Made by a program: the position numbers and the translations under genes. From NCBI GenBank assembly GCA_037481655.1, contig JBBFLF010000002.1, forward strand, positions 127,856 to 191,855: DNA of 64,000 nt. The letters are read 5' to 3'. Of the stretch, positions 1 through 64,000 are shown one piece after another; the stretch's first letter is position 1, and every line of letters starts with the position of its first letter. Below the pieces are notes generated by a model, which was not told where the DNA came from, did no database searches, and worked only from the letters and a program-made list of their open reading frames with translations. This DNA is from Desulfobaccales bacterium. GTDB taxonomy: Bacteria; Desulfobacterota; Desulfobaccia; Desulfobaccales; 0-14-0-80-60-11.

Positions 1-345
1 GTGGCGGCCCTCTTCCCCAATCCCGGCCATCTGCTGCGCCCCGGGCAGTTCGCCAAGGTCCGGGCCCTGTTGGAGACGCAAAAGGATGCACTCCTGGTGC
101 CCCAGCGGGCGGTGCGGGAGTTGCAGGGCCGCTTCCAGGTGGCGGTGGTGGGGCCGGACAACCGGGTGGACCTGCGCTGGGTGAAGGTGGGGGAGCGCCT
201 CGGCCCCCTGTGGGTCATTGAAGAGGGCCTGAAACCCGGGGAGCGGGTGGTGGTGGAGGGCCTTCAGAAGGTCCGGGCCGGCATGCCCGTCATTCCTAGG
301 CCCCACCCGGAGCCCCAGGCCGCCTCCGGGGGGCAGGAAAGGTAA
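1..345 (+). CDS. RND efflux periplasmic adaptor (membrane fusion protein), C-terminal fragment
   Basis: This is the last 114 residues of a gene that begins before the window, so the first codon here is only an internal in-frame GTG. The visible part reads as the end of an AcrA/MexA-type adaptor: a beta-barrel strand with the LRPGQFAKV motif, the VPQRAVRELQG turn typical of the barrel to membrane-proximal junction, and the final GLKPGERVVVEGLQKVRAGM strand, followed by a short Pro-rich tail. Such proteins bridge an inner-membrane RND pump and an outer-membrane channel in the periplasm. The stop lies 6 bases before the pump gene, which supports an adaptor-pump-channel operon. The N-terminal lipobox or signal and the hairpin domain cannot be seen. 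Substrate is unknown. Confidence 0.9.
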   Translation: MAALFPNPGHLLRPGQFAKVRALLETQKDALLVPQRAVRELQGRFQVAVVGPDNRVDLRWVKVGERLGPLWVIEEGLKPGERVVVEGLQKVRAGMPVIPRPHPEPQAASGGQER

Positions 346-351
346 AGGGCC

Positions 352-3300
352 ATGGCGCGCTTTTTCATCCATCGGCCCATCGTGGCCATCGTCATCGCCA
401 TCGCCATGGTGATTGTGGGCGTGGTGGCCATTTTGAGCCTGCCCGTGGCCCAGTACCCCAACATCGTGCCGCCGGAAATCATTATCAACACCACCTACGT
501 GGGGGCCGACGCCTTAACGGTGGAGCAGTCCGTGGCCACGCCCATCGAGCAGGAAATGAGCGGCGTGGAGAACATGAACTACATGTACTCCCTGAACGCC
601 AACAACGGCGAGCTGAAGCTGTATGTGAACTTTGACGTCAAAATGGACCCCAACACCGCCCAGGTGCTGGCTCAGATGCGCCAGTCCCAGGCCGAGGCCA
701 AACTGCCGGAGGATGTGCGCAACTACGGGGTCACCGTCAAGAAGTCCACCGCCGCGCCCCTGATGCTGGTGAACCTTATCTCCCCGGGCGGCACCTACGA
801 CGCCGTCTTCCTGGCCAACTACGCCTACATCAACTTAAACGACCAGATCACCCGGGTGCCCGGGATCGCCAGCGTCACGGTGTTTGGGGCCGGGCAGTAT
901 GCCATGCGCCTCTGGGTCCGGCCGGACCAATTGGCCAAGCTCAATATCACCATTCCGGAGATCGTGGCGGCCGTCCAGAAGCAGAACACCGTCAATCCCG
1001 CGGGTCAGGTGGGGGCGGAGCCGGCCCCGCCGGGCCAGGAATACACCTATGCCATCCGCTCCCAGGGGCGCCTGGAACACCCCGAGGAGTTTGCCCAGAT
1101 TGTGCTCCGGGCCAATCCCGACGGCTCCCTGGTGCGCCTCAAAGACGTGGCCCGCATCGAGCTGGGGGCCCAGACCTACGCCATTCAGGGGCGCCTGAAC
1201 GGCAGGCCCGCCGCGGTCCTGGCCCTGTATCAGCTCCCCGGCACCAATGCCATCCAGGCGGTGGACGGGGTGAAGGCCCTCATGGCCCGGGCCAAGGGGT
1301 CCTTCCCGCCGGACATGGACTACGTCATCGCCCTGGACACCACCCAGGCGGTGCGGGAGGGCATCAAGGAGATCCTCCACACCCTGTTTGAGGCCCTGGT
1401 GCTGGTGATCATTGTGGTCTTTATCTTCCTCCAGGGCTGGCGGGCCACCCTCATCCCGGCCCTGGCGGTGCCCGTGTCCCTCATCGGCACCTTCGCCTTC
1501 TTTCCCCTCATCGGCTTTTCCATCAACACCATCGCTTTGATGGGGCTGGTCCTGGCCATCGGGCTGGTGGTGGACGACGCCATCGTGGTGGTGGAGGCGG
1601 TGGAGCACCACATTGAACAGGGCCTCTCCCCCAAAGACGCCACCCTCAGGGCTATGGAGGAGGTCTCCGGGCCGGTGGTGGCCATCGCCCTGGTGCTCTC
1701 CGCGGTCTTTTTGCCCACCATCTTCATTCCGGGGATCACCGGCCGCCTCTACCAGCAGTTCGCCGTCACCATCGCCATCAGCGTGCTCATTTCCGCCTTC
1801 AACGCCCTGACCCTCTCTCCGGCCCTGGCCGCCCTGATTTTGAAACCTAATAAGGAATCCAGAGGGCCGCTCAGTCGCTTCTACCGCTGGTTCAACGAGG
1901 TCTTCAGCCGGGCCACCAATGGCTACGTGCGCTGGTGCGGGGTGTGCATCCGCAAGGTGGGCCTCAGCCTGCTCTTTCTCCTATTGATCGCCGGGCTCAC
2001 CGCGTTGGTGGGCGGGCGCCTCCCCGGTGGCTTCCTGCCGGAGGAGGACCAAGGATACCTGTTTGCCGGGGTGCAGCTCCCTGACGCCGCCTCCCTGCAG
2101 CGCACCAGCGAGGTCTGCCGCCAGATCGAGGAGATCATGCTGGCCACCCCGGGGGTGAAGTATGTCACCTCCGTCACCGGCTACAGCATGCTCTCCGGCG
2201 TTCCCAACACTTACAGCGGCTTTTTCTTCGTGACCCTGAAGCCCTGGCATGAGCGCACCAAGCCGGAGGAGAAGTATGGGGCCATCATGGCCGGCCTGAA
2301 CCGGAAGCTGGCCCAGCTTCCTCAGGGCGTGGCCTTTGCCTTTTCGCCCCCGGCCATTCCCGGCATCGGCACCGCCGGCGGGGTGACCTTCGTCCTGGAG
2401 GACCGGGCCGGGAAAGACATCCCTTTCCTGTGGGAGAACACCCAGAAATTCCTGGCCGCGGCCCAAAAGAGACCGGAGCTCGCCCGGGTCACCACCACCT
2501 TTGTGCCCACCGTGCCCCAGATCTTCGTCCAGGTGGATCGGGACAAGGTGCTGAAGCAGGGAGTGGACGTGCGGGAGGTCTACCGGGTGCTGCAGGCGTT
2601 CATGGGCGGCTATTTCATCAATTACTTCAACCGCTTCGGCCGCCAGTGGCAGGTGTATGTCCAGGCCGACGGGGAATTCCGCACCCACGCCGAGCAGCTG
2701 GGGCAGTTTTATGTGCGCAACCAGGCGGGCGAGGCCGTGCCCCTGGCGGCGCTTACCCGCCTGGAGCAGCGCGCCGGGCCGGAATTCACCATGCGCCATA
2801 ATCTCTACCGCGCCGTCCAGATCAACGCCGTCGCCGCCCCGGGCTTCAGCTCCGCCCAGGCGATGCGGGCTCTGGAGCAGGTCTTCAAGGAGACCATGCC
2901 GCCGGAGATGGGCTACGACTATCGGGGCATGTCCTTCCAGGAGAAAAAGGCTCAAGAAGGGGTGCCCGCCTGGGTGGTCTTCGGCCTGTCCCTGACCTTC
3001 GTCTTTCTCATCCTGGCGGCCCAATACGAGAGCTGGTCTTTGCCCTTCAGCGTGCTGTTGGGCACGCCCATTGCGGTCTTCGGGGCCTTTGTGGGCCTCA
3101 TGCTCCGCAGCCTGGAGCTCAACCTCTATGCCCAGATCGGCCTGGTGATGCTCATCGGCCTGGCGGCTAAAAACGCCATCCTCATCGTGGAGTTCGCCAA
3201 GATGGAGTACGACAAGGGCAAGGAGATTGCCGAGGCGGCCCTGGAGGGGGCGCGTCTCAGACTGCGGCCCATTCTCATGACCAGCTTTGCCTTCATCCTC

Positions 3301-3519
3301 GGGTGCGTGCCCCTGGCCCTGGCCTCCGGTTCCGGGGCCGTGGCCCGGAAGGTCATGGGCACCGCGGTCATCGGCGGCATGCTGGCAGCCACCCTCATCG
3401 CCATCTTCCTCATCCCGGTGACCTTCTTTGTGGTGGAGAAGCTGGCCCACCGCAAGCCAAAGGAGCACCCCCGGCCGGCGCCGGCCAACCCGGGCGGCCC
3501 ACAAGGAGAGCAGTCATGA
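352..3519 (+). CDS. RND multidrug efflux pump, AcrB/MexB (HAE1) family inner-membrane subunit
   Basis: This encodes a 1055-residue proton-driven RND transporter, the usual length for AcrB-like pumps. It starts with MARFFIHRPIVAIVIAIAMV, the typical first membrane helix, and shows two large periplasmic loops (roughly residues 40-335 and 565-870) between blocks of membrane helices. The proton-relay aspartate pair is in helix 4 (VVDDAIVV, Asp408-Asp409), and the AAKNAILIVEFA motif of the second half is present near residue 945. The start ATG follows an AGGAAAGG ribosome site. It overlaps the next gene by an ATGA, indicating translational coupling with the outer-membrane channel. The likely role is export of hydrophobic compounds, but the sequence does not reveal the substrate. 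Confidence 0.97.
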   Translation: MARFFIHRPIVAIVIAIAMVIVGVVAILSLPVAQYPNIVPPEIIINTTYVGADALTVEQSVATPIEQEMSGVENMNYMYSLNANNGELKLYVNFDVKMDPNTAQVLAQMRQSQAEAKLPEDVRNYGVTVKKSTAAPLMLVNLISPGGTYDAVFLANYAYINLNDQITRVPGIASVTVFGAGQYAMRLWVRPDQLAKLNITIPEIVAAVQKQNTVNPAGQVGAEPAPPGQEYTYAIRSQGRLEHPEEFAQIVLRANPDGSLVRLKDVARIELGAQTYAIQGRLNGRPAAVLALYQLPGTNAIQAVDGVKALMARAKGSFPPDMDYVIALDTTQAVREGIKEILHTLFEALVLVIIVVFIFLQGWRATLIPALAVPVSLIGTFAFFPLIGFSINTIALMGLVLAIGLVVDDAIVVVEAVEHHIEQGLSPKDATLRAMEEVSGPVVAIALVLSAVFLPTIFIPGITGRLYQQFAVTIAISVLISAFNALTLSPALAALILKPNKESRGPLSRFYRWFNEVFSRATNGYVRWCGVCIRKVGLSLLFLLLIAGLTALVGGRLPGGFLPEEDQGYLFAGVQLPDAASLQRTSEVCRQIEEIMLATPGVKYVTSVTGYSMLSGVPNTYSGFFFVTLKPWHERTKPEEKYGAIMAGLNRKLAQLPQGVAFAFSPPAIPGIGTAGGVTFVLEDRAGKDIPFLWENTQKFLAAAQKRPELARVTTTFVPTVPQIFVQVDRDKVLKQGVDVREVYRVLQAFMGGYFINYFNRFGRQWQVYVQADGEFRTHAEQLGQFYVRNQAGEAVPLAALTRLEQRAGPEFTMRHNLYRAVQINAVAAPGFSSAQAMRALEQVFKETMPPEMGYDYRGMSFQEKKAQEGVPAWVVFGLSLTFVFLILAAQYESWSLPFSVLLGTPIAVFGAFVGLMLRSLELNLYAQIGLVMLIGLAAKNAILIVEFAKMEYDKGKEIAEAALEGARLRLRPILMTSFAFILGCVPLALASGSGAVARKVMGTAVIGGMLAATLIAIFLIPVTFFVVEKLAHRKPKEHPRPAPANPGGPQGEQS

Positions 3520-4973
3520 GGACCTGGCCGGCCGCCGTTCTGACGCTGGCACTGCTGTGCGGCTGCGCCGTGGGGCCGGATTATCAGCGGCCCGGCTACC
3601 CGGTGCCGGAAACCTTCCGGGGCCAGGGGCCGGAGATCCCCCGAGAACCGGCGGCGGCTTCCTTCGGCGACCTGGCCTGGTTTGAGGTGTTCAAGGATGA
3701 ACAGCTCCAGGAGCTCATCCGCATTGCCCTCAAGGAAAACTACGAGGTGCAGATTGCGGCGCAACGGGTGCTGCAGGCCCGGGAGCAGGTGACCATCCAG
3801 CGGGCCTCCCTCTTTCCCTGGCTGAAGGCCGTCGGCCAGTTGGAATCCGTCCGCTCTTCGGAGCGGGGCTTCACCCCCGGGGGGCCCCGCACGGAACGCA
3901 CTGCGGGTCTGCTCTTCGGCGACCTCACCTGGGAGCTGGACTTCTTCGGCCGCCTCCGCCGGGCCACCGAGGCCGCCCGGGCCGAGTTTTTCGCCTCCGA
4001 GGAGAACCGCCGCGCCGTCCTCCAGACCCTGGTCACCGACGTGGCCCGGGCTTACATCGAGCTTAGGTCCCTGGATCAGCAACTGGACATCAGCCGCCGC
4101 ACGGTAAAGAGCCGGGAAGAGTCCCTAAAACTGGTGCGGGCCCGGTTTGAGTATGGCTGGGATTCTCTGACCCCCGTCCTGATGACCGAAAATCTCCTCT
4201 ATGGAGCCCGGGCCGTGGTGCCGGATCTCGAGCGAGCTGTCGAGCAGCAGGAAAACCGCCTCAGCGTGCTCTTGGGCCGGAACCCCGGTCCCATCCCCCG
4301 GGGGAAGTCCCTCCTGGAGCAGAACCTCACCGTCACCGTCCCGCCCGGCCTCACCTCGGCGCTGGTGGAGCGTCGCCCGGACATCCGCTTTGCCGAGCAG
4401 CAGCTGGTGGCCGCCAATGCCCGGGTGGGCGAGGCCAAGGCCCTCCTTTTCCCCAGCATCCGCATCACCGGGACCTCCGGTTGGGAGTCCGCCGCCCTGC
4501 GACGCCTCTTCACCGGACCGGCCAGTTTCTGGGACATCGCCGCTCCCAGCCTCAGCCAGCCCCTCTTCCAAGGGGGGAAGCTCCGGGCCAACGTGCGAGC
4601 CGCCGAAGCCCGGAAGCAGGAAGCCCTCCTGACCTACAAAAAAACGGTGCAACAGGCCTTCCAGGAGGTCTCCGACGCCCTGGTGGCGGTGCAGCGCCTG
4701 CGGGAGGTGCGTCAGGAAGCCGAGCGGCAGGTCCAGGCCCTGACCAAGCAAACCGAGCTGGCCCACCAGCGCTACTACGGCGGCGTCACCCCCTACCTGG
4801 AGGTGCTGGATTCGGACCGGCAGCTCTTTGAATCCGAACTGCGCCTTACCCAGGCCCGGGCCAATGAACTGCTGGCCGTCATCGCCCTCTACCGGGCCCT
4901 GGGGGGCGGCTGGCAGCTGGAGGACCGCCCCCGTTCCGGATCCCAGCCACCATCATCTCAGGACAAAAAGTAG
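3516..4973 (+). CDS. Outer-membrane efflux lipoprotein, OprM/NodT (TolC) family
   Basis: The protein has 485 residues, and I chose the ATG that overlaps the pump stop codon (ATGA). The N-terminus MRTWPAAVLTLALLCGCAVG carries a lipobox (LLCGC), so the mature protein should be a lipoprotein, as in OprM. The VGPDYQRP stretch just after the lipid cysteine is characteristic of the NodT subfamily. Two outer-membrane efflux repeats rich in coiled-coil sequence follow, including the VERRPDIRFAEQQLVAANAR motif of the second repeat and the GGVTPYLEVLDSDRQLFESE motif near the end. It completes a tripartite pump with the two upstream genes. A longer reading upstream would run through the pump gene and lose the signal peptide, so it is rejected. 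Confidence 0.95.
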   Translation: MRTWPAAVLTLALLCGCAVGPDYQRPGYPVPETFRGQGPEIPREPAAASFGDLAWFEVFKDEQLQELIRIALKENYEVQIAAQRVLQAREQVTIQRASLFPWLKAVGQLESVRSSERGFTPGGPRTERTAGLLFGDLTWELDFFGRLRRATEAARAEFFASEENRRAVLQTLVTDVARAYIELRSLDQQLDISRRTVKSREESLKLVRARFEYGWDSLTPVLMTENLLYGARAVVPDLERAVEQQENRLSVLLGRNPGPIPRGKSLLEQNLTVTVPPGLTSALVERRPDIRFAEQQLVAANARVGEAKALLFPSIRITGTSGWESAALRRLFTGPASFWDIAAPSLSQPLFQGGKLRANVRAAEARKQEALLTYKKTVQQAFQEVSDALVAVQRLREVRQEAERQVQALTKQTELAHQRYYGGVTPYLEVLDSDRQLFESELRLTQARANELLAVIALYRALGGGWQLEDRPRSGSQPPSSQDKK

Positions 4974-5542
4974 ATGGACAGCCTTACCGGCGACCCCTGA
5001 TGGGAAGGGGAAGTTAATACCGGTCAGTGTCCTGCGGGGCTGCCCAGAAGCGGGCGTGAGTTCCACTACCCCGGGAGATTTCCTCTCAGGTAGGTAACTG
5101 CTCAGCCGGCCCAGGGCCACCTGCCCTTGGTTTTCCCGGTGAGGGGAGGCGCAGGTTACGGCCCCGGCCTCGCCTCGCCTGCAGCAATATCCTGGCGGAG
5201 GCGGGAAGGTCCGGCATGGGACCGGGTCTTGCGGGGACTGACCGGACTCCCCCGGCAGCCCCTCCGCGTCGGCGTTCCAAAGCGGAAAGAATGCTGCCCG
5301 GCAACTTCGGCACCCTGGATGTGGGCCACGCCCAGGTCTCCCCGCCGGTCAGGAGCAGTGGCTGGCGGGATGCCGTCCTTTGCCACTCGGGGCAAGGCGA
5401 GCCCGGGGAATACCTGGTGCCCCCGGGGGCAGGGTTGATCCGGAACCTGGGCCTCCTCGAGCGCCTGCACCTGCCGTCTCAGTGAAGCGCCCTTTTGCCC
5501 CCAAGGCTTTCCCGGGGTAGGTGCCCCGGGGCCCGGAGCCCC
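4974..5542. other. 569-base gene-free region with several strong hairpins; possible structured RNA
   Basis: No reading frame here resembles a known protein, and the short ORFs are low-complexity Pro/Arg/Gly products expected by chance at this GC content. Several self-complementary segments are visible, such as GGTCCGGCATGGGACC near 5209 and GGGGACTGACCGGACTCCCC near 5233. The block from about 5027 to 5180 also seems able to fold with itself. I tried to match tmRNA, RNase P, SRP RNA, 6S RNA and common riboswitches and found no convincing signature. It lies downstream of the efflux operon and at the 3' end of the opposing HAD gene. Confidence 0.3.
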
Positions 5543-6013
5543 TCAGGCCCGCAGGGAGGCGATGAGGCGGGTGGGGTGCAGGAAAAGGTCCAGAGCCGCC
5601 AGGATGTCCGGCGTCACCAGGTCCGCGGCCGTCAGGGTGGCTACGGCGGCGCCCTCCTGTTGCACCACCGCCACCCCCAGGGCCGCCTCCTTCAGCATCA
5701 GGGCGTCATTGCGGCCGTTGCCCACCGCGGCGGTGTGCCTTGCCCCCAGGCCCCGGACAAAGTCGGCTTTGGCCTGGGCCTCCTCCCCCCGGGGGATGAT
5801 GGTCACGGATACCGGCAAGCCCGCCATTTCCTTCCTGACCTTGCCGAAGGTGTCGGCGGTGAGCACGTGCACCTGGAGCTCCTGGGCGAGGCGTGCCAGG
5901 CGGGGGGCCACCCCGGGGAGGAGGCCGCCGTCGGCGGCCAGGGTGCCGTTGAAGTCCAGGACCAGATGGGTCAGGGACAGATCACCAAAACCGGGAATGC
6001 TGATGTCAATCAT
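5543..6013 (-). CDS. Small HAD-superfamily protein, soluble P-type-ATPase-like (COG4087 type)
   Basis: This 156-residue protein looks like the isolated phosphorylation core of the HAD fold. Motif I is LVLDFNGTLA, where the usual second aspartate is Asn, and motif IV is AVGNGRNDALMLKEA, close to the GDGxND loop of P-type ATPases. The middle VHVLTADTFG provides the motif II threonine. The DxN variant is also seen in small proteins described as soluble P-type ATPases, for which no firm function is known. It is short, lacks membrane segments and lacks a cap domain. It stands alone, with non-coding DNA on both sides, and is divergent from the glycosyltransferase gene. Phosphatase activity is possible but uncertain because of the Asp to Asn change. 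Confidence 0.8.
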   Translation of the reverse strand: MIDISIPGFGDLSLTHLVLDFNGTLAADGGLLPGVAPRLARLAQELQVHVLTADTFGKVRKEMAGLPVSVTIIPRGEEAQAKADFVRGLGARHTAAVGNGRNDALMLKEAALGVAVVQQEGAAVATLTAADLVTPDILAALDLFLHPTRLIASLRA

Positions 6014-6355
6014 GAATCTCTCCTAATCTCTCCCATACCCTAAAACTATCTCAAGAGAAAGTCTTATGCAGGGAAGATAGGGGTGTGAGTTTCCCCGACC
6101 TTTCTCCACCTTCCCTTCACCCCTGTCGGGGCTGAGGGTGTGGGGGTGTGAGTGAAGGTAGCGGTCACCGATCCCTAGTCCCATCTTCCTCGGAATTCAT
6201 CAAAATACTCAAAATTTTTCTAACAAAATTAAAAATTTTTCTATTGTCCTGGATGTGCTAAGATGGGGGCACGATTGAGGCCCTCGGAAGAGACCCGGGC
6301 TTTCCCCCTCCTTTCGAGTTCTCCTGCCACCCTCCACCCGCCATGAGGCTTGGCC
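6014..6355. promoter_or_regulatory. Divergent intergenic region, AT-rich centre
   Basis: This 342-base gap lies between the divergently transcribed HAD and glycosyltransferase genes. It has an AT-rich patch at about 6199-6243, unusual for this genome, followed by TAAGAT at 6259-6264, which could be a -10 element for the rightward gene, although no good -35 is correctly spaced. The left half has a GC-rich imperfect palindrome around 6105-6170 resembling the repeats seen elsewhere in the window. No gene is visible. Confidence 0.4.
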
Positions 6356-8539
6356 ATGCGGCTCCTGTGGGTCTCCGACAGTCCCACCACCCCCTCCGGG
6401 TTCGGGGGGGTGACCCGGGAAGTGTGCCGCCGGCTGGCCCGCCGGGGCCACCGCCTGGAAATCCTGGGCTGGCAGGCATACGGCACCACCTCCTACTGGA
6501 AGTCCATCCCCGTCCATCCCCTCCGCCGGGACCGCTTCGGCAGCGACGTGCTCCTGGGGTATCTCCACCGGCTGCAGCCCCATTTCCTCATCACCCTGGC
6601 GGACATCTGGTGGATGAGCTTCCTCACCGAGCCGCCGGTGCAGCGCTACCTGGACCTCTCCGGCACCCGCTGGGTCCATTATTACCCGGTGGACGGGGCC
6701 GACCCGGAGGGCCGTCTGCCCGCCGGCTGGGTGAAGGTGCTTTCCGCCGCCGACCTGCCGGTGGCCATGAGCCGCTTCGGCATGGAGGTCTCCGCCGCCT
6801 GCGGCATTAACGCCGCCTATATCCCCCACGGGGTGGACACCGAGCTCTTCCGGCCCCCGCCGGACAAGGCCCGGGCCAAGGCCCGCCTGGGCTATGAGGG
6901 CCGCTTTGTGGTGCTCTCCGACGCCCGCAATCAGCCCCGCAAGCTCCTGCCCCGCCTGCTGGACATCTTCGCCGCCTTCGCCCATGACAAACCCGACGTT
7001 CTCCTGCACCTGCACGCCGACCCGGAGGACGACGCCGCCCAGAGCGACCTCTACCGCTACGACCTCCGGCAGGATATCGCCGCCCTGGGGCTGACGGGCA
7101 AGGTGCGCTTCACCCCGGGCTTCCGCATGCGGGCCTCGGGGGGCATCCCCCTGGAGCGGCTGGCGGAGATCTACGCCGCCAGCGACGTGCACCTCCTCAC
7201 CTCCTGGGGGGAGGGCTTTGGGCTCCCCAACCTCCAGGCCGCCAGCGCCGGGGTGGTGCCCCTGGCCCTGGCCTACACCGCCAGCCGGGAGCTGGTGGCC
7301 GGACATGGCTTTGCCATCCCGGCGGAGTGCGGGGTGGTGGATGAATTCGGGCTGGTCAGGGGCCTGATGGACCGGGAGGCGGCGGTGGCGGCCTTGAACG
7401 CCCTGTACGCCGACCCGGGACTCCTGGCCGAGAAGAGCCGCCAATCCCGGGAGTTCGCCCTGGGGTATACCTGGGACCGCATCGCCGCGGAGTGGGAGCG
7501 GGTCCTCAGTCAGGCCCCGCCCCGGCGCTCCCCGGGACGGGCCCGCCTCATCACCTGGCGGGCAGGGGAAGAGCCGCCGCCCTTGGAGGATTTGCCCCCG
7601 GAGGTCAAGGGCGCGGTGGCCGAGACCCTGGCTCCGCTGCCGCCGGGGGTGCAGGTGAGCCTGAGGCTGGCGGAGCGCCGGGCCGGCGAGGTGAGCACCC
7701 AGATCCGTCAGGAGGCCTTCCGGCGGGGGGATGAGCTGAGCATCCCGGTCAGGCTGCCGCCCTTTTTTCCCGGCGCCCCCCGGGCCACCATCGGTTATGT
7801 GCTGGTAAGCCCGCCGGAGCTGGCCCTGGCGGTGCTCTTGAAGCGCCTCTTCCCGGGGCTGGCGGTGGCCATTCCCCGGCCCGGGGGCGATCCCGCAAAC
7901 CCGGTAAGGCTCTCCCCGGAGGAGCTTCTCCCCGCTCTGGCGCATATGGTCCTGGCCATCGATTTTTCCGGCACCGGCGCCCCGCAGCTGGACCTGGCCT
8001 GCGCCGCCCTGGGGGTGCCTTACGTGGGGCAAAGCGCTCTGTGGCCTGAAATTCCCCTGCCGCCCCTGCACCAGGTGCGTTTGCTCTTCACCGACCAGGG
8101 CTTCTCCGAATGGCGCCGTCAGGACGCCTGGCAGCGGGCTTTGGAAACCGTGGGCGAAGAGACCCTGGAGCACCTGCGGCAGCTGGCTCTCCAAGGCCAG
8201 CCCCGGCGCACGGCCGCCTCTGTCCCCGCCGGGCCGGAGCCGGAGCTCTTTCTGGTGCGGCCCCAGGACGGCCAGACCGGGCCGGAGGTGACCCGGCGCC
8301 TGCAGGAATACGTGGCCCGCCACGGAGGCCTAATGCTCATGGCCACCGCCGGCGGCAGCTTCATCGTCGGCATGCCCCCGGGGGGGAAAGAGGTGCTCCA
8401 GGCCTGTCCGCTTCTAAGTTTCGTGGGCGGGGTGCAACTGGACGCCCAGGGCAAGGCAGCTAAGGCCCTGAAGAAGCACTTTGCCCTCAACGCCGTGCGC
8501 CAGCTCCTGGCCCGGGAGCGGGGCCAGCCGGCGGCCTGA
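6356..8539 (+). CDS. GT4-family-like glycosyltransferase with an extra C-terminal module
   Basis: The protein has 727 residues from ATG 6356, which has GAGG seven bases upstream; an in-frame TTG two codons earlier lacks that spacing. Residues 1-385 form a GT-B glycosyltransferase of the GT4 type: an N-terminal MRLLWVSDSPTTPSGFGGV with the Gly-rich donor-side loop, IPHGVDTELF in the linker, and SWGEGFGLPNLQAASAG in the C-terminal Rossmann domain. The EX7E motif is altered: Glu286 is kept but the second Glu is Gln294. Residues 400-727 form a second module that I do not recognise; parts such as LDLACAALGVPYVGQSALWP resemble a GT-B half-domain. There is no signal peptide, so it is probably cytoplasmic. 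It lies directly upstream of the unusual operon at 8735-15249, in the same direction, and may glycosylate one of its products. Confidence 0.85.
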   Translation: MRLLWVSDSPTTPSGFGGVTREVCRRLARRGHRLEILGWQAYGTTSYWKSIPVHPLRRDRFGSDVLLGYLHRLQPHFLITLADIWWMSFLTEPPVQRYLDLSGTRWVHYYPVDGADPEGRLPAGWVKVLSAADLPVAMSRFGMEVSAACGINAAYIPHGVDTELFRPPPDKARAKARLGYEGRFVVLSDARNQPRKLLPRLLDIFAAFAHDKPDVLLHLHADPEDDAAQSDLYRYDLRQDIAALGLTGKVRFTPGFRMRASGGIPLERLAEIYAASDVHLLTSWGEGFGLPNLQAASAGVVPLALAYTASRELVAGHGFAIPAECGVVDEFGLVRGLMDREAAVAALNALYADPGLLAEKSRQSREFALGYTWDRIAAEWERVLSQAPPRRSPGRARLITWRAGEEPPPLEDLPPEVKGAVAETLAPLPPGVQVSLRLAERRAGEVSTQIRQEAFRRGDELSIPVRLPPFFPGAPRATIGYVLVSPPELALAVLLKRLFPGLAVAIPRPGGDPANPVRLSPEELLPALAHMVLAIDFSGTGAPQLDLACAALGVPYVGQSALWPEIPLPPLHQVRLLFTDQGFSEWRRQDAWQRALETVGEETLEHLRQLALQGQPRRTAASVPAGPEPELFLVRPQDGQTGPEVTRRLQEYVARHGGLMLMATAGGSFIVGMPPGGKEVLQACPLLSFVGGVQLDAQGKAAKALKKHFALNAVRQLLARERGQPAA

Positions 8540-8550
8540 CCTTTGTCGGT

Positions 8551-8595
8551 TGAGGGGAGGGCTGGGGGAGCGGTGGCTCCCCCACCCTCCCCTCA
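8551..8595. repeat. GC-rich inverted repeat downstream of the glycosyltransferase
   Basis: Two arms of about 20 bases (TGAGGGGAGGG ... CCCTCCCCTCA) flank a six-base loop, with one small mismatch. There is no following T run, so it is not a classical terminator. It sits next to a second palindrome at 8620-8678 and resembles the dispersed palindromes described in the findings. Confidence 0.6.
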
Positions 8596-8619
8596 AACTC
8601 CCCTCCCAACCCCCTTTAT

Positions 8620-8678
8620 GGGGGAGAGGGTCCGGGGTGGGGGCAGGGAGTCTATAACCCCTGGCCCTCTCTCCCGGA
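8620..8678. repeat. REP-like palindromic intergenic element, copy 1
   Basis: The arms GGGGAGAGGGTCC and CCCTCTCTCCC enclose a centre containing GGGAGTCTATAACCCCTGG. The same arms and a similar centre occur at 18313, 21262, 29569 and 56373. It lies in the gap upstream of the operon starting at 8735. Confidence 0.6.
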
Positions 8679-8734
8679 GATATAACCCCGCTCCGGGCCT
8701 GCAGTCCCGGCCAGCTCACTGACAAGGAGGTTGT

Positions 8735-9364
8735 ATGAGAAGTGTCGGCAGAGACCTGTTGGACGTGCCCTTTCCCGAGATGGTGATGAACCTCGCCTTC
8801 GCCATCGCCAAGGGTCAGCTGGCCCTGGACCGCACCTCGCTGTCCACCGCCCGCATGCTGGCCCGGGAAAAAGTGAAGCTCATCCAGGAAATCCAGGAGA
8901 TAATTGAGCCGGATTTCCGCACCGTGGAGGTGACGGTGCAGGATCAGGACGGCAATCCCCGGAGAGAGACCATCATCGTCACCGGCGCCCGGGTAAAATT
9001 CGACAGCATGGACCCGGAGGACATGACCCTCCTGCAGGCGGGGCTCTCCCCCACTTTCTACCAGTTCACCGAATCCATCATTGAAGTGAAGATGTCCATC
9101 TCCCAGAAGACCACCAGCAGCAGCGAATTCGAGGTGGGGGCCTCCCTGGAGGCCAGCGCCTCCTGGGGCTGGGGCTCCGCCTCCTTCGCCTCCCACGTGA
9201 ATTACAAAACGGCCAACACCTACTCGTATTCGGCGGAGGGCTCCAGCCTGCTCCGCACCACCTTGAAGCCGGTGCCGCCGCCCAGCCGTCTGACGCCCCG
9301 GGTGCTCACCATCAACTGCCTGCCCATGCTGCAGGGGCAGCCGGCCGCCGTCAGCGTCAGTTAA
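8735..9364 (+). CDS. Uncharacterised protein, founder of a local paralogous family (member A)
   Basis: I do not recognise this 209-residue protein. The start has a strong AAGGAGG four bases upstream. It is clearly paralogous to the next gene: both share GRDLLD-PF near the N-terminus, a Gln/Leu-rich helix ending in ALD--SL, EIIEP--RTVEV, VTGARV, QAGL-PTFYQFTE, a beta strand IEV--SI, a tyrosine-rich TAN-YSY stretch and a C-terminal LR--(M/L)(R/K)PVPPPSRL. A Ser-rich loop (QKTTSSSEFEVGASLEASAS) sits at about residues 126-145. There is no signal peptide and no membrane helix. The alternating hydrophobic pattern suggests mainly beta structure after an N-terminal helix. It is the first gene of a closely spaced operon running at least to 15249. 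Confidence 0.8.
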   Translation: MRSVGRDLLDVPFPEMVMNLAFAIAKGQLALDRTSLSTARMLAREKVKLIQEIQEIIEPDFRTVEVTVQDQDGNPRRETIIVTGARVKFDSMDPEDMTLLQAGLSPTFYQFTESIIEVKMSISQKTTSSSEFEVGASLEASASWGWGSASFASHVNYKTANTYSYSAEGSSLLRTTLKPVPPPSRLTPRVLTINCLPMLQGQPAAVSVS

Positions 9365-9385
9365 ACGGGACGGAAAGGAGCTTTT

Positions 9386-9994
9386 ATGGCCATCGGCCGC
9401 GATCTCTTGGATCTGCCCTTTGCCGAACTGGTGCGCAACCTGGCCGTGGCCATTGCCGACGGCCAGGCGGCCTTGGATCATAACTCCCTGGAGACCATGA
9501 AGACCCTGGTGAACACCGAGGTGGAGGTGCTCACCGACGTCACCGAGATCATCGAGCCGGAGGTGCGCACCGTGGAGGTGATGGTGCCCGACGGCGCCGG
9601 CGGCACCAGAAAAGAGAAGGTGCCGGTGACCGGCGCCCGGGTGACCGCCACCGGCGCCCCGCCGGTGAAGATGAGCATGTTCCAGGCGGGTTTGCTGCCC
9701 ACATTTTACCAATTCACCGAGGCCACCATCGAGGTGCGCCTCTCCATCACCATGCGGGAGGAGCGGGTGACGGAGACCCGGGGCCGAGGCGCCGGTTTCC
9801 TGGGACTGGGCCGCAGCCGGGCCCACGCCGGCACGGTGGATTACCGCACCGCCAACAAATACAGCTATCAGGCGCAAGGGGCCAGCGTGCTGAGGGCGGT
9901 GATGCGGCCGGTGCCGCCACCCTCCCGCCTGGAGCCGGCGGTGACCACGGTGAACACCTTCACCAGCCCGCCCACCGTCACCCGCACGCCGTAA
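9386..9994 (+). CDS. Uncharacterised protein, paralogous family member B
   Basis: This 202-residue product is a close paralogue of the preceding gene, aligning along its whole length: MAIGRDLLDLPFAELVRNLA at the start, EVRTVEVMVPDGAGG in the middle, QAGLLPTFYQFTEATIEVRL, and ASVLRAVMRPVPPPSRLEP at the end. The Ser-rich loop of member A is replaced by an Arg/Gly-rich loop (residues about 132-150). It starts 21 bases after member A, behind an AAAGGAG site. There is no signal peptide. Function is unknown. The duplication suggests a structural component needed in related variants, which is inference. Confidence 0.8.
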   Translation: MAIGRDLLDLPFAELVRNLAVAIADGQAALDHNSLETMKTLVNTEVEVLTDVTEIIEPEVRTVEVMVPDGAGGTRKEKVPVTGARVTATGAPPVKMSMFQAGLLPTFYQFTEATIEVRLSITMREERVTETRGRGAGFLGLGRSRAHAGTVDYRTANKYSYQAQGASVLRAVMRPVPPPSRLEPAVTTVNTFTSPPTVTRTP

Positions 9995-10010
9995 ATCCGG
10001 GAGGGACCAT

Positions 10011-10658
10011 ATGCCCAACGGAACTCCCGCCCAGCAGATTGCGGATCTCATCTCCACGCCCCTGGAGGAGCTCCTGGTGGCCCTGGGCTCGGGGATCGGC
10101 CGGGCCCAGGCCGAGCTGGACCGCCACTCCATCGAGATCCAGAAACTCATCCTGGAGGACCCGGTGCTTTCCCAGTACGGCCTGGAGGCCACCTGGTACC
10201 AGATCCCCAGAACCGAGCTGGAACTCAAGATCGCCGTGGCCCTGGAGCACCCCTCCCCCAAGGCGGAGCCCCCCCGGGTGGGCGGGGTGATCAGGAAACC
10301 TCTGCCCCGGCTGTATGCCCAGCCGGTGAATGCCCGCTATACCAACCAGTTCTCCTATGACATCCAGGCGGCCAGCACCGTGAAGCTCGCCGTGGTGGCG
10401 GTACCGCCCCCGGGGGTGGCCGCGGCCACCCCGGCCCTGACGGAGGAGGCGGCCCTGGCCGCGGCCCTGCCGTATCTGTTCAAAGATGCCCAGGGGAAGC
10501 CCGAGCCCCGGGTGACGGTGAACTTCAACGGCGGCGCCCGGACCTGGTATATCGTGCAGACCGCGGAAAAAGACGGGGCCGTGACGTTGCGGGCCCTGGT
10601 GAAAGTGGACGATCTGACGGCCCAGGTGCTGGAGCGCCGGGGCGGGCCGGGGGGTTGA
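10011..10658 (+). CDS. Uncharacterised protein, divergent family member C
   Basis: The 215-residue protein is a diverged third member of the same family. TPLEELLVALGSGIGRAQAE matches the N-terminal helix of members A and B, YGLEATWYQIPRTELELKI matches their PTFYQFTE-x-IEV block, and NQFSYDIQAASTVKLAVVAV plus PPPG matches their tyrosine-rich and Pro-rich C-terminal block. It then continues for about 75 residues that A and B lack, including NFNGGARTWYIVQTAEKDGA and a strand-rich end. It starts 16 bases after member B with a GGGAGGGA site. No signal peptide is seen. The extra C-terminal part may be an interaction domain (inference). Confidence 0.75.
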   Translation: MPNGTPAQQIADLISTPLEELLVALGSGIGRAQAELDRHSIEIQKLILEDPVLSQYGLEATWYQIPRTELELKIAVALEHPSPKAEPPRVGGVIRKPLPRLYAQPVNARYTNQFSYDIQAASTVKLAVVAVPPPGVAAATPALTEEAALAAALPYLFKDAQGKPEPRVTVNFNGGARTWYIVQTAEKDGAVTLRALVKVDDLTAQVLERRGGPGG

Positions 10659-10661
10659 GCC

Positions 10662-11441
10662 ATGCCTCCCGAAGAACTGGAACGCGTCAAACTGGAGCTG
10701 GCCCAGGTCCGCACCCAGCTGAACCTGGTGGAGCAGTCCCGCCGGGAACTGACCTTCAAGCTGGAGGCGGCCACCAAGGACCTGCAGGAGACCCGCCAGG
10801 CCCTGGCCCGCACCGAAGCCCTCAACGCCGAGCTTCGGCAGCGCACGGAGCTGGCCCAGGGCCGGGTGCGGGAGCTGGAGACGGCCCTGGCCAAAGCCCA
10901 GGAGGAGCTGCGCCATAAAGAGGCGGAGCTGGGGAGCCTGAGGACCATCAAGGAGGTGGCGGAGGTCTGGAAGCGGGAACGGGACCAGGCCCTCCAGGAC
11001 CTGGCCCAAATCAAAGCGGATGTGGAGCGGCAGGTCTCCCAGGCGGTGAAGGCCGCCCTGGAGCAGGTCACCCGGGAGCATGAGGCCGCCCGGCAGACCT
11101 GGCAGGCGGAGCGCCTGAAACTGACAGAAGAGATCGCCCGGCTGCAGGACCGGCTGGCGGAGCGGGGGGTGGTGGGCCACGTCTTTCCCACCGACCTGGC
11201 CGGCAAGCTGGCCGGGGTGCTGGAAGGCTTGGCGGAGGGACGGGCGGCGCCGGGGAAGCAATACACCGCCGCCCTCACCTCCCTGGAGGTGGAGGCCCGG
11301 GGGGTGCTGGAGGCCCCCCGCACCGGGGAGGCGGAGCCCCGCTTTGTCACCCCGGAGGCGGGGCGGGTGGAGCCCGGAGCGCTCTCCACCCTGCGCATGA
11401 CCTTCCGCCTGCTCCCCACCGTGCGCACCGAAGAGGAGTGA
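10662..11441 (+). CDS. Coiled-coil protein with a family-like C-terminal domain (member D)
   Basis: This 259-residue protein begins three bases after member C. Residues 1 to about 165 are a long uninterrupted coiled coil rich in Glu, Leu, Arg and Gln. The remaining part appears to be a reduced version of the domain in the three genes before it: FPTDLAGKLAGVLEGLAEG resembles the N-terminal helix, AALTSLEVEARGVL the central strand, and GALSTLRMTFRLLPTV the C-terminal block. This relation was judged by eye and is weaker than that among A, B and C. No signal peptide is present. The layout suggests a scaffold or stalk attached to the domain shared with A-C. Confidence 0.7.
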   Translation: MPPEELERVKLELAQVRTQLNLVEQSRRELTFKLEAATKDLQETRQALARTEALNAELRQRTELAQGRVRELETALAKAQEELRHKEAELGSLRTIKEVAEVWKRERDQALQDLAQIKADVERQVSQAVKAALEQVTREHEAARQTWQAERLKLTEEIARLQDRLAERGVVGHVFPTDLAGKLAGVLEGLAEGRAAPGKQYTAALTSLEVEARGVLEAPRTGEAEPRFVTPEAGRVEPGALSTLRMTFRLLPTVRTEEE

Positions 11442-11442
11442 C

Positions 11443-12243
11443 GTGGCTGAGCTGGACTTCTACCGCCGCCAGGCCACCTTGGCCCAGGTGCGGGCCGAGG
11501 TGGCGGAAACCTTGGCCCAGAGCCTGAGGCGGGAGCGGGATGCCGCGGTAGCCGACCGGGCGGGCCTGATGCGGGAAAACGCCCGCCTCAAAGCGCTGGT
11601 GGAGAAGCTCGCCGGCCAGCTCGGGGAGGTGCGGGAGAAGCTCAAGGAGGCGGTGGCCCGGCGCCGGGGGGTGCCCGTGGAGGAGCTCCTCCAGGCACTC
11701 CTTGACGCCTTGGAGGCCGGCTCCCGGGGCCTCACGGGCCGGGTCATCGCCGAGGCCCATCTGGACCTTAAGGCCGCCTTGCAGGTGGAGGAGAAAACCG
11801 CCGGGCTGCAGGTGGCCGCGGCGGGCCTTTTTCCCCCCCAGAGCCTGAGCACCCTCTCGTTGACCGTGCGTCCCACCCCCCCGGGGCTGTGGGAGGAGGG
11901 CCGCAGGCGCGGCCTGGCGGCAATCATGGAGGCTGCCCAGGCCCTGCAGGAGGCCCTCAGCGGGAGTTTTCCGTTAGACGCGGCAAAGGGGGCGGCTACG
12001 GCCCTGGCGCAGATCTCGGCCTTTCTGGCGGCGCCGCCTCAGGCCCCGGAGGAGGTGGCGGGGGCCTTGAAGCCGGTGGTGGACAGCCTCAGCTCTTTGG
12101 CCGGGCGGCTGCCCACACTGACGCCCGCAGCCCGGGAACTGGCCGGTCGGGTGGCCGACCTGCCTGCAGCGCCCGCAGAAGAGCATCTGGCGGCGCTGGC
12201 CACGGCCCTGGCGGCGGTGGCCCGGGAGCTTGAGGGGGGCTGA
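11443..12243 (+). CDS. Coiled-coil and helical protein with a family-like domain (member E)
   Basis: The gene starts with GTG one base after the stop of member D, within the overlapping context TGACGTGG, which implies coupled translation. The 266-residue product has a coiled coil at residues 1-60, then VPVEELLQALLDALEAG, AHLDLKAALQVEEK and SLSTLSLTVRPTPPG. In order these resemble the helix, strand and C-terminal block of the upstream proteins. The last 110 residues are Ala/Leu-rich amphipathic helices without charge clustering. No signal peptide is visible. It is probably part of the same assembly as the four preceding genes; the function is unknown. Confidence 0.7.
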   Translation: MAELDFYRRQATLAQVRAEVAETLAQSLRRERDAAVADRAGLMRENARLKALVEKLAGQLGEVREKLKEAVARRRGVPVEELLQALLDALEAGSRGLTGRVIAEAHLDLKAALQVEEKTAGLQVAAAGLFPPQSLSTLSLTVRPTPPGLWEEGRRRGLAAIMEAAQALQEALSGSFPLDAAKGAATALAQISAFLAAPPQAPEEVAGALKPVVDSLSSLAGRLPTLTPAARELAGRVADLPAAPAEEHLAALATALAAVARELEGG

Positions 12244-12244
12244 G

Positions 12245-14989
12245 ATGGCGGTGCGCATCCGGGCCGAGCGTCCCACCGTGGACCCCACCGGGCCGCCCCC
12301 GGCCTTCACCATCACCACGGACCGTCAGTTCTGCGAGGTGGAGGTCACCAGCGACCCGGTGCTTTTCAACGGCGCCCTGGCGACCCGGCGCCGACCGGAG
12401 AATTTCTCCACCTCCCGGGATGAAGGCCCCATCACGGTGGAGCGGGGCCGGGCCCGCTATCGGCTGGACGAAGCCGCCTGGCGGGCCCTGCGGCGTTACC
12501 CTTACCTTTACTACCGGGCCATTGCCTACGATGGCCCCCTGCCCGACCGCCAGAGGATCGCCGCCAACGGCCACCTGACCGGACGCCGACGGGAGGAGAG
12601 CCTGGCGGCCCACGATTTCCGGCAGGCCCCGGCCATCTACCTGGCCCCGCCGGGCACCCGCCTGCCGCCGGTGCGCCGCCGCCTCTCCGGGAACGTGAAG
12701 TGGCTCCGGGTGGACGGCAACCGCCTGGTGAACGAGGACGGCGATCCGGTGGTGCTCCGGGGCGTGAACCTTTCCGGCCTGGAATACACCGACCGGGGGG
12801 CTCTGGACCCCACCGGGGTGAGGCGAGCCACCTCCCGGGAGGGGGCAGGCATCACCCGGGAGCTCATCCGGGAAATCGTGGGCCATTGGCGGGCCAATAT
12901 CATCCGCCTGCCCCTCAATCAGGAGTGGGCCCTCACCCGGGAGGATTACCTGGCCAACCTGGACCGCATCATTGAGTGGGCCGCCGCCGAAGGCGCCTAT
13001 ACCCTCCTGGATCTGCAGTGGTTCGACACCCACCGGGAATTCGGTCATCTGCGGGACGGCTCGGTGAACCGGGTGCCCCCCATGCCGGAGGAGAACTCCG
13101 TGCGCCTTTGGCGGCTGCTGGCCAGCCGCTATCGGCGGGAGCCGGCGGTGCTCTTTGATATTTTCAATGAGCCCCACGTGCCCCTGGCCGACGATCAGGC
13201 CGCGGTGATCCCCCAGCTGGCCACGGAAAGGGAGTGGGTGGACCACTGGCACACCTGGGTCCGGCGCCTGGAGCAGGTGATCCATCGGGAGCACGGCCGG
13301 GCCCTCCTTTTTGTCAGCGGCTGGGATTGGGCCCTGAACCTGCGCCATTTTCCGGTGCCCCTGCCCGGGGGCCGCACCCTCCCCAACGCGGTGTATGCCG
13401 CCCACGTCTATCACCACGCCACCCCCGGGCGCAGCACCGCCACCCGGGCCGATTGGGATTACTGGTTCGGGTTTTCCCGCCTCCGGGACGCCCATCCCAT
13501 TTTCATCACCGAGTGGGGCGGCGACGCGGCCCAGCTCCGGTGGGGCATCGAACTGGAGCAGTATCTCCGGGACCTGCACCGCTTCCGTAACGGGATGTGG
13601 CCGGGCCTGGCGGGCTGGACCGCCTGGTCCTGGGCCGATCGGCCGCTCCTGGTGGAGCGGGGCACCGGGATCCGGACCCTCCCCACTGGCACCCAGGTGA
13701 GCTGGCGCACCTACGTCATGGACGGCGCCCACTACCAGCCCACCGAGTTCGGGGAGCTGGTGCGGGCGGCCCTGAACACCATGCCTGCCTTTCCCCGGCT
13801 GGCCTTCGCCCTGGACCGGCCCCCAGGCGGCCGCGGCCGCTATTTCATTGCCACTTCCCCGGCCCGGCGGGAGGATTTCCTGGCGGTGCAGGGCCATGAT
13901 TTCACCCCCGGCACCCGCCTCGAATTGTGGACCCCGGCCGTCCGGGTAACCCTCACGCCCACGGCGACCCTGCCCCACCTTCTTTTGGTGGACCGGCTGC
14001 CGGCCACGGTGCCCCTGGGGGAGGTGCTGTGCCGGGTGGTGCGGCCGGACGGGGTGCAAAGTGAACCGGTAACCCTCCGGGTGGAAGCGGCTCCCGGGGA
14101 GTTTACCGAGATTTATCCCGGGGATGAAAGCAAGCCCGCCGAACGCCGGTTTACCATTCTGTTTCTGGCCAATCCGGTGGTGGAGACCCGGCAGGGGGCC
14201 TTCCAGGCCGAGTCCCTGCTCAGTTGCCGGGAGCGCTTCCACCGGGCGGTGGCCGCGGCTTTGCGCTCCCTCTTCGGCGGCCGGGAGACCCTGCTCCATC
14301 CCTATGCCCTGGATATCCGGCTGGCGGCCCGCTTTGCCCCGGACACGGTGGAGGCGGCCCATGCCCTGTGCCGGCAGCATGCCGGCGGCATTATGGAGCC
14401 GGACCGGGGGCGGATCCGGGCTTATCTGGCGGCGGAGGGGCTTTTGGCGGACGTCTGCCTGGTGTTCTACCATTCCTCCGGGTACCGTCGCTGCTCGGCT
14501 GCTCACACTGTGGATGACGAGGCCTCAGATGGCCGCCTCTTCCGTTACAACGGGGCCACGCACCATCACCGGCGCCGGCCCCGGGAACCGGGGGTGGCGA
14601 CCCTGCATGCGCCCGTGGATTTTATTCTGGATCCGTTGCATGAATTTATTCATGCCTTCTCGGATGAAAACCACGGGGCCGTGGATGATCTGTATGACGA
14701 CCTGCCTTTGGATACCTTTATCGTGAACCGCAAACGCCGGGATCGGGCCGGCGGCCCCATCCCCCGGCGGTTTGCCGAGTATGACGGGCAGAGCTACGCC
14801 AGCGACCTGCGCCGGGACGGCCTGGGGTATCCGGCCGCCTGGCGCAGCTATCATCCGGAGCTCATCAACCCGGCGCAGCCCAACTTGATGGACAACTATT
14901 TCCGGGCTCGTTTTCCTCCATGGTGCCGCTTGGACCGGCTGACCCTGAAGTTTCTCCGGGACCGGCTGGAATGGAAGCTGGGACGATGA
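12245..14989 (+). CDS. GH5-family glycosidase fused to an HEXXH metallopeptidase-like domain
   Basis: The protein has 914 residues from ATG 12245, which has GAGGGGGG just upstream. Residues 1-150 are an unassigned N-terminal region. Residues 151-475 form a GH5 (cellulase-type) TIM barrel: LRVDGNRLVNEDGDPVVLRG opens it, the acid/base Glu309 is in FDIFNEPH, and the nucleophile Glu423 is in FITEWGG, so the enzyme is probably active on a beta-glycan. Residues 480-640 look beta-rich. Residues 640-914 contain LDPLHEFIHAFSDENHG, a zinc-binding HEXXH (His799-His803) with acidic residues soon after, distantly like IgA-peptidase M64 enzymes. No signal peptide can be seen, which is odd for an enzyme acting on polysaccharide. 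It is in the same operon as the coiled-coil proteins and overlaps the next gene by ATGA. Confidence 0.85.
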   Translation: MAVRIRAERPTVDPTGPPPAFTITTDRQFCEVEVTSDPVLFNGALATRRRPENFSTSRDEGPITVERGRARYRLDEAAWRALRRYPYLYYRAIAYDGPLPDRQRIAANGHLTGRRREESLAAHDFRQAPAIYLAPPGTRLPPVRRRLSGNVKWLRVDGNRLVNEDGDPVVLRGVNLSGLEYTDRGALDPTGVRRATSREGAGITRELIREIVGHWRANIIRLPLNQEWALTREDYLANLDRIIEWAAAEGAYTLLDLQWFDTHREFGHLRDGSVNRVPPMPEENSVRLWRLLASRYRREPAVLFDIFNEPHVPLADDQAAVIPQLATEREWVDHWHTWVRRLEQVIHREHGRALLFVSGWDWALNLRHFPVPLPGGRTLPNAVYAAHVYHHATPGRSTATRADWDYWFGFSRLRDAHPIFITEWGGDAAQLRWGIELEQYLRDLHRFRNGMWPGLAGWTAWSWADRPLLVERGTGIRTLPTGTQVSWRTYVMDGAHYQPTEFGELVRAALNTMPAFPRLAFALDRPPGGRGRYFIATSPARREDFLAVQGHDFTPGTRLELWTPAVRVTLTPTATLPHLLLVDRLPATVPLGEVLCRVVRPDGVQSEPVTLRVEAAPGEFTEIYPGDESKPAERRFTILFLANPVVETRQGAFQAESLLSCRERFHRAVAAALRSLFGGRETLLHPYALDIRLAARFAPDTVEAAHALCRQHAGGIMEPDRGRIRAYLAAEGLLADVCLVFYHSSGYRRCSAAHTVDDEASDGRLFRYNGATHHHRRRPREPGVATLHAPVDFILDPLHEFIHAFSDENHGAVDDLYDDLPLDTFIVNRKRRDRAGGPIPRRFAEYDGQSYASDLRRDGLGYPAAWRSYHPELINPAQPNLMDNYFRARFPPWCRLDRLTLKFLRDRLEWKLGR

Positions 14990-15249
14990 GGACCCTCACC
15001 CCGGAGGAGCGGGCCGCGGTGCTGGCCCTCCATCCCCGGGCCCGGCCCCAGGATCTGGACCGGTTTGAGGAACTTCTCCGCTTGCGCCTGACCGTGGGAG
15101 CAAAAAACCCGGCCAAGGCCCGGGAGCTGGACCGGCAACTGGCGGAGCTGGAGGAGCGGGTCTTCCCCCGCCTGCAGGAGGCCCTGGAGCAGGTCTGGGC
15201 CCGCCTGCCCGAGGAGCCGGAGGAGCCGGAGGAGCCGGGAGTCGCCTGA
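14986..15249 (+). CDS. Small acidic helical protein
   Basis: This 87-residue protein starts at the ATG that overlaps the stop of the GH5-peptidase gene (ATGA). It is helical, with ALHPRARPQDLDRFEELLRL in the first half and a charged helix RELDRQLAELEERVFPRLQE, and ends in an unusual EEPEEPEEP repeat. I recognise no family. Its coupling to the upstream gene suggests a partner or chaperone for that product, which is inference. It is the last gene of the tight operon; a 234-base gap follows. Confidence 0.65.
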   Translation: MRTLTPEERAAVLALHPRARPQDLDRFEELLRLRLTVGAKNPAKARELDRQLAELEERVFPRLQEALEQVWARLPEEPEEPEEPGVA

Positions 15250-15483
15250 GCGGGGGATGCCGGGTTGACCGCGGGGAGACGGGGGTCAGGGGTTGCAAGG
15301 AGAGGCCAGGATCCCGGGGCCAAGAAAAGATAGAAATTTTTCTTGATTTTCTTAAACGTGAATACACCATGGAAGGCAGAGGGACTTTGCCCATGAGGGT
15401 CCCCCCAAGCCTTGAAATGTTCTCCCCTTCCAGGGGCTTCTAACCGGCGGCAGAGCCGCTGGCAGACGCCAAGGGACCGCTGC
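15250..15483. other. Intergenic gap with an AT-rich patch
   Basis: The gap holds an AT-rich segment at about 15324-15366 (AAGATAGAAATTTTTCTTGA) that could carry a promoter for the next gene, although I cannot place a confident -35/-10 pair. No gene is visible. Confidence 0.3.
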
Positions 15484-17394
15484 ATGAGCCGCACCGACAG
15501 AGCCCAGGAGCGCCGCCGGGCAGAACGGCAGGCGGAGCGGACCCGCCGCCGGGAAGAGGAACGCCGGGCGGAGGCGGCGGCCCGGGCCCGGGAGGAGGCC
15601 AGGGAGCGGGAGCGCCAGGAGGCCCGCCGGGCTGAGGCTCTCCGGGAAGCCCGGGAACGGGAGGAGACGGAGCGGCGCCGCCGGGAGCAGGAGGAGGCCC
15701 GCCGGCGGCGCCTCCGGCAGGAACGCCGGCAGGAAAGACGGCAGGCGGCCAAGGAGGAGGAGGCTCGGCAGGACAGGCGGGAAGCCCGGCGTACCGCTAC
15801 CCCCTTGGCCACCCGGCGGGCGGGGGAGCGCAAAAGGCAGGCGCAACCGCCGAAACCGGTTAAGCCTGCGGCCAAAATCCGGGTGCGGCAGCCGCAGCCT
15901 CCCAGGGCTGAAGAGGCCCAAGTCCGACGACCAAAGGCGCGGGGGCCGGAAAAAGAGAGGCCGCCACGGACGTTGGCGGCCAAACCAGGCGCTGACTGGC
16001 GTCAGGAAAAGCAGCCGGCCCCCCGGGAACCGGACAAAAAGCGGCCGCAGCCGGAGCGCCGCCGCGCGGCTGCGCCCCGCCGCCAGGTGGTTCGCGCCCT
16101 TCGCAACGACTACCCGAAGCAAGAGAAACCCCGGGTCAAGGCCGCCAGCCCGGCCGCGCCCCGGAAAAGCCCCGCCAAAGACAAAGAGGGCCCCAAGGCC
16201 CCTCAGGTGCTGCCGCGCTCCCGCCCCGGTCGCCCTCGCCTGGGTTCCGCATCCGGGAAAACCCCTTTACGTCGGCCCACGTTGGTGGCGCCGGTCCGGA
16301 AGCGGGTGCCGGTCCTGCCCGCCGACAATCCCCACCCCCGGCCCGGGGCGGCCCGCCTGCCCAGCGGCCTCCTCTCCGCCCACCTCCCCTGGCTGCGGGT
16401 GGAGGGGCGCTTTGTGGTGGATGAACGGGACCGGGTGCGGATTCTTCGGGGTTTTACCCTTCGGGGCCTGGAGCGGGCCACCCCCCAGGGCAGCGCCTTT
16501 CCGGTGCCCTTGAGCCCCCAGGAGGCGGCGTTGCTCCGCTCCTGGGGGGCCACCGCGGTGCGTCTCCCTCTGGCCCAGGATCTGGCCCTGGAAGGCCGGG
16601 GCGAGGCCGACGGCGAGGATTATCTGCAAGCCGTGGATGCCGCCATCGCGGCCGCCGCGGCCGCGGGGCTGTACACCATCCTCCAGCTCTCCCTTCTCTC
16701 CAGCGTGTTGCCCACGCACCGGGGGCCCGCAGGCGAAGTGTACGACCCGCCCCTGCCGGACCCGGGCTCGGTGGATTTCTGGGGGATTCTGGCCCGACGT
16801 TACGGCGATGAGCCGGCGGTCCTCTTTCAGCTCTTCGGCCCGCCCCACGACCCCGGGCCGGGGGATGCCACCGCGGTCCTGCTTTCCCGGGTCACCTGGC
16901 CGGTGTGGCGCAATCATCTTTTGGCCATGCTGGGGGAGCTGCGCCGGGAGCACCCCCGGGCCGTGGCCCTGGTGCCGGGATTGGGGAGCGATCTTTCCGG
17001 CTTTCCGCTCCCCTTTTCCGACGGCACCCCGGTGCCCCAGCTGATCTACGGGCTGGAGCTCCCCGCCGGGGGCGCGGCCGCCGCTTTAGGGGAGCTTGTG
17101 CGGCTCAGCCGGCGGGTGCCGGTGGCAGCCCTGGGAGTCACCGCCGGGCCGCTGGAGGGCCGCCAGGTCCAGGCGCTGGGCCCCCGGCTGGCCCAGGCCG
17201 GCATCCACTGGCTGGCCGCGGCTTGGACGGACGGCCCCGGAGCCTTGGTCACCTGCCAGCGGGGCCGCCTCATCCCCACGCCTCTGGGCCGGGCCTTTCA
17301 GGCGGCCCTGGCCGTGCCCATGCCGGCGGAGTTTCATCTGGAGCCCGCCGCCCGCCGGCAGTCATTCCGCCTCCTCCCCGGCCGGGGGGAGTAA
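15484..17394 (+). CDS. Coiled-coil protein with a catalytically dead GH5-like domain
   Basis: From ATG 15484 the product has 636 residues. Residues 1-105 are almost entirely Arg, Glu, Ala and Gln, a highly charged single helix or coiled coil. Residues 106-300 are a Pro/Lys/Arg-rich disordered linker. Residues 300-615 are clearly related to the GH5 domain two genes upstream: LRVEGRFVVDERDRVRILRG, RRYGDEPAVLFQLFGPPHDP and a final TIM-barrel strand. Both catalytic positions are lost. The NEP motif reads GPP (Glu replaced by Pro453), and the strand that carries the nucleophile reads VAALGVTAG with Gly551 at the Glu position. It should therefore bind rather than cleave glycan. No signal peptide is seen. 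The extreme basic charge of the linker could bind nucleic acid or acidic polymer. Confidence 0.8.
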   Translation: MSRTDRAQERRRAERQAERTRRREEERRAEAAARAREEARERERQEARRAEALREAREREETERRRREQEEARRRRLRQERRQERRQAAKEEEARQDRREARRTATPLATRRAGERKRQAQPPKPVKPAAKIRVRQPQPPRAEEAQVRRPKARGPEKERPPRTLAAKPGADWRQEKQPAPREPDKKRPQPERRRAAAPRRQVVRALRNDYPKQEKPRVKAASPAAPRKSPAKDKEGPKAPQVLPRSRPGRPRLGSASGKTPLRRPTLVAPVRKRVPVLPADNPHPRPGAARLPSGLLSAHLPWLRVEGRFVVDERDRVRILRGFTLRGLERATPQGSAFPVPLSPQEAALLRSWGATAVRLPLAQDLALEGRGEADGEDYLQAVDAAIAAAAAAGLYTILQLSLLSSVLPTHRGPAGEVYDPPLPDPGSVDFWGILARRYGDEPAVLFQLFGPPHDPGPGDATAVLLSRVTWPVWRNHLLAMLGELRREHPRAVALVPGLGSDLSGFPLPFSDGTPVPQLIYGLELPAGGAAAALGELVRLSRRVPVAALGVTAGPLEGRQVQALGPRLAQAGIHWLAAAWTDGPGALVTCQRGRLIPTPLGRAFQAALAVPMPAEFHLEPAARRQSFRLLPGRGE

Positions 17395-17596
17395 GACCTT
17401 TCCCCCAGCCTCCCTCCCTGTCCGGTTTTCCATGACCGGCCAAGTCACCTCAGCCTGGGGCCAGGTTCCGGCCCGCCCAGGACACAAAGGGGCAGAGGGG
17501 AAATGAGGGTAACCCCCTGTTGCGCCCGCTTCCCATGAGGCCAAAGAAGGATCGGTCCAGGCATTCTTGGAGGGCTTCAGGCGGGGCGCCGGCATC
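17395..17596. other. Intergenic gap between convergent genes
   Basis: About 200 bases between the convergent pseudo-GH5 and peptidase genes. A weak inverted pair GACCGG-CCGGTC-like sequence occurs near 17417-17440, but there is no T run. Nothing else is recognised. Confidence 0.3.
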
Positions 17597-18208
17597 CTAA
17601 GGTCCCGGCGGCCGGAAATCAAAGGAACGCCCCGACAAGAAACGCTCTTCCAGGTAGCGGGCCAAGGATTCCTGGAAAACCTCGCTGGGCCAGCCCCCGG
17701 GGGACTCGCTCAGCACGAAATGGGTGAGCTCGTGGGCCAGGATGCCGAGGCGGGCGTCCGCCACCGAGAGGTAGAGGGTGCGGCTTTTCGGCTCATAAAA
17801 GGCGGGCAGCCACCCCCGGGGAGTGGGGGTTAGGGGCCTGCGCCCACTCAAGGCGTCATGTTCCCGGCGCACCGCCAGGGCATCGGGCACAAGCCGCAGC
17901 CTGAGGCGCACCCCCGGCGGCGGTCGGCGCTTCAGCACCCGGGTGATTTCCGCCAGCATGTCATCGAGCCTGAGAGCCAAGGCGCCCAAATCCGGGGGCG
18001 CTCCCGGGGCCGGCGAGGCCACCCCCAGCCGGCGGGCCAGCTCCTCCAGGTGCTCCCGGCGGTCATAGACGACATCCACCCGCTCGGTGTGAAAAAGCTG
18101 CTGCGGCACGGGCCGCCGCAGCGCCGGAGGGGGCACCCCGGGCTGGGCCGGGGCGGACGCGGGCCAACTGAACCACACCGCGGCGGCAATCAGGATCAGG
18201 CGGAAGAT
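17597..18208 (-). CDS. Secreted zinc metallopeptidase-like protein (HEXXH, peptidase MA type), non-standard start likely
   Basis: The frame is open from a distal ATG at 18298, but that codon has no ribosome site. A perfect AGGAGG (18222-18217) lies eight bases before an ATC codon at 18208, immediately followed by IFRLILIAAAVWFSWPASAP, a good signal peptide. I therefore propose ATC as the start, giving 203 residues; the ATG would give 233. The mature protein has LGILAHELTHFVLSE (His159, Glu160, His163) and then VFQESLARYLEE with Glu180 as probable third zinc ligand, the pattern of gluzincin peptidase-MA proteins. It faces the pseudo-GH5 gene tail to tail and may act on the products of that island or on the cell envelope. 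Confidence 0.7.
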   Translation of the reverse strand: MFRLILIAAAVWFSWPASAPAQPGVPPPALRRPVPQQLFHTERVDVVYDRREHLEELARRLGVASPAPGAPPDLGALALRLDDMLAEITRVLKRRPPPGVRLRLRLVPDALAVRREHDALSGRRPLTPTPRGWLPAFYEPKSRTLYLSVADARLGILAHELTHFVLSESPGGWPSEVFQESLARYLEERFLSGRSFDFRPPGP

Positions 18209-18312
18209 GGCAGGATCCTCCTTTGCTTTCAGTTCATTGTCGCCCAAAAGGCAGAACAAAGAAACGGGGAAGGGGAAGAAGGGATAAGTTCCGATCATTC
18301 ACCCGGAGATTT

Positions 18313-18353
18313 CGGGAGAGGGGCCAGGGATCGGGAACTCTGCCCCCTCTCCT
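18313..18353. repeat. REP-like palindromic intergenic element, copy 2
   Basis: CGGGAGAGGGGCCAGGG and its near-complement CTGCCCCCTCTCC flank a short centre GGGAACTC. The arms match those at 8620, 21262 and 56373. It lies upstream of rplM. Confidence 0.6.
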
Positions 18354-18537
18354 CAACCCTCTCCCCGACCCCATTGTAGGCGCTTCAGGGGAGAGGAATC
18401 CACCGACCCCGGCCCTCCCCGTGAAAATGCCTTTCGCCATCATCTCATCTGGTGTCCCTCAACGTGAGACGCGGACCTTGGGATTCCTGACGGGCCCCAC
18501 GATAATGAGAACAGATGGATTTGAGGGTTCCAGGCCC

Positions 18538-18567
18538 TTGACAAAGTTGTGATGCCTTCGATACAGT
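18538..18567 (+). promoter_or_regulatory. Sigma-70-type promoter for rplM-rpsI-argC-truA
   Basis: TTGACA (18538-18543) and TACAGT (18562-18567) are separated by 18 bases, about 30 bases before the rplM start. The region after it is AT-rich (GTTAATAGGTTAATTTTTC), fitting a short leader. Confidence 0.7.
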
Positions 18568-18597
18568 TAATAGGTTAATTTTTCACCGAGGTTATCC

Positions 18598-19032
18598 ATG
18601 CCGACCTATATGGCCAAATCGGGCGAAGTGCCCCGGGAGTGGCTCTTGGTGGATGCCCAGGGCCAGGTGCTGGGCCGCCTGGCCAGCCGCATTGCCATGG
18701 CGCTCCGGGGCAAGAACAAACCCACCTTCTCCCCCCACCTCGACGCCGGGGATTTTGTGGTGGTGGTGAATGCCGACAAGGTGGTCCTCACCGGGCAGAA
18801 GTGGGACAAAAAAGTGTATTACCGGCATACCGGCTACATGGGCGGCCTCAAGAGCATCACCGCCCGGCAGCTTCTGAAGAAACGGCCGGAGGATTTGCTG
18901 CGCCACGCGGTCCGGGGCATGCTCCCCAAAAACAGCCTGGGGCGCCAGCTCTTGAAGAAACTGAAGATTTACGCCGGCCCCGGGCATCCCCATGAGGCCC
19001 AGCAACCCCGGCCGGTGACCTGGGAGGATTAA
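18598..19032 (+). CDS. rplM: 50S ribosomal protein L13
   Basis: The 144-residue product is full-length L13. It shows the family signature [20 protein letters not shown], and [20 protein letters not shown] near the C-terminus, with the usual [13 protein letters not shown] end. L13 is an early assembly protein of the large subunit. The gene begins an operon with rpsI, whose ATG shares the last base of the rplM stop codon, and it is preceded by a clear promoter at 18538. Confidence 0.99.
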
Positions 19033-19427
19033 TGGCCCAATCGTTCAACATCCACGCGGTGGGCAAACGCAAATCGGCGGTGGCCCGGGTGTATCTCAGG
19101 CCCGGCAGCGGCCGCATTATCGTCAATGACCGGGACTTCCAGGAGTATTTCCCCCTGGAGACCACCCGCAATCTGGCCAGCCAGCCCTTGCGGCTTCTCA
19201 ATGTGGGCGCCGACCTGGACATCCTGGTGAATGTCACCGGCGGCGGCCCCGAAGGCCAAGCCGGGGCCATCAAGCACGGCCTCAGCCGGGCGCTGCAGGA
19301 GCTCAACCCCGAATACCGCCCCATCCTCAAGAAGGCGGGTTTCCTCACCCGGGACGCCCGCATCAAGGAACGCAAGAAATACGGCCGCCGGGGCGCCCGC
19401 CGGGGCTGCCAGTACTCCAAGCGGTAA
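19032..19427 (+). CDS. rpsI: 30S ribosomal protein S9
   Basis: This is a complete 131-residue S9, with [20 protein letters not shown] at the N-terminus, [19 protein letters not shown] in the centre and the basic C-terminal tail ending in CQYSKR, which reaches the ribosomal P site. The rplM-rpsI pair is conserved across bacteria. The start overlaps the upstream stop by one base, so translation is coupled. The argC gene begins 11 bases downstream in the same direction. Confidence 0.99.
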
Positions 19428-19437
19428 GTTTCCTGCC

Positions 19438-20484
19438 ATGTCCGGCCAGGTGACGGTGGCGGTGGTGGGGGCCTCGGGCTACACCGGGCTGGAGCTCATG
19501 CGCCTTCTGGCCCGGCACCCCTATGTCCGGCTCGTGGCCCTCACCTCCCGGGAGTACCAGGGCCGGCCCGTGGGCCAGGTCTTCCCCGCCCTGGCTCGCA
19601 TCGTGGAGCAGGACTTTATCCCTCCGGACCCGGAGCTGGTGGCGGGCCGGGCCCAGTTTGTCTTCACCGCGGTGCCCCATCAGACCGCCATGGCGATGGT
19701 GCCCCGGCTGTTGGCCGCAGGCTCCCGGGTGGTGGACCTGAGCGCCGACTTCCGCTTCCGGGACCCGCAAGTGTACGAAGCCTGGTATCAGCCCCACACC
19801 GTGCCGGAGCTTCTGGCCGAGGCGGTTTACGGCTTGCCGGAGCTCCACCGGGAGCGTATCAGCACCGCCCGGCTGGTGGGCAATCCCGGATGCTACCCCA
19901 CCGCAGTCATCCTGGGCCTGGCGCCCCTGGTGAAAGCCCGGCGGGTGGACCTTACCTCCCTCATCGCCGACTGCAAAAGCGGGGTGAGCGGCGCCGGCCG
20001 GGGGGCCTCCTTGGCCACCTCTTTTTGCGAGGTGGCCGACAGCTTCCGGGCCTACAAGGTCTTCGAGCACCGCCACACCCCGGAGATGGAGCAGGAGCTG
20101 AGCCTCATCGCCGGGGAGCCGGTGCGCCTCACCTTCACTCCGCATCTGGTGCCCATGAACCGAGGCATTCTGGCCACCCTTTATGCCACCCTGACCTCGC
20201 CGGCCACCGAGGCCGAGCTTTATAGGCTTTACGAAGATTTTTACCGGGAGGAGCCCTTTGTCCGGGTGATGCCGCCGGGAACTTTGCCCACCACGGCTCA
20301 GGTCAGGGGCAGCAATTACTGTGACCTGGCCCTCAAGGTGCACCCGGCCGGGGACCGGGTCATCGTGGTGGCCGCCATCGACAATCTGGCCCGGGGCGCG
20401 GCGGCTCAGGCGGTGTGCAATTTCAATGTCATGGCCGGCTTTCCCGAGACCACCGGCCTGGACGGGCCGCCCCTGACCCCCTAA
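19438..20484 (+). CDS. argC: N-acetyl-gamma-glutamyl-phosphate reductase
   Basis: The 348-residue enzyme reduces N-acetylglutamyl phosphate to the semialdehyde with NADPH, step 3 of arginine synthesis, in the cytoplasm. The Rossmann motif VVGASGYTGLELMRLLARHP is at the N-terminus and the catalytic cysteine is Cys152 in VGNPGCYPTA. The HRHTPEMEQEL and TPHLVPMNRGILATLY motifs are also typical. I chose the ATG 11 bases after rpsI; a longer reading would overlap rpsI. Its place behind ribosomal protein genes, away from other arg genes, probably ties it to growth-rate control. Confidence 0.97.
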   Translation: MSGQVTVAVVGASGYTGLELMRLLARHPYVRLVALTSREYQGRPVGQVFPALARIVEQDFIPPDPELVAGRAQFVFTAVPHQTAMAMVPRLLAAGSRVVDLSADFRFRDPQVYEAWYQPHTVPELLAEAVYGLPELHRERISTARLVGNPGCYPTAVILGLAPLVKARRVDLTSLIADCKSGVSGAGRGASLATSFCEVADSFRAYKVFEHRHTPEMEQELSLIAGEPVRLTFTPHLVPMNRGILATLYATLTSPATEAELYRLYEDFYREEPFVRVMPPGTLPTTAQVRGSNYCDLALKVHPAGDRVIVVAAIDNLARGAAAQAVCNFNVMAGFPETTGLDGPPLTP

Positions 20485-20502
20485 AGCCGCCGGTGCCCGG
20501 CC

Positions 20503-21243
20503 ATGGGCCCCCGCAACCTCCGCCTGGACCTGGAATACGACGGCACCCGCTACCACGGCTGGCAGCGACAGGCAAACGCCCTCACCCTCCAGGAGACCAT
20601 CGAAAGCGCCTTGGCCCGCCTCACCGGCGAGCGGGTGCACCTCATCGGCTCCGGCCGCACCGACGCCGGGGTGCACGCCAAATGCCAGGTGGCCAACTTC
20701 CGCACGGCAAGCGCCCTGCCGCTGAGGGCCTTTATTTACGGACTCAACTCCCTGTTGCCGCCGGATATTGCGGTCCTCCACGCCGCCGAGGTGCCGTGGG
20801 ACTTCCATGCCCGCAAATCCGCCCGGGCCAAGACTTATGAATACCGGCTGCTCAACCGGCCGGTGCGCTCGCCCCTGAGCCTGCGCTACGCCTGGCAGGT
20901 GGCCCCGCCCCTGGCGCTGGCGGCCATGGAGGAGGCGGCTTGGGTGCTGATAGGGGAGCATGACTTTGCCGCCTTCCAGGCCAGCGGCAGCTCGGTGCGC
21001 ACCACCCGGCGCCGGGTGGAGGCGGCCGGCTGGCGGCGGGAGGGGGAGTTTCTCATCTTTCGCATCACCGCCAATGGCTTTCTTCGGGGCATGGTGCGCA
21101 GCCTGGTGGGCACCATGGTGCAGATCGGGCTTAAGAAACGGCCGGTGGCTGACCTGGCGGAGCTTCTTGTCCGTTCCCAGCGGGCCCAGGTGGGGCCCAC
21201 TGCCCCGCCCCAGGGGTTGTGCCTGGTGGAAGTGAGGTATTGA
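20503..21243 (+). CDS. truA: tRNA pseudouridine(38-40) synthase
   Basis: The 246-residue TruA isomerises uridines 38, 39 and 40 in the anticodon arm of many tRNAs. The catalytic Asp54 lies in the GSGRTDAGVHA motif, and the N-terminal LRLDLEYDGTRYHGWQRQ and the later GFLRGMVRSLVGTM are classical family signatures. It starts 18 bases after argC and likely ends the rplM operon. A palindromic element follows. Confidence 0.98.
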   Translation: MGPRNLRLDLEYDGTRYHGWQRQANALTLQETIESALARLTGERVHLIGSGRTDAGVHAKCQVANFRTASALPLRAFIYGLNSLLPPDIAVLHAAEVPWDFHARKSARAKTYEYRLLNRPVRSPLSLRYAWQVAPPLALAAMEEAAWVLIGEHDFAAFQASGSSVRTTRRRVEAAGWRREGEFLIFRITANGFLRGMVRSLVGTMVQIGLKKRPVADLAELLVRSQRAQVGPTAPPQGLCLVEVRY

Positions 21244-21261
21244 GGAGTTGAGGAATGGGTG

Positions 21262-21304
21262 CGGGAGAGGGGCAGGGGGCCACAACTCCTGGCCCCCTCT
21301 CCCG
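21262..21304. repeat. REP-like palindromic intergenic element, copy 3
   Basis: This is the most regular copy. The arms CGGGAGAGGGGC and the complementary GGCCCCCTCTCCCG enclose GGGGGCCACAACTCCT. It lies right after truA. There is no T run, so a role as intrinsic terminator is doubtful. Confidence 0.65.
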
Positions 21305-21392
21305 AGGGCTCTCAGCCTGGCCTCCACCGGTGAGAAGGGCTCGAGGCCACGTCCCAGGGGGAAGTTTTGCTTCCCCTCCTTTTGGAGGCACC

Positions 21393-22235
21393 ATGTATCG
21401 CCACATCCTGGCGGCCATCAATGAGCACAGCAACTCCGAAGCGGCGGCCCGCTATGCCGTGGCCGTGGCCCAGGCGGCAGGGGCCTCCCTCACCCTGGCC
21501 TTTGTGGCGCCTCCGGGCCTGCCGGTGGAGATGGTCCGGAGCGCCGAGGCAGCCCTCGAGCGCCTTTTCCTGGAGGCCTCCGCCAAAGAGCTGCCGGTGG
21601 AAAGCCTCATCCGCACCGGGGAGCCGGTGCGGCACCTGAAAGACCTGGTGCGGGACAGGCGGGTGGACCTGGCCTTTGTGGCCACCCGGCGGGAGGACCT
21701 CTCCCGGCGTTACTTCACCAGCACCATGGCCCGGCGCCTGTCCCTCGCCCTGCCCTGCTCGGTGGCCCTGGTCCGGGTGGTGCACCCCGGCCATGTCTTT
21801 CCCCGGCATCTCCTGGTACCCCTCCGGGGAGCCATGACCCACCTGGAGGAGCGGGCGCTGCTGGTGGGCCTCTTGGCCCGGGCGTTTGGGGCCCGGGTCA
21901 CCCTCTTCCATGCCCCCCGCCACCTGGAGCGCTTCTTTCGGGGAACGGCGAAAGTGCCCCCCCCGGAGCGGGAACCCGGGGTGGTCCGGAAAATGGAGGA
22001 GTTCATGGCCCTTCTGGCCCGCTTCCAGGTGGACACCCGCCAGCGGTTCCGCCGGGGCCGGCCGGCCGTGGCCATCACCACGGAGGCCGCGGTGAGCCGC
22101 CATGACCTCATCGTCATGGGCGCGAGCACCCGGGGGCTTTTGGCCAGCCTGGTGAGCGGCAATCCGGTGGAGGAGGTGCTGCGGGAGACGCCCTGCAACC
22201 TCATCATCCACCTGCCCCGGGGGGGTGGGGCATGA
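21393..22235 (+). CDS. Tandem universal stress protein (UspA family)
   Basis: The 280-residue cytoplasmic protein contains two Usp folds. The first begins MYRHILAAINEHSNSEAAAR and runs to about residue 133. The second starts at HLLVPLRGAMTHLEERALLV and ends with LIVMGASTRGLLASLVSGNP, the usual nucleotide-binding GxSxxG-type loop region. The second domain ends with the ETPCNLIIHLPR strand. I selected the ATG behind TTGGAGG. The gene overlaps the following cation ATPase by ATGA, so the two are made together. Usp domains often sit next to or inside transporters as ATP-sensing regulators, and such a role for the ATPase is inferred. Confidence 0.9.
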   Translation: MYRHILAAINEHSNSEAAARYAVAVAQAAGASLTLAFVAPPGLPVEMVRSAEAALERLFLEASAKELPVESLIRTGEPVRHLKDLVRDRRVDLAFVATRREDLSRRYFTSTMARRLSLALPCSVALVRVVHPGHVFPRHLLVPLRGAMTHLEERALLVGLLARAFGARVTLFHAPRHLERFFRGTAKVPPPEREPGVVRKMEEFMALLARFQVDTRQRFRRGRPAVAITTEAAVSRHDLIVMGASTRGLLASLVSGNPVEEVLRETPCNLIIHLPRGGGA

Positions 22236-24877
22236 GCATCCAGGAGCTCAGCCGGGAGGAGGCCCTCAAGGCCCTGGCCAGCCGGGAGAGCGGCCTCACC
22301 GCCGACGAGGCCCGCCGCCGGCTGGAGGAGTACGGCCCCAACGAGATCCGGGAAGTGCGCCGGGTGCCGTTGTGGCACCGGTTCCTGGCCCAGTTCACCC
22401 ATTTCCTGGCCGTGCTCCTGTGGCTGGCGGCGGGGTTGTGCTTTCTTTCCGATTACCTCAAGCCCGACGAGGGCTTGGGCCGCCTGGGCTGGGCCATTGT
22501 CGGGGTCATTCTGGTCAACGCCCTGTTCACCTTTCTCCAGGAATATCGGGCCGAAAGGGCCGTGGCGGCTTTGAAGGCCCTCCTCCCCTTCCAGGTCAAG
22601 GTGCGGCGGGAGGGGGTCCTCACCACCATCCCGGCCCGGGAGGTGGTCCCCGGGGATATCGTGCTGTTGGAGGAAGGGGACAAAGTGCCGGCGGACGCCC
22701 GGCTGCTCGCGGCCAGCCGCCTCCGGGTGAACAACGCCCCCCTGACCGGCGAGTCGGCCCCCCAGGCCCGGAGCGCCGAGCCTTTTTCCGGGGATTCCCT
22801 CAAGAGCCCCAACCTGGTGTTTGCCGGCACCCTGGTGGTGAGCGGCAGTGGCGAAGCCGTGGCCATCGCCACCGGCATGGCCACGGAATTCGGCAAGATC
22901 GCCCACCTGACCGCCGGGGTGAAGCCGGGCCTGAGCCCCCTGCAGCGGGAAATCGTCCGGGTCACCCGGGTGGTGGCGCTCATCGCGCTGATCATGGGCC
23001 TGGGATTCTTCGCCTTGGGTTTCGTGGTGGCCCGGGGGTTCTGGCAGAATTTCCTCTTCGCCGTGGGCATCATCGTGGCCAATGTGCCCGAAGGGCTCCT
23101 GCCCACGGTGACCTTGTCCCTGGCCGTGGGCTCCCAGCGGCTGGCGGCCAGGAAGGCTTTGGTGAAGACCCTCACGGCGGTGGAGACGCTGGGGTCGGTG
23201 AACGTCATCTGCTCGGACAAGACCGGCACCCTGACGGAAAACCGCATGGCGGTGCAGGAGATGTGGGTGCCGGGGGAGGCCCGGCCGGGGCGGCAGTTCG
23301 GCCAGCAGATGCTTCTCACCATTGCCGGGCTGTGCAACAACGCGGTCTTCTCCGGCGGGGAATACCGGGGCGATCCCACGGAGGTGGCCCTGCTTAGGGC
23401 GGTCCGGGACCTTAAGGCGGAGCTTACCGCCCAGCGCCTGGCAGAAGTGCCCTTCGACGCCGACCGCAAGCGCATGACCACGGTGCATCAGGTGCAGGGG
23501 GAGACCCTGGTGCTCACCAAGGGCGCCCTGGAAATGGTGTTGCCCCGGTGTGCCCAGGTGGTGTGGGAGGGGGAGGCGGCCCCTCTGGAGGACGACAAAA
23601 AAGCGGCGATTCACAAGACCTATGAGAGCATGATGGACCGGGGGCTCAGGGTCATGGCCTTTGCCTTCCGGCCCTTGGAGCTCCCCCCGGGCGGGGAAGT
23701 GCCCCCGGACGAGGTGCTGGAAAGCGGGTTGATCTTTGCCGGCCTGATGGGCCTGCTGGATCCGCCCCGGGCTGAGGTGGCCGAGGCGGTGCGCCTCTGT
23801 CGGGAGGCGGGCATCCGGGCCATCATGATCACCGGGGACGCCGGCCGCACCGCCCTGGCGGTGGCCCGGCAGATCGGCCTGGCTCAGGGCCCCACCCGAG
23901 TGGTGGAGGGCCCGGAGCTGGAGGCCATGAGCGACCCGGAGCTGTCGGAGTGCCTCCGGGGGGAGGTGATTTTTGCCCGCATGACCCCCCGCCACAAGCT
24001 GCGCATCGTCACCGCCCTGCAGGAGCTGGGCCTGAGGGTGGCGGTCACCGGCGACGGGGTCAACGACGCCCCGGCCCTGAAGCAGGCGGATATCGGCATC
24101 GCCATGGGGCTGATCGGCACCGACGTGGCCCGGGAGGCTGCGGACATGGTGCTTCTGGACGACAACTTCGCCACCATCGTGGCCGCGGTGGAGGAGGGCC
24201 GGGCGGTCTTTGAGAACATCCGGAAATTCATCATCTACATCTTCGCCCACCTCACCCCGGAGGTGGTGCCCTATATCCTCTTCTCCTTCCTGCCCATCCC
24301 CTTGCCCCTGACCGTCATGCAGATTCTGGCCATCGACCTGGGGACGGAGACCCTGCCGGCCCTGGCCCTGGGGACGGAACGGGCCGAACCCACCGTCATG
24401 CGGCAGCCTCCCCGGGTGGGGGGACTCATTGACCGGGAGGTGTTTTTCCGGGGCTATATCTTTCTGGGCGGCCTCAGTTGCCTGGGCGTTCTCTTTGCCT
24501 ATTTCCACGTGCTTTATAACGGGGGCTGGACCTGGGGGCAGGTCCTGCCTCTGGACCATCCCCTGGCCCGCCAGGCCGCCAGCGCCACCTTCCTGGGCAT
24601 CGTCCTCATGCAGGTGGCCAACGTCTTTGCCTGCCGGTCATCGGTGGAACCCCTCAACCGGCTGGGGCTGTTCACCAATAAGCTGATGCTGGCGGGCATC
24701 GCCCTGGAGCTGGCCCTGGCCTATGTCATCATCTACCACCCCTGGGGCCAGGAGATCTTCGGCACCGCGGCTTTGCCCGCCTGGGTCTGGCTCGTTCTGG
24801 TCCCCTTCGGCCTGGCCCTGCTGCTGCTGGAGGAATTGCGCAAGCTGATGGTGCGCCGCTTCGGCCGCACGGCCTGA
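22232..24877 (+). CDS. P-type cation-transporting ATPase, type II (P2A/P2C-like)
   Basis: The 881-residue protein is a complete type II P-ATPase. In order it shows an N-terminal cation ATPase domain (EEALKALASRESGLTADEAR), an actuator region with LTGESAP, the phosphorylation site CSDKTGTLTENRM (Asp329), a nucleotide domain with KGALEMVLPRC, the hinge AVTGDGVNDAPALKQADIGI, and six C-terminal membrane segments. Helix 4 reads VANVPEGLLPTVTLSLAV. The NVPEGLLPTVT form is typical of Na/K-type (P2C) pumps, while Ca pumps of the P2A type usually have a different residue pattern. The cation is thus possibly Na+ or K+, but this is inference. It is translationally coupled to the Usp gene. Confidence 0.93.
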   Translation: MSIQELSREEALKALASRESGLTADEARRRLEEYGPNEIREVRRVPLWHRFLAQFTHFLAVLLWLAAGLCFLSDYLKPDEGLGRLGWAIVGVILVNALFTFLQEYRAERAVAALKALLPFQVKVRREGVLTTIPAREVVPGDIVLLEEGDKVPADARLLAASRLRVNNAPLTGESAPQARSAEPFSGDSLKSPNLVFAGTLVVSGSGEAVAIATGMATEFGKIAHLTAGVKPGLSPLQREIVRVTRVVALIALIMGLGFFALGFVVARGFWQNFLFAVGIIVANVPEGLLPTVTLSLAVGSQRLAARKALVKTLTAVETLGSVNVICSDKTGTLTENRMAVQEMWVPGEARPGRQFGQQMLLTIAGLCNNAVFSGGEYRGDPTEVALLRAVRDLKAELTAQRLAEVPFDADRKRMTTVHQVQGETLVLTKGALEMVLPRCAQVVWEGEAAPLEDDKKAAIHKTYESMMDRGLRVMAFAFRPLELPPGGEVPPDEVLESGLIFAGLMGLLDPPRAEVAEAVRLCREAGIRAIMITGDAGRTALAVARQIGLAQGPTRVVEGPELEAMSDPELSECLRGEVIFARMTPRHKLRIVTALQELGLRVAVTGDGVNDAPALKQADIGIAMGLIGTDVAREAADMVLLDDNFATIVAAVEEGRAVFENIRKFIIYIFAHLTPEVVPYILFSFLPIPLPLTVMQILAIDLGTETLPALALGTERAEPTVMRQPPRVGGLIDREVFFRGYIFLGGLSCLGVLFAYFHVLYNGGWTWGQVLPLDHPLARQAASATFLGIVLMQVANVFACRSSVEPLNRLGLFTNKLMLAGIALELALAYVIIYHPWGQEIFGTAALPAWVWLVLVPFGLALLLLEELRKLMVRRFGRTA

Positions 24878-25024
24878 GGGTGCAGGAGGGGCAGCGGAAA
24901 GGCTTGGTTTCTGACGCCGCCTGTGAAACAATAACACCTAACTAAAGATGGAAATTCCCGGGTGTGGGCTTGTGCCGTCCCGCCGGCCTTTGGGGCGGAG
25001 GGCGCCCCGGCCACGAGGTGCGCT

Positions 25025-25699
25025 ATGGCTGAGGTCCCCAGGTATCCGGATAAATTTCGACAGGAGATCAGCGCCTTAAAGGAGCGGCTCCTGAAGCTGG
25101 CCGGGATGGCGGAAGAGGCCATCCATCGGGCGGTGCAGGCTTTCTTAAGGCGGGACCGGGAGCTGGCCCGGCAGGTGATCCGCGGGGACAAGGAGATCAA
25201 CGACCTGGAGGAGGCCATCGACGCCGAGTGTGTGCGGCTCATCGCTCTCTACCAGCCGGTGGCCGCGGACTTAAGGGAGATCATGGCTGCGGACCACATC
25301 ATCGCCGAGCTGGAGCGCATCGGCGATCTGGCGGTGAACATCGCCGAGGAGGCCCTCTCCTTGGAGCCCCCCGGCGGCCGGGACTTTCACCCGGAGATGG
25401 GCCGGCTGGCGGAGATGGTGCTCACCATGGTGCGCCAGAGCCTCACCGCCTACGTGGAGCGCAATCCCGCCCTGGCCCGGGAGGTCTGCCGGGCGGACGA
25501 CGAGGTGGATGAGCTCCACCGCCGCCTCACCCAGGAGGTCCTCAAGGAGATGGTGGCCGATGAGGTCATCGGCTTCGGGGAGGCCCAGATCAGCGTGGCC
25601 CGCCACCTGGAGCGGGTGGGGGATCATGCCACCAATATCGCCGAACAGGTGGTCTACGCCGCAGAGGGGGAAAGCATCCGCCACCGCTGCCAGGGCTAA
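25025..25699 (+). CDS. phoU: Phosphate-signalling accessory protein PhoU
   Basis: The 224-residue PhoU is made of two repeated three-helix bundles. The metal-binding repeat motifs are ADHIIAELERIGDLAVNIAE near residue 90 and ARHLERVGDHATNIAEQVVY near residue 194. PhoU normally restrains the PhoR kinase and the Pst transporter at the cytoplasmic membrane. Here there is no pst or pho gene next to it. The ATG was chosen because it begins at the first helix; an upstream frame extension has no ribosome site. Confidence 0.95.
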   Translation: MAEVPRYPDKFRQEISALKERLLKLAGMAEEAIHRAVQAFLRRDRELARQVIRGDKEINDLEEAIDAECVRLIALYQPVAADLREIMAADHIIAELERIGDLAVNIAEEALSLEPPGGRDFHPEMGRLAEMVLTMVRQSLTAYVERNPALAREVCRADDEVDELHRRLTQEVLKEMVADEVIGFGEAQISVARHLERVGDHATNIAEQVVYAAEGESIRHRCQG

Positions 25700-25814
25700 A
25701 GGCCAAGGCCCAACCGAGACTGCACAGGGGGATCCGGGGCCTCGCTTTTACATGCAGATTGGAGGGCGGCCTGGGGCCGGGAAGGGGTAACTCCTTGAAT
25801 TCGGGACAAATCCC

Positions 25815-25843
25815 TTGACATCCGCCCGGGGCCACCTTACTTT
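25815..25843 (+). promoter_or_regulatory. Promoter for hrcA-grpE-dnaK
   Basis: TTGACA (25815-25820) and TACTTT (25838-25843) are 17 bases apart, ending 18 bases before the hrcA start. The leader would therefore be very short. No CIRCE inverted repeat (TTAGCACTC-N9-GAGTGCTAA) is present around it. Confidence 0.7.
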
Positions 25844-25861
25844 GAAACAGGCAAACACACG

Positions 25862-26911
25862 ATGGTGATGACGGCGGATACATTAACCGAGCGGGAGCAA
25901 CGCGTCCTGGCCACCGTGCTCACCCAGTACATTGCCACCGGCGAGCCGGTGGGGTCCCGGGTGGTGGCGAAGCTCTCCGGCCTCAATCTGTCCTCGGCCA
26001 GCATCCGCAGCGTCATGCTGGACCTGGAGGACCGGGGTTACCTGCGCCAGCCCCACACCTCCGCCGGCCGGGTGCCCACCGCCCTGGCCTTCCGCTACTA
26101 TGTGGACCACATCCTGCCGGTCCGGGAGCTGGAGGCCAGCGCCCGCCGGCAGATCCGGGAGGTCTTCAAGCCCGTGGCGGTGGAGCCCCAGGACCTCTTC
26201 CGGCAGGCCTCCCGGGCCCTGTCGGCGGCCACCGGCCACACGGCCCTGGTCCTCACCCCCCGGCCCCGGGCGGTGCACCTGCGCCACATCCAGTTCATCA
26301 GCCTGGGTGGGGACTTTGTCCTGGTGCTTCTGGTCTCCCAGGACCAGCAGGTGCAGACCCGGTTTCTTAGGAGCGGCGTCACCTTCACCCAGGAGCAGCT
26401 GGACCGCTTCAGCCGCTATCTTAACGACCTCTGCCAGAATCTCACTCTGGCAGAGGCCCGGCGCCGCATCCTGGAGGAGATGGCCAAGGACAAGGACCTC
26501 TTCGACAAGATGGTGGCCCAGGCCCTGAACTTAAGCCGCCAGGCCCTGGCGGCGGAGGACCAGGGCGAGCTGATGATCGAGGGCACCAGCCACATCCTGG
26601 ATTATCCGGAGTTCGCCGCCGATGTGGCCAAGATCCGGGCCATCTTCCGGGCCTTTGAGGAGAAACATCACCTCATCGCCCTGCTGGACCAGACCCTGGC
26701 CTCCCAGGGGGTGCAGATCATCATCAGCCCGGACGACAAATTTCCGGAGATGCAGCTCAGCCTGGTGGCCTCGTCGTACTCCCTGGATGACGCGCCGGTG
26801 GGGAGCCTCGGGGTCATCGGCCCCATGCGCATGGATTACGCCCGCATCGTCCCGGTGGTGCGCTACACCGCGGCCCTGGTCACCGACTGGCTGAGAAAGC
26901 ATCACACCTAG
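25862..26911 (+). CDS. hrcA: Heat-inducible transcription repressor HrcA
   Basis: The 349-residue HrcA has the N-terminal winged helix (LTEREQRVLATVLTQYIATG, EPVGSRVVAKLSG, SSASIRSVMLDLEDRGYLRQ) followed by a GAF-like dimerisation domain with SLGVIGPMRMDYARIVPVV near the end. HrcA normally binds CIRCE operators of groE and dnaK and depends on GroEL. It heads the hrcA-grpE-dnaK gene order seen in many bacteria. ATG 25862 and ATG 25868 are both possible starts. The absence of a visible CIRCE upstream means its autoregulation here is not evident. Confidence 0.97.
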   Translation: MVMTADTLTEREQRVLATVLTQYIATGEPVGSRVVAKLSGLNLSSASIRSVMLDLEDRGYLRQPHTSAGRVPTALAFRYYVDHILPVRELEASARRQIREVFKPVAVEPQDLFRQASRALSAATGHTALVLTPRPRAVHLRHIQFISLGGDFVLVLLVSQDQQVQTRFLRSGVTFTQEQLDRFSRYLNDLCQNLTLAEARRRILEEMAKDKDLFDKMVAQALNLSRQALAAEDQGELMIEGTSHILDYPEFAADVAKIRAIFRAFEEKHHLIALLDQTLASQGVQIIISPDDKFPEMQLSLVASSYSLDDAPVGSLGVIGPMRMDYARIVPVVRYTAALVTDWLRKHHT

Positions 26912-26976
26912 ATTCACACCTTCTGCTCTTCAGCCGTTGCATCCATCGCCCGGGATGATTATGGTTTGGGAGGTTT

Positions 26977-27576
26977 ATGCACTCCATGACTGACACCGAT
27001 AAGCGGGAAGAACCGGCCGGGGCCGAGGAGACGGCCCCCGACACCGGCGAGACGCCGGCGGCCGAGCCGGATCTGGACGAGCTGAAACGCCAGCTGGCGG
27101 AAAAGACCAAGGAAGCCCAGGAGTGCCATGACAAGCTCCTGCGCTACGCCGCCGAGCTGGAGAACCTGAAGAAGCGGGCTGAGCGGGAGCGGGCCGAGGT
27201 GGTGCAGTACGCCAACGAGGCGGTCTTCAAGGAGCTCCTGCCGGTCCTGGATAACCTGGAGCGGGCCCTGGAAAACGGCCGCCAGTTCGAGGCGCCCCCA
27301 GGACTGCTGGAGGGCCTGGAGCTGGTGCGCCAGGAGTTTCTTAAGGTGCTGCAGAAATTCGGGGTCACCCCGGTGGAATGCCTGGGCCAGCCCTTCGACC
27401 CGGCCTACCACCACGCGGTCATGGAGGAGGAGGCCCCGGAGCTGGCGGACCAGACCGTTACCAAGGAGCTGCAGCGGGGCTATCTTTATCGGACCCGGCT
27501 CTTGCGCCCCGCCATGGTGGTGGTGGCCCGGAGCAGCAACAAGCCCGCATCCCCGAGTGTTGATATTTCCGCTTAA
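26977..27576 (+). CDS. grpE: Nucleotide exchange factor GrpE
   Basis: This 199-residue co-chaperone releases ADP from DnaK. An acidic, Pro/Thr-rich N-terminus is followed by the long paired helix (LAEKTKEAQECHDKLLRYAA, LENLKKRAERERAEV) and the C-terminal beta domain with QPFDPAYHHAVM and TVTKELQRGYLYRTRLLRPA. It lies between hrcA (65 bases upstream) and dnaK (21 bases downstream), and a GGGAGG site precedes the ATG. Confidence 0.98.
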   Translation: MHSMTDTDKREEPAGAEETAPDTGETPAAEPDLDELKRQLAEKTKEAQECHDKLLRYAAELENLKKRAERERAEVVQYANEAVFKELLPVLDNLERALENGRQFEAPPGLLEGLELVRQEFLKVLQKFGVTPVECLGQPFDPAYHHAVMEEEAPELADQTVTKELQRGYLYRTRLLRPAMVVVARSSNKPASPSVDISA

Positions 27577-27597
27577 GTTTTGCGAGGAGGATAATAC

Positions 27598-29493
<1,896 letters not shown>

Positions 29494-29568
29494 CTTAGGC
29501 ACGCCGGAGAGGGAGGGGTCGGCCTTTCCCTCTCGCCTGCCCACCCTCACATGTGGGGAGCCCATCTC

Positions 29569-29607
29569 AGGGGAGGACGGGGGCCGCTGGTCTCCCGGCC
29601 CTCCCCT
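29569..29607. repeat. REP-like palindromic intergenic element, copy 4
   Basis: The arms AGGGGAGGACGGGGGCC and GGCCCTCCCCT flank GCTGGTCTCCC. A second smaller palindrome (GAGAGGGAGG...CCCTCTC) is at about 29509-29535. Both lie between dnaK and the lipoprotein gene. Confidence 0.55.
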
Positions 29608-29625
29608 CACTATTCTGTGTGCACT

Positions 29626-31464
29626 ATGATGAGACGCTGGCCATATCTTCTGCTGGTGGGGCTGCTGCTGGCGGGCTGTGTCACTCCCCCGCCGGTGGTG
29701 GTGCAGCCCCAGATCCAGGTGGGGGCCCGCCGCCCGGCCGCCGGCCCCGAGGCGGCGGGGGAGGAGCTCTTCCACCAGGCCGAGGCCGCCTACCGCCGCC
29801 AGGACTACGAGCAGGCCCTCCGGGACTACCGTACCTATCTCAGCCGGCATCCCCAGGGCCCCCAGGCCTTCCGGGCCCGGCTCCGGGAGGCGGAGCTCAC
29901 CGGACTTCTGGGCGACTGGGCCGGCGCCGTGAGCCGCTATGAGACCTTGTTGGCCCAGAACCCGGACCTGGACCAGAGCCGGGAGATCCGCTACGGCCTG
30001 GGGCGGGCCTATTTCAAGCTGGGGCAATACACCCGGGCTTTGCAGATCCTGGAGCCCCTGACCGCCGCCGACCTGCCGGTGGCCCTGCGCTTCTCCACCA
30101 ATGCCCTCCTGGCGGAGATCGCTCTGAAGCAGGGGCAGGTGGAGCCCGCCTTTGTGCGGCTGCGCCTGGCGCACCAGGACCTGGCCGCCGGTGATGCGGA
30201 GTGGTTTGAGTTTTTGAAGAAACGTCTCCTGGAGCAGGCCACGCCCGGCGATCTGGAGCGCCTGGCCAACCTCTACCGGGACACCCCCTTAAGCGCCGCC
30301 CTCTTAGCCCGGCTGGCGGAGAATGCCCGACGGGCCGGGCGCATTGAGGAGGCCCGGCGCTGGCTCACCCTGCTCACAGAGCGCTATCCCGGCACCCCCG
30401 AGGCCCAGGCGGCGCAACAGCTCCTCACCCCGGCCCGGCCCCGGGTGGGGGCGGTGATTCCCCTCACGGGGGAGCTGGCGGAGCCGGGGCAGCGTCTGAA
30501 GCGGGGTCTGGAGCTGGCCCTTCAGGGGGGGCCGGTGGAGGTAGTGTTTCAGGAGGCTGGCAGCGCGGGAGCCGCCCAGGCGGTAAGCGCCCTGGCCCGC
30601 CAGCCTCACATCATGTTGGTGACCGGATTCTTTTCCTCGGCGGAGGCCCCGGAGGCCGCCCGGGCCGCCCAGGAGGCGGGGGTGCCGCTTGTGGCCCTGA
30701 CCCAGCGGGCCGAGGTGACCGAGGCCGGTACTTGGGTCTTCCAGGCTTTCCTGACCCCCCAGCGCCAGGTCCAGGAGCTGGTGCGCTACGGCCTGGCCCG
30801 GGGCTGGCGCCGCTATGCCATCCTGGCCCCGGAGTCGGCCTACGGCCGCACCTTCGCCCGGCTGTTTCAGGAGGAACTGGGGAAACAGGGCGGCGAGGTG
30901 GCGGTGCAGGAGACCTACCCCCCCGGGAGTCGGGACTTCACCCTGGCCCTGTCGCCTCTTTTGGCCAACTTTCCGGAATCAGAAGGGGAGGCCCGGCCCT
31001 TTGACGCCTGGTTTGTCCCGGATGATGCCGCCACCTTGGCTGCTTTGCTGAGCCAGGTCTCTGACCACCCGCTGCGCCGTGTCCCTCTGTTGAGCACCAA
31101 TCTGGCCCACCCCGGCGAGGGGGCTCAGGCCCGGCAACTGGAAGGGGTCATCTTCCCGGAGGGCTTTTTCTCAGGCGACCCGGACCCGGCGGTGCAGGAG
31201 TTCATCCGCGCCTATCAGCAGCGCTACGGCACTGCCCCAGATTATTTTGCCGCCCAGGGGTATCTGGCCGGCAGGCTTTTCACCCAGTTGGCGGCCGCCG
31301 GTCCCTCAAGCCGGGAGGAGGTGGCAAGGTGGCTGCTGGCTTTCCGGGGCGCACCCCAGGTGCCGTGGCTCAAGGGCTTCAGCCCCTCTCGCCAGGCGGA
31401 GCTCACGGTTTATCTCCTCACCCCCAAGGGCGGCCGGGTGGTGCCGGTGGAACTGGCCCCTTAA
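29626..31464 (+). CDS. Outer-membrane lipoprotein, LpoA-like (TPR plus periplasmic-binding-fold)
   Basis: From ATG 29626 (an adjacent ATG at 29629 is equally possible) the product has 612 residues. The N-terminus [20 protein letters not shown] is a lipoprotein signal with lipobox LLAGC. Residues 40-265 form TPR-like helices ([20 protein letters not shown] and similar). Residues 270-612 form a type-1 periplasmic-binding-protein fold beginning [20 protein letters not shown], as in the LpoA activator of penicillin-binding protein 1A. By analogy it would sit in the outer membrane and stimulate peptidoglycan synthesis. Such proteins are often labelled ABC-transporter substrate-binding proteins, but there are no transporter genes nearby. 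Its stop overlaps the stop of the convergent LysR gene. Confidence 0.85.
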
Positions 31465-32378
31465 ACCTTAAGGTCTGGCTCGGGGGCGGTGGCCGCACTT
31501 CGGCCCAGCAGAGTCAGAAACTCCCGCCCATAACCTGTTGACTCCCGGTCTCGGCGCCGGACCACCGCCAGATGGTCGGGGGGGAAATAGTGGCCCAAGG
31601 GTAACAAGACCAACCGCCTCCTGGTTACGTCAAGGTTTTCCGCCCAGGTGGCGAAGGAAATTCCCAGGCCCATTTCCACATACTGAGCGCTGAGCTCCAC
31701 GTTGGAAGACTCCATCACCACGTGATAAGAGAGACCCTCCCGTTTCAGCAGGGTTTCGATGTCCGGGTCTCCGGTGATTTTCGGCCCCGGGGGCGGGAGG
31801 ATCAGGGGAAAGCGAACCATCTCCTCCCAGGTGGGTTGGGGAATGCCGGTCAGGGGATGGTCGGGGGGAACCATGAGACACGTCTGCACCTTCAGCCATC
31901 CGCAGGCCGCCAGGTCCCGAGGCACCGCGGACTCCCGGGCAAATCCCAGCTCCACTTCCCGATTGCGCACCAGGTCAAAGACTGCGGCCTGGGGCCGGTC
32001 CAGGATAGTGAGACGCACATGGGGAAATCTCTCGGAAAATTCCTTAAGCGGCCGCCCCAGGAGATGATACAGGGTGGTAAAAGGCGCAGCCAACTTGAGG
32101 CGGCCATGGGGGATCCCTCGGAGAGCCGCCACCTCCGCCCGCAGGCGCTCATAATGCTCCAGGGTCTTTTCGGCGAAGTCCAGGAGCAGCTCGCCTGCGG
32201 GGGTGAGAACCACCCGGCGCCGGCCCAGGCGCTCCACCAACGGGGTGCCCAATTCCGCTTCCAGGGCTTTGAGCTGCTGACTGAGGGCGGACTGGGTCCG
32301 GAAAGTGGCTTCGGCGGCTTTGGTGAAACTTCCCAGGCGGGCCAGCTGGCAGAATCCCAGGAGCTGCTGCCATTCCAT
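31461..32378 (-). CDS. LysR-family transcriptional regulator
   Basis: This 305-residue regulator has the LysR winged helix-turn-helix at residues 1-60 (LLGFCQLARLGSFTKAAEAT, SALSQQLKALEAELGTPLVE) and a two-lobed effector domain from about residue 90 (HGRLKLAAPFTTLYHLLGRP). The effector half resembles regulators of the CysB/CbbR side of the family, but no ligand can be named. It is divergent from the FlK-like thioesterase gene with a 93-base AT-rich gap, the classical layout for LysR control of its neighbour. The gene ends with TAA inside a TTAA shared with the stop of the convergent lipoprotein gene. Confidence 0.92.
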   Translation of the reverse strand: MEWQQLLGFCQLARLGSFTKAAEATFRTQSALSQQLKALEAELGTPLVERLGRRRVVLTPAGELLLDFAEKTLEHYERLRAEVAALRGIPHGRLKLAAPFTTLYHLLGRPLKEFSERFPHVRLTILDRPQAAVFDLVRNREVELGFARESAVPRDLAACGWLKVQTCLMVPPDHPLTGIPQPTWEEMVRFPLILPPPGPKITGDPDIETLLKREGLSYHVVMESSNVELSAQYVEMGLGISFATWAENLDVTRRRLVLLPLGHYFPPDHLAVVRRRDRESTGYGREFLTLLGRSAATAPEPDLKV

Positions 32379-32471
32379 ATTACCCTTTCTTATTTTCTTA
32401 TTTAATTTAATTAATTTTACTTATAATTAGCCGGCCGGGTAAATTCAAGAAAAAAGTAAGGGGGTTGCTCC
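32379..32471. promoter_or_regulatory. Divergent LysR / thioesterase control region
   Basis: The 93-base gap is far more AT-rich than its surroundings. TATAAT at 32422-32427 could be the -10 of the rightward operon, but the -35 region (TTATTT) is poor, as expected for an activator-dependent promoter. TTAATTTAATTAA-type short inverted repeats at 32402-32415 could be part of a LysR T-N11-A operator. Confidence 0.55.
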
Positions 32472-32912
32472 ATGAAAGCCAGCCTCAAACCCGGCCTTTC
32501 CTTTGAATTTGCCTTTCCCGTCCCCGAAGAGTACACCGTGCCCCATCTCCTACCTGAGGCCCCGGAGTTTCAGGCCATGCCCCGCGTTTTGGCCTCCGGC
32601 TTCATGGTGGGCCTCATCGAACTGGCCTGCATCAAGGCCGTCAATCCCCATTTGGACTGGCCGACGGAGCAGACCGTGGGCATCGGTTTTCACCTGGACC
32701 ACACCGCAGCCACGCCACCGGGGCTCACTGTGCGGATTCGGGGCACCCTGACGCGGGTAGAGGGGCGTAAACTCACCTTCGCAGTGGCGGCCGACGACGG
32801 GGTTGACAAAATATCTGAGGGAACCCATGATAGGTTCGTTATCCAGGCGGAGAGATTCTCCCGGAAGGCCGCCGACAAACTGCATCGGGCGAAAAGATAT
32901 TTTGAACCATGA
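32472..32912 (+). CDS. FlK-like acyl-CoA thioesterase (hot-dog fold)
   Basis: The 146-residue protein is strongly similar, from memory of the family, to fluoroacetyl-CoA thioesterase FlK of Streptomyces cattleya over most of its length: PEFQAMPRVLASGFMVGLIE, DHTAATPPGLTV, DDGVDKISEGTHDRFVI. FlK uses Thr42, Glu50 and His76. Here the matching positions are Ser42, Glu50 and His77. The gating Phe36 of FlK is Met36. It should hydrolyse a short-chain acyl-CoA in the cytoplasm; whether fluoroacetyl-CoA is the substrate is unknown. It is divergent from a LysR gene and overlaps the P1-peptidase gene by ATGA, suggesting a regulated two-gene operon. Confidence 0.88.
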   Translation: MKASLKPGLSFEFAFPVPEEYTVPHLLPEAPEFQAMPRVLASGFMVGLIELACIKAVNPHLDWPTEQTVGIGFHLDHTAATPPGLTVRIRGTLTRVEGRKLTFAVAADDGVDKISEGTHDRFVIQAERFSRKAADKLHRAKRYFEP

Positions 32913-33871
32913 TCACCCGGGTGCCCGGCTTTGCCCTGGGCCATGCCAGTGACTACAAGAACCTCACCGGTGTGACGGTGGTGCTATGTCCGCCGCACAC
33001 CGTGGGGAGCGTGGACATCCGGGGCTCCGCCGCCGGCACCCGCCAGCTGGATGCCCTCCTGGGCCTGCACGTGGTCAATGAGATCCACGCCGTCTGCATC
33101 GCCGGCGGGAGCGCCTTCGGCCTGGACGCCGCCGGCGGGGTGATGGAATTCCTGGAGGAGCGGGGCCGGGGCTTTGATGTGGCCATCACCCGGGTGCCCA
33201 TCGTGCCCACCGCGGTGATCTACGACCTCTCCCTGGGCAACTGCCGGGTGCGGCCCGATCGGGCCATGGGGTTGAGCGCCTGTCTGGCGGCCAGAAGCGA
33301 CCCTCAGGGCGACGGCAGCGTGGGCGCAGGGACCGGCGCCAGCGTGGGCAAGCTCTTCGGCATCCGCCAGGCCACCAAGGGCGGCTTGGGGACGGCGCAT
33401 CTGAGCGGCCCGGAGGGGCTGCAGGTGGGGGCCCTGGCGGTGGTCAACGCCTTCGGGGACGTGGTGGACCCGGAGACCGGGGAGATTGTGGCTGGCGCCC
33501 GCACCGGCCCGGAGAGCCGGGAGTTTGCCGACAGCGCCCGCCATATCCGCCGGGGCGTGGTGCGCCAGCGCTTCGGGGAGCCCAACACCACCGTGGGGGT
33601 GGTGGCCACCAACGCCCGCCTTACTCGGGAAGAGGCCCAAAAAATCGCCCAGATGGGCCACAATGCCCTGGCCCGCTGCATCCGGCCGGTGCACACCCTC
33701 TTTGACGGCGACATCATCTTTGTGCTCGCCCATCCCGAGGTCCGGGCGGACCTGCATGTGGTGGGGCTTTTGGCCCAGGCGGCCCTGGAGGCGGCCATCC
33801 TCTCGGCGGTGAAAAGCGCCCACGGTCTGGGGGTGCTGCCTGCCTGGCAGGAGCTTCAAGGGGGCGCCTGA
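32909..33871 (+). CDS. P1-family peptidase (S58/NylC-like, autoprocessing N-terminal nucleophile hydrolase)
   Basis: The 320-residue protein matches the DmpA/NylC-type family. Family landmarks include GVTVVLCPPHTVGSVDIRGS, CIAGGSAFGLDAAGGVMEFL, GTGASVGKLFGI, and EPNTTVGVVATNARLT. By analogy with NylC the precursor cleaves itself between Asn226 and Thr227, freeing Thr227 as the nucleophile. Such enzymes release N-terminal amino acids from peptides or cleave amides, in the cytoplasm as there is no signal peptide. It is translationally coupled to the FlK-like thioesterase, so both may act on one compound; that link is inferred from context only. Confidence 0.9.
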   Translation: MITRVPGFALGHASDYKNLTGVTVVLCPPHTVGSVDIRGSAAGTRQLDALLGLHVVNEIHAVCIAGGSAFGLDAAGGVMEFLEERGRGFDVAITRVPIVPTAVIYDLSLGNCRVRPDRAMGLSACLAARSDPQGDGSVGAGTGASVGKLFGIRQATKGGLGTAHLSGPEGLQVGALAVVNAFGDVVDPETGEIVAGARTGPESREFADSARHIRRGVVRQRFGEPNTTVGVVATNARLTREEAQKIAQMGHNALARCIRPVHTLFDGDIIFVLAHPEVRADLHVVGLLAQAALEAAILSAVKSAHGLGVLPAWQELQGGA

Positions 33872-33987
33872 CGGCACAGGGAAGGCCGGGAAATCATCGT
33901 CTCGCCCGGCGCCGGATGGGAGGGTCCTCAGGAAGACGAGAGAAGGTCCTGATTTCCCGCGCCTGAACACCTTGAGGTCATCCTGAC

Positions 33988-34671
33988 ATGCCCCTGATTG
34001 ACCCGGAGCTCATCGTCTTTGACCTGGACGGCACCCTGGCGGCCACGGTGCCGGACATCGCCGCGGCCCTCAACCATGCCCTGGCGGCGGTGGGGCTTCC
34101 CGCCTACCCCGAGGCGGCGGTGGCCGAGATGATCGGCGGCGGCGAGGAGACCTTTCTCCGCCGGGCCCTGGGGCCGGACCACCAGGACCTCTATCCCGAG
34201 GTGCGCCGCCGGTATCTGGACTACTACGCCGCTCACCTGGTGGAGGCGACCCGCCTCTATCCCGGGGTCCAGGAGACCCTGGCGGCCCTTACGCCCCGGA
34301 AGCTGGCGGTGCTGTCCAACAAGCTGGCGGTCCTCACCCAGGGGATCGTGACGCAACTGGGGCTGGGCCCGTTTTTCCAGGCGGTCAGGGGCGGGGATAG
34401 CTATGGAGTCCTGAAGCCGGACCCTCGGGGCCTGATGGCCCTCATCCGGGATCTTAAGGCCCGGCCGGAGCGCACCCTCATGGTGGGGGACAAGCCCGCG
34501 GATGTGCTGGCGGGCAAGGGCGCGGGCACGGCCACGGTGGCGGTCACCTACGGCTACGGCGAGCCGGCCCGGCTGGCGGCGGCGGGGCCGGAGGCTCTCA
34601 TCGGCGAGTTTTCCCAGCTCTTGGAGCTGGTCGGCGGCGCTCCCGGCGGCAATGCCCCACATAACGATTAA
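33988..34671 (+). CDS. HAD hydrolase, phosphoglycolate phosphatase type
   Basis: The 227-residue protein is a HAD subfamily IA phosphatase. Motif I is LIVFDLDGTLAATVPDI with nucleophile Asp and a helical cap at residues 20-90, motif II is LAVLSNKL, and the motif III and IV region shows VLKPDPRGL and TLMVGDKPADVLAGKGAG. Gph-type enzymes remove phosphate from 2-phosphoglycolate formed during DNA repair, but pyrophosphatase PpaX and other HADs look alike. It lies 116 bases after the P1-peptidase gene and upstream of a tRNA gene transcribed from its own promoter. Confidence 0.88.
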   Translation: MPLIDPELIVFDLDGTLAATVPDIAAALNHALAAVGLPAYPEAAVAEMIGGGEETFLRRALGPDHQDLYPEVRRRYLDYYAAHLVEATRLYPGVQETLAALTPRKLAVLSNKLAVLTQGIVTQLGLGPFFQAVRGGDSYGVLKPDPRGLMALIRDLKARPERTLMVGDKPADVLAGKGAGTATVAVTYGYGEPARLAAAGPEALIGEFSQLLELVGGAPGGNAPHND

Positions 34672-34769
34672 CACCTTCCGGGGTCAAGGGGTCTCATAGC
34701 CAAAGAGCGCACCCCAGTCCAACTCCCGGATTGACCCTCTCGCAGCCGGAGTGCGGCGGGAATTTTCGT

Positions 34770-34801
34770 TTGACAGCGGGCCGGAGGGGGGAATATATAA
34801 T
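34770..34801 (+). promoter_or_regulatory. Promoter of the tRNA-Met gene
   Basis: TTGACA (34770-34775) is followed after 18 bases by TATATA (34794-34799), overlapping TATAAT (34796-34801). The tRNA begins about 10 bases after the -10 element. Confidence 0.8.
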
Positions 34802-34810
34802 AGGGGGAAT

Positions 34811-34887
34811 GGCGGTGTAGCTCAGCTGGTTAGAGCATGCGGCTCATATCCGCAGTGTCCGGGGTTCGAATCCCTGCACCGCCACCA
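34811..34887 (+). tRNA. tRNA-Met (anticodon CAT), elongator-like
   Basis: The 77-base gene folds as a cloverleaf: acceptor stem GGCGGTG with CACCGCC, D arm GCTCAGCTGGTTAGAGC, anticodon stem TGCGG with CCGCA around CTCATAT (anticodon CAT at 34845-34847), T arm with GGTTCGAATCC, and an encoded CCA end. The first base pairs normally (G-C), unlike the mismatched end of initiator tRNA, so it is an elongator. A tRNA-Ile2 with a modified CAT anticodon cannot be fully excluded. Confidence 0.93.
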
Positions 34888-34915
34888 CTTATTATTTTTT
34901 TGGAGGATGGGCCTT

Positions 34916-35167
34916 ATGAAAAAGCTGTTGACCTGGGTTGTGGGGGGAGCCTTTCTTTTGAGCCTGCCTGCCATGGGGCTGGCCCAGAAGGAAGAGAAAA
35001 CGGCGCCGCCGGCACCGGCGCCCGCAGTGGAATCCCAGGCTCCGAAAGAATGGAGTGCCCCTACCGAAAAGACGCAGAAGAAGGAAACCACCAAGAAGTC
35101 GAAGAAAGCCAAATCCAAGGCCAAGAAGAGCAAGAAGGCCAAGAAGCCGGAGCAGCCGGCCTCTTAA
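34916..35167 (+). CDS. Small exported protein with Lys-rich tail
   Basis: This 83-residue product starts nine bases after TGGAGG and 28 bases after the tRNA. It has a signal peptide (MKKLLTWVVGGAFLLSLPAM, likely cut after GLA), a Pro/Ala-rich stretch and then a very basic tail of repeated Lys-Lys-Ala/Ser units (residues 57-76). No family is recognised. After export it would be highly cationic in the periplasm and could bind lipopolysaccharide, peptidoglycan or nucleic acid, which is speculation. The next gene has the same design. Confidence 0.7.
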   Translation: MKKLLTWVVGGAFLLSLPAMGLAQKEEKTAPPAPAPAVESQAPKEWSAPTEKTQKKETTKKSKKAKSKAKKSKKAKKPEQPAS

Positions 35168-35328
35168 GCTGAGAAGCGCATCATTCCAGGGTCTCATGCC
35201 GGGGTGCCAGGTGGTGCAACTGGCATCCCACCCCCCGGATTTCTCCACACGGGGGAGAGGGGAAAGCGGGGGAGCGCACTTTTCCCCGCCTGCAAGATTG
35301 AGCACTTAATCCCATACAGGAATCGGCC

Positions 35329-35679
35329 ATGAAGCGACTGGGAGAACTTGCCCTCACCGGCCTGCTCTGTCTGGCCCTGACTCCTCCCCTCCTGGCACAG
35401 CAGGAGGCGCCACCCCCCGCCATTCCGCCCATCCTGGAAGGCAACCGGCCCCTGGCCTATCCGGAGAGCAAGCATCCGGAAGGGCCGGTGGCCGAAGCGG
35501 AGAAGCCCGCCACTGCCACCCCTAAGGCGAAATCCGACCGCAAGACCCGCCAAGCATCAGCAGTGAGCAAAAAGAAGAAGGGCAAAGGCAGTGCGGTGGC
35601 GGGGAAAAAGAAATCCCCCAAAAGCGGCCGCAAGAAAGGGGTGGCCACCACCCGGGGGGCGTCGGCCCGGAACACCTGA
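35329..35679 (+). CDS. Small exported protein with Lys/Arg-rich tail
   Basis: The 116-residue product starts with a clear signal peptide, MKRLGELALTGLLCLALTPP ending LLAQ, then a Pro-rich segment (PPPAIPPILEGNRPL) and a basic C-terminal half with KKKKGKGSAVAGKKKSPKSG. It has the same architecture as the preceding small gene, but little sequence identity beyond composition. Function is unknown. It is separated from the preceding gene by 161 bases, which contain a GC-rich imperfect palindrome near 35225-35290. Confidence 0.7.
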   Translation: MKRLGELALTGLLCLALTPPLLAQQEAPPPAIPPILEGNRPLAYPESKHPEGPVAEAEKPATATPKAKSDRKTRQASAVSKKKKGKGSAVAGKKKSPKSGRKKGVATTRGASARNT

Positions 35680-35710
35680 GCCGGCCCCTCCCCTCGGAAA
35701 GGAGATGAAC

Positions 35711-36094
35711 ATGCGCAGGCTGAGCAAACTAGTGGGTGCGGCAATGGTGCTGGTGCTGCTGGCGGCTCTCCCGGTGGCGGCCCAAGGCAAGCCGGAGCTC
35801 TGGAACGGCAGCCATTGGCAGACCATGTCCCCGGAACTCAAGGTGGCTTACATCAAGGGCATCGGCAACATGGCGGACTTTGAGGTGGCCGCCGGCGGCG
35901 CCGGCCGGGGCCCGTGCATCTCCCAGGCCTTTGTGGATGAGCTGAAGCGGCTGACCATCAACCAGATCATCCAGGAAGTGGACAAGTTTTATCAGGAAAA
36001 TCCCGACAAACGCGCCATGCCGGTGATTGAGGTGGTGCTCCGGCGCTGCACCAAGCTCTGCCCGCCGGAAACCCCGGCCAAGCCCGCCAAATGA
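35711..36094 (+). CDS. Small exported protein, pair member 1 (Rap1a/Tai-like pattern)
   Basis: From the ATG seven bases after AAAGGAG the product has 127 residues. MRRLSKLVGAAMVLVLLAAL ending PVAAQG is a signal peptide. The mature part has LWNGSHWQTMSPELKVAYIK, a cysteine in GPCISQAF, and IIQEVDKFYQENPDKRAMPV followed by LRRCTKLC. The short helical pattern with YIKGIGNMAD and a C-terminal VxxxL-ENP segment recalls the Rap1a/Tai immunity and related small periplasmic proteins, but this is a loose resemblance. It overlaps its paralogue, the next gene, by ATGA. An adjacent ATG two codons earlier is less well spaced. Confidence 0.7.
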   Translation: MRRLSKLVGAAMVLVLLAALPVAAQGKPELWNGSHWQTMSPELKVAYIKGIGNMADFEVAAGGAGRGPCISQAFVDELKRLTINQIIQEVDKFYQENPDKRAMPVIEVVLRRCTKLCPPETPAKPAK

Positions 36095-36462
36095 GGGCCC
36101 GAAGCGGCATCTGGCTGGCCACCGGCCTGTGGCTGACCCTGGCCGCCCTGCCTGCGGACGCACAAGGTTTTCTGTGGGACGGCAACCATTGGGCCAGAAG
36201 TTCCCAGGACGGCAAGCTGGGGTATCTTTGGGGGTTGAGCAATCTGGCGGACCTGGAGGTCTCCGCCGCGGCCAAGGCCGGCACCATCTCGGCCGTCTCC
36301 CAGGCGGTGCGCCAGGAAATGCAGCGGGCCACGGCGCTGGAGCTCCTGGAGGAGGTGGACCGCTTCTATCGGGAGAACCCGGATAAACTCTCCACCACGG
36401 TGCTGGAGGTGTTGCTCCGGCGGCACCTGCCGGGCGCCAGGAAGGAGGGCCCGCCGCAATAA
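36091..36462 (+). CDS. Small exported protein, pair member 2 (paralogue of the preceding gene)
   Basis: The 123-residue product has a signal peptide (MRARSGIWLATGLWLTLAAL, cut near ADAQG). It aligns with the previous protein: LWDGNHWARSSQDGKLGYLW with LWNGSHWQTMSPELKVAYIK, and LLEEVDRFYRENPDKLSTTV with IIQEVDKFYQENPDKRAMPV. It lacks the cysteines of its partner. Coupled translation (ATGA) suggests that the two act together. No function is known. Confidence 0.7.
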   Translation: MRARSGIWLATGLWLTLAALPADAQGFLWDGNHWARSSQDGKLGYLWGLSNLADLEVSAAAKAGTISAVSQAVRQEMQRATALELLEEVDRFYRENPDKLSTTVLEVLLRRHLPGARKEGPPQ

Positions 36463-36555
36463 TCCGGGGTGTCCTCAAGGCCGGCGGGTGACCAGCGCTT
36501 CGAACTCACATCAGGGCCCCTGGGGGAGAAAACCGGGGCTTGGGGGAGGTGAACC

Positions 36556-36789
36556 ATGAAACGGGTCATGATTCTGGTATTGGTGGGGACTCTCCTGGTG
36601 GCCGGCTGCGCCGGCATGAGCTCCACCGAGCAGCGCATGCTGAGCGGCGGGGCGGTGGGGGCCTCCAGCGGCGCTTTGATCGGCTGGGCCGCCGGCTCCC
36701 CGGCGGTGGGCGCGGCAGTGGGCGGCGGCGCCGGCGTTTTGGGGGGCTTCCTCTACGACCGCTACCAGAAGAGCCGGGGCCGGTATTAA
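36556..36789 (+). CDS. Small lipoprotein with glycine-zipper
   Basis: The 77-residue protein has a lipobox in MKRVMILVLVGTLLVAGCAG (VAGC) and a glycine-zipper segment GGAVGASSGALIGWAAGSP plus VGGGAGVLGGFLYDRY, like the YMGG or SlyB-type outer-membrane lipoproteins. Such proteins line the outer membrane and may insert hairpins into it. It ends the group of small envelope proteins that starts at 34916. Confidence 0.8.
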   Translation: MKRVMILVLVGTLLVAGCAGMSSTEQRMLSGGAVGASSGALIGWAAGSPAVGAAVGGGAGVLGGFLYDRYQKSRGRY

Positions 36790-36835
36790 GGCCGAAAGAG
36801 CCAGGCTCACCCCATTCTCCACCATCCGCTCCTCA

Positions 36836-36876
36836 CGGGAGGGGGCTAGGCGCGTGGCCTTCTGCCCCCTCGCCCC
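36836..36876. repeat. REP-like palindromic intergenic element, degenerate copy
   Basis: ACGGGAGGGGGC and GCCCCCTCGCCCC flank a centre with GCGTGGCCTTCT. The arms match less well than in other copies. It lies between convergent genes (lipoprotein and mnmG). Confidence 0.4.
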
Positions 36877-36951
36877 GCAATCTTACCTGCTCCCTTTTAA
36901 TAGTGAAGACTTTGGAAAGAGGCGGGGCCCTGTGCTCTCCCGTCCCTGCCC

Positions 36952-38856
36952 TCAGAAGCCCTCACCTTGCTGCCGACCGGGAGCGCCTTCCTTTACGCGC
37001 TTGATGTACACCATGAGGAGGCTTAAGGCGGCGGGGGTGATGCCGGAGATGCGGGAGGCCTGACCCAGGGTGCGGGGCCGCACTTCCTTGAGCTTCTGGC
37101 GCACTTCGTTGGAGAGCCCCGGAATCCGGTCATAATCTAGGGAGGCGGGGATCTCCTTGGCTTCCCAGGCGGCCAGCTTGGCGGCGGTCTCCGCCTGGCG
37201 CTTGAGATAACCGTCGTATTTGCAGGCAATCTCCACCTGCTCCGCCACCTCCTCCGGCACCGGCGGCTCCTCCCCCAGAAGGCGGTACAGAGTGGCGATA
37301 TTGATCTCCGGCCGCCGGAGCAGCTTCAAAGCCGGGGTGGGCTCGCTCACGGGCGTGGTCCCGAGAACCTTAAGGACTTCGTTTACCTCCGGTGTAGGAA
37401 AGACCCGCCGGCCCCTAAGGCGCGCCTCCTCCTCGGCCTGCAGGCGTTCCTTCTCCTCCAGGCGCTCCAAGGCCTCCTTGTCCACCAACCCGAGCTCATA
37501 GCCCATGCGGGTGAGGCGCCGGTCGGCGTTGTCCTCCCGCAAAAGCAGCCGGTATTCCGCCCGGGAGGTGAACATGCGGTAAGGCTCCTTGGTGCCTTTG
37601 GTCACCAGGTCATCCACCAGCACCGCCATGTAGGCCTGGGAGCGGTGCAGCACAAAGGGCGGCCGTCCCAATACCTGGCAGGCGGCATTGATGCCCGCCC
37701 ACAAGCCCTGGGCCGCGGCCTCCTCGTAGCCCGAGGTGCCGTTGATCTGGCCGGCGAGGAAAAGCCCCCGGATGAGCTTGGTCTCCAGGGTGGGCTGAAG
37801 CTGCAGGGGGTCCACATAGTCGTATTCAATGGCGTAGGCCGGCCGCATGACCTCGCAGTGCTCCAGCCCCGGCACCTTCCGGAAGAGCTCCAGCTGCAGC
37901 TCGAAGGGGAGGCAGTTCCCCAGCCCTTTGGCGTAGATCTCCTGGGTGCCCCGGCCCTCGGGCTCGAGAGTCACCTGGTGGCTCAGTTTCTCCGGAAAGC
38001 GCATCACCTTGTCCTCCAGGGAGGGGCAATAGCGGGCGCTCACCCCGGTGATCTCGCCGCTATACAGGGGCGAGTGGCGGATATGCCGGCGCAGGAATTC
38101 ATGCACCTCGGGGGTGGTGTGGGTGACGTGGCAGACGAGCTGCTCCTCGGGAAGCTTGGTGGTGCGCCAGGAGAAAGGCCGGGGGCGGGGGTCGCCCTCC
38201 AGCCGGGCCATGCCGGCAAAATCAATACTGGCGGCCCGAAGCCGCGGGGGCGTGCCGGTCTTCATGCGCCCCATCCGGAAGCCCAGCTCCTTCAGGTGCC
38301 GGGCCAGGTCCAGGGCGGCAAACTCCCCCGCCCGGCCGGCGGGGATCTTGGTGGGGCCGATGTGAATGAGGCCGTTGAGGAACGTGCCGGTGGTGATGAG
38401 CACCGCTTTCGCCCGGTAGGCCATGCCGTAGGCGTCCAGCACCCCCGTAACCCGGCCGTCCTCCACCATCAGGCGGGTGACGGTGGCCTCCTTGAGGTGC
38501 AACCGGGGCTGGGCCTCCAGGTAGAGCTTCATGGCCAGGCGGTAGGCGGGTTTGTCGCACTGCACCCGGGTGCCCCTGACTGCCGGGCCCTTGGAGAGGT
38601 TGAGGGTGCGGAACTGGACGCCGGTTTGGTCCGCCAGCCACCCCATGACCCCGCCCAGGGCGTCGATCTCCTTCACCAGGTGGCCCTTGGCCAGGCCGCC
38701 CACCGCCGGGTTGCAGGCCATGTGGGCGGTGGTGTCCAGGTTCTGGTTGAACAAGAGCACCCTCAGGCCCAGGCGCACCGCGGCCAGCGCCCCTTCGCAG
38801 CCGGCATGCCCGGCCCCCACCACAATGAGGTCATATTCCGGCACCGACACCGCCAT
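36952..38856 (-). CDS. mnmG: tRNA uridine-5-carboxymethylaminomethyl modification enzyme MnmG (GidA)
   Basis: The 634-residue FAD enzyme, with MnmE, modifies wobble uridine 34 of several tRNAs. The FAD site [20 protein letters not shown] is at the N-terminus. GidA signatures [20 protein letters not shown] and [20 protein letters not shown], the motif [20 protein letters not shown], and the C-terminal helical domain with [20 protein letters not shown] are all present. Its usual neighbours mnmE and rsmG are not here. The minus-strand orientation is opposite to the small envelope genes on either side. Confidence 0.98.
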
Positions 38857-38939
38857 GGCAAGAGCAATTACGGTTGAATTTCGGGAGAGATTCGGTTAAG
38901 GTTGAACATTCAGGAAATCACCCGGGTGGGAGGAGACTC

Positions 38940-39137
38940 ATGGTCCATCGTACGTTCAAAACCCTGGAACCCAAAGGGGAAATCGCCGTAGCGCAACGCC
39001 CGGAAGGGGTGCTGAAGATGATGATCTACACCGGCTCGGTGACGCATTTTGAATTCACCATGGACGGCCAAAGCGCCTTTGACTTCGCCATGGAGATCCT
39101 GCAGCACGCCTACCGTCTGGGGCTGGGCAGCAAATAA
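38940..39137 (+). CDS. Small protein of unknown function
   Basis: The 65-residue product starts behind GGGAGGAG. It has no signal peptide and no recognised family. The sequence alternates strands (GEIAVAQRPEGVLKMMIYTG, VTHFEFTMD) and ends with an amphipathic helix (AFDFAMEILQHAYRLGLG), a plausible small folded domain. It is divergent from mnmG, with 83 bases between the start codons, and convergent with the zinc-ribbon gene. Confidence 0.6.
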   Translation: MVHRTFKTLEPKGEIAVAQRPEGVLKMMIYTGSVTHFEFTMDGQSAFDFAMEILQHAYRLGLGSK

Positions 39138-39173
39138 CCACTCAAGCCAGGGGGGAGGCTTGGGCCTCTCCCC

Positions 39174-39560
39174 TCAATGCTCCCACTCCACCTCCCGCAC
39201 CAGATCCAGAAATTCCGGCGACTCGCCATATTCCTTCAGGGCCTGCTGGTAGGCCAGCCAGGTCTCCCAGGTGCGCCGCCATTGCTGGTTGTGCCAGGGA
39301 TGGCGGGGCTCACCTTGCCCCTGGGTGAGGCGCAGGTATTCGTCATACTCTTCCTGGCAGCTCTCGCAGAAGCGGAAGCCCTTGTAACGCTTGTAGATCT
39401 GCTGCGTCTCAAAGTGCAGCCCACATTTAACGCAGCGGGAAAGGCAGCGGGTGCATTGCAGGATTTTGCGCACCATCTCCCGCTTTTTGGCCCGGTCCAC
39501 CTGGAGCTTCTTCTGCTGCTCCTGCTTCAGGCGCTCTTCGATGTCGATGATCTTGGACAT
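39174..39560 (-). CDS. Zinc-ribbon protein of unknown function
   Basis: From the ATG at 39560 the product has 128 residues. An N-terminal charged helix (IIDIEERLKQEQQKKLQVDR) is followed by CTRCLSRCVKCGLHF and FCESCQEEYDEYL, so at least four and up to six cysteines could bind zinc or another metal. The C-terminal half is rich in Trp and Glu (HPWHNQQWRRTWETWLAYQQ). A longer open frame reaching 39806 adds Pro/Arg-rich sequence overlapping hemA and is not credible. It follows hemA in the same direction after 151 bases. Confidence 0.7.
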   Translation of the reverse strand: MSKIIDIEERLKQEQQKKLQVDRAKKREMVRKILQCTRCLSRCVKCGLHFETQQIYKRYKGFRFCESCQEEYDEYLRLTQGQGEPRHPWHNQQWRRTWETWLAYQQALKEYGESPEFLDLVREVEWEH

Positions 39561-39711
39561 GTCAGCCCCGCGATTTGCCACCGGGGGCGCAAAAAGAGTG
39601 CCCCACTTTCGGCCCCCGGACATAAAAGCAAAAGCCCCCTTGCCTCTGCCTAGGTTCTCGATTTCTGAGTAAAAAATAACCTTTTCCCGGCGGGGGCGCA
39701 ATGGCCGGCGG

Positions 39712-41019
39712 TTATTCGGACTCCGCCCGGGAAGGCGCCTTGAGGTGGTCTTCCTCCGGGTCCAGATGGAAGAGGCGGCGCACCAGGGTGATCTCCGCCG
39801 CGGCATGGCGGCTGTGGTGGTTGCGCTTGAGGAACATGATGGGGTCGTGGAGCAGTTTGGCGGCCACCGAGCGGGTGAGCACCTCCAGGGCCTCCACCTG
39901 CTCGGGGGTGAGGGGCCCCAGGTGGCTCAAAGTCTTTTTCAACTCCTGGCGACAGATGGCCCGGGCCTTCTCCTGCAGGGCGATGATGGTGGGGAAGACC
40001 CCCAGGGTTTTGAGCCAGTCCATGAATTTCAGGGTCTCCGCGGCCACCAGGCCCTCGGCCTGGGCGGCGGCCTCCTGGCGGCGCTGGACGTTGGTCTCTA
40101 CCACCTCTTTCAGGTCGTCAATGTTGTAGAGATAGACGTATTCCAGCTCATTGATGCGGGGGTCCAGATCCCGGGGCACGGCGATGTCGATGAGGAAGAG
40201 GGGCCGCTGCCGGCGGCGGCGCATGGCCGCGGCCACCTGCTCCCGCGTCAGGACATACCCCTCGGCCCCGGTGGAGCTGATGAGGATGTCGCATTTGAGG
40301 AGCTCCTCCTCCAGCCCCTCCAAGGGCACGGCCCGGCCCCGGAAGCGCTCTGCCAGCCGCGCCGCCCGCTCCAGGGTGCGGTTGGCGATGACGATCTGGG
40401 CCACCCCCTGGCGGCGCAGGTGCTCCAGGGCCAGCTCCGCCATCTCCCCGGCGCCGATGAGAAGGGCGGTTTTGCCGGTAAGCTCGCCGAAGATCTTCTT
40501 CCCCAGGCTCACCGCGGCATAGCTGACGCTCACCGCATGGTCGCCGATGCCCGTTTCGGTGCGCACCTTCTTGGCGACGGAGAAAGTCTTGTGCAGCAGG
40601 CGGTTGAGGATGGGGCCGGTGGCGTCCTGCTCCGTGGCCTGACGGTAGGCGGCCTTCACCTGGCCCAAAATCTGGGGCTCCCCCACCACCATGGCATCCA
40701 GGCTGGCGGCCACCCGGAAGAGGTGGCGCACCGCCGCCTCTCCCCGGTGCACATAGAGAGATTTTTCCACATCCTGGGGGGTCACCTCAGGGTGGGAAGC
40801 CAGAAACTCCTGGAGCCGACGGATGCCGGCCTCGGGATCCGGGGCCACCGCCAGCACCTCCACCCGGTTGCAGGTGTTGTAGTAGAGGACCTCGGAGAGC
40901 TCTGGGAAGGCCCTGAGCCGCTGGTAGGCCGCCTCCGGGTCGGGAAAGAGCCCGCAGAGTTTCTCCCGGAGCTCCACCGGGGCGGTCTTGTGATTGACAC
41001 CCACCAGCACCAGGGTCAT
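39712..41019 (-). CDS. hemA: Glutamyl-tRNA reductase
   Basis: The 435-residue enzyme reduces glutamyl-tRNA to glutamate-1-semialdehyde, the first step of C5-pathway tetrapyrrole synthesis. The catalytic Cys50 is in VLYYNTCNRVEV, and the NADPH domain has LIGAGEMAELALEHL and the ISSTGAEG loop. The C-terminal dimerisation helix includes ELKKTLSHLGPLTPEQVEAL. The start overlaps the stop of the CcsA-like gene by ATGA. This hemA-ccsA-precorrin-2-dehydrogenase order is common in related anaerobes and ties haem or sirohaem supply to cytochrome c assembly. Confidence 0.98.
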   Translation of the reverse strand: MTLVLVGVNHKTAPVELREKLCGLFPDPEAAYQRLRAFPELSEVLYYNTCNRVEVLAVAPDPEAGIRRLQEFLASHPEVTPQDVEKSLYVHRGEAAVRHLFRVAASLDAMVVGEPQILGQVKAAYRQATEQDATGPILNRLLHKTFSVAKKVRTETGIGDHAVSVSYAAVSLGKKIFGELTGKTALLIGAGEMAELALEHLRRQGVAQIVIANRTLERAARLAERFRGRAVPLEGLEEELLKCDILISSTGAEGYVLTREQVAAAMRRRRQRPLFLIDIAVPRDLDPRINELEYVYLYNIDDLKEVVETNVQRRQEAAAQAEGLVAAETLKFMDWLKTLGVFPTIIALQEKARAICRQELKKTLSHLGPLTPEQVEALEVLTRSVAAKLLHDPIMFLKRNHHSRHAAAEITLVRRLFHLDPEEDHLKAPSRAESE

Positions 41020-41846
41020 GGCGTGCGGAAACTCCCGAAGCTGTGATAGCCGGTGAACCAGAGGCTGGCCCCCACGAAGGCCAGGACCATGACGCTTAGG
41101 CCCCCTAAGGCCAGCCAGGCGGCCCGCCGCCCCCGCCAGCCCACGGTGAGGCGCTCATGCAAAAGGATGGTGTAGATCAGCCAGGCGATGAGGGTGAGGA
41201 TCTCTTTGGCGTCCCAGTTGAAGAAGCGGCCCAGGGCCAACTGGGCATAGAGGGAGCCGGTGATGATTCCCAAGGTGAGCAAGGGGAAGCCCAGGGTGAG
41301 GCATAAATGGTTCAAGCGATCCAGCTGCGTCAACGAGGGCAGCCGGCGGTAAAAGAAGCCGAATCTTTTCTGCTTCAGCTGGCGCTCCTGCAGTAGGTAA
41401 AGCAAGCCGCCCAGGCCGGCCAGGGTGAGGGCGGCGGTGCCCACCAGGGACAGGATGACGTGCAAGTGCAGCCAGAAGCCCGCCAGCAAGGGCGAGACCC
41501 CTCCGGGGCGGCTGGGCAGAAGCCACAAGGCTGCCGCCATCAGGGCCGCCAGCGGCGCCACCAGGGCCCCCAAGATGCGGATGGGGAAGCGCCAGGTGAG
41601 GAGGAGAAAGACGGCCGTCAGGGTCCAGCTGAAGAAGAACAGGGCCTCCCCTGGCGTGGCCATGGGAAGCTGGCCCAAGGCGAGGAAGCGCCGCAGAAGC
41701 TCGCCGGTGTGGGCCAGCCAGCCGACGGCCAGGCAGACGGCCCCCAGCCGGGAGAGCCCCTCCCGCTGCACGAAGACGTAGGCCAGGTAGGCGGCGGTGC
41801 CGCCGAAATAGGCCACCAGAATGAGGGATTTCAAAAGTGCGGCCAT
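41016..41846 (-). CDS. Cytochrome c assembly protein, CcsA/HemX-like
   Basis: The 276-residue membrane protein has about eight transmembrane helices. The motif FFNWDAKEILTLIAWLIYTI near residue 220 matches the tryptophan-rich haem-handling loop of CcsA and CcmC-type proteins, and His residues are seen in LAHTGELLRRF and WLHLHVILSL. I chose ATG 41846, which puts a helix at the N-terminus. An ATG at 41954 that overlaps the upstream stop would add 36 Arg/Pro-rich residues but gives ATGA coupling, so the start is uncertain. It may deliver haem to periplasmic cytochromes or act with hemA as HemX. Confidence 0.88.
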   Translation of the reverse strand: MAALLKSLILVAYFGGTAAYLAYVFVQREGLSRLGAVCLAVGWLAHTGELLRRFLALGQLPMATPGEALFFFSWTLTAVFLLLTWRFPIRILGALVAPLAALMAAALWLLPSRPGGVSPLLAGFWLHLHVILSLVGTAALTLAGLGGLLYLLQERQLKQKRFGFFYRRLPSLTQLDRLNHLCLTLGFPLLTLGIITGSLYAQLALGRFFNWDAKEILTLIAWLIYTILLHERLTVGWRGRRAAWLALGGLSVMVLAFVGASLWFTGYHSFGSFRTP

Positions 41847-41950
41847 GCGCCTCAGCCCCGGCAGCGGCAAAACTTGTAAGGCGCTTCTGAGGCTGCTTCC
41901 ATGAGTCAGCTGAGCGTCCCGGCGGTGGCGGGGCCCGCCGGCAATGCTTC

Positions 41951-42649
41951 TCATTGCCCGGCGGGCGGCTCCTCTTCCAGACTCAACCCGCTGAGCTCCT
42001 CCAGGACCGCCTCCGGGAGCACCCCGGCCAGGGCCTCCTTCAACAGTCGCCGGATGGCTTCCCGGTCCCGGCGCGCCACCGCCCCCAGGAGAGGGCAGTC
42101 TGCCAGGCGTAAAAACAGGGCGGCATTGTCGGGGTGGCCTCGGCGCACCTCCAGGACCCGTTCCCTCACGGCCCGCATCAGGCGCAGGTAAGGCCCATAC
42201 TCCGGGCCGAAGGTGCGCTCCAATGTCTCCCGCAGGCGCCGGGCCAGGGCCGGGCTGGCGCCGCCGGTGCTCACTGCGAGGGTGAGTTCCCCCCGCCGGA
42301 TTTGGGCCGGGACGATGAAGGTGCAGAGCTCCGGGGCGTCCACGATGTTGACCCAGATGTTGGCGGCCTGGGCCGCCCGGCTCACCCGGACGTTGACCTC
42401 CGGATCATCGGTGGCCCCCACCACCAGGGCCATGCCCGCCACCTGGCCGGGCTCAAAATCCCCCGGGATTGCGCGGATTTCTCCCCGGGCTGCCAGCTCC
42501 TGCAGCCGCGGGGTGAACTCCCGGCTCACCACCGTCACCTGGGCGCCGGCGGCCAGCAGATCCAGGACCTTGCGCTCCCCCACCGCGCCGCCGCCCACCA
42601 CCAGAACGGGCCTGCCGGTGAGAATGGCGAAGAGGGGGTAAGTCTGCAT
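41951..42649 (-). CDS. Precorrin-2 dehydrogenase / sirohydrochlorin ferrochelatase
   Basis: The 232-residue protein corresponds to the N-terminal half of CysG (Met8p-like). It begins MQTYPLFAILTGRPVLVVGG with the NAD site GGGAVGERKV, followed by VGATDDPEVNVRVSRAAQAA and the FIVPAQIRRGELTLAVSTGG loop. It converts precorrin-2 to sirohydrochlorin and probably to sirohaem, the cofactor of dissimilatory sulfite reductase. A frame upstream of the ATG at 42649 lacks family similarity. It is followed by the CcsA-like and hemA genes. Confidence 0.93.
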   Translation of the reverse strand: MQTYPLFAILTGRPVLVVGGGAVGERKVLDLLAAGAQVTVVSREFTPRLQELAARGEIRAIPGDFEPGQVAGMALVVGATDDPEVNVRVSRAAQAANIWVNIVDAPELCTFIVPAQIRRGELTLAVSTGGASPALARRLRETLERTFGPEYGPYLRLMRAVRERVLEVRRGHPDNAALFLRLADCPLLGAVARRDREAIRRLLKEALAGVLPEAVLEELSGLSLEEEPPAGQ

Positions 42650-42844
42650 GAAGGCCGTGCCCACAAAAGGATTTTCCGAAATGTACCTTTTCCGGGAGGC
42701 GGATGCAAGGGAATGGGCAGCCACAGACGGCGTTGCTGCCGGGGCTGCCATTGACACGGGAAGGAAATCTGATTTAATGAGGGAGAAATCCGGTCCACCG
42801 GGCCGCTCCTTGCAGCCTGGATATATCTTTTGGGCGGACGCCAC

Positions 42845-43426
42845 ATGCCTCTCTCACTGGCCGAACAGCGCCTCCTCTTCCAGATTGCCCGGGACAGCAT
42901 CGTGGCCGGGCTGGAGCGCCGGGCCATGGAAGTGCCCCAGGAGTTGCCCCCGGCTTTGCGGCAGCCCCGGGGGGCCTTTGTCACTCTGCACCGGCACGGC
43001 CGGCTGCGGGGCTGCATCGGCTACTTGGAGGCCGTCAAGCCCCTGGGCCAGGCGGTGGCGGAGATGGCCCAGGCCGCCGCCTTCCACGATCCCCGCTTTC
43101 CCCCGCTGTCGGCCGCGGAGCTGCCGGAGGTGGAGCTGGAGATCTCCATCCTGACCCCCATGCGCCGGATTGAGGACGTCCAGGAGATTGAGGTGGGCAA
43201 GCACGGCCTCTATATCGAGCGGGGCCTTTACCGGGGTCTGTTGCTGCCGCAGGTGGCCACGGAATACGGCTGGGACCGCACCACCTTTCTGGAACAGACC
43301 TGCTTGAAGGCGGGCCTGCCGCCTTCAGCCTGGAAAGACCCGGAGACCCGCATCTATGTCTTTGAGGCGGAGATTCTCTCCGAGACCCCTCATGCCGGCG
43401 CCGCCAAGGAGTGTCATCAGCCATGA
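42845..43426 (+). CDS. AMMECR1-domain protein (AmmeMemoRadiSam system protein A)
   Basis: The 193-residue protein is a full AMMECR1 domain. It has the invariant LRGCIGYLE motif near residue 55, AFHDPRFPPLSAAELPEVEL and a VATEYGWDRTTFLEQTCLKA helix near residue 145. In many anaerobes the domain is encoded beside MEMO and a radical-SAM protein. Neither is present here. Its function is unknown; a role in a modification pathway has been proposed in the literature for the trio. The gene overlaps the DUF2333 gene by ATGA. Confidence 0.93.
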   Translation: MPLSLAEQRLLFQIARDSIVAGLERRAMEVPQELPPALRQPRGAFVTLHRHGRLRGCIGYLEAVKPLGQAVAEMAQAAAFHDPRFPPLSAAELPEVELEISILTPMRRIEDVQEIEVGKHGLYIERGLYRGLLLPQVATEYGWDRTTFLEQTCLKAGLPPSAWKDPETRIYVFEAEILSETPHAGAAKECHQP

Positions 43427-44541
43427 CCACTGAGATGCCCGCACCCCTGCCCCCGGAACCACCTCCCGGCACCTCTTCCCTTTTCGGACTCCTGAAGCAC
43501 CGCCTGCTGGTCATTGTGGTGCTGGTGCTCCTCTTTTTTGTGGGCCTGTTCCTGCATGGGCGCTGGAAGGCCTGGCGGGGCGCGCCGGGAGAAGGGGAGC
43601 AGGTGGCCCTGGCGCCGGCACCAGCGCCCACTCCGAGCCCAGGTCCCGCCGCCCCGGAGGAGGCCAAGCCGGAGGAACCGGCGCCTGAAGCCCAGAAGGC
43701 TCCCTCTCCGGCCCCGGCCCCCTCTCCCACTGCGCCGCCCCTGGCCCCCGGGACTCCCCCGCCGCCCAAGGTGGTGGTGAAAGGAGTAGCCTTCACCCAG
43801 GCCCTCATCAAGATCATTGACGACGAGGTCAACAAGCGCTTCTTCGGCTGGCGGCCCAACACCATCGTCTTCGGCAAGCTGGGCCTCACCGACAACGTCA
43901 ACAACCACCAGCTGGGAGTGCTGGAGGTGGCCCGGCGCACCATCGTGGTCCTGAATGAGAACCTGACCCGCTTTGCCATCACCGAGGCCTACAACCCCCA
44001 GGTGAATGAAGCCATGAACTTTCTCATGGTGAGCCCGGACAAATACTGGTTCCCCTCGGCCTCCGGCAAATACCGGGAGGCCATCCAGGACCTGAAAGTT
44101 TACATGGAGGATCTGCAGCGGGGCCGGAGCCGCTTCTATGCCCGGGTGGACAACCTTATTGCCCTGCTGGGCAACTACAAGGACATCTTAGGGAGCTGCT
44201 ACCATAACCTCATCAAGGACACCGAAGCCGACGGCACCCCGGTGCGCTGGACGAGAACCGACGATTATTTCTACTTCTCCCAGGGGGTGGCGGTGGGCAT
44301 GTCCCAGATGCTGGAGGCGGTGAAGGAGGATTTTGCCGCCGAGCTTTTGAAGAAAAACACCCACAAGCTCCTGGACGACACCATCCACGCCCTGCACACC
44401 GGCACGCACTTGGCCCCCTGGATCATCACCGATGCCGCCAAGGACGGGATTCTGGCCAACCACCGGGCCAATCTCTCCTGCTACATCGGCGAGGCGGAGC
44501 ACCTGGTGGCCACCATGCAGAGCGTTTTGGCCACCAACTGA
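43423..44541 (+). CDS. DUF2333 family membrane-anchored protein
   Basis: This 372-residue protein has one transmembrane helix at residues 28-46 (LLVIVVLVLLFFVGLFLHG), a Pro/Ala/Glu-rich linker (about residues 60-115) and a helical C-terminal domain that I assign to DUF2333 on the basis of LGLTDNVNNHQLGVLEVARR, NEAMNFLMVSPDKYWFPSAS and YYFSQG-like patterns. The domain would face the periplasm. The function is unknown. It is translationally coupled to the AMMECR1 gene and is followed by a strong terminator. Confidence 0.85.
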   Translation: MTTEMPAPLPPEPPPGTSSLFGLLKHRLLVIVVLVLLFFVGLFLHGRWKAWRGAPGEGEQVALAPAPAPTPSPGPAAPEEAKPEEPAPEAQKAPSPAPAPSPTAPPLAPGTPPPPKVVVKGVAFTQALIKIIDDEVNKRFFGWRPNTIVFGKLGLTDNVNNHQLGVLEVARRTIVVLNENLTRFAITEAYNPQVNEAMNFLMVSPDKYWFPSASGKYREAIQDLKVYMEDLQRGRSRFYARVDNLIALLGNYKDILGSCYHNLIKDTEADGTPVRWTRTDDYFYFSQGVAVGMSQMLEAVKEDFAAELLKKNTHKLLDDTIHALHTGTHLAPWIITDAAKDGILANHRANLSCYIGEAEHLVATMQSVLATN

Positions 44542-44614
44542 CCTGAGGCGGTCTCTTTACCCGCCTCGGCCGCCGCAAGGCGCGGCGGGGGGACATAGTC
44601 ACAAAAGCCCGGCA

Positions 44615-44650
44615 GGCGGGAATTTCCTGGAAATTCCCGCCTTTTTGTTT
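44615..44650 (+). terminator. Intrinsic terminator after the DUF2333 gene
   Basis: An 11-base perfect stem (GGCGGGAATTT with AAATTCCCGCC) and a five-base loop are followed by a T-rich run (TTTTTGTTT). Confidence 0.9.
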
Positions 44651-44686
44651 TACTCTGGGCCCAATTCCTGCCGGGGAGGCGCGAGC

Positions 44687-45289
44687 ATGCGAGTGGGGCA
44701 GATCATGCACAAAAATCCGGTGACCATCACGCCGGACAAACGGGTGGATCAGGCGCTGAAAATCATGCAGGAGCACAATATCCGCCACTTGCCGGTGATG
44801 AAAAACGGCCAGATGGTGGGCTGGATCACCTCCCGGCTGCTCAGGGAGGTGCTCCTGGCCTCCATGCTGGAGGTAATCACCGTGGGGGATGTGATGATCG
44901 AGGCGCCCATCACCGTCAGCCCGGAGACCGGGGTGGAGGAAGCCGCCCGGCTGATGTATGAGCACAAGATCGGCGGCATGCCGGTGATGGAAGGGGACAA
45001 GCTGGTGGGGGTGATCACCACCCTGGATCTCCTGGCCGCTTTCCTCTCCATGTTGGGGCTCCTGCGCAGCAGCTCCCGCCTGGATGTGCTTTTGGACAAG
45101 GATCCCGCCGAGCTGGAGAAGGCGACGGCCCTCATCGAGAAGGCCGGGGGCAAGATCATCAACATCGCCCTGGGGCCCACCAAGGGCAAACGCCGGCGTC
45201 ATGTCTTTCGCCTGCAGAAGTGCGACCTCAAACCCATCGTGGCGGCGCTGGAAAAGGAAGGGTATCAGGTGCTGGATGTCATTCCCTGA
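44687..45289 (+). CDS. CBS-ACT domain protein, AcuB-like
   Basis: The 200-residue protein has two CBS domains: VGQIMHKNPVTITPDKRVDQ to about residue 60, then VGDVMIEAPITVSPETGVEE to about residue 125. An ACT-like module at residues 135-200 contains EKAGGKIINIALGPTKGKRR. CBS pairs bind adenine nucleotides. Proteins with this layout are called AcuB, from an acetoin-utilisation gene, but their role is regulatory and generic. ATG 44687 follows a GGGGAGGC site. It stands between two terminators and is transcribed alone. Confidence 0.88.
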   Translation: MRVGQIMHKNPVTITPDKRVDQALKIMQEHNIRHLPVMKNGQMVGWITSRLLREVLLASMLEVITVGDVMIEAPITVSPETGVEEAARLMYEHKIGGMPVMEGDKLVGVITTLDLLAAFLSMLGLLRSSSRLDVLLDKDPAELEKATALIEKAGGKIINIALGPTKGKRRRHVFRLQKCDLKPIVAALEKEGYQVLDVIP

Positions 45290-45363
45290 GCAACCGGGCC
45301 TGAACCGGCGGCTGGACGGGAAGCGAGGCGGGAAAGATTACCCCGTTCAGAGGTTATGACATG

Positions 45364-45401
45364 AAAAGGCAAAAAGGGGCGGCAGGAAATGTCCGCCCCT
45401 T
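45364..45401 (-). terminator. Intrinsic terminator for the minus-strand TolC gene
   Basis: On the minus strand the stem AAGGGGCGG / CCGCCCCTT (45401-45393 and 45382-45374) is followed by TTTGCCTTTT. On the plus strand the A-rich side comes first, so it may also stop the converging CBS gene weakly. Confidence 0.85.
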
Positions 45402-45419
45402 CACCTCGTCTGATGATTT

Positions 45420-46862
45420 TTACCGGCTGGCCGGCGTCAGGTTCCCCGGCTTGCCGGCGGCCGGCGCCGCCCGTTGCGCCAGGGTGCGGCGATAGAGGCC
45501 GGTGGCCTGGTCCAGTTTGGCCCGGGCCAGGTTGTACTCATAGAGGCTGGCGAGGTAATCCCCCCGGAATTTGCCGTAGCGCTCGATGGCCTGGAAGATG
45601 TCGTTCAGCTGCCCCAGGCCCATGTCAAAGTTGCTGAAGGCGGTGACCAGCCAGCGGCGGGAGTTGATGTAGGCCGTCTCCAGCCCCTTGGCCCCCTTGG
45701 CGCTCTCCTGGACCTTGGCGTACTGCTTGGCCACCTCCAAAGGAATGCCCATGAGGGCGGCCTTTTCCGTGTGCTGCAGTTGGGCCAGTTCGGCTTGGGC
45801 CGCCCGCACCTTGGCCTGGGCGATGCCGAAGTCGAAGTTCCAGCGGACGCCCACAAACGGAGCCACGAAGGCGGTGTTAAAGTAGTCCACGATGGCCGGA
45901 TCCCGGTAATTGCCGGTGATGCGGTCCCGGCCCGGGGCCCCGGCCAGGGCGCCCATCACCATGAGGAAAAAGGAGGGATAGCGGTCGGCCCGGGCGGCGT
46001 CCACCAGAAGCTGCCGGGCCCTCAGGCCCTCCTTGAGCTGGGTGAATTCGGGCCTCAGCTCCAGGGCCAGGCGCACATAGTGGTCCAGGTCCTCCCGCAA
46101 AGGCTCGGCGGCCGGCAGGTCGGTGGGAACCCGAAACTCCTGGCCGGGCCCCATGCCGGTCATGGCCTTGAGGGCCTGATACGCCAGTTTGGAGCCTTCC
46201 TCGGCTTCGGCGGCGAATTTCTCCACCCCGCCCTCATAGGCCGCCACCCGGTATTTGTCCGTCTCCTTCACCGTGGCGGAGCCCACCTGCATGAGACGGT
46301 TGATGCGCTCCTTGATGTCCCGGATGTAGGTGCGGGCCTCCTTGACTTCATCCTTGCCCTGGTTGGCCAGGATGAGGCCGTAGTAGGCCTCGGCCACCCG
46401 GGTGAGGACCTCGCCCTGCTTGCTCTCCACCCCGGCCTGCTTCACCTTGATGTAGCTTTCCGCCGCCCGCTCCCGGAACTTGATCTTGCCGAAGGTGTAT
46501 AAGGGCTGGATGATGGTGACATCCAGGCGGCCGAAGACATTGACGCCGTGAAGCTGGTCCGCCGGGTCGGGATAAAAGAGCACTTTGGAGCCGTTCAGGT
46601 CCTTGAAAAAGGGCGCCCGGGAATTGGGCACCACGCTGCCGATGGCGGTGGCCTCCAGCTGCGGGTAGAGGTAGCCGTGGGCCTCGTCTTTCCGGGCCCG
46701 GGCGTAGTCCACCTCGCTTTGGCTGGCCTTGACCTCGGGGCTGTATTTCAAGGCCAGGTCCATGAGCTGCGGCAGGGTCATCACCGGCGCCTCTGCGGCC
46801 AGGACTCCCCCGGTCCCGGCCAGCAGCGCCCCCATTGCCATGATGAGGATGATCCGTACCAT
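45420..46862 (-). CDS. TolC-family outer-membrane protein
   Basis: The 480-residue protein has a signal peptide (MVRIILIMAMGALLAGTGGV ending LAAEAP) and two outer-membrane efflux repeats of coiled-coil character, starting TLPQLMDLALKYSPEVKASQ. Unlike the OprM-type channel at 3516, it has no lipobox. It would form a trimeric outer-membrane tunnel. No inner-membrane pump is encoded next to it, so it may serve several exporters or a type I system elsewhere. ATG 46862 follows GGAGGGGGA. Confidence 0.88.
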   Translation of the reverse strand: MVRIILIMAMGALLAGTGGVLAAEAPVMTLPQLMDLALKYSPEVKASQSEVDYARARKDEAHGYLYPQLEATAIGSVVPNSRAPFFKDLNGSKVLFYPDPADQLHGVNVFGRLDVTIIQPLYTFGKIKFRERAAESYIKVKQAGVESKQGEVLTRVAEAYYGLILANQGKDEVKEARTYIRDIKERINRLMQVGSATVKETDKYRVAAYEGGVEKFAAEAEEGSKLAYQALKAMTGMGPGQEFRVPTDLPAAEPLREDLDHYVRLALELRPEFTQLKEGLRARQLLVDAARADRYPSFFLMVMGALAGAPGRDRITGNYRDPAIVDYFNTAFVAPFVGVRWNFDFGIAQAKVRAAQAELAQLQHTEKAALMGIPLEVAKQYAKVQESAKGAKGLETAYINSRRWLVTAFSNFDMGLGQLNDIFQAIERYGKFRGDYLASLYEYNLARAKLDQATGLYRRTLAQRAAPAAGKPGNLTPASR

Positions 46863-47294
46863 CTCCCCCTCCGGAAAAGAACGACATGTGCTTCCAGGGA
46901 TAGGCGACAAGGGCACAAATTTCCCTCCCCTCCCGCTGGCTCCCAGGATTAGGGTTAACCTTAACGGGAAAAATAAACAAAGTCCATTGTAATTTGATTC
47001 CGGCAGAAAGAGCTTCCCGAGACAAGCTCTGAGGCCGGCAGGTCCCTCTTGTGCGTGTCTTGCCCTCTTCCAGGCGGGGGAAACGGTTGCGACGGGGTGC
47101 CAGGGCCTTCGCCTGTCCCCTTTGCTTTCCTTAAAAATTTTCAAATGACTCTCAACTTTCTTCCGATTTAGTCGAACTAGATGAGAAATGACCGGGGCGA
47201 CGCCTCCTTGCCCCCGGCGGGTTTTGTGGTATAACAACGCACAGGGCGGCAGTCCGCATGAGGCGCGGCCGCAGGGCCGGAAAGGGGATCAGGA
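46863..47294. promoter_or_regulatory. Divergent intergenic region between tolC-like and epimerase genes
   Basis: The gap of 432 bases has no gene. At 47000-47038 a two-part hairpin (CCGGC...AGAGCTT...AAGCTCT...GCCGG) may lie in the leader of the leftward gene. A possible promoter for the rightward epimerase is TTGCCC (47208) and TATAAC (47230-47235), 16 bases apart. An AT-rich patch is at 47130-47190. Confidence 0.45.
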
Positions 47295-48224
47295 ATGCAG
47301 CGGGTAGTGGTGACCGGCGGGGCCGGCTTCATCGGCTCCCATGTGGCGGAACGGCTGGTGGCGGCAGACTGGGAGGTGGCGGTGCTGGACAATCTCAGAA
47401 GCGGCCGCCGGGAGAACGTGCCGACAGCGGCGCAGTTCCTCCCCCTGGACATCACCAGCCGGGAGGCCTATGAGTTCATCCTCGATTTCCGGCCCCGGGT
47501 GATCATCCACCACGCCGCCCAGATGAGCGTGCGCCATTCGGTGGACGACCCTCTCTTCGACGCCCGGGAGAACATCCTGGGCTCCCTCAACCTCTGCCAG
47601 GCCGCCACCAAGGCGGGGGTGAAAAAGTTCATCTTCGCTTCCACCGGCGGCGCCATTTACGGCGATGCGGCCCCGGTACCGGCCGCCGAAAGCGACGCGC
47701 CCCGGCCGGAGTGCCCCTATGGGGTGGCCAAGTTGGCGGTGGAGCATTACCTCCACTTTTATGAACGGGAATACGGCCTCATCCCCATCTCCCTGCGCTA
47801 TGCCAATGTGTACGGCCCCCGGCAAAACGGCCTGGGAGAGGCGGGGGTGGTGGCCATCTTCATCGAAAAATTCCTGGCCGGCGAGCAGCCGGTGATCAAC
47901 GGCGACGGGTTGCAAACCCGGGACTTCGTCTATGTGGAGGATGTGGTGGCGGCCAACATGTTGGCGCTCAATTATCCCGCTGCGGGCATCTTCAACATCG
48001 GCACCGGCAAGGAAACGGATATTTTAACGCTCTATAAGCACTTGCAACGGCTGTGCGGCTCCCCCCGGGAGCCGGTGCACGGGCCCGCCAAACCCGGGGA
48101 GCAGCGGCGAAGCGCCCTCAACGCCACCCTGGCTAAGGAGCTCCTGGGCTGGCAGCCCACGGTGTCCTTGGAGGAGGGCCTGGCCCGCACCGTGGCGGCC
48201 TTCCGGGCCGCCCGGGCTGCCTGA
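47295..48224 (+). CDS. NAD-dependent sugar-nucleotide epimerase (GalE-like, extended SDR)
   Basis: The 309-residue protein has the NAD site VVVTGGAGFIGSHVAERLV, the catalytic Ser116-Thr117 region FASTGGAIYGD, and Tyr142 with Lys146 in CPYGVAKLAVE. The SLRYANVYGPRQ and VEDVVAANMLAL motifs support a UDP-glucose 4-epimerase or related UDP-sugar epimerase. It is shorter than E. coli GalE (about 338 residues), as in many anaerobes and archaea. No neighbouring sugar genes are seen, so the exact substrate is open. Confidence 0.9.
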   Translation: MQRVVVTGGAGFIGSHVAERLVAADWEVAVLDNLRSGRRENVPTAAQFLPLDITSREAYEFILDFRPRVIIHHAAQMSVRHSVDDPLFDARENILGSLNLCQAATKAGVKKFIFASTGGAIYGDAAPVPAAESDAPRPECPYGVAKLAVEHYLHFYEREYGLIPISLRYANVYGPRQNGLGEAGVVAIFIEKFLAGEQPVINGDGLQTRDFVYVEDVVAANMLALNYPAAGIFNIGTGKETDILTLYKHLQRLCGSPREPVHGPAKPGEQRRSALNATLAKELLGWQPTVSLEEGLARTVAAFRAARAA

Positions 48225-48228
48225 GTGA

Positions 48229-48296
48229 AGCTGGGGGAGGGGACCAGGGACCGAAGGAGTCTCTTCATTCTCCTGCCACCCTTCCTCAATCCCAGA
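48229..48296. repeat. REP-like palindromic intergenic element, degenerate copy
   Basis: GCTGGGGGAGGGGACCAGGG and CCTGCCACCCTTCCTCAATC flank a centre with GGAGTCTCTTCATTC. The arms are related to the other copies, but imperfect. It lies between the epimerase and the ABC operon. Confidence 0.4.
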
Positions 48297-48414
48297 CAGG
48301 GTTTGGGTGGGGTGATGCAGGGGGCAAGCGGGGGGCCCCCGCTCCCCAGTTCTTTCTCCCCAAGTGTGACGGTGATTCTGCCTGCTATTTATGAGGACTG
48401 ACGACCTTAACGCC

Positions 48415-49344
48415 ATGATGATTGAGGTTCAGGACCTGACCAAATATTACGGCCCGCATCTGGCCATCAGCCGGGTGAGTTTTGCGGTGGCCGCCGGCGA
48501 AATCGTGGGCTTTCTCGGGCCCAACGGCGCCGGCAAGACCACCACCTTGAAGATCCTGGCGGGCTACCTCACCCCCACCTCCGGCAGCGCCCGCATCAAC
48601 GGCCATGATGTCCTCACCGAATCTCTGCAGGCGAGGCGCTCGCTGGGGTATCTGCCGGAAAACGTCCCCCTCTACCCCGACCTCACCGTGCGCCAGTTTC
48701 TGGACTTCGCCGCCCGGGCCAAGGGGGTGGCCGGCGACCGGCGGGGGGCGGAGGTACAGCAGGTGGTGGCGGAGTGCGGCCTCACGGAGGTGGTGGGCAC
48801 CCGCATCGGCGCCCTTTCCAAAGGCTTCCGCCAGCGGGTGGGGCTGGCCCAGGCCCTCCTCAACCGCCCGCCGCTCCTCATCCTGGATGAGCCCACCATC
48901 GGGCTCGACCCCTCCCAGATCGTGGAGATCCGCCAGCTCATCAAGGAGCTGGCCGGCCGGCACACAGTCATCCTCTCCAGTCACATCCTGCCGGAAGTAA
49001 GCCAGCTCTGCCAGCGGGTGATCATCATCAATAAAGGCCAGATCATTGCTTCGGACACCCCGGAAAACCTCTCCCGGCAGCTCAGCCGGGGGCTGCGGGT
49101 GCAGCTGGCGGTGGATGGGCCGGCGGACGAGGTGATGGCGGCGATCCGGGGCCTGGAGGGGGTCACCGAGGTCTCGCCCCTGGGGGAGAGCCGCTATCTG
49201 GTGGTGGGCCGGGACGACGGCGATCTCAGGCCTGATCTGGCCCGCCTGGTGGTCTCCCGGGGCTGGAACCTGTGGGAACTCAAAGCCCAGGAATTCACCC
49301 TGGAGGAAGTCTTCCTCAATCTGGTCACCGAGGAGGAAGCTTAA
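48415..49344 (+). CDS. ABC transporter ATP-binding protein (GldA-like)
   Basis: The 309-residue protein has Walker A FLGPNGAGKTTTLKILAG, the signature LSKGFRQRVGLAQALLNRPP and Walker B LLILDEPTIGLDP. A C-terminal extension of about 80 residues resembles those of GldA and other ABC-2 export ATPases. It begins a four-gene operon (ATPase, ABC-2 permease, GldG-like, DUF4340). In Bacteroidetes the Gld ABC is linked to gliding, but this gene set is widespread in non-gliding bacteria. The start is ambiguous: ATG 48415 or 48418 fit the family, and an ATG at 48391 is possible. Confidence 0.93.
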   Translation: MMIEVQDLTKYYGPHLAISRVSFAVAAGEIVGFLGPNGAGKTTTLKILAGYLTPTSGSARINGHDVLTESLQARRSLGYLPENVPLYPDLTVRQFLDFAARAKGVAGDRRGAEVQQVVAECGLTEVVGTRIGALSKGFRQRVGLAQALLNRPPLLILDEPTIGLDPSQIVEIRQLIKELAGRHTVILSSHILPEVSQLCQRVIIINKGQIIASDTPENLSRQLSRGLRVQLAVDGPADEVMAAIRGLEGVTEVSPLGESRYLVVGRDDGDLRPDLARLVVSRGWNLWELKAQEFTLEEVFLNLVTEEEA

Positions 49345-49346
49345 GC

Positions 49347-50117
49347 ATGTCCGGCATCGGCGCGGTGGTGCGCAAGGAGCTCACCATCTATTTCGCCACC
49401 CCCATCTTTTACCTGGTGGGCTTCTGCTTCCTGCTTTTAGGGGGCTACTTTTTCTACGCCAACCTGCTCTACTACAGCCTCCTGAGCTTCCAGGGGGCCC
49501 AGAACCCGCAGCTGGCGGCCCTGCTCACCCCTCAGCAGATGGTCTTTCGGCCGCTTTTCGGCACCCTGGCCATCGTCTTTCTCTTCCTGGTGCCTCTGAT
49601 CACCATGCGCCTGCTGGCGGAGGAGAAGCGCTCCGGCACCGCCGAGCTGCTCTTCACCTACCCCCTCACCGACGGGGCCATCATTTTGGGGAAGTTTCTG
49701 GCGGCACTTTTGGTCTATCTCCTCCTCCTGGCCATCACGGTGATTTATCCTTTGTCGCTGGCGCCCATCACCCGGCTGGACTGGGGGGCCCTGGCCAGCG
49801 GCTATCTGGGGCTGATCCTGTTGGGGGGCGCCTGCCTGGCCCTGGGGCTTTTTGCCTCCAGCCTGACGGAGAACCAGATCATCGCCGCGGTGCTGGCCTT
49901 TGCCTTTCTCCTCCTTTTCTGGCTCATCGGCTGGCAGCAGGAGCTGGGGGCCGCGGGCTGGGGCGGCCTCTTTGCCGCCTTATCCCTCCTGGAGCATTTT
50001 GAGAATCTGGCCCGGGGGGTCGTCGACACCCGGGATGTGGTCTTTTACCTGAGTTTCATCTACTTTTTCCTGTTCCTCACCCAGCGGCAGTTGGAATCCC
50101 GCCGCTGGCGAGCCTGA
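49347..50117 (+). CDS. ABC-2-type transporter permease (GldF-like)
   Basis: The 256-residue membrane protein has six predicted helices. The N-terminal VVRKELTIYFATPIFYLVGF, RLLAEEKRSGTAELLFTYPL and GKFLAALLVYLLLLAITVIY are the marks of ABC-2 permeases of the GldF/NosY type. It begins two bases after the ATPase stop codon and presumably forms the exporter with it. The next two genes encode membrane-anchored periplasmic partners. Confidence 0.92.
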   Translation: MSGIGAVVRKELTIYFATPIFYLVGFCFLLLGGYFFYANLLYYSLLSFQGAQNPQLAALLTPQQMVFRPLFGTLAIVFLFLVPLITMRLLAEEKRSGTAELLFTYPLTDGAIILGKFLAALLVYLLLLAITVIYPLSLAPITRLDWGALASGYLGLILLGGACLALGLFASSLTENQIIAAVLAFAFLLLFWLIGWQQELGAAGWGGLFAALSLLEHFENLARGVVDTRDVVFYLSFIYFFLFLTQRQLESRRWRA

Positions 50118-50133
50118 TCAGTGGGTAGGTGCC

Positions 50134-51570
50134 GTGGCGCTGCGTGATCGTCTCTTCACCCGCACCGTGGTCTATGGCGGCGGCTCGGCGGCCGCAGTGG
50201 CGCTGGTGCTGGCCATTCTGGTGGTGATCAATCTCCTGGCGGGCCGTTACCCCGGTCGCCTGGACCTCACTCAGGGGAAATCCCAGTCCCTCACTGCCGT
50301 CACCCTGGCGCTTCTGAAGGACGTGGACAAGCCTCTCACCCTGACCGCCTTTTTCCCGGAGGGCCAGGGGGACCGGCAACGGGCCCGGGAGGTGCTGCAA
50401 AACTTCGCTTATGCCAACTCCCAGGTCTCCTTCAGCTTTGTGGACCCGGACCGCCAGCCTCACAAGGCCCGGGAGGCGGGCTTCCGTTTCCCGGGAAATG
50501 TGCTGTTGGAATATGACGGCCGCCGGCAGATGGCGGACCGGGCGGACGAGGAGGCCCTGGCCGAGGCCCTGCGCCGGCTGTTGCGGCCGCAGCAGAAGAA
50601 GGTCTATTTCCTCACCGGCCACGGGGAGCGCAGCATCGAGGACCCGAAGCGGGAGGGCCTCCTCACCGCCAAGCGGGCCCTGGAAAACGAGGGCTTCCTG
50701 GTAGCCGAGCTTAATCTTCTCAAAGAGGGGAAGATCCCTCCGGACGCCAGCGTGCTCGTCATCGCTGGGCCGGCCAAGTCTCTCTTTCCCCAGGAGATCG
50801 CGGTCTTGAAGGAGTTTCTGGGGAAGGGCGGCCGCCTCCTGGCGATGCTGGAGCCCTTTCAGGATGCCGGCCTCAAGGATTTCATGGCCGGTTATGGCGT
50901 GGAGCTCAACGACGGCCTGGTGCTGGACCACAACCAGGTGAGCCAGGCCCTGGGGGCCAGCGTGGTCATGCCCATTGCGGTGAAATACGGTCCCCACCGC
51001 ATCACCCGGGACTTCACCAACGTGGTCACCCTCTTTCCCCTGGCCCGGCCCCTGGGCCTGCGCCGGGATCTTCCCGGGGCCGCGGGGCTGCCGCTGGCCC
51101 TCTCCACCCAGACGAGCTGGGAGAAGATCGGCCGGGAGGTCCTGAAAAAGGAGGACTGGGACTTCAACCCCCAGAAGGACCGCCAGGGACCCTTCAATCT
51201 GGCGGTGCTGGTGGAGCTGAAGCCGCCGGAGCGCAAGGACGAGGCTGCCGAGGCTCAGGAGAAGGCGGCGCCCAAAGAGAAAAAGGCCGAGGGCAAAACG
51301 GCTTACCTTGCGGTTTTCGGGGATGTGGATTTCGCCACCAACGGCTATTTCAACCTCTCCATGAACGGCGACCTGTTTCTCAACACGGTGAATTTCCTGG
51401 CCGAGGAGGAAAAGCAGATCCTGATCCGGCGGGATGAGAAAAAGCCCCAGCCCTTGAGCCTTACCAGCTGGCAGATCTACGGCCTCTTTTTCCTTACCCT
51501 GATCTTTATCCCCGGGGCCATGCTCGTGGCCGGGGTGGCGGCCTATGTGCGCCGCCGGGCCCGGCGATAG
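50134..51570 (+). CDS. GldG-like ABC-associated membrane protein
   Basis: Starting at GTG 50134, the 478-residue protein has a helix near residues 15-36 (SAAAVALVLAILVVINLLAG) and another at the C-terminus (IYGLFFLTLIFIPGAMLVAG). Between them is a periplasmic domain with QGKSQSLTAVTLALLKDVDK, VYFLTGHGERSIED and RLLAMLEPFQD, typical of the GldG / ABC-type uncharacterised transport family (PF09822). A charged stretch (KDEAAEAQEKAAPKEKKAEG) is inserted near residue 370. It likely forms a complex with the upstream permease and downstream DUF4340 protein; the transported substrate is unknown. Confidence 0.9.
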   Translation: MALRDRLFTRTVVYGGGSAAAVALVLAILVVINLLAGRYPGRLDLTQGKSQSLTAVTLALLKDVDKPLTLTAFFPEGQGDRQRAREVLQNFAYANSQVSFSFVDPDRQPHKAREAGFRFPGNVLLEYDGRRQMADRADEEALAEALRRLLRPQQKKVYFLTGHGERSIEDPKREGLLTAKRALENEGFLVAELNLLKEGKIPPDASVLVIAGPAKSLFPQEIAVLKEFLGKGGRLLAMLEPFQDAGLKDFMAGYGVELNDGLVLDHNQVSQALGASVVMPIAVKYGPHRITRDFTNVVTLFPLARPLGLRRDLPGAAGLPLALSTQTSWEKIGREVLKKEDWDFNPQKDRQGPFNLAVLVELKPPERKDEAAEAQEKAAPKEKKAEGKTAYLAVFGDVDFATNGYFNLSMNGDLFLNTVNFLAEEEKQILIRRDEKKPQPLSLTSWQIYGLFFLTLIFIPGAMLVAGVAAYVRRRARR

Positions 51571-51582
51571 ACGGAGGGGGCC

Positions 51583-52932
51583 ATGCATCCCCGGCGTCTC
51601 TTGTCTTTCGTGGTCATCCTGCTGGTGCTCACGGCCGGCTATTTCATCGTCTCCTGGCAACAGGAGCGCCGCGACCGCCAGGAGCGGGAGGCCCGGCGGC
51701 TGCTGCCGGTAAAAGAGGAGGAGATCACCGGCATCACTCTCCGCAAAAAGGACCAGGAGATTCGCCTGGTGCGCCAGGACAAGGTCTGGCGGCTGGAAAA
51801 GCCCCTGAAGGCCAAGGCCGACCAGGAGACGGTGCGCAGCCAGGTGAATTTACTCGCCACCCTGGAGCGGGACCGGGACCTGGGGGAGCTCAGCGACCCC
51901 AAGGCCTACGGCCTGGACCAGCCCAGCCTGGTGGTGGAGGTCACCGCCAAGGGGCAGACCCATCGCCTGAAGGTGGGCCAGGCCACTCCGGGGCAACTGG
52001 GGTATTATGTGCAGCGGGAGGAGGAGCCGCGTCTTTTCACCCTGGGCGCCGCCACCAAGGACACCCTGGACCGCCCTTGGGAAGCCTTCCGGGACAAGAC
52101 CCTCTTTGATTTTGCGCCGGAAAAGGTGAGCAAGGTGCGGCTTTCGGTCGGCCCCAGCACCCTGGAGCTGGAGAAGACCCCCGCGGGGCTCTGGCGGCTA
52201 TCCGGGCGGGAGGAATTCAAGGTGCGCAAGGACCGCCTGGAGTCCTTCCTGCGCTTCCTCACTTTGGCCCGGGTGAAGGAATTCGTCAGCGACCCGCCCA
52301 AGGAGCCCCAGCTCGGCTTTACGCCCCTCCCCACCGCCGAGGTGAGCATTTATCTAGCGGAGGGGCCGCCTCAGAGTCTGATCCTGGGAGGCCGGCGGGA
52401 AGGTGACTACTACGCCCGCCAGGAGGCTCACGGGGAGCTGTTTTTGGTGGACGCGGACGTGGGCCAGCGCCTGCTGGGCCTGCCCGCCGCTTTGGAGGAC
52501 CGGCGCGTGTGGTCCGGGGAGGTGGGGGAGGCGGCCAAGCTCACCTGGGGGCCGCCGGACAAACCCTGGACCGGGGTCAAGGAGAAGGACGCCTGGAAGC
52601 TCACCGGGCCCGAGGGCCGGGAGGTGCGCCAACCCGCCGTGCGCCTGGAGGCCGCCCTCATCAAACTGCAGGAGCTGGAATATGACCGGCTCCTCCCTGG
52701 CGCCGGAGCCGGCAAGCGGGAGTACGTGGTGGAGGTGCGGGACGGAGCCGGGGAGCTCCTCTTCCGCCTCACCCAAGTGGGGAAGCCGGAGAAGGACAAG
52801 CTGAGCGTGCGCCTGGAGCGGGGCGGCAAACAGGAGATGGCCCTACTTCCCAAGGCCGGCTTCGAGCAGTGGCAGGCCGATATGGCCCGCCTCACCCAGC
52901 CGGCCGCGGACAAGGGCGGCACTGCCCCCTAA
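51583..52932 (+). CDS. DUF4340 family protein, partner of the Gld-type ABC system
   Basis: The 449-residue protein has an N-terminal anchor helix (LLSFVVILLVLTAGYFIVSW) and two or more repeats of the DUF4340 beta-rich domain. In these, ITGITLRKKDQEIRLVRQDK, WRLEKPLKAKADQETVRSQV and KAYGLDQPSLVVEVTAKGQT are characteristic. It begins 12 bases after the GldG-like gene behind GGAGGGGG. Genes encoding DUF4340 frequently end such ABC operons, but the biochemical function is unknown. Confidence 0.9.
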   Translation: MHPRRLLSFVVILLVLTAGYFIVSWQQERRDRQEREARRLLPVKEEEITGITLRKKDQEIRLVRQDKVWRLEKPLKAKADQETVRSQVNLLATLERDRDLGELSDPKAYGLDQPSLVVEVTAKGQTHRLKVGQATPGQLGYYVQREEEPRLFTLGAATKDTLDRPWEAFRDKTLFDFAPEKVSKVRLSVGPSTLELEKTPAGLWRLSGREEFKVRKDRLESFLRFLTLARVKEFVSDPPKEPQLGFTPLPTAEVSIYLAEGPPQSLILGGRREGDYYARQEAHGELFLVDADVGQRLLGLPAALEDRRVWSGEVGEAAKLTWGPPDKPWTGVKEKDAWKLTGPEGREVRQPAVRLEAALIKLQELEYDRLLPGAGAGKREYVVEVRDGAGELLFRLTQVGKPEKDKLSVRLERGGKQEMALLPKAGFEQWQADMARLTQPAADKGGTAP

Positions 52933-53200
52933 GCCCGGAACCGGAGACGAGGGCGGACAGGCTGGTGAGGCCGGATAAGCAAGGTGAAAAAGCTGCCGAA
53001 AAATCGGCTGCCCTTTATGCTGTCGGCTGAGGGCGGGGAGAGCCGATAAGTCCAAGGTTGAGTTGGGGGGAAAGAGGGGTTTTGGTTACTGTATATAGCT
53101 CCCCAGCTCATTTTCCAGACTCTTTTATGGGGGGCAGGTCACAATTCCTGGCCTTTCTTCCTGACTTTGGCATATTCTCACTGCGGGATGCGGCGGATAA
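52933..53200. other. Intergenic gap before surE
   Basis: This 268-base gap has no gene. It carries a GC-rich tract near 52936-52990, a moderate AT-rich stretch at 53080-53110 and a partial match to the palindromic elements (TTTTATGGGGGGCAGGTCACAA, in pieces) at about 53123-53150. No clear promoter was placed. Confidence 0.3.
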
Positions 53201-53965
53201 ATGAAAATTCTGGTGACCAATGATGACGGGATCTTTGCCCCCGGCTTAAGCGCCCTCTACCGGGAACTGCGTCATGCGGGGGAAGTGGCGGTGGTGGCCC
53301 CGGACACCGAACAGAGCGCCGTGGGGCATGCCATCAGCCTCAGCCACCCCTTGCGGGTCAAGGAGGTGCTGCTACCGGGGGGGGTCCGGGGCTGGTCGGT
53401 GACCGGCACCCCGGCGGATTGTGTGAAAATCGCTCTGGCGGAACTCCTGGACGGCCCCCCGGACCTGGTGGTCTCCGGCATCAACCTGGGGCCCAACGTG
53501 GGCATCAACGTGCTCTATTCCGGCACCGTGTCCGCCGCCACCGAGGCCGTCATCCTGGGCATCCGGGGCATCGCCTTCTCCCTGGACACCTACCGGGAGG
53601 CGGATTTCAGCGTCCCCGCCCGGCTGGCCCGGCGCCTGGTGACGGCCCTGGCCGGCTGGCACGCCTGGCCCCCCAAGGTCTGCCTCAACGTCAACCTGCC
53701 CGCCCGGCCGGCAGAGGATATCCTGGGGATCCGCATCACCCGTCAGGACACCGGCCGCCTGGTGGAGCACTTTGAGCGCCGGGTGGACCCCCGGGAGCGG
53801 GTCTATTACTGGCTGGCGGAGATCAACGAACGCCAGGAGCTGGACCTGAACACCGATTACGGCGCCCTCCAGGCCGGCTATATCTCCATCACCCCCATCA
53901 GCTTTGATCTCACCCACTACCCCAGCCTCACCCCTTTGGAGGGCCTGGACCTGAAGCTGCCGTAA
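53201..53965 (+). CDS. surE: 5'/3'-nucleotidase SurE
   Basis: The 254-residue metal-dependent phosphatase removes phosphate from nucleoside monophosphates. The metal ligands are Asp8, Asp9 (MKILVTNDDG), Ser39 (DTEQSAVGHA) and Asn95 (VVSGINLGPNVG), all present. The YSGTVSAATEAVILG and TDYGALQAGYISITPI motifs complete the family. It is followed by a strong terminator and lies tail to tail with bamD. The frequent neighbours pcm and rpoS are absent. Confidence 0.98.
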   Translation: MKILVTNDDGIFAPGLSALYRELRHAGEVAVVAPDTEQSAVGHAISLSHPLRVKEVLLPGGVRGWSVTGTPADCVKIALAELLDGPPDLVVSGINLGPNVGINVLYSGTVSAATEAVILGIRGIAFSLDTYREADFSVPARLARRLVTALAGWHAWPPKVCLNVNLPARPAEDILGIRITRQDTGRLVEHFERRVDPRERVYYWLAEINERQELDLNTDYGALQAGYISITPISFDLTHYPSLTPLEGLDLKLP

Positions 53966-54092
53966 AGGGAGAGAGGCAGGGAAGGGATGCCAGCGCTTTA
54001 GCGTGGCCGCAATCTTTTTACGGCGTGGGAGAGGGAGCCAAGGGGTCATTGACCCTGCCCCTTTCTTGCCCCCATCCCAAAAAATTTTATTC

Positions 54093-54126
54093 AAATCGAG
54101 GCCTTGGCCTCGATTTTTTTATTTTT
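54093..54126 (+). terminator. Intrinsic terminator after surE
   Basis: A ten-base perfect stem (AAATCGAGGC with GCCTCGATTT) and a four-base loop are followed by TTTTTTTATTTTT. Confidence 0.93.
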
Positions 54127-54195
54127 GAAGAAGTGTGGAAAGGTGGTGTGAGGGGAGGGCGGGGACCCAGGGCTTCCCTGCCCTCCCGGCAATCG

Positions 54196-54912
54196 TTACC
54201 AGCGGGCGTCAAAGAGGTTGGTGATGAAATTCCCGGATTTCTTGTCGGGGTTGTTCACCTTGGTCTGGCACTTGGCGATGTAATCCTTCACCTTGGCGGA
54301 CTTGTAGTCCGGGTATTCCTGGGAGAGGTTCTGGAAGCGCTCCAGGGCCGAGTTGTAGCGTTTGGTGCGGTAGTAAAATTCCCCCACATAAAACTCGTGG
54401 GCGGCCAGATCCTGCCGGCATTTGGCCATGTAGGCCTCGGCTTTGGGCACGTACTCCGAGTCGGGGAATTTTTCTTTCAGGCGCTTGAATTCCGCCAGGG
54501 CCTTGGCCGTAGGAGTCTGATCTCGGTCGATGGTGGAGCGCTGCATGTAATAGCACAGTCCCTGGCGGTAGATGCAATAAGGCACGGCTTTGTTGGTGGG
54601 ATGCAGCTTCTCGAATTCTTTGTAGGTCTGGAGGGCCTCGTCGTATTTCTTTTTGTAGAAGTAAGCGTCCGCCAGTTTCACCTGGGCCAAAAGGGCCTGG
54701 TCGCTGTATGGGTAGCGGTCTTTGAGCTTTTCAAAGGTCTCGATGGCGTCTTCGTATTTCTTTTTCTTGAGTTGCTTGATACCTTCTTCCGCCAGGACTT
54801 CCGGGGGTTTGTCCGGCTTTTTCTTGGCAAACCAGCCCTTCATGGTGCCACAGCCGCTAGTGACGGCCAGGCACAGCACCAGGCCGAGGGGGGCCCATCT
54901 GAGGCGTAGCAT
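54196..54912 (-). CDS. bamD: Outer-membrane assembly lipoprotein BamD
   Basis: The 238-residue protein has a lipoprotein signal ending in VTSGCG and five TPR-like helix pairs, starting YEDAIETFEKLKDRYPYSDQ and LADAYFYKKKYDEALQTYKE. The order and length match BamD (YfiO), the essential lipoprotein that recruits outer-membrane proteins to BamA. It lies five bases downstream of trxB, in the order trxA-trxB-bamD on the minus strand. A basic patch (KKWFAKKKPDKPP-like) follows the lipid anchor. Confidence 0.93.
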   Translation of the reverse strand: MLRLRWAPLGLVLCLAVTSGCGTMKGWFAKKKPDKPPEVLAEEGIKQLKKKKYEDAIETFEKLKDRYPYSDQALLAQVKLADAYFYKKKYDEALQTYKEFEKLHPTNKAVPYCIYRQGLCYYMQRSTIDRDQTPTAKALAEFKRLKEKFPDSEYVPKAEAYMAKCRQDLAAHEFYVGEFYYRTKRYNSALERFQNLSQEYPDYKSAKVKDYIAKCQTKVNNPDKKSGNFITNLFDARW

Positions 54913-54917
54913 GGGAA

Positions 54918-55850
54918 TTACTCCTTGCGGAGACGGTTGAGGTAATTCTCCACCGCGTGGGCGGCGATGGCGCCGTCTCCCACGGCAGTGGCGATCTGCC
55001 ACAGATTTTTGGCGCGCACATCCCCGGCAGCGAAAATCCCGGGGATGGTGGTGGCCATGTCGGCATCGGTGAAGAGGAAGCCCCATTCGTCCATGGGCAG
55101 GAGGTCTTTGAGGAAGGCAGTGTTAGGGGTGATGCCGATGGCCACAAAACAGCCGCTTACCTCAAGGCGGGTCACCTCGCCGGTCTTGACGTTTTTCAGG
55201 CGCACCGCCTCCAGGGCCTCTTGGCCCTCAAAAGCTTCCACCACCGAGTCCCAGTGGACCTGGACTTTGTCCAGGGCCAGGACCTGCTCCTGGAGATACT
55301 TGGCCCCCCTAAACTGGTCCCGCCGGTGGATGAGGTGAATCTTTTTGGCAAAGCGGCTAAGGAAGAGGGTTTCGGTGAGGGCGGTGTCGCCGCCCCCCAC
55401 CAAGGCGATCTCCTGATCCCGATAGAGGGCGCCGTCGCAGGTGGCGCAGAAACTCACCCCCCGGCCGATGAGCTCCGCCTCGCCGGGGACACCCAGGTGC
55501 TTGTAGCTGGCGCCGGTGGCGATGATGAGCGCGGGCGCGGTGAGCTCCCGGTCCGTCAGCACCACGGTGTGCACCGGGTTGCCGGGCCTGATTTCCTGGA
55601 CTTCCCCGCTGATGATTTCCAGGCCGAAGCGCTCCGCCTGCTTGCGCATGCGGTCGCTCAGCTCCGGGCCGGAGATGCCCTCGGGAAACCCGGGATAATT
55701 TTCCACCAGGTCGGTGGTCATCATCTGGCCGCCGTGGATGAGCTTCTCCACCAGCAACGCCTTGAGGCGGGCCCGGCCGGTGTAGATGCCTGCCGTCAGC
55801 CCGGCGGGGCCGCCGCCGATGATGATAACGTCGTAATCCCAGGTGGTCAT
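54918..55850 (-). CDS. trxB: Thioredoxin reductase
   Basis: The 310-residue flavoenzyme transfers electrons from NAD(P)H to thioredoxin. The FAD motif VIIIGGGPAGLTAGIYTGRA is at the N-terminus, the active-site disulfide is Cys135-Cys138 in FCATCDG, and the pyridine nucleotide motif VGGGDTALTETLFLSR follows. The C-terminal FAADVRAKN-like region reads IFAAGDVRAKNLWQIATAVG. It is 13 bases downstream of the thioredoxin gene, so enzyme and substrate are co-expressed. Confidence 0.98.
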   Translation of the reverse strand: MTTWDYDVIIIGGGPAGLTAGIYTGRARLKALLVEKLIHGGQMMTTDLVENYPGFPEGISGPELSDRMRKQAERFGLEIISGEVQEIRPGNPVHTVVLTDRELTAPALIIATGASYKHLGVPGEAELIGRGVSFCATCDGALYRDQEIALVGGGDTALTETLFLSRFAKKIHLIHRRDQFRGAKYLQEQVLALDKVQVHWDSVVEAFEGQEALEAVRLKNVKTGEVTRLEVSGCFVAIGITPNTAFLKDLLPMDEWGFLFTDADMATTIPGIFAAGDVRAKNLWQIATAVGDGAIAAHAVENYLNRLRKE

Positions 55851-55863
55851 GCAGGCTAGTAGC

Positions 55864-56190
55864 TTACAGGGCCTTTTTCAAAGCCGCTTCGATGACGCCC
55901 TTGGAGACGGCGCCGGTGATCTGCTCCACCACCTGGCCGCCCTTGAAAATGATGAGGGTGGGGATGGCGCGGATGCCGTATTTGGCCGGGGTCTTGGCGT
56001 TTTCATCCACGTTCATCTTGGCCACCTTCACCTTGCCGGCGTAGTCCCGGGCCAGCTCCTCCACCACCGGGGCCACCGCCCGGCAGGGCCCGCACCAGGC
56101 CGCCCAGAAATCCACCAGGGCCGGAATGTCGGACTTGAGGATATCCTCCTCAAAGGTGGCGTCGCTCACTTCCAAAGGTTCACCCGCCAT
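55864..56190 (-). CDS. trxA: Thioredoxin
   Basis: This is a 108-residue classical thioredoxin. The active site is DFWAAWCGPCRAVAPVVEEL with Cys33 and Cys36, and the cis-proline loop is YGIRAIPTLIIFKGG. It is followed by trxB and bamD, and has its own upstream region that holds a palindromic element. Confidence 0.98.
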   Translation of the reverse strand: MAGEPLEVSDATFEEDILKSDIPALVDFWAAWCGPCRAVAPVVEELARDYAGKVKVAKMNVDENAKTPAKYGIRAIPTLIIFKGGQVVEQITGAVSKGVIEAALKKAL

Positions 56191-56372
56191 ATCGCTCCCC
56201 TCCCTGATTTATGCGGCGTGTCTTGGTGTTAATTCTTACTGTGCGCCGGCCGGCTTGTCAATCCTTTTCGGCGGCCAGGAAGAGGAGGGGAGCCCAGACG
56301 ATTTTAAAGGAGAGCCGGGGAGCAGCGGTTCCTTGTATACGCACTCTGCACCCAGGCCCGATGTGGGGGAGT

Positions 56373-56417
56373 CTGGGAGAAGGGGCGGAGTCCACGACCC
56401 CTGGCCTCCTCTCCCAG
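56373..56417. repeat. REP-like palindromic intergenic element, copy 5
   Basis: The arms CTGGGAGAAGGGGC and CTCCTCTCCCAG surround GGAGTCCACGACCCCTGG. It lies between the cooS stop and the trxA start and matches the copy at 21262 in its centre and arms. Confidence 0.6.
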
Positions 56418-56437
56418 AAGATTGACGCGGGCTTCCC

Positions 56438-58330
56438 TCAGAGGCGGCTGTCCAGCCCCAAGGCTTGCCGTTTCTCCTCGATGTGGCGGATCATCAGGGT
56501 CGCGGCCTTCTTGGGGTCGGGCTCCACCGCGAAGCAGGCCCCCAGATGCTCCTTTAAGCCCGAAAGCAGAAGTTCGGTGACGTTTTTGCTGCCCAACACC
56601 GGCGGCGTCACCCCCAGGACGGTAAAGACGCCGGTGGCCACGGCATAGCAGCCGATGGCCGCGGCCTTTTCGGAATACCACTCCGGCGCCGCCGCGGCCA
56701 CGGGCAGCTGATCCACGTCCACCCCCAGGGCGTTGGCCAGGGCGGTGACGAGATTGATGATGCGGGTGTTGTCCACGCAGGAGCCCATGTGCAGCACCGG
56801 CGGAATCTTCAGGGCCTCGCACACCGCCCGGAGCCCTGGCCCCGCCTGAGCCGCGGCCTCGGGCTGCTTAAGACCGGCCTTGGCGGTGGCCACCGCGGTG
56901 CAGCCGGTGTCCACCACCAGGATGTCGTTTGCGATGAGCTCTTTGGTGATGGTGGTATGCCCCAGGTCCTGGGTGACCTTGGGGTTGTTGCAGCCCACCA
57001 CCGCCGCCGCCCCCCGGATCTGGCCCGCCTTGATGGCGTTAAGCAGCGGCTCCGGTGTGCCTCCCAGGGCGCTGACGATGGCCTCCACCGAAAAGCCGCT
57101 GATCTGCCTCACCGCCTGGCCCTCGGGCAAAAACACCCTGGCCGGGTTGCGGCGGGCGAAGTTTTCCACCGCCCGGCTCACCAGCTCCCGGCCCAAGGCC
57201 TCGCCGTTGTCCGGGCTGAAGGGCAGATGCACCGCCTTGGGGAATTTGGCCTTGGCCGAGGTGGTGAAAAACAGGGTGTGGTAACAGGAGGCCACCTCCG
57301 GCACCGCCGGCATGATGCACTGGTAATCCACCACCATGGCGTCCACCACGCCGGTCAGGATGGCCAGCTCCTGCACCAGGTGGTTGCCGGCCATGGGGAT
57401 GCCCTTGCGCATCAGCACCTCATTGCCGGTGCAGCACAGGCCCGCCAGGTTGATGCCGGCGGCCCCCAGCTCCCGGGCCCGGTTGAGCAGGGCCGGCTCC
57501 TGGGCGGCCCGGACCACCATCTCGCTCACCAGGGGGCTGTGGCCGTGGAGGATGATGTTCACCTGGTCTTTTTTGAGAACGCCGATGTTCACCTCGCTGG
57601 GGGTGGGGGTGGGGGTGCCGAAGAGGACATCGGAGATCTCCGTGGCGATCATGGAGCCGCCCCAGCCGTCGGCCAAGGCGCAGCGCAAGGCCTGCAGGAG
57701 GATGTTCACGTAATCGTTGTCCACCCCCATGTGGGTGCGGTGCATCATCTCCGTCACTTCCCAGTCCACCCCCCGGGGGGCGATGCCCAAGGCCTGCCAC
57801 TTGGCCAGGCGGGCGGCGGGCAGGCGCCGGCTGAAGGTGAGGTAGCCTTTTTTGATGCCGTACTCCTCCATGAGGGCTTCTGCCAGGGCCTTGGCCTTGT
57901 CGAGGATGGGCAGGCTGCCGTCCACACCGAATTCCGCCGCCAGGCGCTCCAGCTTGGCCGGGTCGGTGATCTGGTAGCCCGGAGCCTTGCCCTCGGCCAC
58001 GGCGTGGAGGGTTTCCACCAGGTCCCGGCCGTGGTCCGAATGGGAGGCGGCCCCGGCGGCGACCATGCGCCCCAGGTTCCTGGCCACCATGATGTCGGCG
58101 TCGGCGCCGCAGATGCCGTGGGTGGGGCCCTCGCCGAAGGGGTCGATGCGGCAGGGGCCCATGACGCAGATGCGGCAGCTTAAGCCCAGGGCGCAGAAGC
58201 CGCATTGGGGCTCCTGGGCCTGAGCCCGGTCCCAGACCGTCTCCACCCCCTGGCTGCGGGCGTGGGCCGCCAGGGCCAAGGTATCTGCCTGAATGGAGAT
58301 GGCTTCCTTCAATTTTTCCTGGTGATCCAT
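56438..58330 (-). CDS. cooS: Anaerobic carbon monoxide dehydrogenase catalytic subunit
   Basis: The 630-residue Ni-Fe-S enzyme interconverts CO and CO2. All likely C-cluster ligands are visible: His in ILHGHSPL, and cysteines in GLCCTGNEVLM, VDYQCIMP, VVGCNNPKVTQD, VDTGCTAVA and HMGSCVDNTR. The N-terminal motif reads QCGFCALGLSCRICVMGPC (Cys43, 46, 52, 55 and 60). The two D-cluster cysteines are therefore spaced CX2C, as in the Desulfovibrio vulgaris enzyme whose D-cluster is reported as [2Fe-2S], instead of the CX7C of other CooS. Neither cooC nor cooF is adjacent. ATG 58330 begins MDHQEKLKEAISIQ after a CACCTCC-complement ribosome site. It is downstream of metV-metF. Confidence 0.97.
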   Translation of the reverse strand: MDHQEKLKEAISIQADTLALAAHARSQGVETVWDRAQAQEPQCGFCALGLSCRICVMGPCRIDPFGEGPTHGICGADADIMVARNLGRMVAAGAASHSDHGRDLVETLHAVAEGKAPGYQITDPAKLERLAAEFGVDGSLPILDKAKALAEALMEEYGIKKGYLTFSRRLPAARLAKWQALGIAPRGVDWEVTEMMHRTHMGVDNDYVNILLQALRCALADGWGGSMIATEISDVLFGTPTPTPSEVNIGVLKKDQVNIILHGHSPLVSEMVVRAAQEPALLNRARELGAAGINLAGLCCTGNEVLMRKGIPMAGNHLVQELAILTGVVDAMVVDYQCIMPAVPEVASCYHTLFFTTSAKAKFPKAVHLPFSPDNGEALGRELVSRAVENFARRNPARVFLPEGQAVRQISGFSVEAIVSALGGTPEPLLNAIKAGQIRGAAAVVGCNNPKVTQDLGHTTITKELIANDILVVDTGCTAVATAKAGLKQPEAAAQAGPGLRAVCEALKIPPVLHMGSCVDNTRIINLVTALANALGVDVDQLPVAAAAPEWYSEKAAAIGCYAVATGVFTVLGVTPPVLGSKNVTELLLSGLKEHLGACFAVEPDPKKAATLMIRHIEEKRQALGLDSRL

Positions 58331-58359
58331 CACCGCACCTCCATGTTTTGTGCGTGCTG

Positions 58360-58394
58360 AAAAACAAAAGCCCGGCCCACAACTCGGGCCGGGC
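58360..58394 (-). terminator. Intrinsic terminator between metF and cooS
   Basis: On the minus strand, GCCCGGCCC (58394-58386), a seven-base loop and GGGCCGGGC (58378-58370) are followed by TTTTGTTTTT (58369-58360). It ends 29 bases before the cooS start, so it may work as an attenuator. Confidence 0.9.
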
Positions 58395-58452
58395 GACGAT
58401 GGGGACACCACCGGGGGCCGCTGCCTCCAGGCCCAGCCCCGGTTGAAATTCG

Positions 58453-59385
58453 TCAATCCACTTTCGGTCGGGGCAGCAGGCCGGCGGCCTTGAGGATCTC
58501 CGGCGCCTTCTCCTCCCATTCGATGGCCATGAGGTGGATGCCGGCCACACCCTTGATCTCCAGAAGCTGCTGGATCTGCTCCACCGCGATCTTGATGCCC
58601 TCTTCCGCCTGCTTCTCCTTGGGCACGCCCTTGAGGCGCTGGATGTAGGAGTCGGGCACCAGCATGCCGGGGACGAATTTCTTCATGTAGTTGGCCATGC
58701 CCACGCTCTTGAAGGGGGTGACGCCGGCCAGGACGTAGCACTGCTCCGTCAGGCCCATGTCATTGGCCATCTGCATGAACTTGGCGAAGCGCTCCATGTC
58801 ATAGATGCACTGGGTCTGGACGAACTGGGCGCCGGCCTTAATCTTCTTGGCCATGCGCACCACCCGGAACTCGAAGGGGTCGGCGAAGGGGTTCACCGCC
58901 GCGCCCAGGAACATCTGGGGCCGGCCCACCACCTCGGTGCCGCTGATCATCTTGCCGTCATCCCGCATGCCCTTGACCGCGGCCAGAAGCTGCACCGAAT
59001 CCAGGTCGTGGACGTTCTTGGCCTGGGGGTGATCGCCGAAGGAGTTGTGGTCGCCGGTGAGGCACAAGAGGTTTTTGATCCCCAGGGCCGCGGCCCCCAG
59101 GACGTTGCTCTGCAGGGCGATGCGGTTCATGTCCCGGGTGACCATCTGCATCACCGGCTCGATGCCCATATCCATGAGGATGCGGCAGGCCGCCAGGGAA
59201 CAGAAGCGCACCACTGCAGTCTGGTTGTCGGTGACGTTCACCGCGTCGGCGCATTCCTTGAGGTAGGAGGCCTTGTGGCGGAAATGCTCGGCGTCGGCGC
59301 CCCGGGGCGGACCGCATTCGCAGGTGACGGCCTTTTGGCCGCTTTTCAGAATCTTTTCCAGTTTGCTGCCGGCCGTCAGTGTCAT
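58453..59385 (-). CDS. metF: 5,10-methylenetetrahydrofolate reductase, MetF
   Basis: The 310-residue TIM-barrel flavoprotein reduces methylene-H4folate to methyl-H4folate. Typical features are AVTCECGPPRGADAEHFRHK (active Glu region), NVTDNQTAVVRFCSLAACRI, LLCLTGDHNSFGDHPQAKNV and FVQTQCIYDMERFAKFM. It overlaps metV by ATGA, as in the MetFV enzymes of acetogens and related anaerobes. Within the Wood-Ljungdahl pathway it links folate-bound carbon to the corrinoid methyl branch. The physiological electron donor is not evident. Confidence 0.97.
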   Translation of the reverse strand: MTLTAGSKLEKILKSGQKAVTCECGPPRGADAEHFRHKASYLKECADAVNVTDNQTAVVRFCSLAACRILMDMGIEPVMQMVTRDMNRIALQSNVLGAAALGIKNLLCLTGDHNSFGDHPQAKNVHDLDSVQLLAAVKGMRDDGKMISGTEVVGRPQMFLGAAVNPFADPFEFRVVRMAKKIKAGAQFVQTQCIYDMERFAKFMQMANDMGLTEQCYVLAGVTPFKSVGMANYMKKFVPGMLVPDSYIQRLKGVPKEKQAEEGIKIAVEQIQQLLEIKGVAGIHLMAIEWEEKAPEILKAAGLLPRPKVD

Positions 59386-60053
59386 TTCCGTAACTCCTCC
59401 CGAATCATGGTGCGGGGCCCGCCGTCCCGGCTGGTGGACCAGTTCTTGAAGCCCCAGGGGTTTTCCAGCTTGGAGAGCTGGCCCAGGTTCTTGAGGCGCT
59501 CATAGATGAGGTGCCAGATGCAGTCGATGGTGCCTTTGCCCACTTCGCATTTGCCCCCGGAGGAGCCGCCGCAGGGGCCGTTCATCAGGGACTTGGCGCA
59601 GCGGGCCACGGGGCACAGGCCGCCGAAGTCGCCGATGATGCACTGACCGCAGGCCTGGCAATATTCCTTCCAGACGCCGTGCTCCGCCGCCCCGCCGATG
59701 AAGACGGTGTTCAGGCCCGGGAACACCGGCAGGAAGGGGTAGCGGGCCGCAATGTACTGGGGCCCGACGCTGCAGGCGATGGAGACCACCGCGTCCGCGT
59801 CCTTGACCAGGTCGTCCAGGGGCTCGATGTATTCCGGGTCACACTGGCGCTCGCAGGTGTACTCCACCACCTCCAGGTCGTTGCCGGCCACCTTGCGGGC
59901 CAGGCGCAACTCTGAGGCCAGGATGCCCACTTCCTTTTCGCCGCCGGAGTTGCAGACGGTGACGCAGCCTTTGCAGCCGGCCACCACCACCTTCTTGAAC
60001 TCCTTGATCATCTCCAGGATTTCTGTGACGGGTTTGGATTCCGCGACAACCAT
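59382..60053 (-). CDS. metV: MetV, zinc/cysteine-rich partner of MetF
   Basis: The 223-residue protein belongs to the MetV family (methylene-H4folate reductase C-terminal domain). An N-terminal motif FKKVVVAGCKGCVTVCNSGG is followed by a cysteine-rich region containing CQACGQCIIGDFGGLCPVAR and NGPCGGSSGGKCEV, which could bind zinc and iron-sulfur clusters. In Moorella-type enzymes MetV is required for MetF activity. It is the first gene of the metV-metF unit and has its own promoter at 60159-60187. Confidence 0.95.
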   Translation of the reverse strand: MVVAESKPVTEILEMIKEFKKVVVAGCKGCVTVCNSGGEKEVGILASELRLARKVAGNDLEVVEYTCERQCDPEYIEPLDDLVKDADAVVSIACSVGPQYIAARYPFLPVFPGLNTVFIGGAAEHGVWKEYCQACGQCIIGDFGGLCPVARCAKSLMNGPCGGSSGGKCEVGKGTIDCIWHLIYERLKNLGQLSKLENPWGFKNWSTSRDGGPRTMIREELRK

Positions 60054-60158
60054 GCCATCCTCCTAAACCCGGGGGCCCGGGTTCGGGTATAAAACCGCCT
60101 TGCCTCAAGGCTCCCGGCCCCTTGCCGGGAGCGGTCCCGTTCTTGTAATTCTCTTCAC

Positions 60159-60187
60159 ATTTTAGGAGCCCGGAAAATCTTTGTCAA
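60159..60187 (-). promoter_or_regulatory. Promoter of metV-metF
   Basis: On the minus strand TTGACA (60187-60182), a 17-base spacer and TAAAAT (60164-60159) form a near-consensus promoter, about 105 bases before metV. Confidence 0.8.
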
Positions 60188-60246
60188 ACCAAAAATCCCG
60201 GGCCAGGCGCCGGAAAAGAAAAGCATTCCCTAGTGCAAAATATTTA

Positions 60247-60275
60247 TTGACAAACCCCAGGCTCTCGTCTAAAAG
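60247..60275 (+). promoter_or_regulatory. Promoter of fhs
   Basis: TTGACA (60247-60252) and TAAAAG (60270-60275) are 17 bases apart. The resulting leader is about 130 bases and holds the hairpin at 60295-60331. Confidence 0.7.
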
Positions 60276-60410
60276 GTGGCATATGTGAAAAAAAGCATGA
60301 GCCCTGGCGCGTTGGGGGCCAGGAATCATGCGGGCTTTCTGCGCGCTTGAGCAGGGCGCCGGAGCCGGCTGCAAGGCAGGGAAACACCCTAATCTGAAGG
60401 AGGCAAGTCT

Positions 60411-62195
60411 ATGGCGAAGTATGATCCGGTCACCATGAAAGACTGGCAGATCGCCGAGATCGCCGAAGCGGAGATGATCCCCTTCGACGACATGTGCGAG
60501 ATGCTGGGCATCCCCAAGGACGAGCGCATCCCTTACGGGCAGAAAATCGGTCGGGTTGATTACCTGAAATGCCTGGAGCGCCTGAAGGACAAGCCCGACG
60601 GCTACTACATCGACGTCACCGCCATCACCCCCACCCCTCTGGGGGAAGGCAAATCCACCACCTCCCTGGGCCTCATTGAGGGTCTGGGCAAACGGGGGGT
60701 GAACGTGGGCGGGGCGCTCCGTCAGCCCTCCGGCGGCCCCACCATGAACATCAAAGGCACCGCGGCCGGCGGCGGCATTTCGCTCCTCATCCCCATGACC
60801 GAGTTCTCCCTGGGGCTGACGGGCGACATCAACAACATCATGAACGCCCACAACCTGGCCATGGTGGCCGCCACTTCCCGGCTGATGCACGAATTCAACT
60901 ACACCGACGAGCAGCTGGCGAAGCGGAACCTGAAGCGCCTGGACATCGACCCCAAAAACTTCGAGATGGGCTGGGTCATTGACTACTGTGCCCAGGCGCT
61001 GCGCAACATCATCATCGGCATCGGCGGCAAGATGGACGGCTTCATGATGGCCTCCAAGTTCGGCATTGCGGTGTCCTCGGAGGTCATGGCCATCCTGTCC
61101 ATCACCACCTCCCTGGCCGACATGAAGGAGCGCCTCAACAACATCACCGTCTGCTACGACAAGCGGGGCAACCCCATCACCACCGGCGACCTGGAAGTGG
61201 GCAACGCCATGACCGCCTGGATGGTGCCCTCCATCAATCCCACCCTCATGCAGTCGGTGGAGAAGCAGCCGGTCTTCATCCATGCCGGCCCCTTCGCCAA
61301 CATCGCGGTGGGCCAGAGCTCCATCATCGCCGACCAGCTGGGCCTGAAGCTCTTTGACTACCACGTCACCGAGTCCGGCTTCGGCGCCGACATCGGCTTT
61401 GAGAAGTTCTGGAACGTGAAATGCCGCTTCAGCGGCCTCAAACCCCATGTGGCGGTGCTCACCACCACGGTGCGGGGTCTCAAACACCACGGCGTCAACG
61501 CCGGGGCTCTGCCCTGCCCGCCCGGCAAGCCGGTGCCCAAGGAATACTTCGAGGCGTCGCCCCAGACCTTCAAGTGGCTGGAGGACGGGGTGGCCAACGC
61601 GGTGCACCATATCCGCACCATCAAGAAGGCCGGCATCAACCCGGTGGTGTGCATCAACGCCTTCCATTTCGACTCCAAGGAAGAGCACGACCTCATCCGC
61701 CGCGTGTGCGAGGCCGAAGGCGCCCGGGTGGCGGTGTCCAAGCACTGGCAGTTCGGCGGCGAAGGCGCCCTGGAGTTCGCCGACGCGGTCATGGACGCCT
61801 GCAAAGAGAAGAACGACTTCAAGTTCCTCTATCCCAATGAGATGCCCCTGCGCCAGCGGGTGGAAGTCATCGCCAAGGAAGTGTACGGGGCCGACGGCGT
61901 GGACTTCCTCCCCGAGGCGGCGGCCAAGGCCGAGCGTTTCGAGAAGGATCCCAAGTACAACGAGTACGCCACCATGATGGTGAAGACCCACCTGAGCCTC
62001 AGCCACGACCCCACCAAGAAGGGTGTGCCCAAGGGCTGGCGGCTGCCGGTGCGGGACTTCCTGGTGTTCAGCGGCGCCAAGTTCATCTGCCCGGTGTGCG
62101 GCGCCATCAGCCTCATGCCCGGCACCAGCTCCGACCCGGCCTTCCGGCGGGTGGATGTGGACGTCAAGACCGGCAAGGTCATCGGCCTGTTCTAA
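60411..62195 (+). CDS. fhs: Formate--tetrahydrofolate ligase
   Basis: The 594-residue enzyme joins formate to H4folate using ATP. The P-loop is [11 protein letters not shown] (about 74-83), followed by [20 protein letters not shown] and [15 protein letters not shown]. It is longer than typical FTHFS (about 556-560). The final part reads [19 protein letters not shown], where other family members have a VLTGDI-type strand before MPG, so a CX2C motif is added. The downstream region has a terminator. It feeds the methyl branch together with metF and metV; a bifunctional folD was not seen here. Confidence 0.97.
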
Positions 62196-62240
62196 GCCGC
62201 AACGCTTCTTCCCGGCCGGGTGCCCCCCGGCCGGGGCCGT

Positions 62241-62273
62241 GCCGGCTTCCTTGCGAGGGGGCCGGCTTTTTTT
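62241..62273 (+). terminator. Intrinsic terminator after fhs
   Basis: A ten-base stem with G-U pairs (GCCGGCTTCC / GGGGGCCGGC) and a short loop are followed by seven Ts. Confidence 0.88.
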
Positions 62274-62352
62274 GTGGCGCCGGGCGAGGCCGGCAGTGAG
62301 CCGGACGTCCGTGGGGCCGCCGTGGGCGGGAAACTTTGCAACTTTCCTCTTT

Positions 62353-62381
62353 TTGGCAATTGTGATATTTATCACTTGAAT
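62353..62381 (+). promoter_or_regulatory. Promoter with overlapping Rex- or CRP/FNR-like operator for the Nfn genes
   Basis: TTGGCA (62353-62358) and TTGAAT (62376-62381) are 17 bases apart. Inside the spacer is TTGTGATATTTATCACTT (62360-62377), a near-palindrome with TGTGA-N6-TCACT. It matches CRP/HcpR-type sites well and Rex-type TTGTGA-N6-TCACAA sites approximately. Placement between -35 and -10 suggests repression. Confidence 0.55.
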
Positions 62382-62497
62382 CCACAGAGGCTCCCGTGGT
62401 ATGAGGAACAGATTACAGGAGCAGAGGGCCGTCCGCGGACAGCCCGGGGGAGTTGCGAGGCGAGGCAACCATTTTCCCGAAGTGAGGAGATGCGCGT

Positions 62498-63352
62498 ATG
62501 TTTGAAATTGTGGAACGCGAGGAGATGGCCCAGGGGACCATCATCAGCAACTGGGTCAGGGCCCCCAAGATCGCCCAAAAGGCGAAGCCGGGCCAGTTTG
62601 TCATCCTGCGGGCCAACGAGACGGGGGAGCGCATTCCCCTGACCATGGCCGACACCGACCCGGAGCGGGGTCTCATCAACATCATCTACGCCGTGGTGGG
62701 CAAAAGCACCGCGCTGTTCAAGACCCTGAAGGTGGGGGACTCGTATCTCGACGTCATCGGCCCCTTGGGGCAGCCCACCCACCTGGAGAATGTGGGCAAG
62801 GTGGTGTGCGTCGGCGGCGGCACCGGCATCGCGGTGCTGCATCCCATCACCCGGGGGCTGAAGCAGCTGGGCAACCACGTCATCGCCATCATCGGCGCCC
62901 GCACCAAGGACCTGCTCATCCTGGAAGACAAGATGAAGGCCGCCTCCCACGAGCTCCACATCTGCACCGATGACGGCTCCTACGGTCACAAGGGCTTTGT
63001 CACCGACGTGCTCAAGAAGGTCCTCACCGAGAACAAGGACATCGGCCTGGCGGTGTGCATCGGCCCGGTGCCCATGATGAAGTTCTGCAGCCAGATGACC
63101 AAGGAGTTCGGGGTCAAGACCCTGGTGAGCCTCAACCCCATCATGCTGGACGGCACCGGCATGTGCGGCTGCTGCCGGGTGCAGGTGGGCGGCAAGATGC
63201 AGTTCGCCTGCGTGGACGGCCCCGAATTCGACGGCCACCAGGTGGACTTCGACGAGCTCACCTTGCGGCTGCGCTCCTATCTGCCGGAAGAGAAGCTGGC
63301 CTACGACCGCTTTAAAGCCAGCCTGGGACAGGGCTGCTCCTGCAAGAGCTGA
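62498..63352 (+). CDS. NfnA-type subunit (ferredoxin:NADP oxidoreductase small subunit; sulfide-dehydrogenase-like)
   Basis: The 284-residue flavoprotein has an FAD-binding barrel (residues 1-95, with AKPGQFVILRANETGERIPL), an NAD(P)-binding domain (VGGGTGIAVLHPITRGLKQL) and a C-terminal [2Fe-2S] site in MCGCCRVQVGGKMQFACVDG. This matches NfnA (NfnS) of the electron-bifurcating transhydrogenase that couples NADH and reduced ferredoxin to NADP+. Homologues have also been called sulfide dehydrogenase. The next gene encodes the partner. A regulatory site at 62360-62377 precedes it. Confidence 0.93.
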   Translation: MFEIVEREEMAQGTIISNWVRAPKIAQKAKPGQFVILRANETGERIPLTMADTDPERGLINIIYAVVGKSTALFKTLKVGDSYLDVIGPLGQPTHLENVGKVVCVGGGTGIAVLHPITRGLKQLGNHVIAIIGARTKDLLILEDKMKAASHELHICTDDGSYGHKGFVTDVLKKVLTENKDIGLAVCIGPVPMMKFCSQMTKEFGVKTLVSLNPIMLDGTGMCGCCRVQVGGKMQFACVDGPEFDGHQVDFDELTLRLRSYLPEEKLAYDRFKASLGQGCSCKS

Positions 63353-63375
63353 CCGAGAGATGAGGGAGGAGATGA

Positions 63376-64000
<625 letters not shown>

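Follow-up and report, generated by a model that had tools for sequence, protein, structure and literature searches.

A recurrent gene cassette of bacteria and archaea built from variants of one small domain, two of them with coiled coils

The five-gene set and its shared domain

The window analyzed here, a stretch of 64,000 nucleotides from contig JBBFLF010000002.1 of a Desulfobaccales bacterium, contains five adjacent genes (8735-12243) that encode variants of one small domain. We refer to A-, B- and C-type genes as "M," to D- and E-type genes as "S" and to a small third component as "G." The genes and their neighbors are:

6350..8539, forward strand: GT4-type glycosyltransferase with G at the C-terminus (PF00534/PF13692, phrog_2170)
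8735..9364, forward strand: A, M-type, full form; helix at residues 13-44, strands at 53-69, 75-91, 114-130 and 161-177
9386..9994, forward strand: B, M-type, full form; 51% identical to A, in its own B clade
10011..10658, forward strand: C, M-type, short form without the first hairpin; profile E 3.1e-12, C/short clade 99%
10662..11441, forward strand: D, coiled coil and C-terminal S domain (residues 175-253); leave-window-out profile, heptads
11443..12243, forward strand: E, coiled coil, S domain (about residues 77-147) and helical C-terminus; leave-window-out profile, heptads
12245..14989, forward strand: GH5 protein in which NEP and TEWGG are intact, with an HExxH motif in its C-terminal extension; PF00150, 1.6e-19
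15412..17394, forward strand: charged Arg/Glu-rich N-terminus and degenerate GH5; PF00150, 5.2e-7

An earlier note on this DNA had placed five ORFs at 8735-12243, with spacing that falls from 21 to 1 base. Both points were confirmed, the gaps between A and E being 21, 16, 3 and 1 bases. Shine-Dalgarno-like sequences lie upstream of A (aaggagg), B (aaaggagc), C (ggaggga) and E (gaggag), and we judge the five ORFs to be real because of their position, ribosome-binding sequences and tight spacing. The proteins lack signal peptides, as had been remarked: none of the five has a hydrophobic stretch long enough for a signal peptide or a membrane helix, and no catalytic motif or membrane signal was noticed in them. 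Searches of Pfam, PHROGs and NCBIfam gave no significant match for A, B or C.

A and B are the clear paralogs that they had been taken for (49-51% identity, E 7e-54). C, described as divergent, has the same domain: with A as query against its own genome, C was recovered at 28% identity and E 9e-4, and a profile built from A, B and two Sphaerotilus homologs, without C, found it at E 3.1e-12 among 5,875 ORFs. The proposal that D and E have a shortened form of the domain together with coiled coils also held. A profile of 55 shortened domains, from which the window and its two congeners were omitted, detected both proteins among 1,199 ORFs, E at 2.4e-9 (residues 47-147) and D at 9e-8 (residues 175-253). 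Coiled-coil heptads occur in residues 1-60 of D (p 0.009) and 5-75 of E (p 0.008).

Direct hhalign comparison of whole M with whole S gave only 16%, so the homology of the five genes rests on a chain via the C type and E-like S proteins. The C type aligned with E-like S at 95% (E 3e-8, 82 columns; reversed control 0.1%) and E-like S with the other S at 97%; the reversed controls for the C-type/S comparisons were all below 0.3%. When the C type and S were ranked reciprocally by profile, nearly all of the top outside matches of each belonged to the other family. A hairpin of ~50 residues between the helix and the aromatic block is present in A and B and missing from C, D and E, which explains the shortened form; in A and B this first hairpin is an insertion. 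These profile comparisons show A to E to be homologs with one shared domain, two of them with coiled coils. The C-terminal domain of C (~65 aa) is present also in E-like proteins elsewhere (P0004).

Distribution of the cassette and its partners

A scan of bacterial and archaeal genomes returned 217 relatives, and 78 loci were kept. The bacterial hosts span at least 10 phyla, among them Chloroflexota, Pseudomonadota, Cyanobacteriota, Chlorobiota, Gemmatimonadota, Acidobacteriota, Actinomycetota, Myxococcota, Bacillota, Fibrobacterota and Thermodesulfobacteriota; the archaeal hosts are Methanosarcinales and Halobacteria. Two or more M genes occur in 74 of 80 gene sets, S in 65 and G, detected by a G profile both as genes and as fusions, in 59; the 80 sets include the window and the near-identical L010, several gaps are contig ends, and the loci were collected via the M family, making these counts of the neighbors of M and not a census. 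The sets are nearly always on a single strand and in constant order, G-M-M(-M)-S in bacteria and M-M(-M)-S-G in archaea. The earlier note had suggested looking for the gene set in other genomes, and the M-S(-G) set indeed recurs in both domains of life.

In one archaeal phylum the family was found in 8 of 100 genomes, each with two or three copies and never one. In its own genome the family occurs at this site only, and among 59 related genomes only in two congeners. A Sphaerotilus plasmid carries a compact version composed of five hypothetical genes. In the Amphritea loci (L042-L052) and in L081 the set is expanded to five or six M genes.

In the tree, clades of A (96%), B (96%) and C/short forms (99%) each span several phyla; the "C type" labels, assigned by regex, are wrong for some rows, and the 17-row split itself has 99% support. 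In another branch (Halobacteria, Chlorobi, Chloroflexi and others) the first and second M genes form two clades, with 96 and 99% support. Since A, B and C remain separate across phyla, the paralogs are old and were transferred together. The simplest reading of the tree is that the duplication is old and that the cassette was afterwards passed on as one unit.

In the window, G is the C-terminal ~100 aa of the glycosyltransferase (8228-8536), and in most other cassettes it is a free-standing gene. It has no Pfam match. The GH5 gene at 12245-14989 starts 1 base after E, with a TTG at 12230 as an alternative start. The C-terminal extension of its protein has HEFIH (HExxH) and, further downstream, LYDD, reminiscent of a zinc metallopeptidase; HEFIH corresponds to HELIH in L010 and HEFVH in L011. 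The GH5-like protein at 15412-17394 has GPP in place of NEP and lacks the catalytic E, based on motif alignment. In general, most cassette-adjacent GH5-like proteins no longer have the NEP acid/base motif, and the catalytic glutamate is often gone too, making this a recurrent pseudo-glycosidase (window 15412-17394; L011, L013, L014, L018, L019, L022, L023, L029 and L034). GT4 enzymes have an EX7E motif, usually with E at the second position. The glycosyltransferase at 6350-8539 reads EGFGLPNLQ (EGFGLPTLQ in L023), with Q where the second E is expected, and to judge from this motif it may be degenerate too. Archaeal S proteins have PASTA repeats and, in several cases, helix-hairpin-helix domains as well, and in Amphritea PASTA occurs on one S and one M protein. 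The partners therefore vary by lineage, and M, S and usually G are constant.

Remote relatives and predicted structure

To call the domain undescribed, as the earlier note did, was too strong: A, B and C are remote relatives of DUF2589, and D and E of Trypco2, in both cases below the Pfam cut-offs. M aligned with DUF2589 (PF11655) at 94% (hhalign E 1e-7, 146 columns; reversed 0.8%), and at 85% with another alignment (A5). As a specificity control, 12 unrelated families scored <0.2% against M and at most 1.1% overall. At E<=1, Pfam did not match A, B or C to DUF2589, and their own genome has no DUF2589 match. One M relative has a Pfam DUF2589 match at E 2.7e-4, and a Pseudanabaena M protein overlaps such a match at E 7e-4. 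DUF2589 genes also lie in tandem with paralog-like genes, and a run of short genes, AF0414-AF0417, has been described (PMC3949148). However, the PTFYQF and PVPPP blocks are not found in DUF2589, and an S or G gene was recognized in 0 of 5 DUF2589 loci inspected. Two DUF2589 neighbors (L104 6967-7647 and L105 6127-6804) have a similar layout of a helix, a PDVEIDVP strand and a C-terminal strand, and are probably further divergent members of the superfamily, judging by this layout.

S aligned with Trypco2 (PF19631; 16 sequences) at 86% (hhalign E 4.9e-6, 73 columns; reversed 0.2%). This fell to 13-42% when only four Trypco2 sequences were compared with S or its subsets, and to 9 and 35% when the 16-sequence alignment was compared with two S subsets singly. 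D and E have no Trypco2 match in Pfam, their own genome has none, and the best of 51 S domains reached E 0.0025. The S domain has the same helix-strand-strand-strand order as Trypco2, but its fusion partners are coiled coils, PASTA or HhH. The name Trypco2 was given to a domain beside trypsin-like peptidases in conflict systems (PMC7159879), and the domain has been termed an adapter (PMC10907252). The alignments suggest that this cassette links DUF2589 and Trypco2, two poorly understood families.

AlphaFold models A (pLDDT 82) as one helix of 32 residues followed by four strands, each 17 residues long, with a Ser/Gly-rich tip between the last two strands that has a pLDDT below 50. The model of the D domain (11154-11438) is weak (pLDDT 68) and has a helix and strands in the same element order as A; the pTM values of the A and D domain models are middling (0.54 and 0.46). 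A sequence search of the PDB matched no solved structure, and Foldseek, with query models of limited confidence, gave best PDB E values of 3.5 for A and 1.5 for the D domain. Thus, neither approach assigned a known PDB fold.

We found no entry describing the cassette core proteins in Pfam, NCBIfam, PADLOC, PHROG or the PDB, and no description of the cassette as a set in the databases or literature searched. The novelty lies in the whole cassette; its individual domains do have named, if remote, relatives.

What the cassette may encode

The earlier note regarded the five genes as components of one multi-protein assembly. Conservation of the set across two domains of life and the position-specific paralog clades agree with this, and the complex itself we infer. 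The five-gene unit was drawn too small, as G (here the C-terminal part of 6350-8539) belongs to it too and so, in this lineage, do the downstream GH5-like proteins.

On balance, we lean toward a single hetero-oligomeric scaffold or adaptor, soluble and probably cytoplasmic, whose subunits the five genes would encode, with its physical assembly, location, arrangement and role all deduced from the patterns above. A, B and C would take up separate, pseudo-equivalent positions, each contributing a long helix at the N-terminus together with a long antiparallel hairpin. D and E would join through their shortened copy of the domain, their coiled coils extending or bridging the assembly. G, here fused to the glycosyltransferase, would be a constant partner, perhaps a cap or an assembly chaperone, and lineage-specific partners would be attached, the glycosyltransferase and GH5-like proteins here and PASTA and helix-hairpin-helix domains in archaea. 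An old duplication with transfer as a unit agrees with subunits that each have a place of their own in one assembly. The PASTA and HhH domains on S (and M) proteins, which are binding modules and not enzymes, also count toward an assembly, and the remote homology of S to Trypco2, described as an adaptor, toward an adaptor role. Against an assembly, tandem paralogs could act separately or redundantly, and the constant partner G is not accounted for.

A different role, which we consider unlikely, is a conflict or stress-signaling module in which S and M, as adaptors of the Trypco2 kind, would recruit a protease or other effector or hold it back, with G acting as an inhibitor-like prodomain. Besides the S-Trypco2 link, this draws on the trypsin-like or serine protease that adjoins most of the Trypco2 genes fetched, on the patchy distribution among related genomes and on G itself, which has a GG...L...V pattern similar to that of Inhibitor_I9/subtilisin prodomains. 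The eight weak PDB matches of the G profile include two such prodomains, 1scj (E 0.11) and 9rk9 (E 1.1), but these are not significant and the cassette has no subtilisin gene. A protease gene is not constant in the neighbor clusters, nor is a MoxR, vWA, VMAP or trypsin gene a constant partner as in Trypco2/VMAP/MoxR-vWA systems; vWA-like genes occur in only a few cassette loci. The PADLOC matches of cassette proteins are to coiled coils and PASTA, none of them relevant.

Less likely still is a function in polysaccharide or envelope metabolism, with the cassette as a scaffold for glycosyltransferase and GH5 proteins. These proteins flank the cassette here, and a glycosyltransferase or GH5-like protein recurs in Anaerolinea, an acidobacterium and beta- and alphaproteobacteria, but in archaea and in most of the remaining bacteria the cassette occurs without either. 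Moreover, although the downstream proteins match the GH5 cellulase family (PF00150), most neighborhood copies lack the catalytic residues.

It is very improbable that M proteins insert into membranes as beta-hairpins via the Ser/Gly-rich tip between strands 3 and 4. The low-confidence tip of A does alternate polar and hydrophobic residues (p<0.001), but whole-hairpin alternation is significant in only 9% of the family, by a test that is blunt because strand registers shift at turns, and the matches to pore formers in Foldseek do not rise above noise; a membrane pore is thus unsupported family-wide. Lastly, phage- or tail-like structural proteins of a mobile element, called to mind by the tandem paralogs, the coiled coils and one unnamed viral model (Foldseek probability 0.97, but E 0.024), are already largely refuted and have almost no likelihood left, as relatives were confirmed in 0 of 2.9 million viral contigs, 0 of 50,697 phage genomes and 1 of 72,556 plasmids, and there is no relevant PHROG match.

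Returning to the scaffold or adaptor, we give slightly less than even credence to the broader proposal that it is a new hetero-oligomeric machine, in which at least three paralogs of a fold without a solved match and coiled-coil versions of it would be conserved across bacteria and archaea as a transferable cassette, with DUF2589 and Trypco2 as branches of the same superfamily. The ordered paralog set leads to testable predictions, namely a fixed stoichiometry and one complex, and the homology links would place DUF2589 and the Trypco2 adaptor in a common frame.

Some cassette-associated proteins have further features. PASTA proteins at three loci (L065 1353-3089, L058 9105-10193 and L042 6000-7280) are without an evident signal peptide, and in some archaea PASTA is fused to helix-hairpin-helix/DUF4332 domains. 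The Amphritea loci encode an additional protein of 715 aa, which lacks a Pfam match and whose C-terminal segments are hydrophobic.
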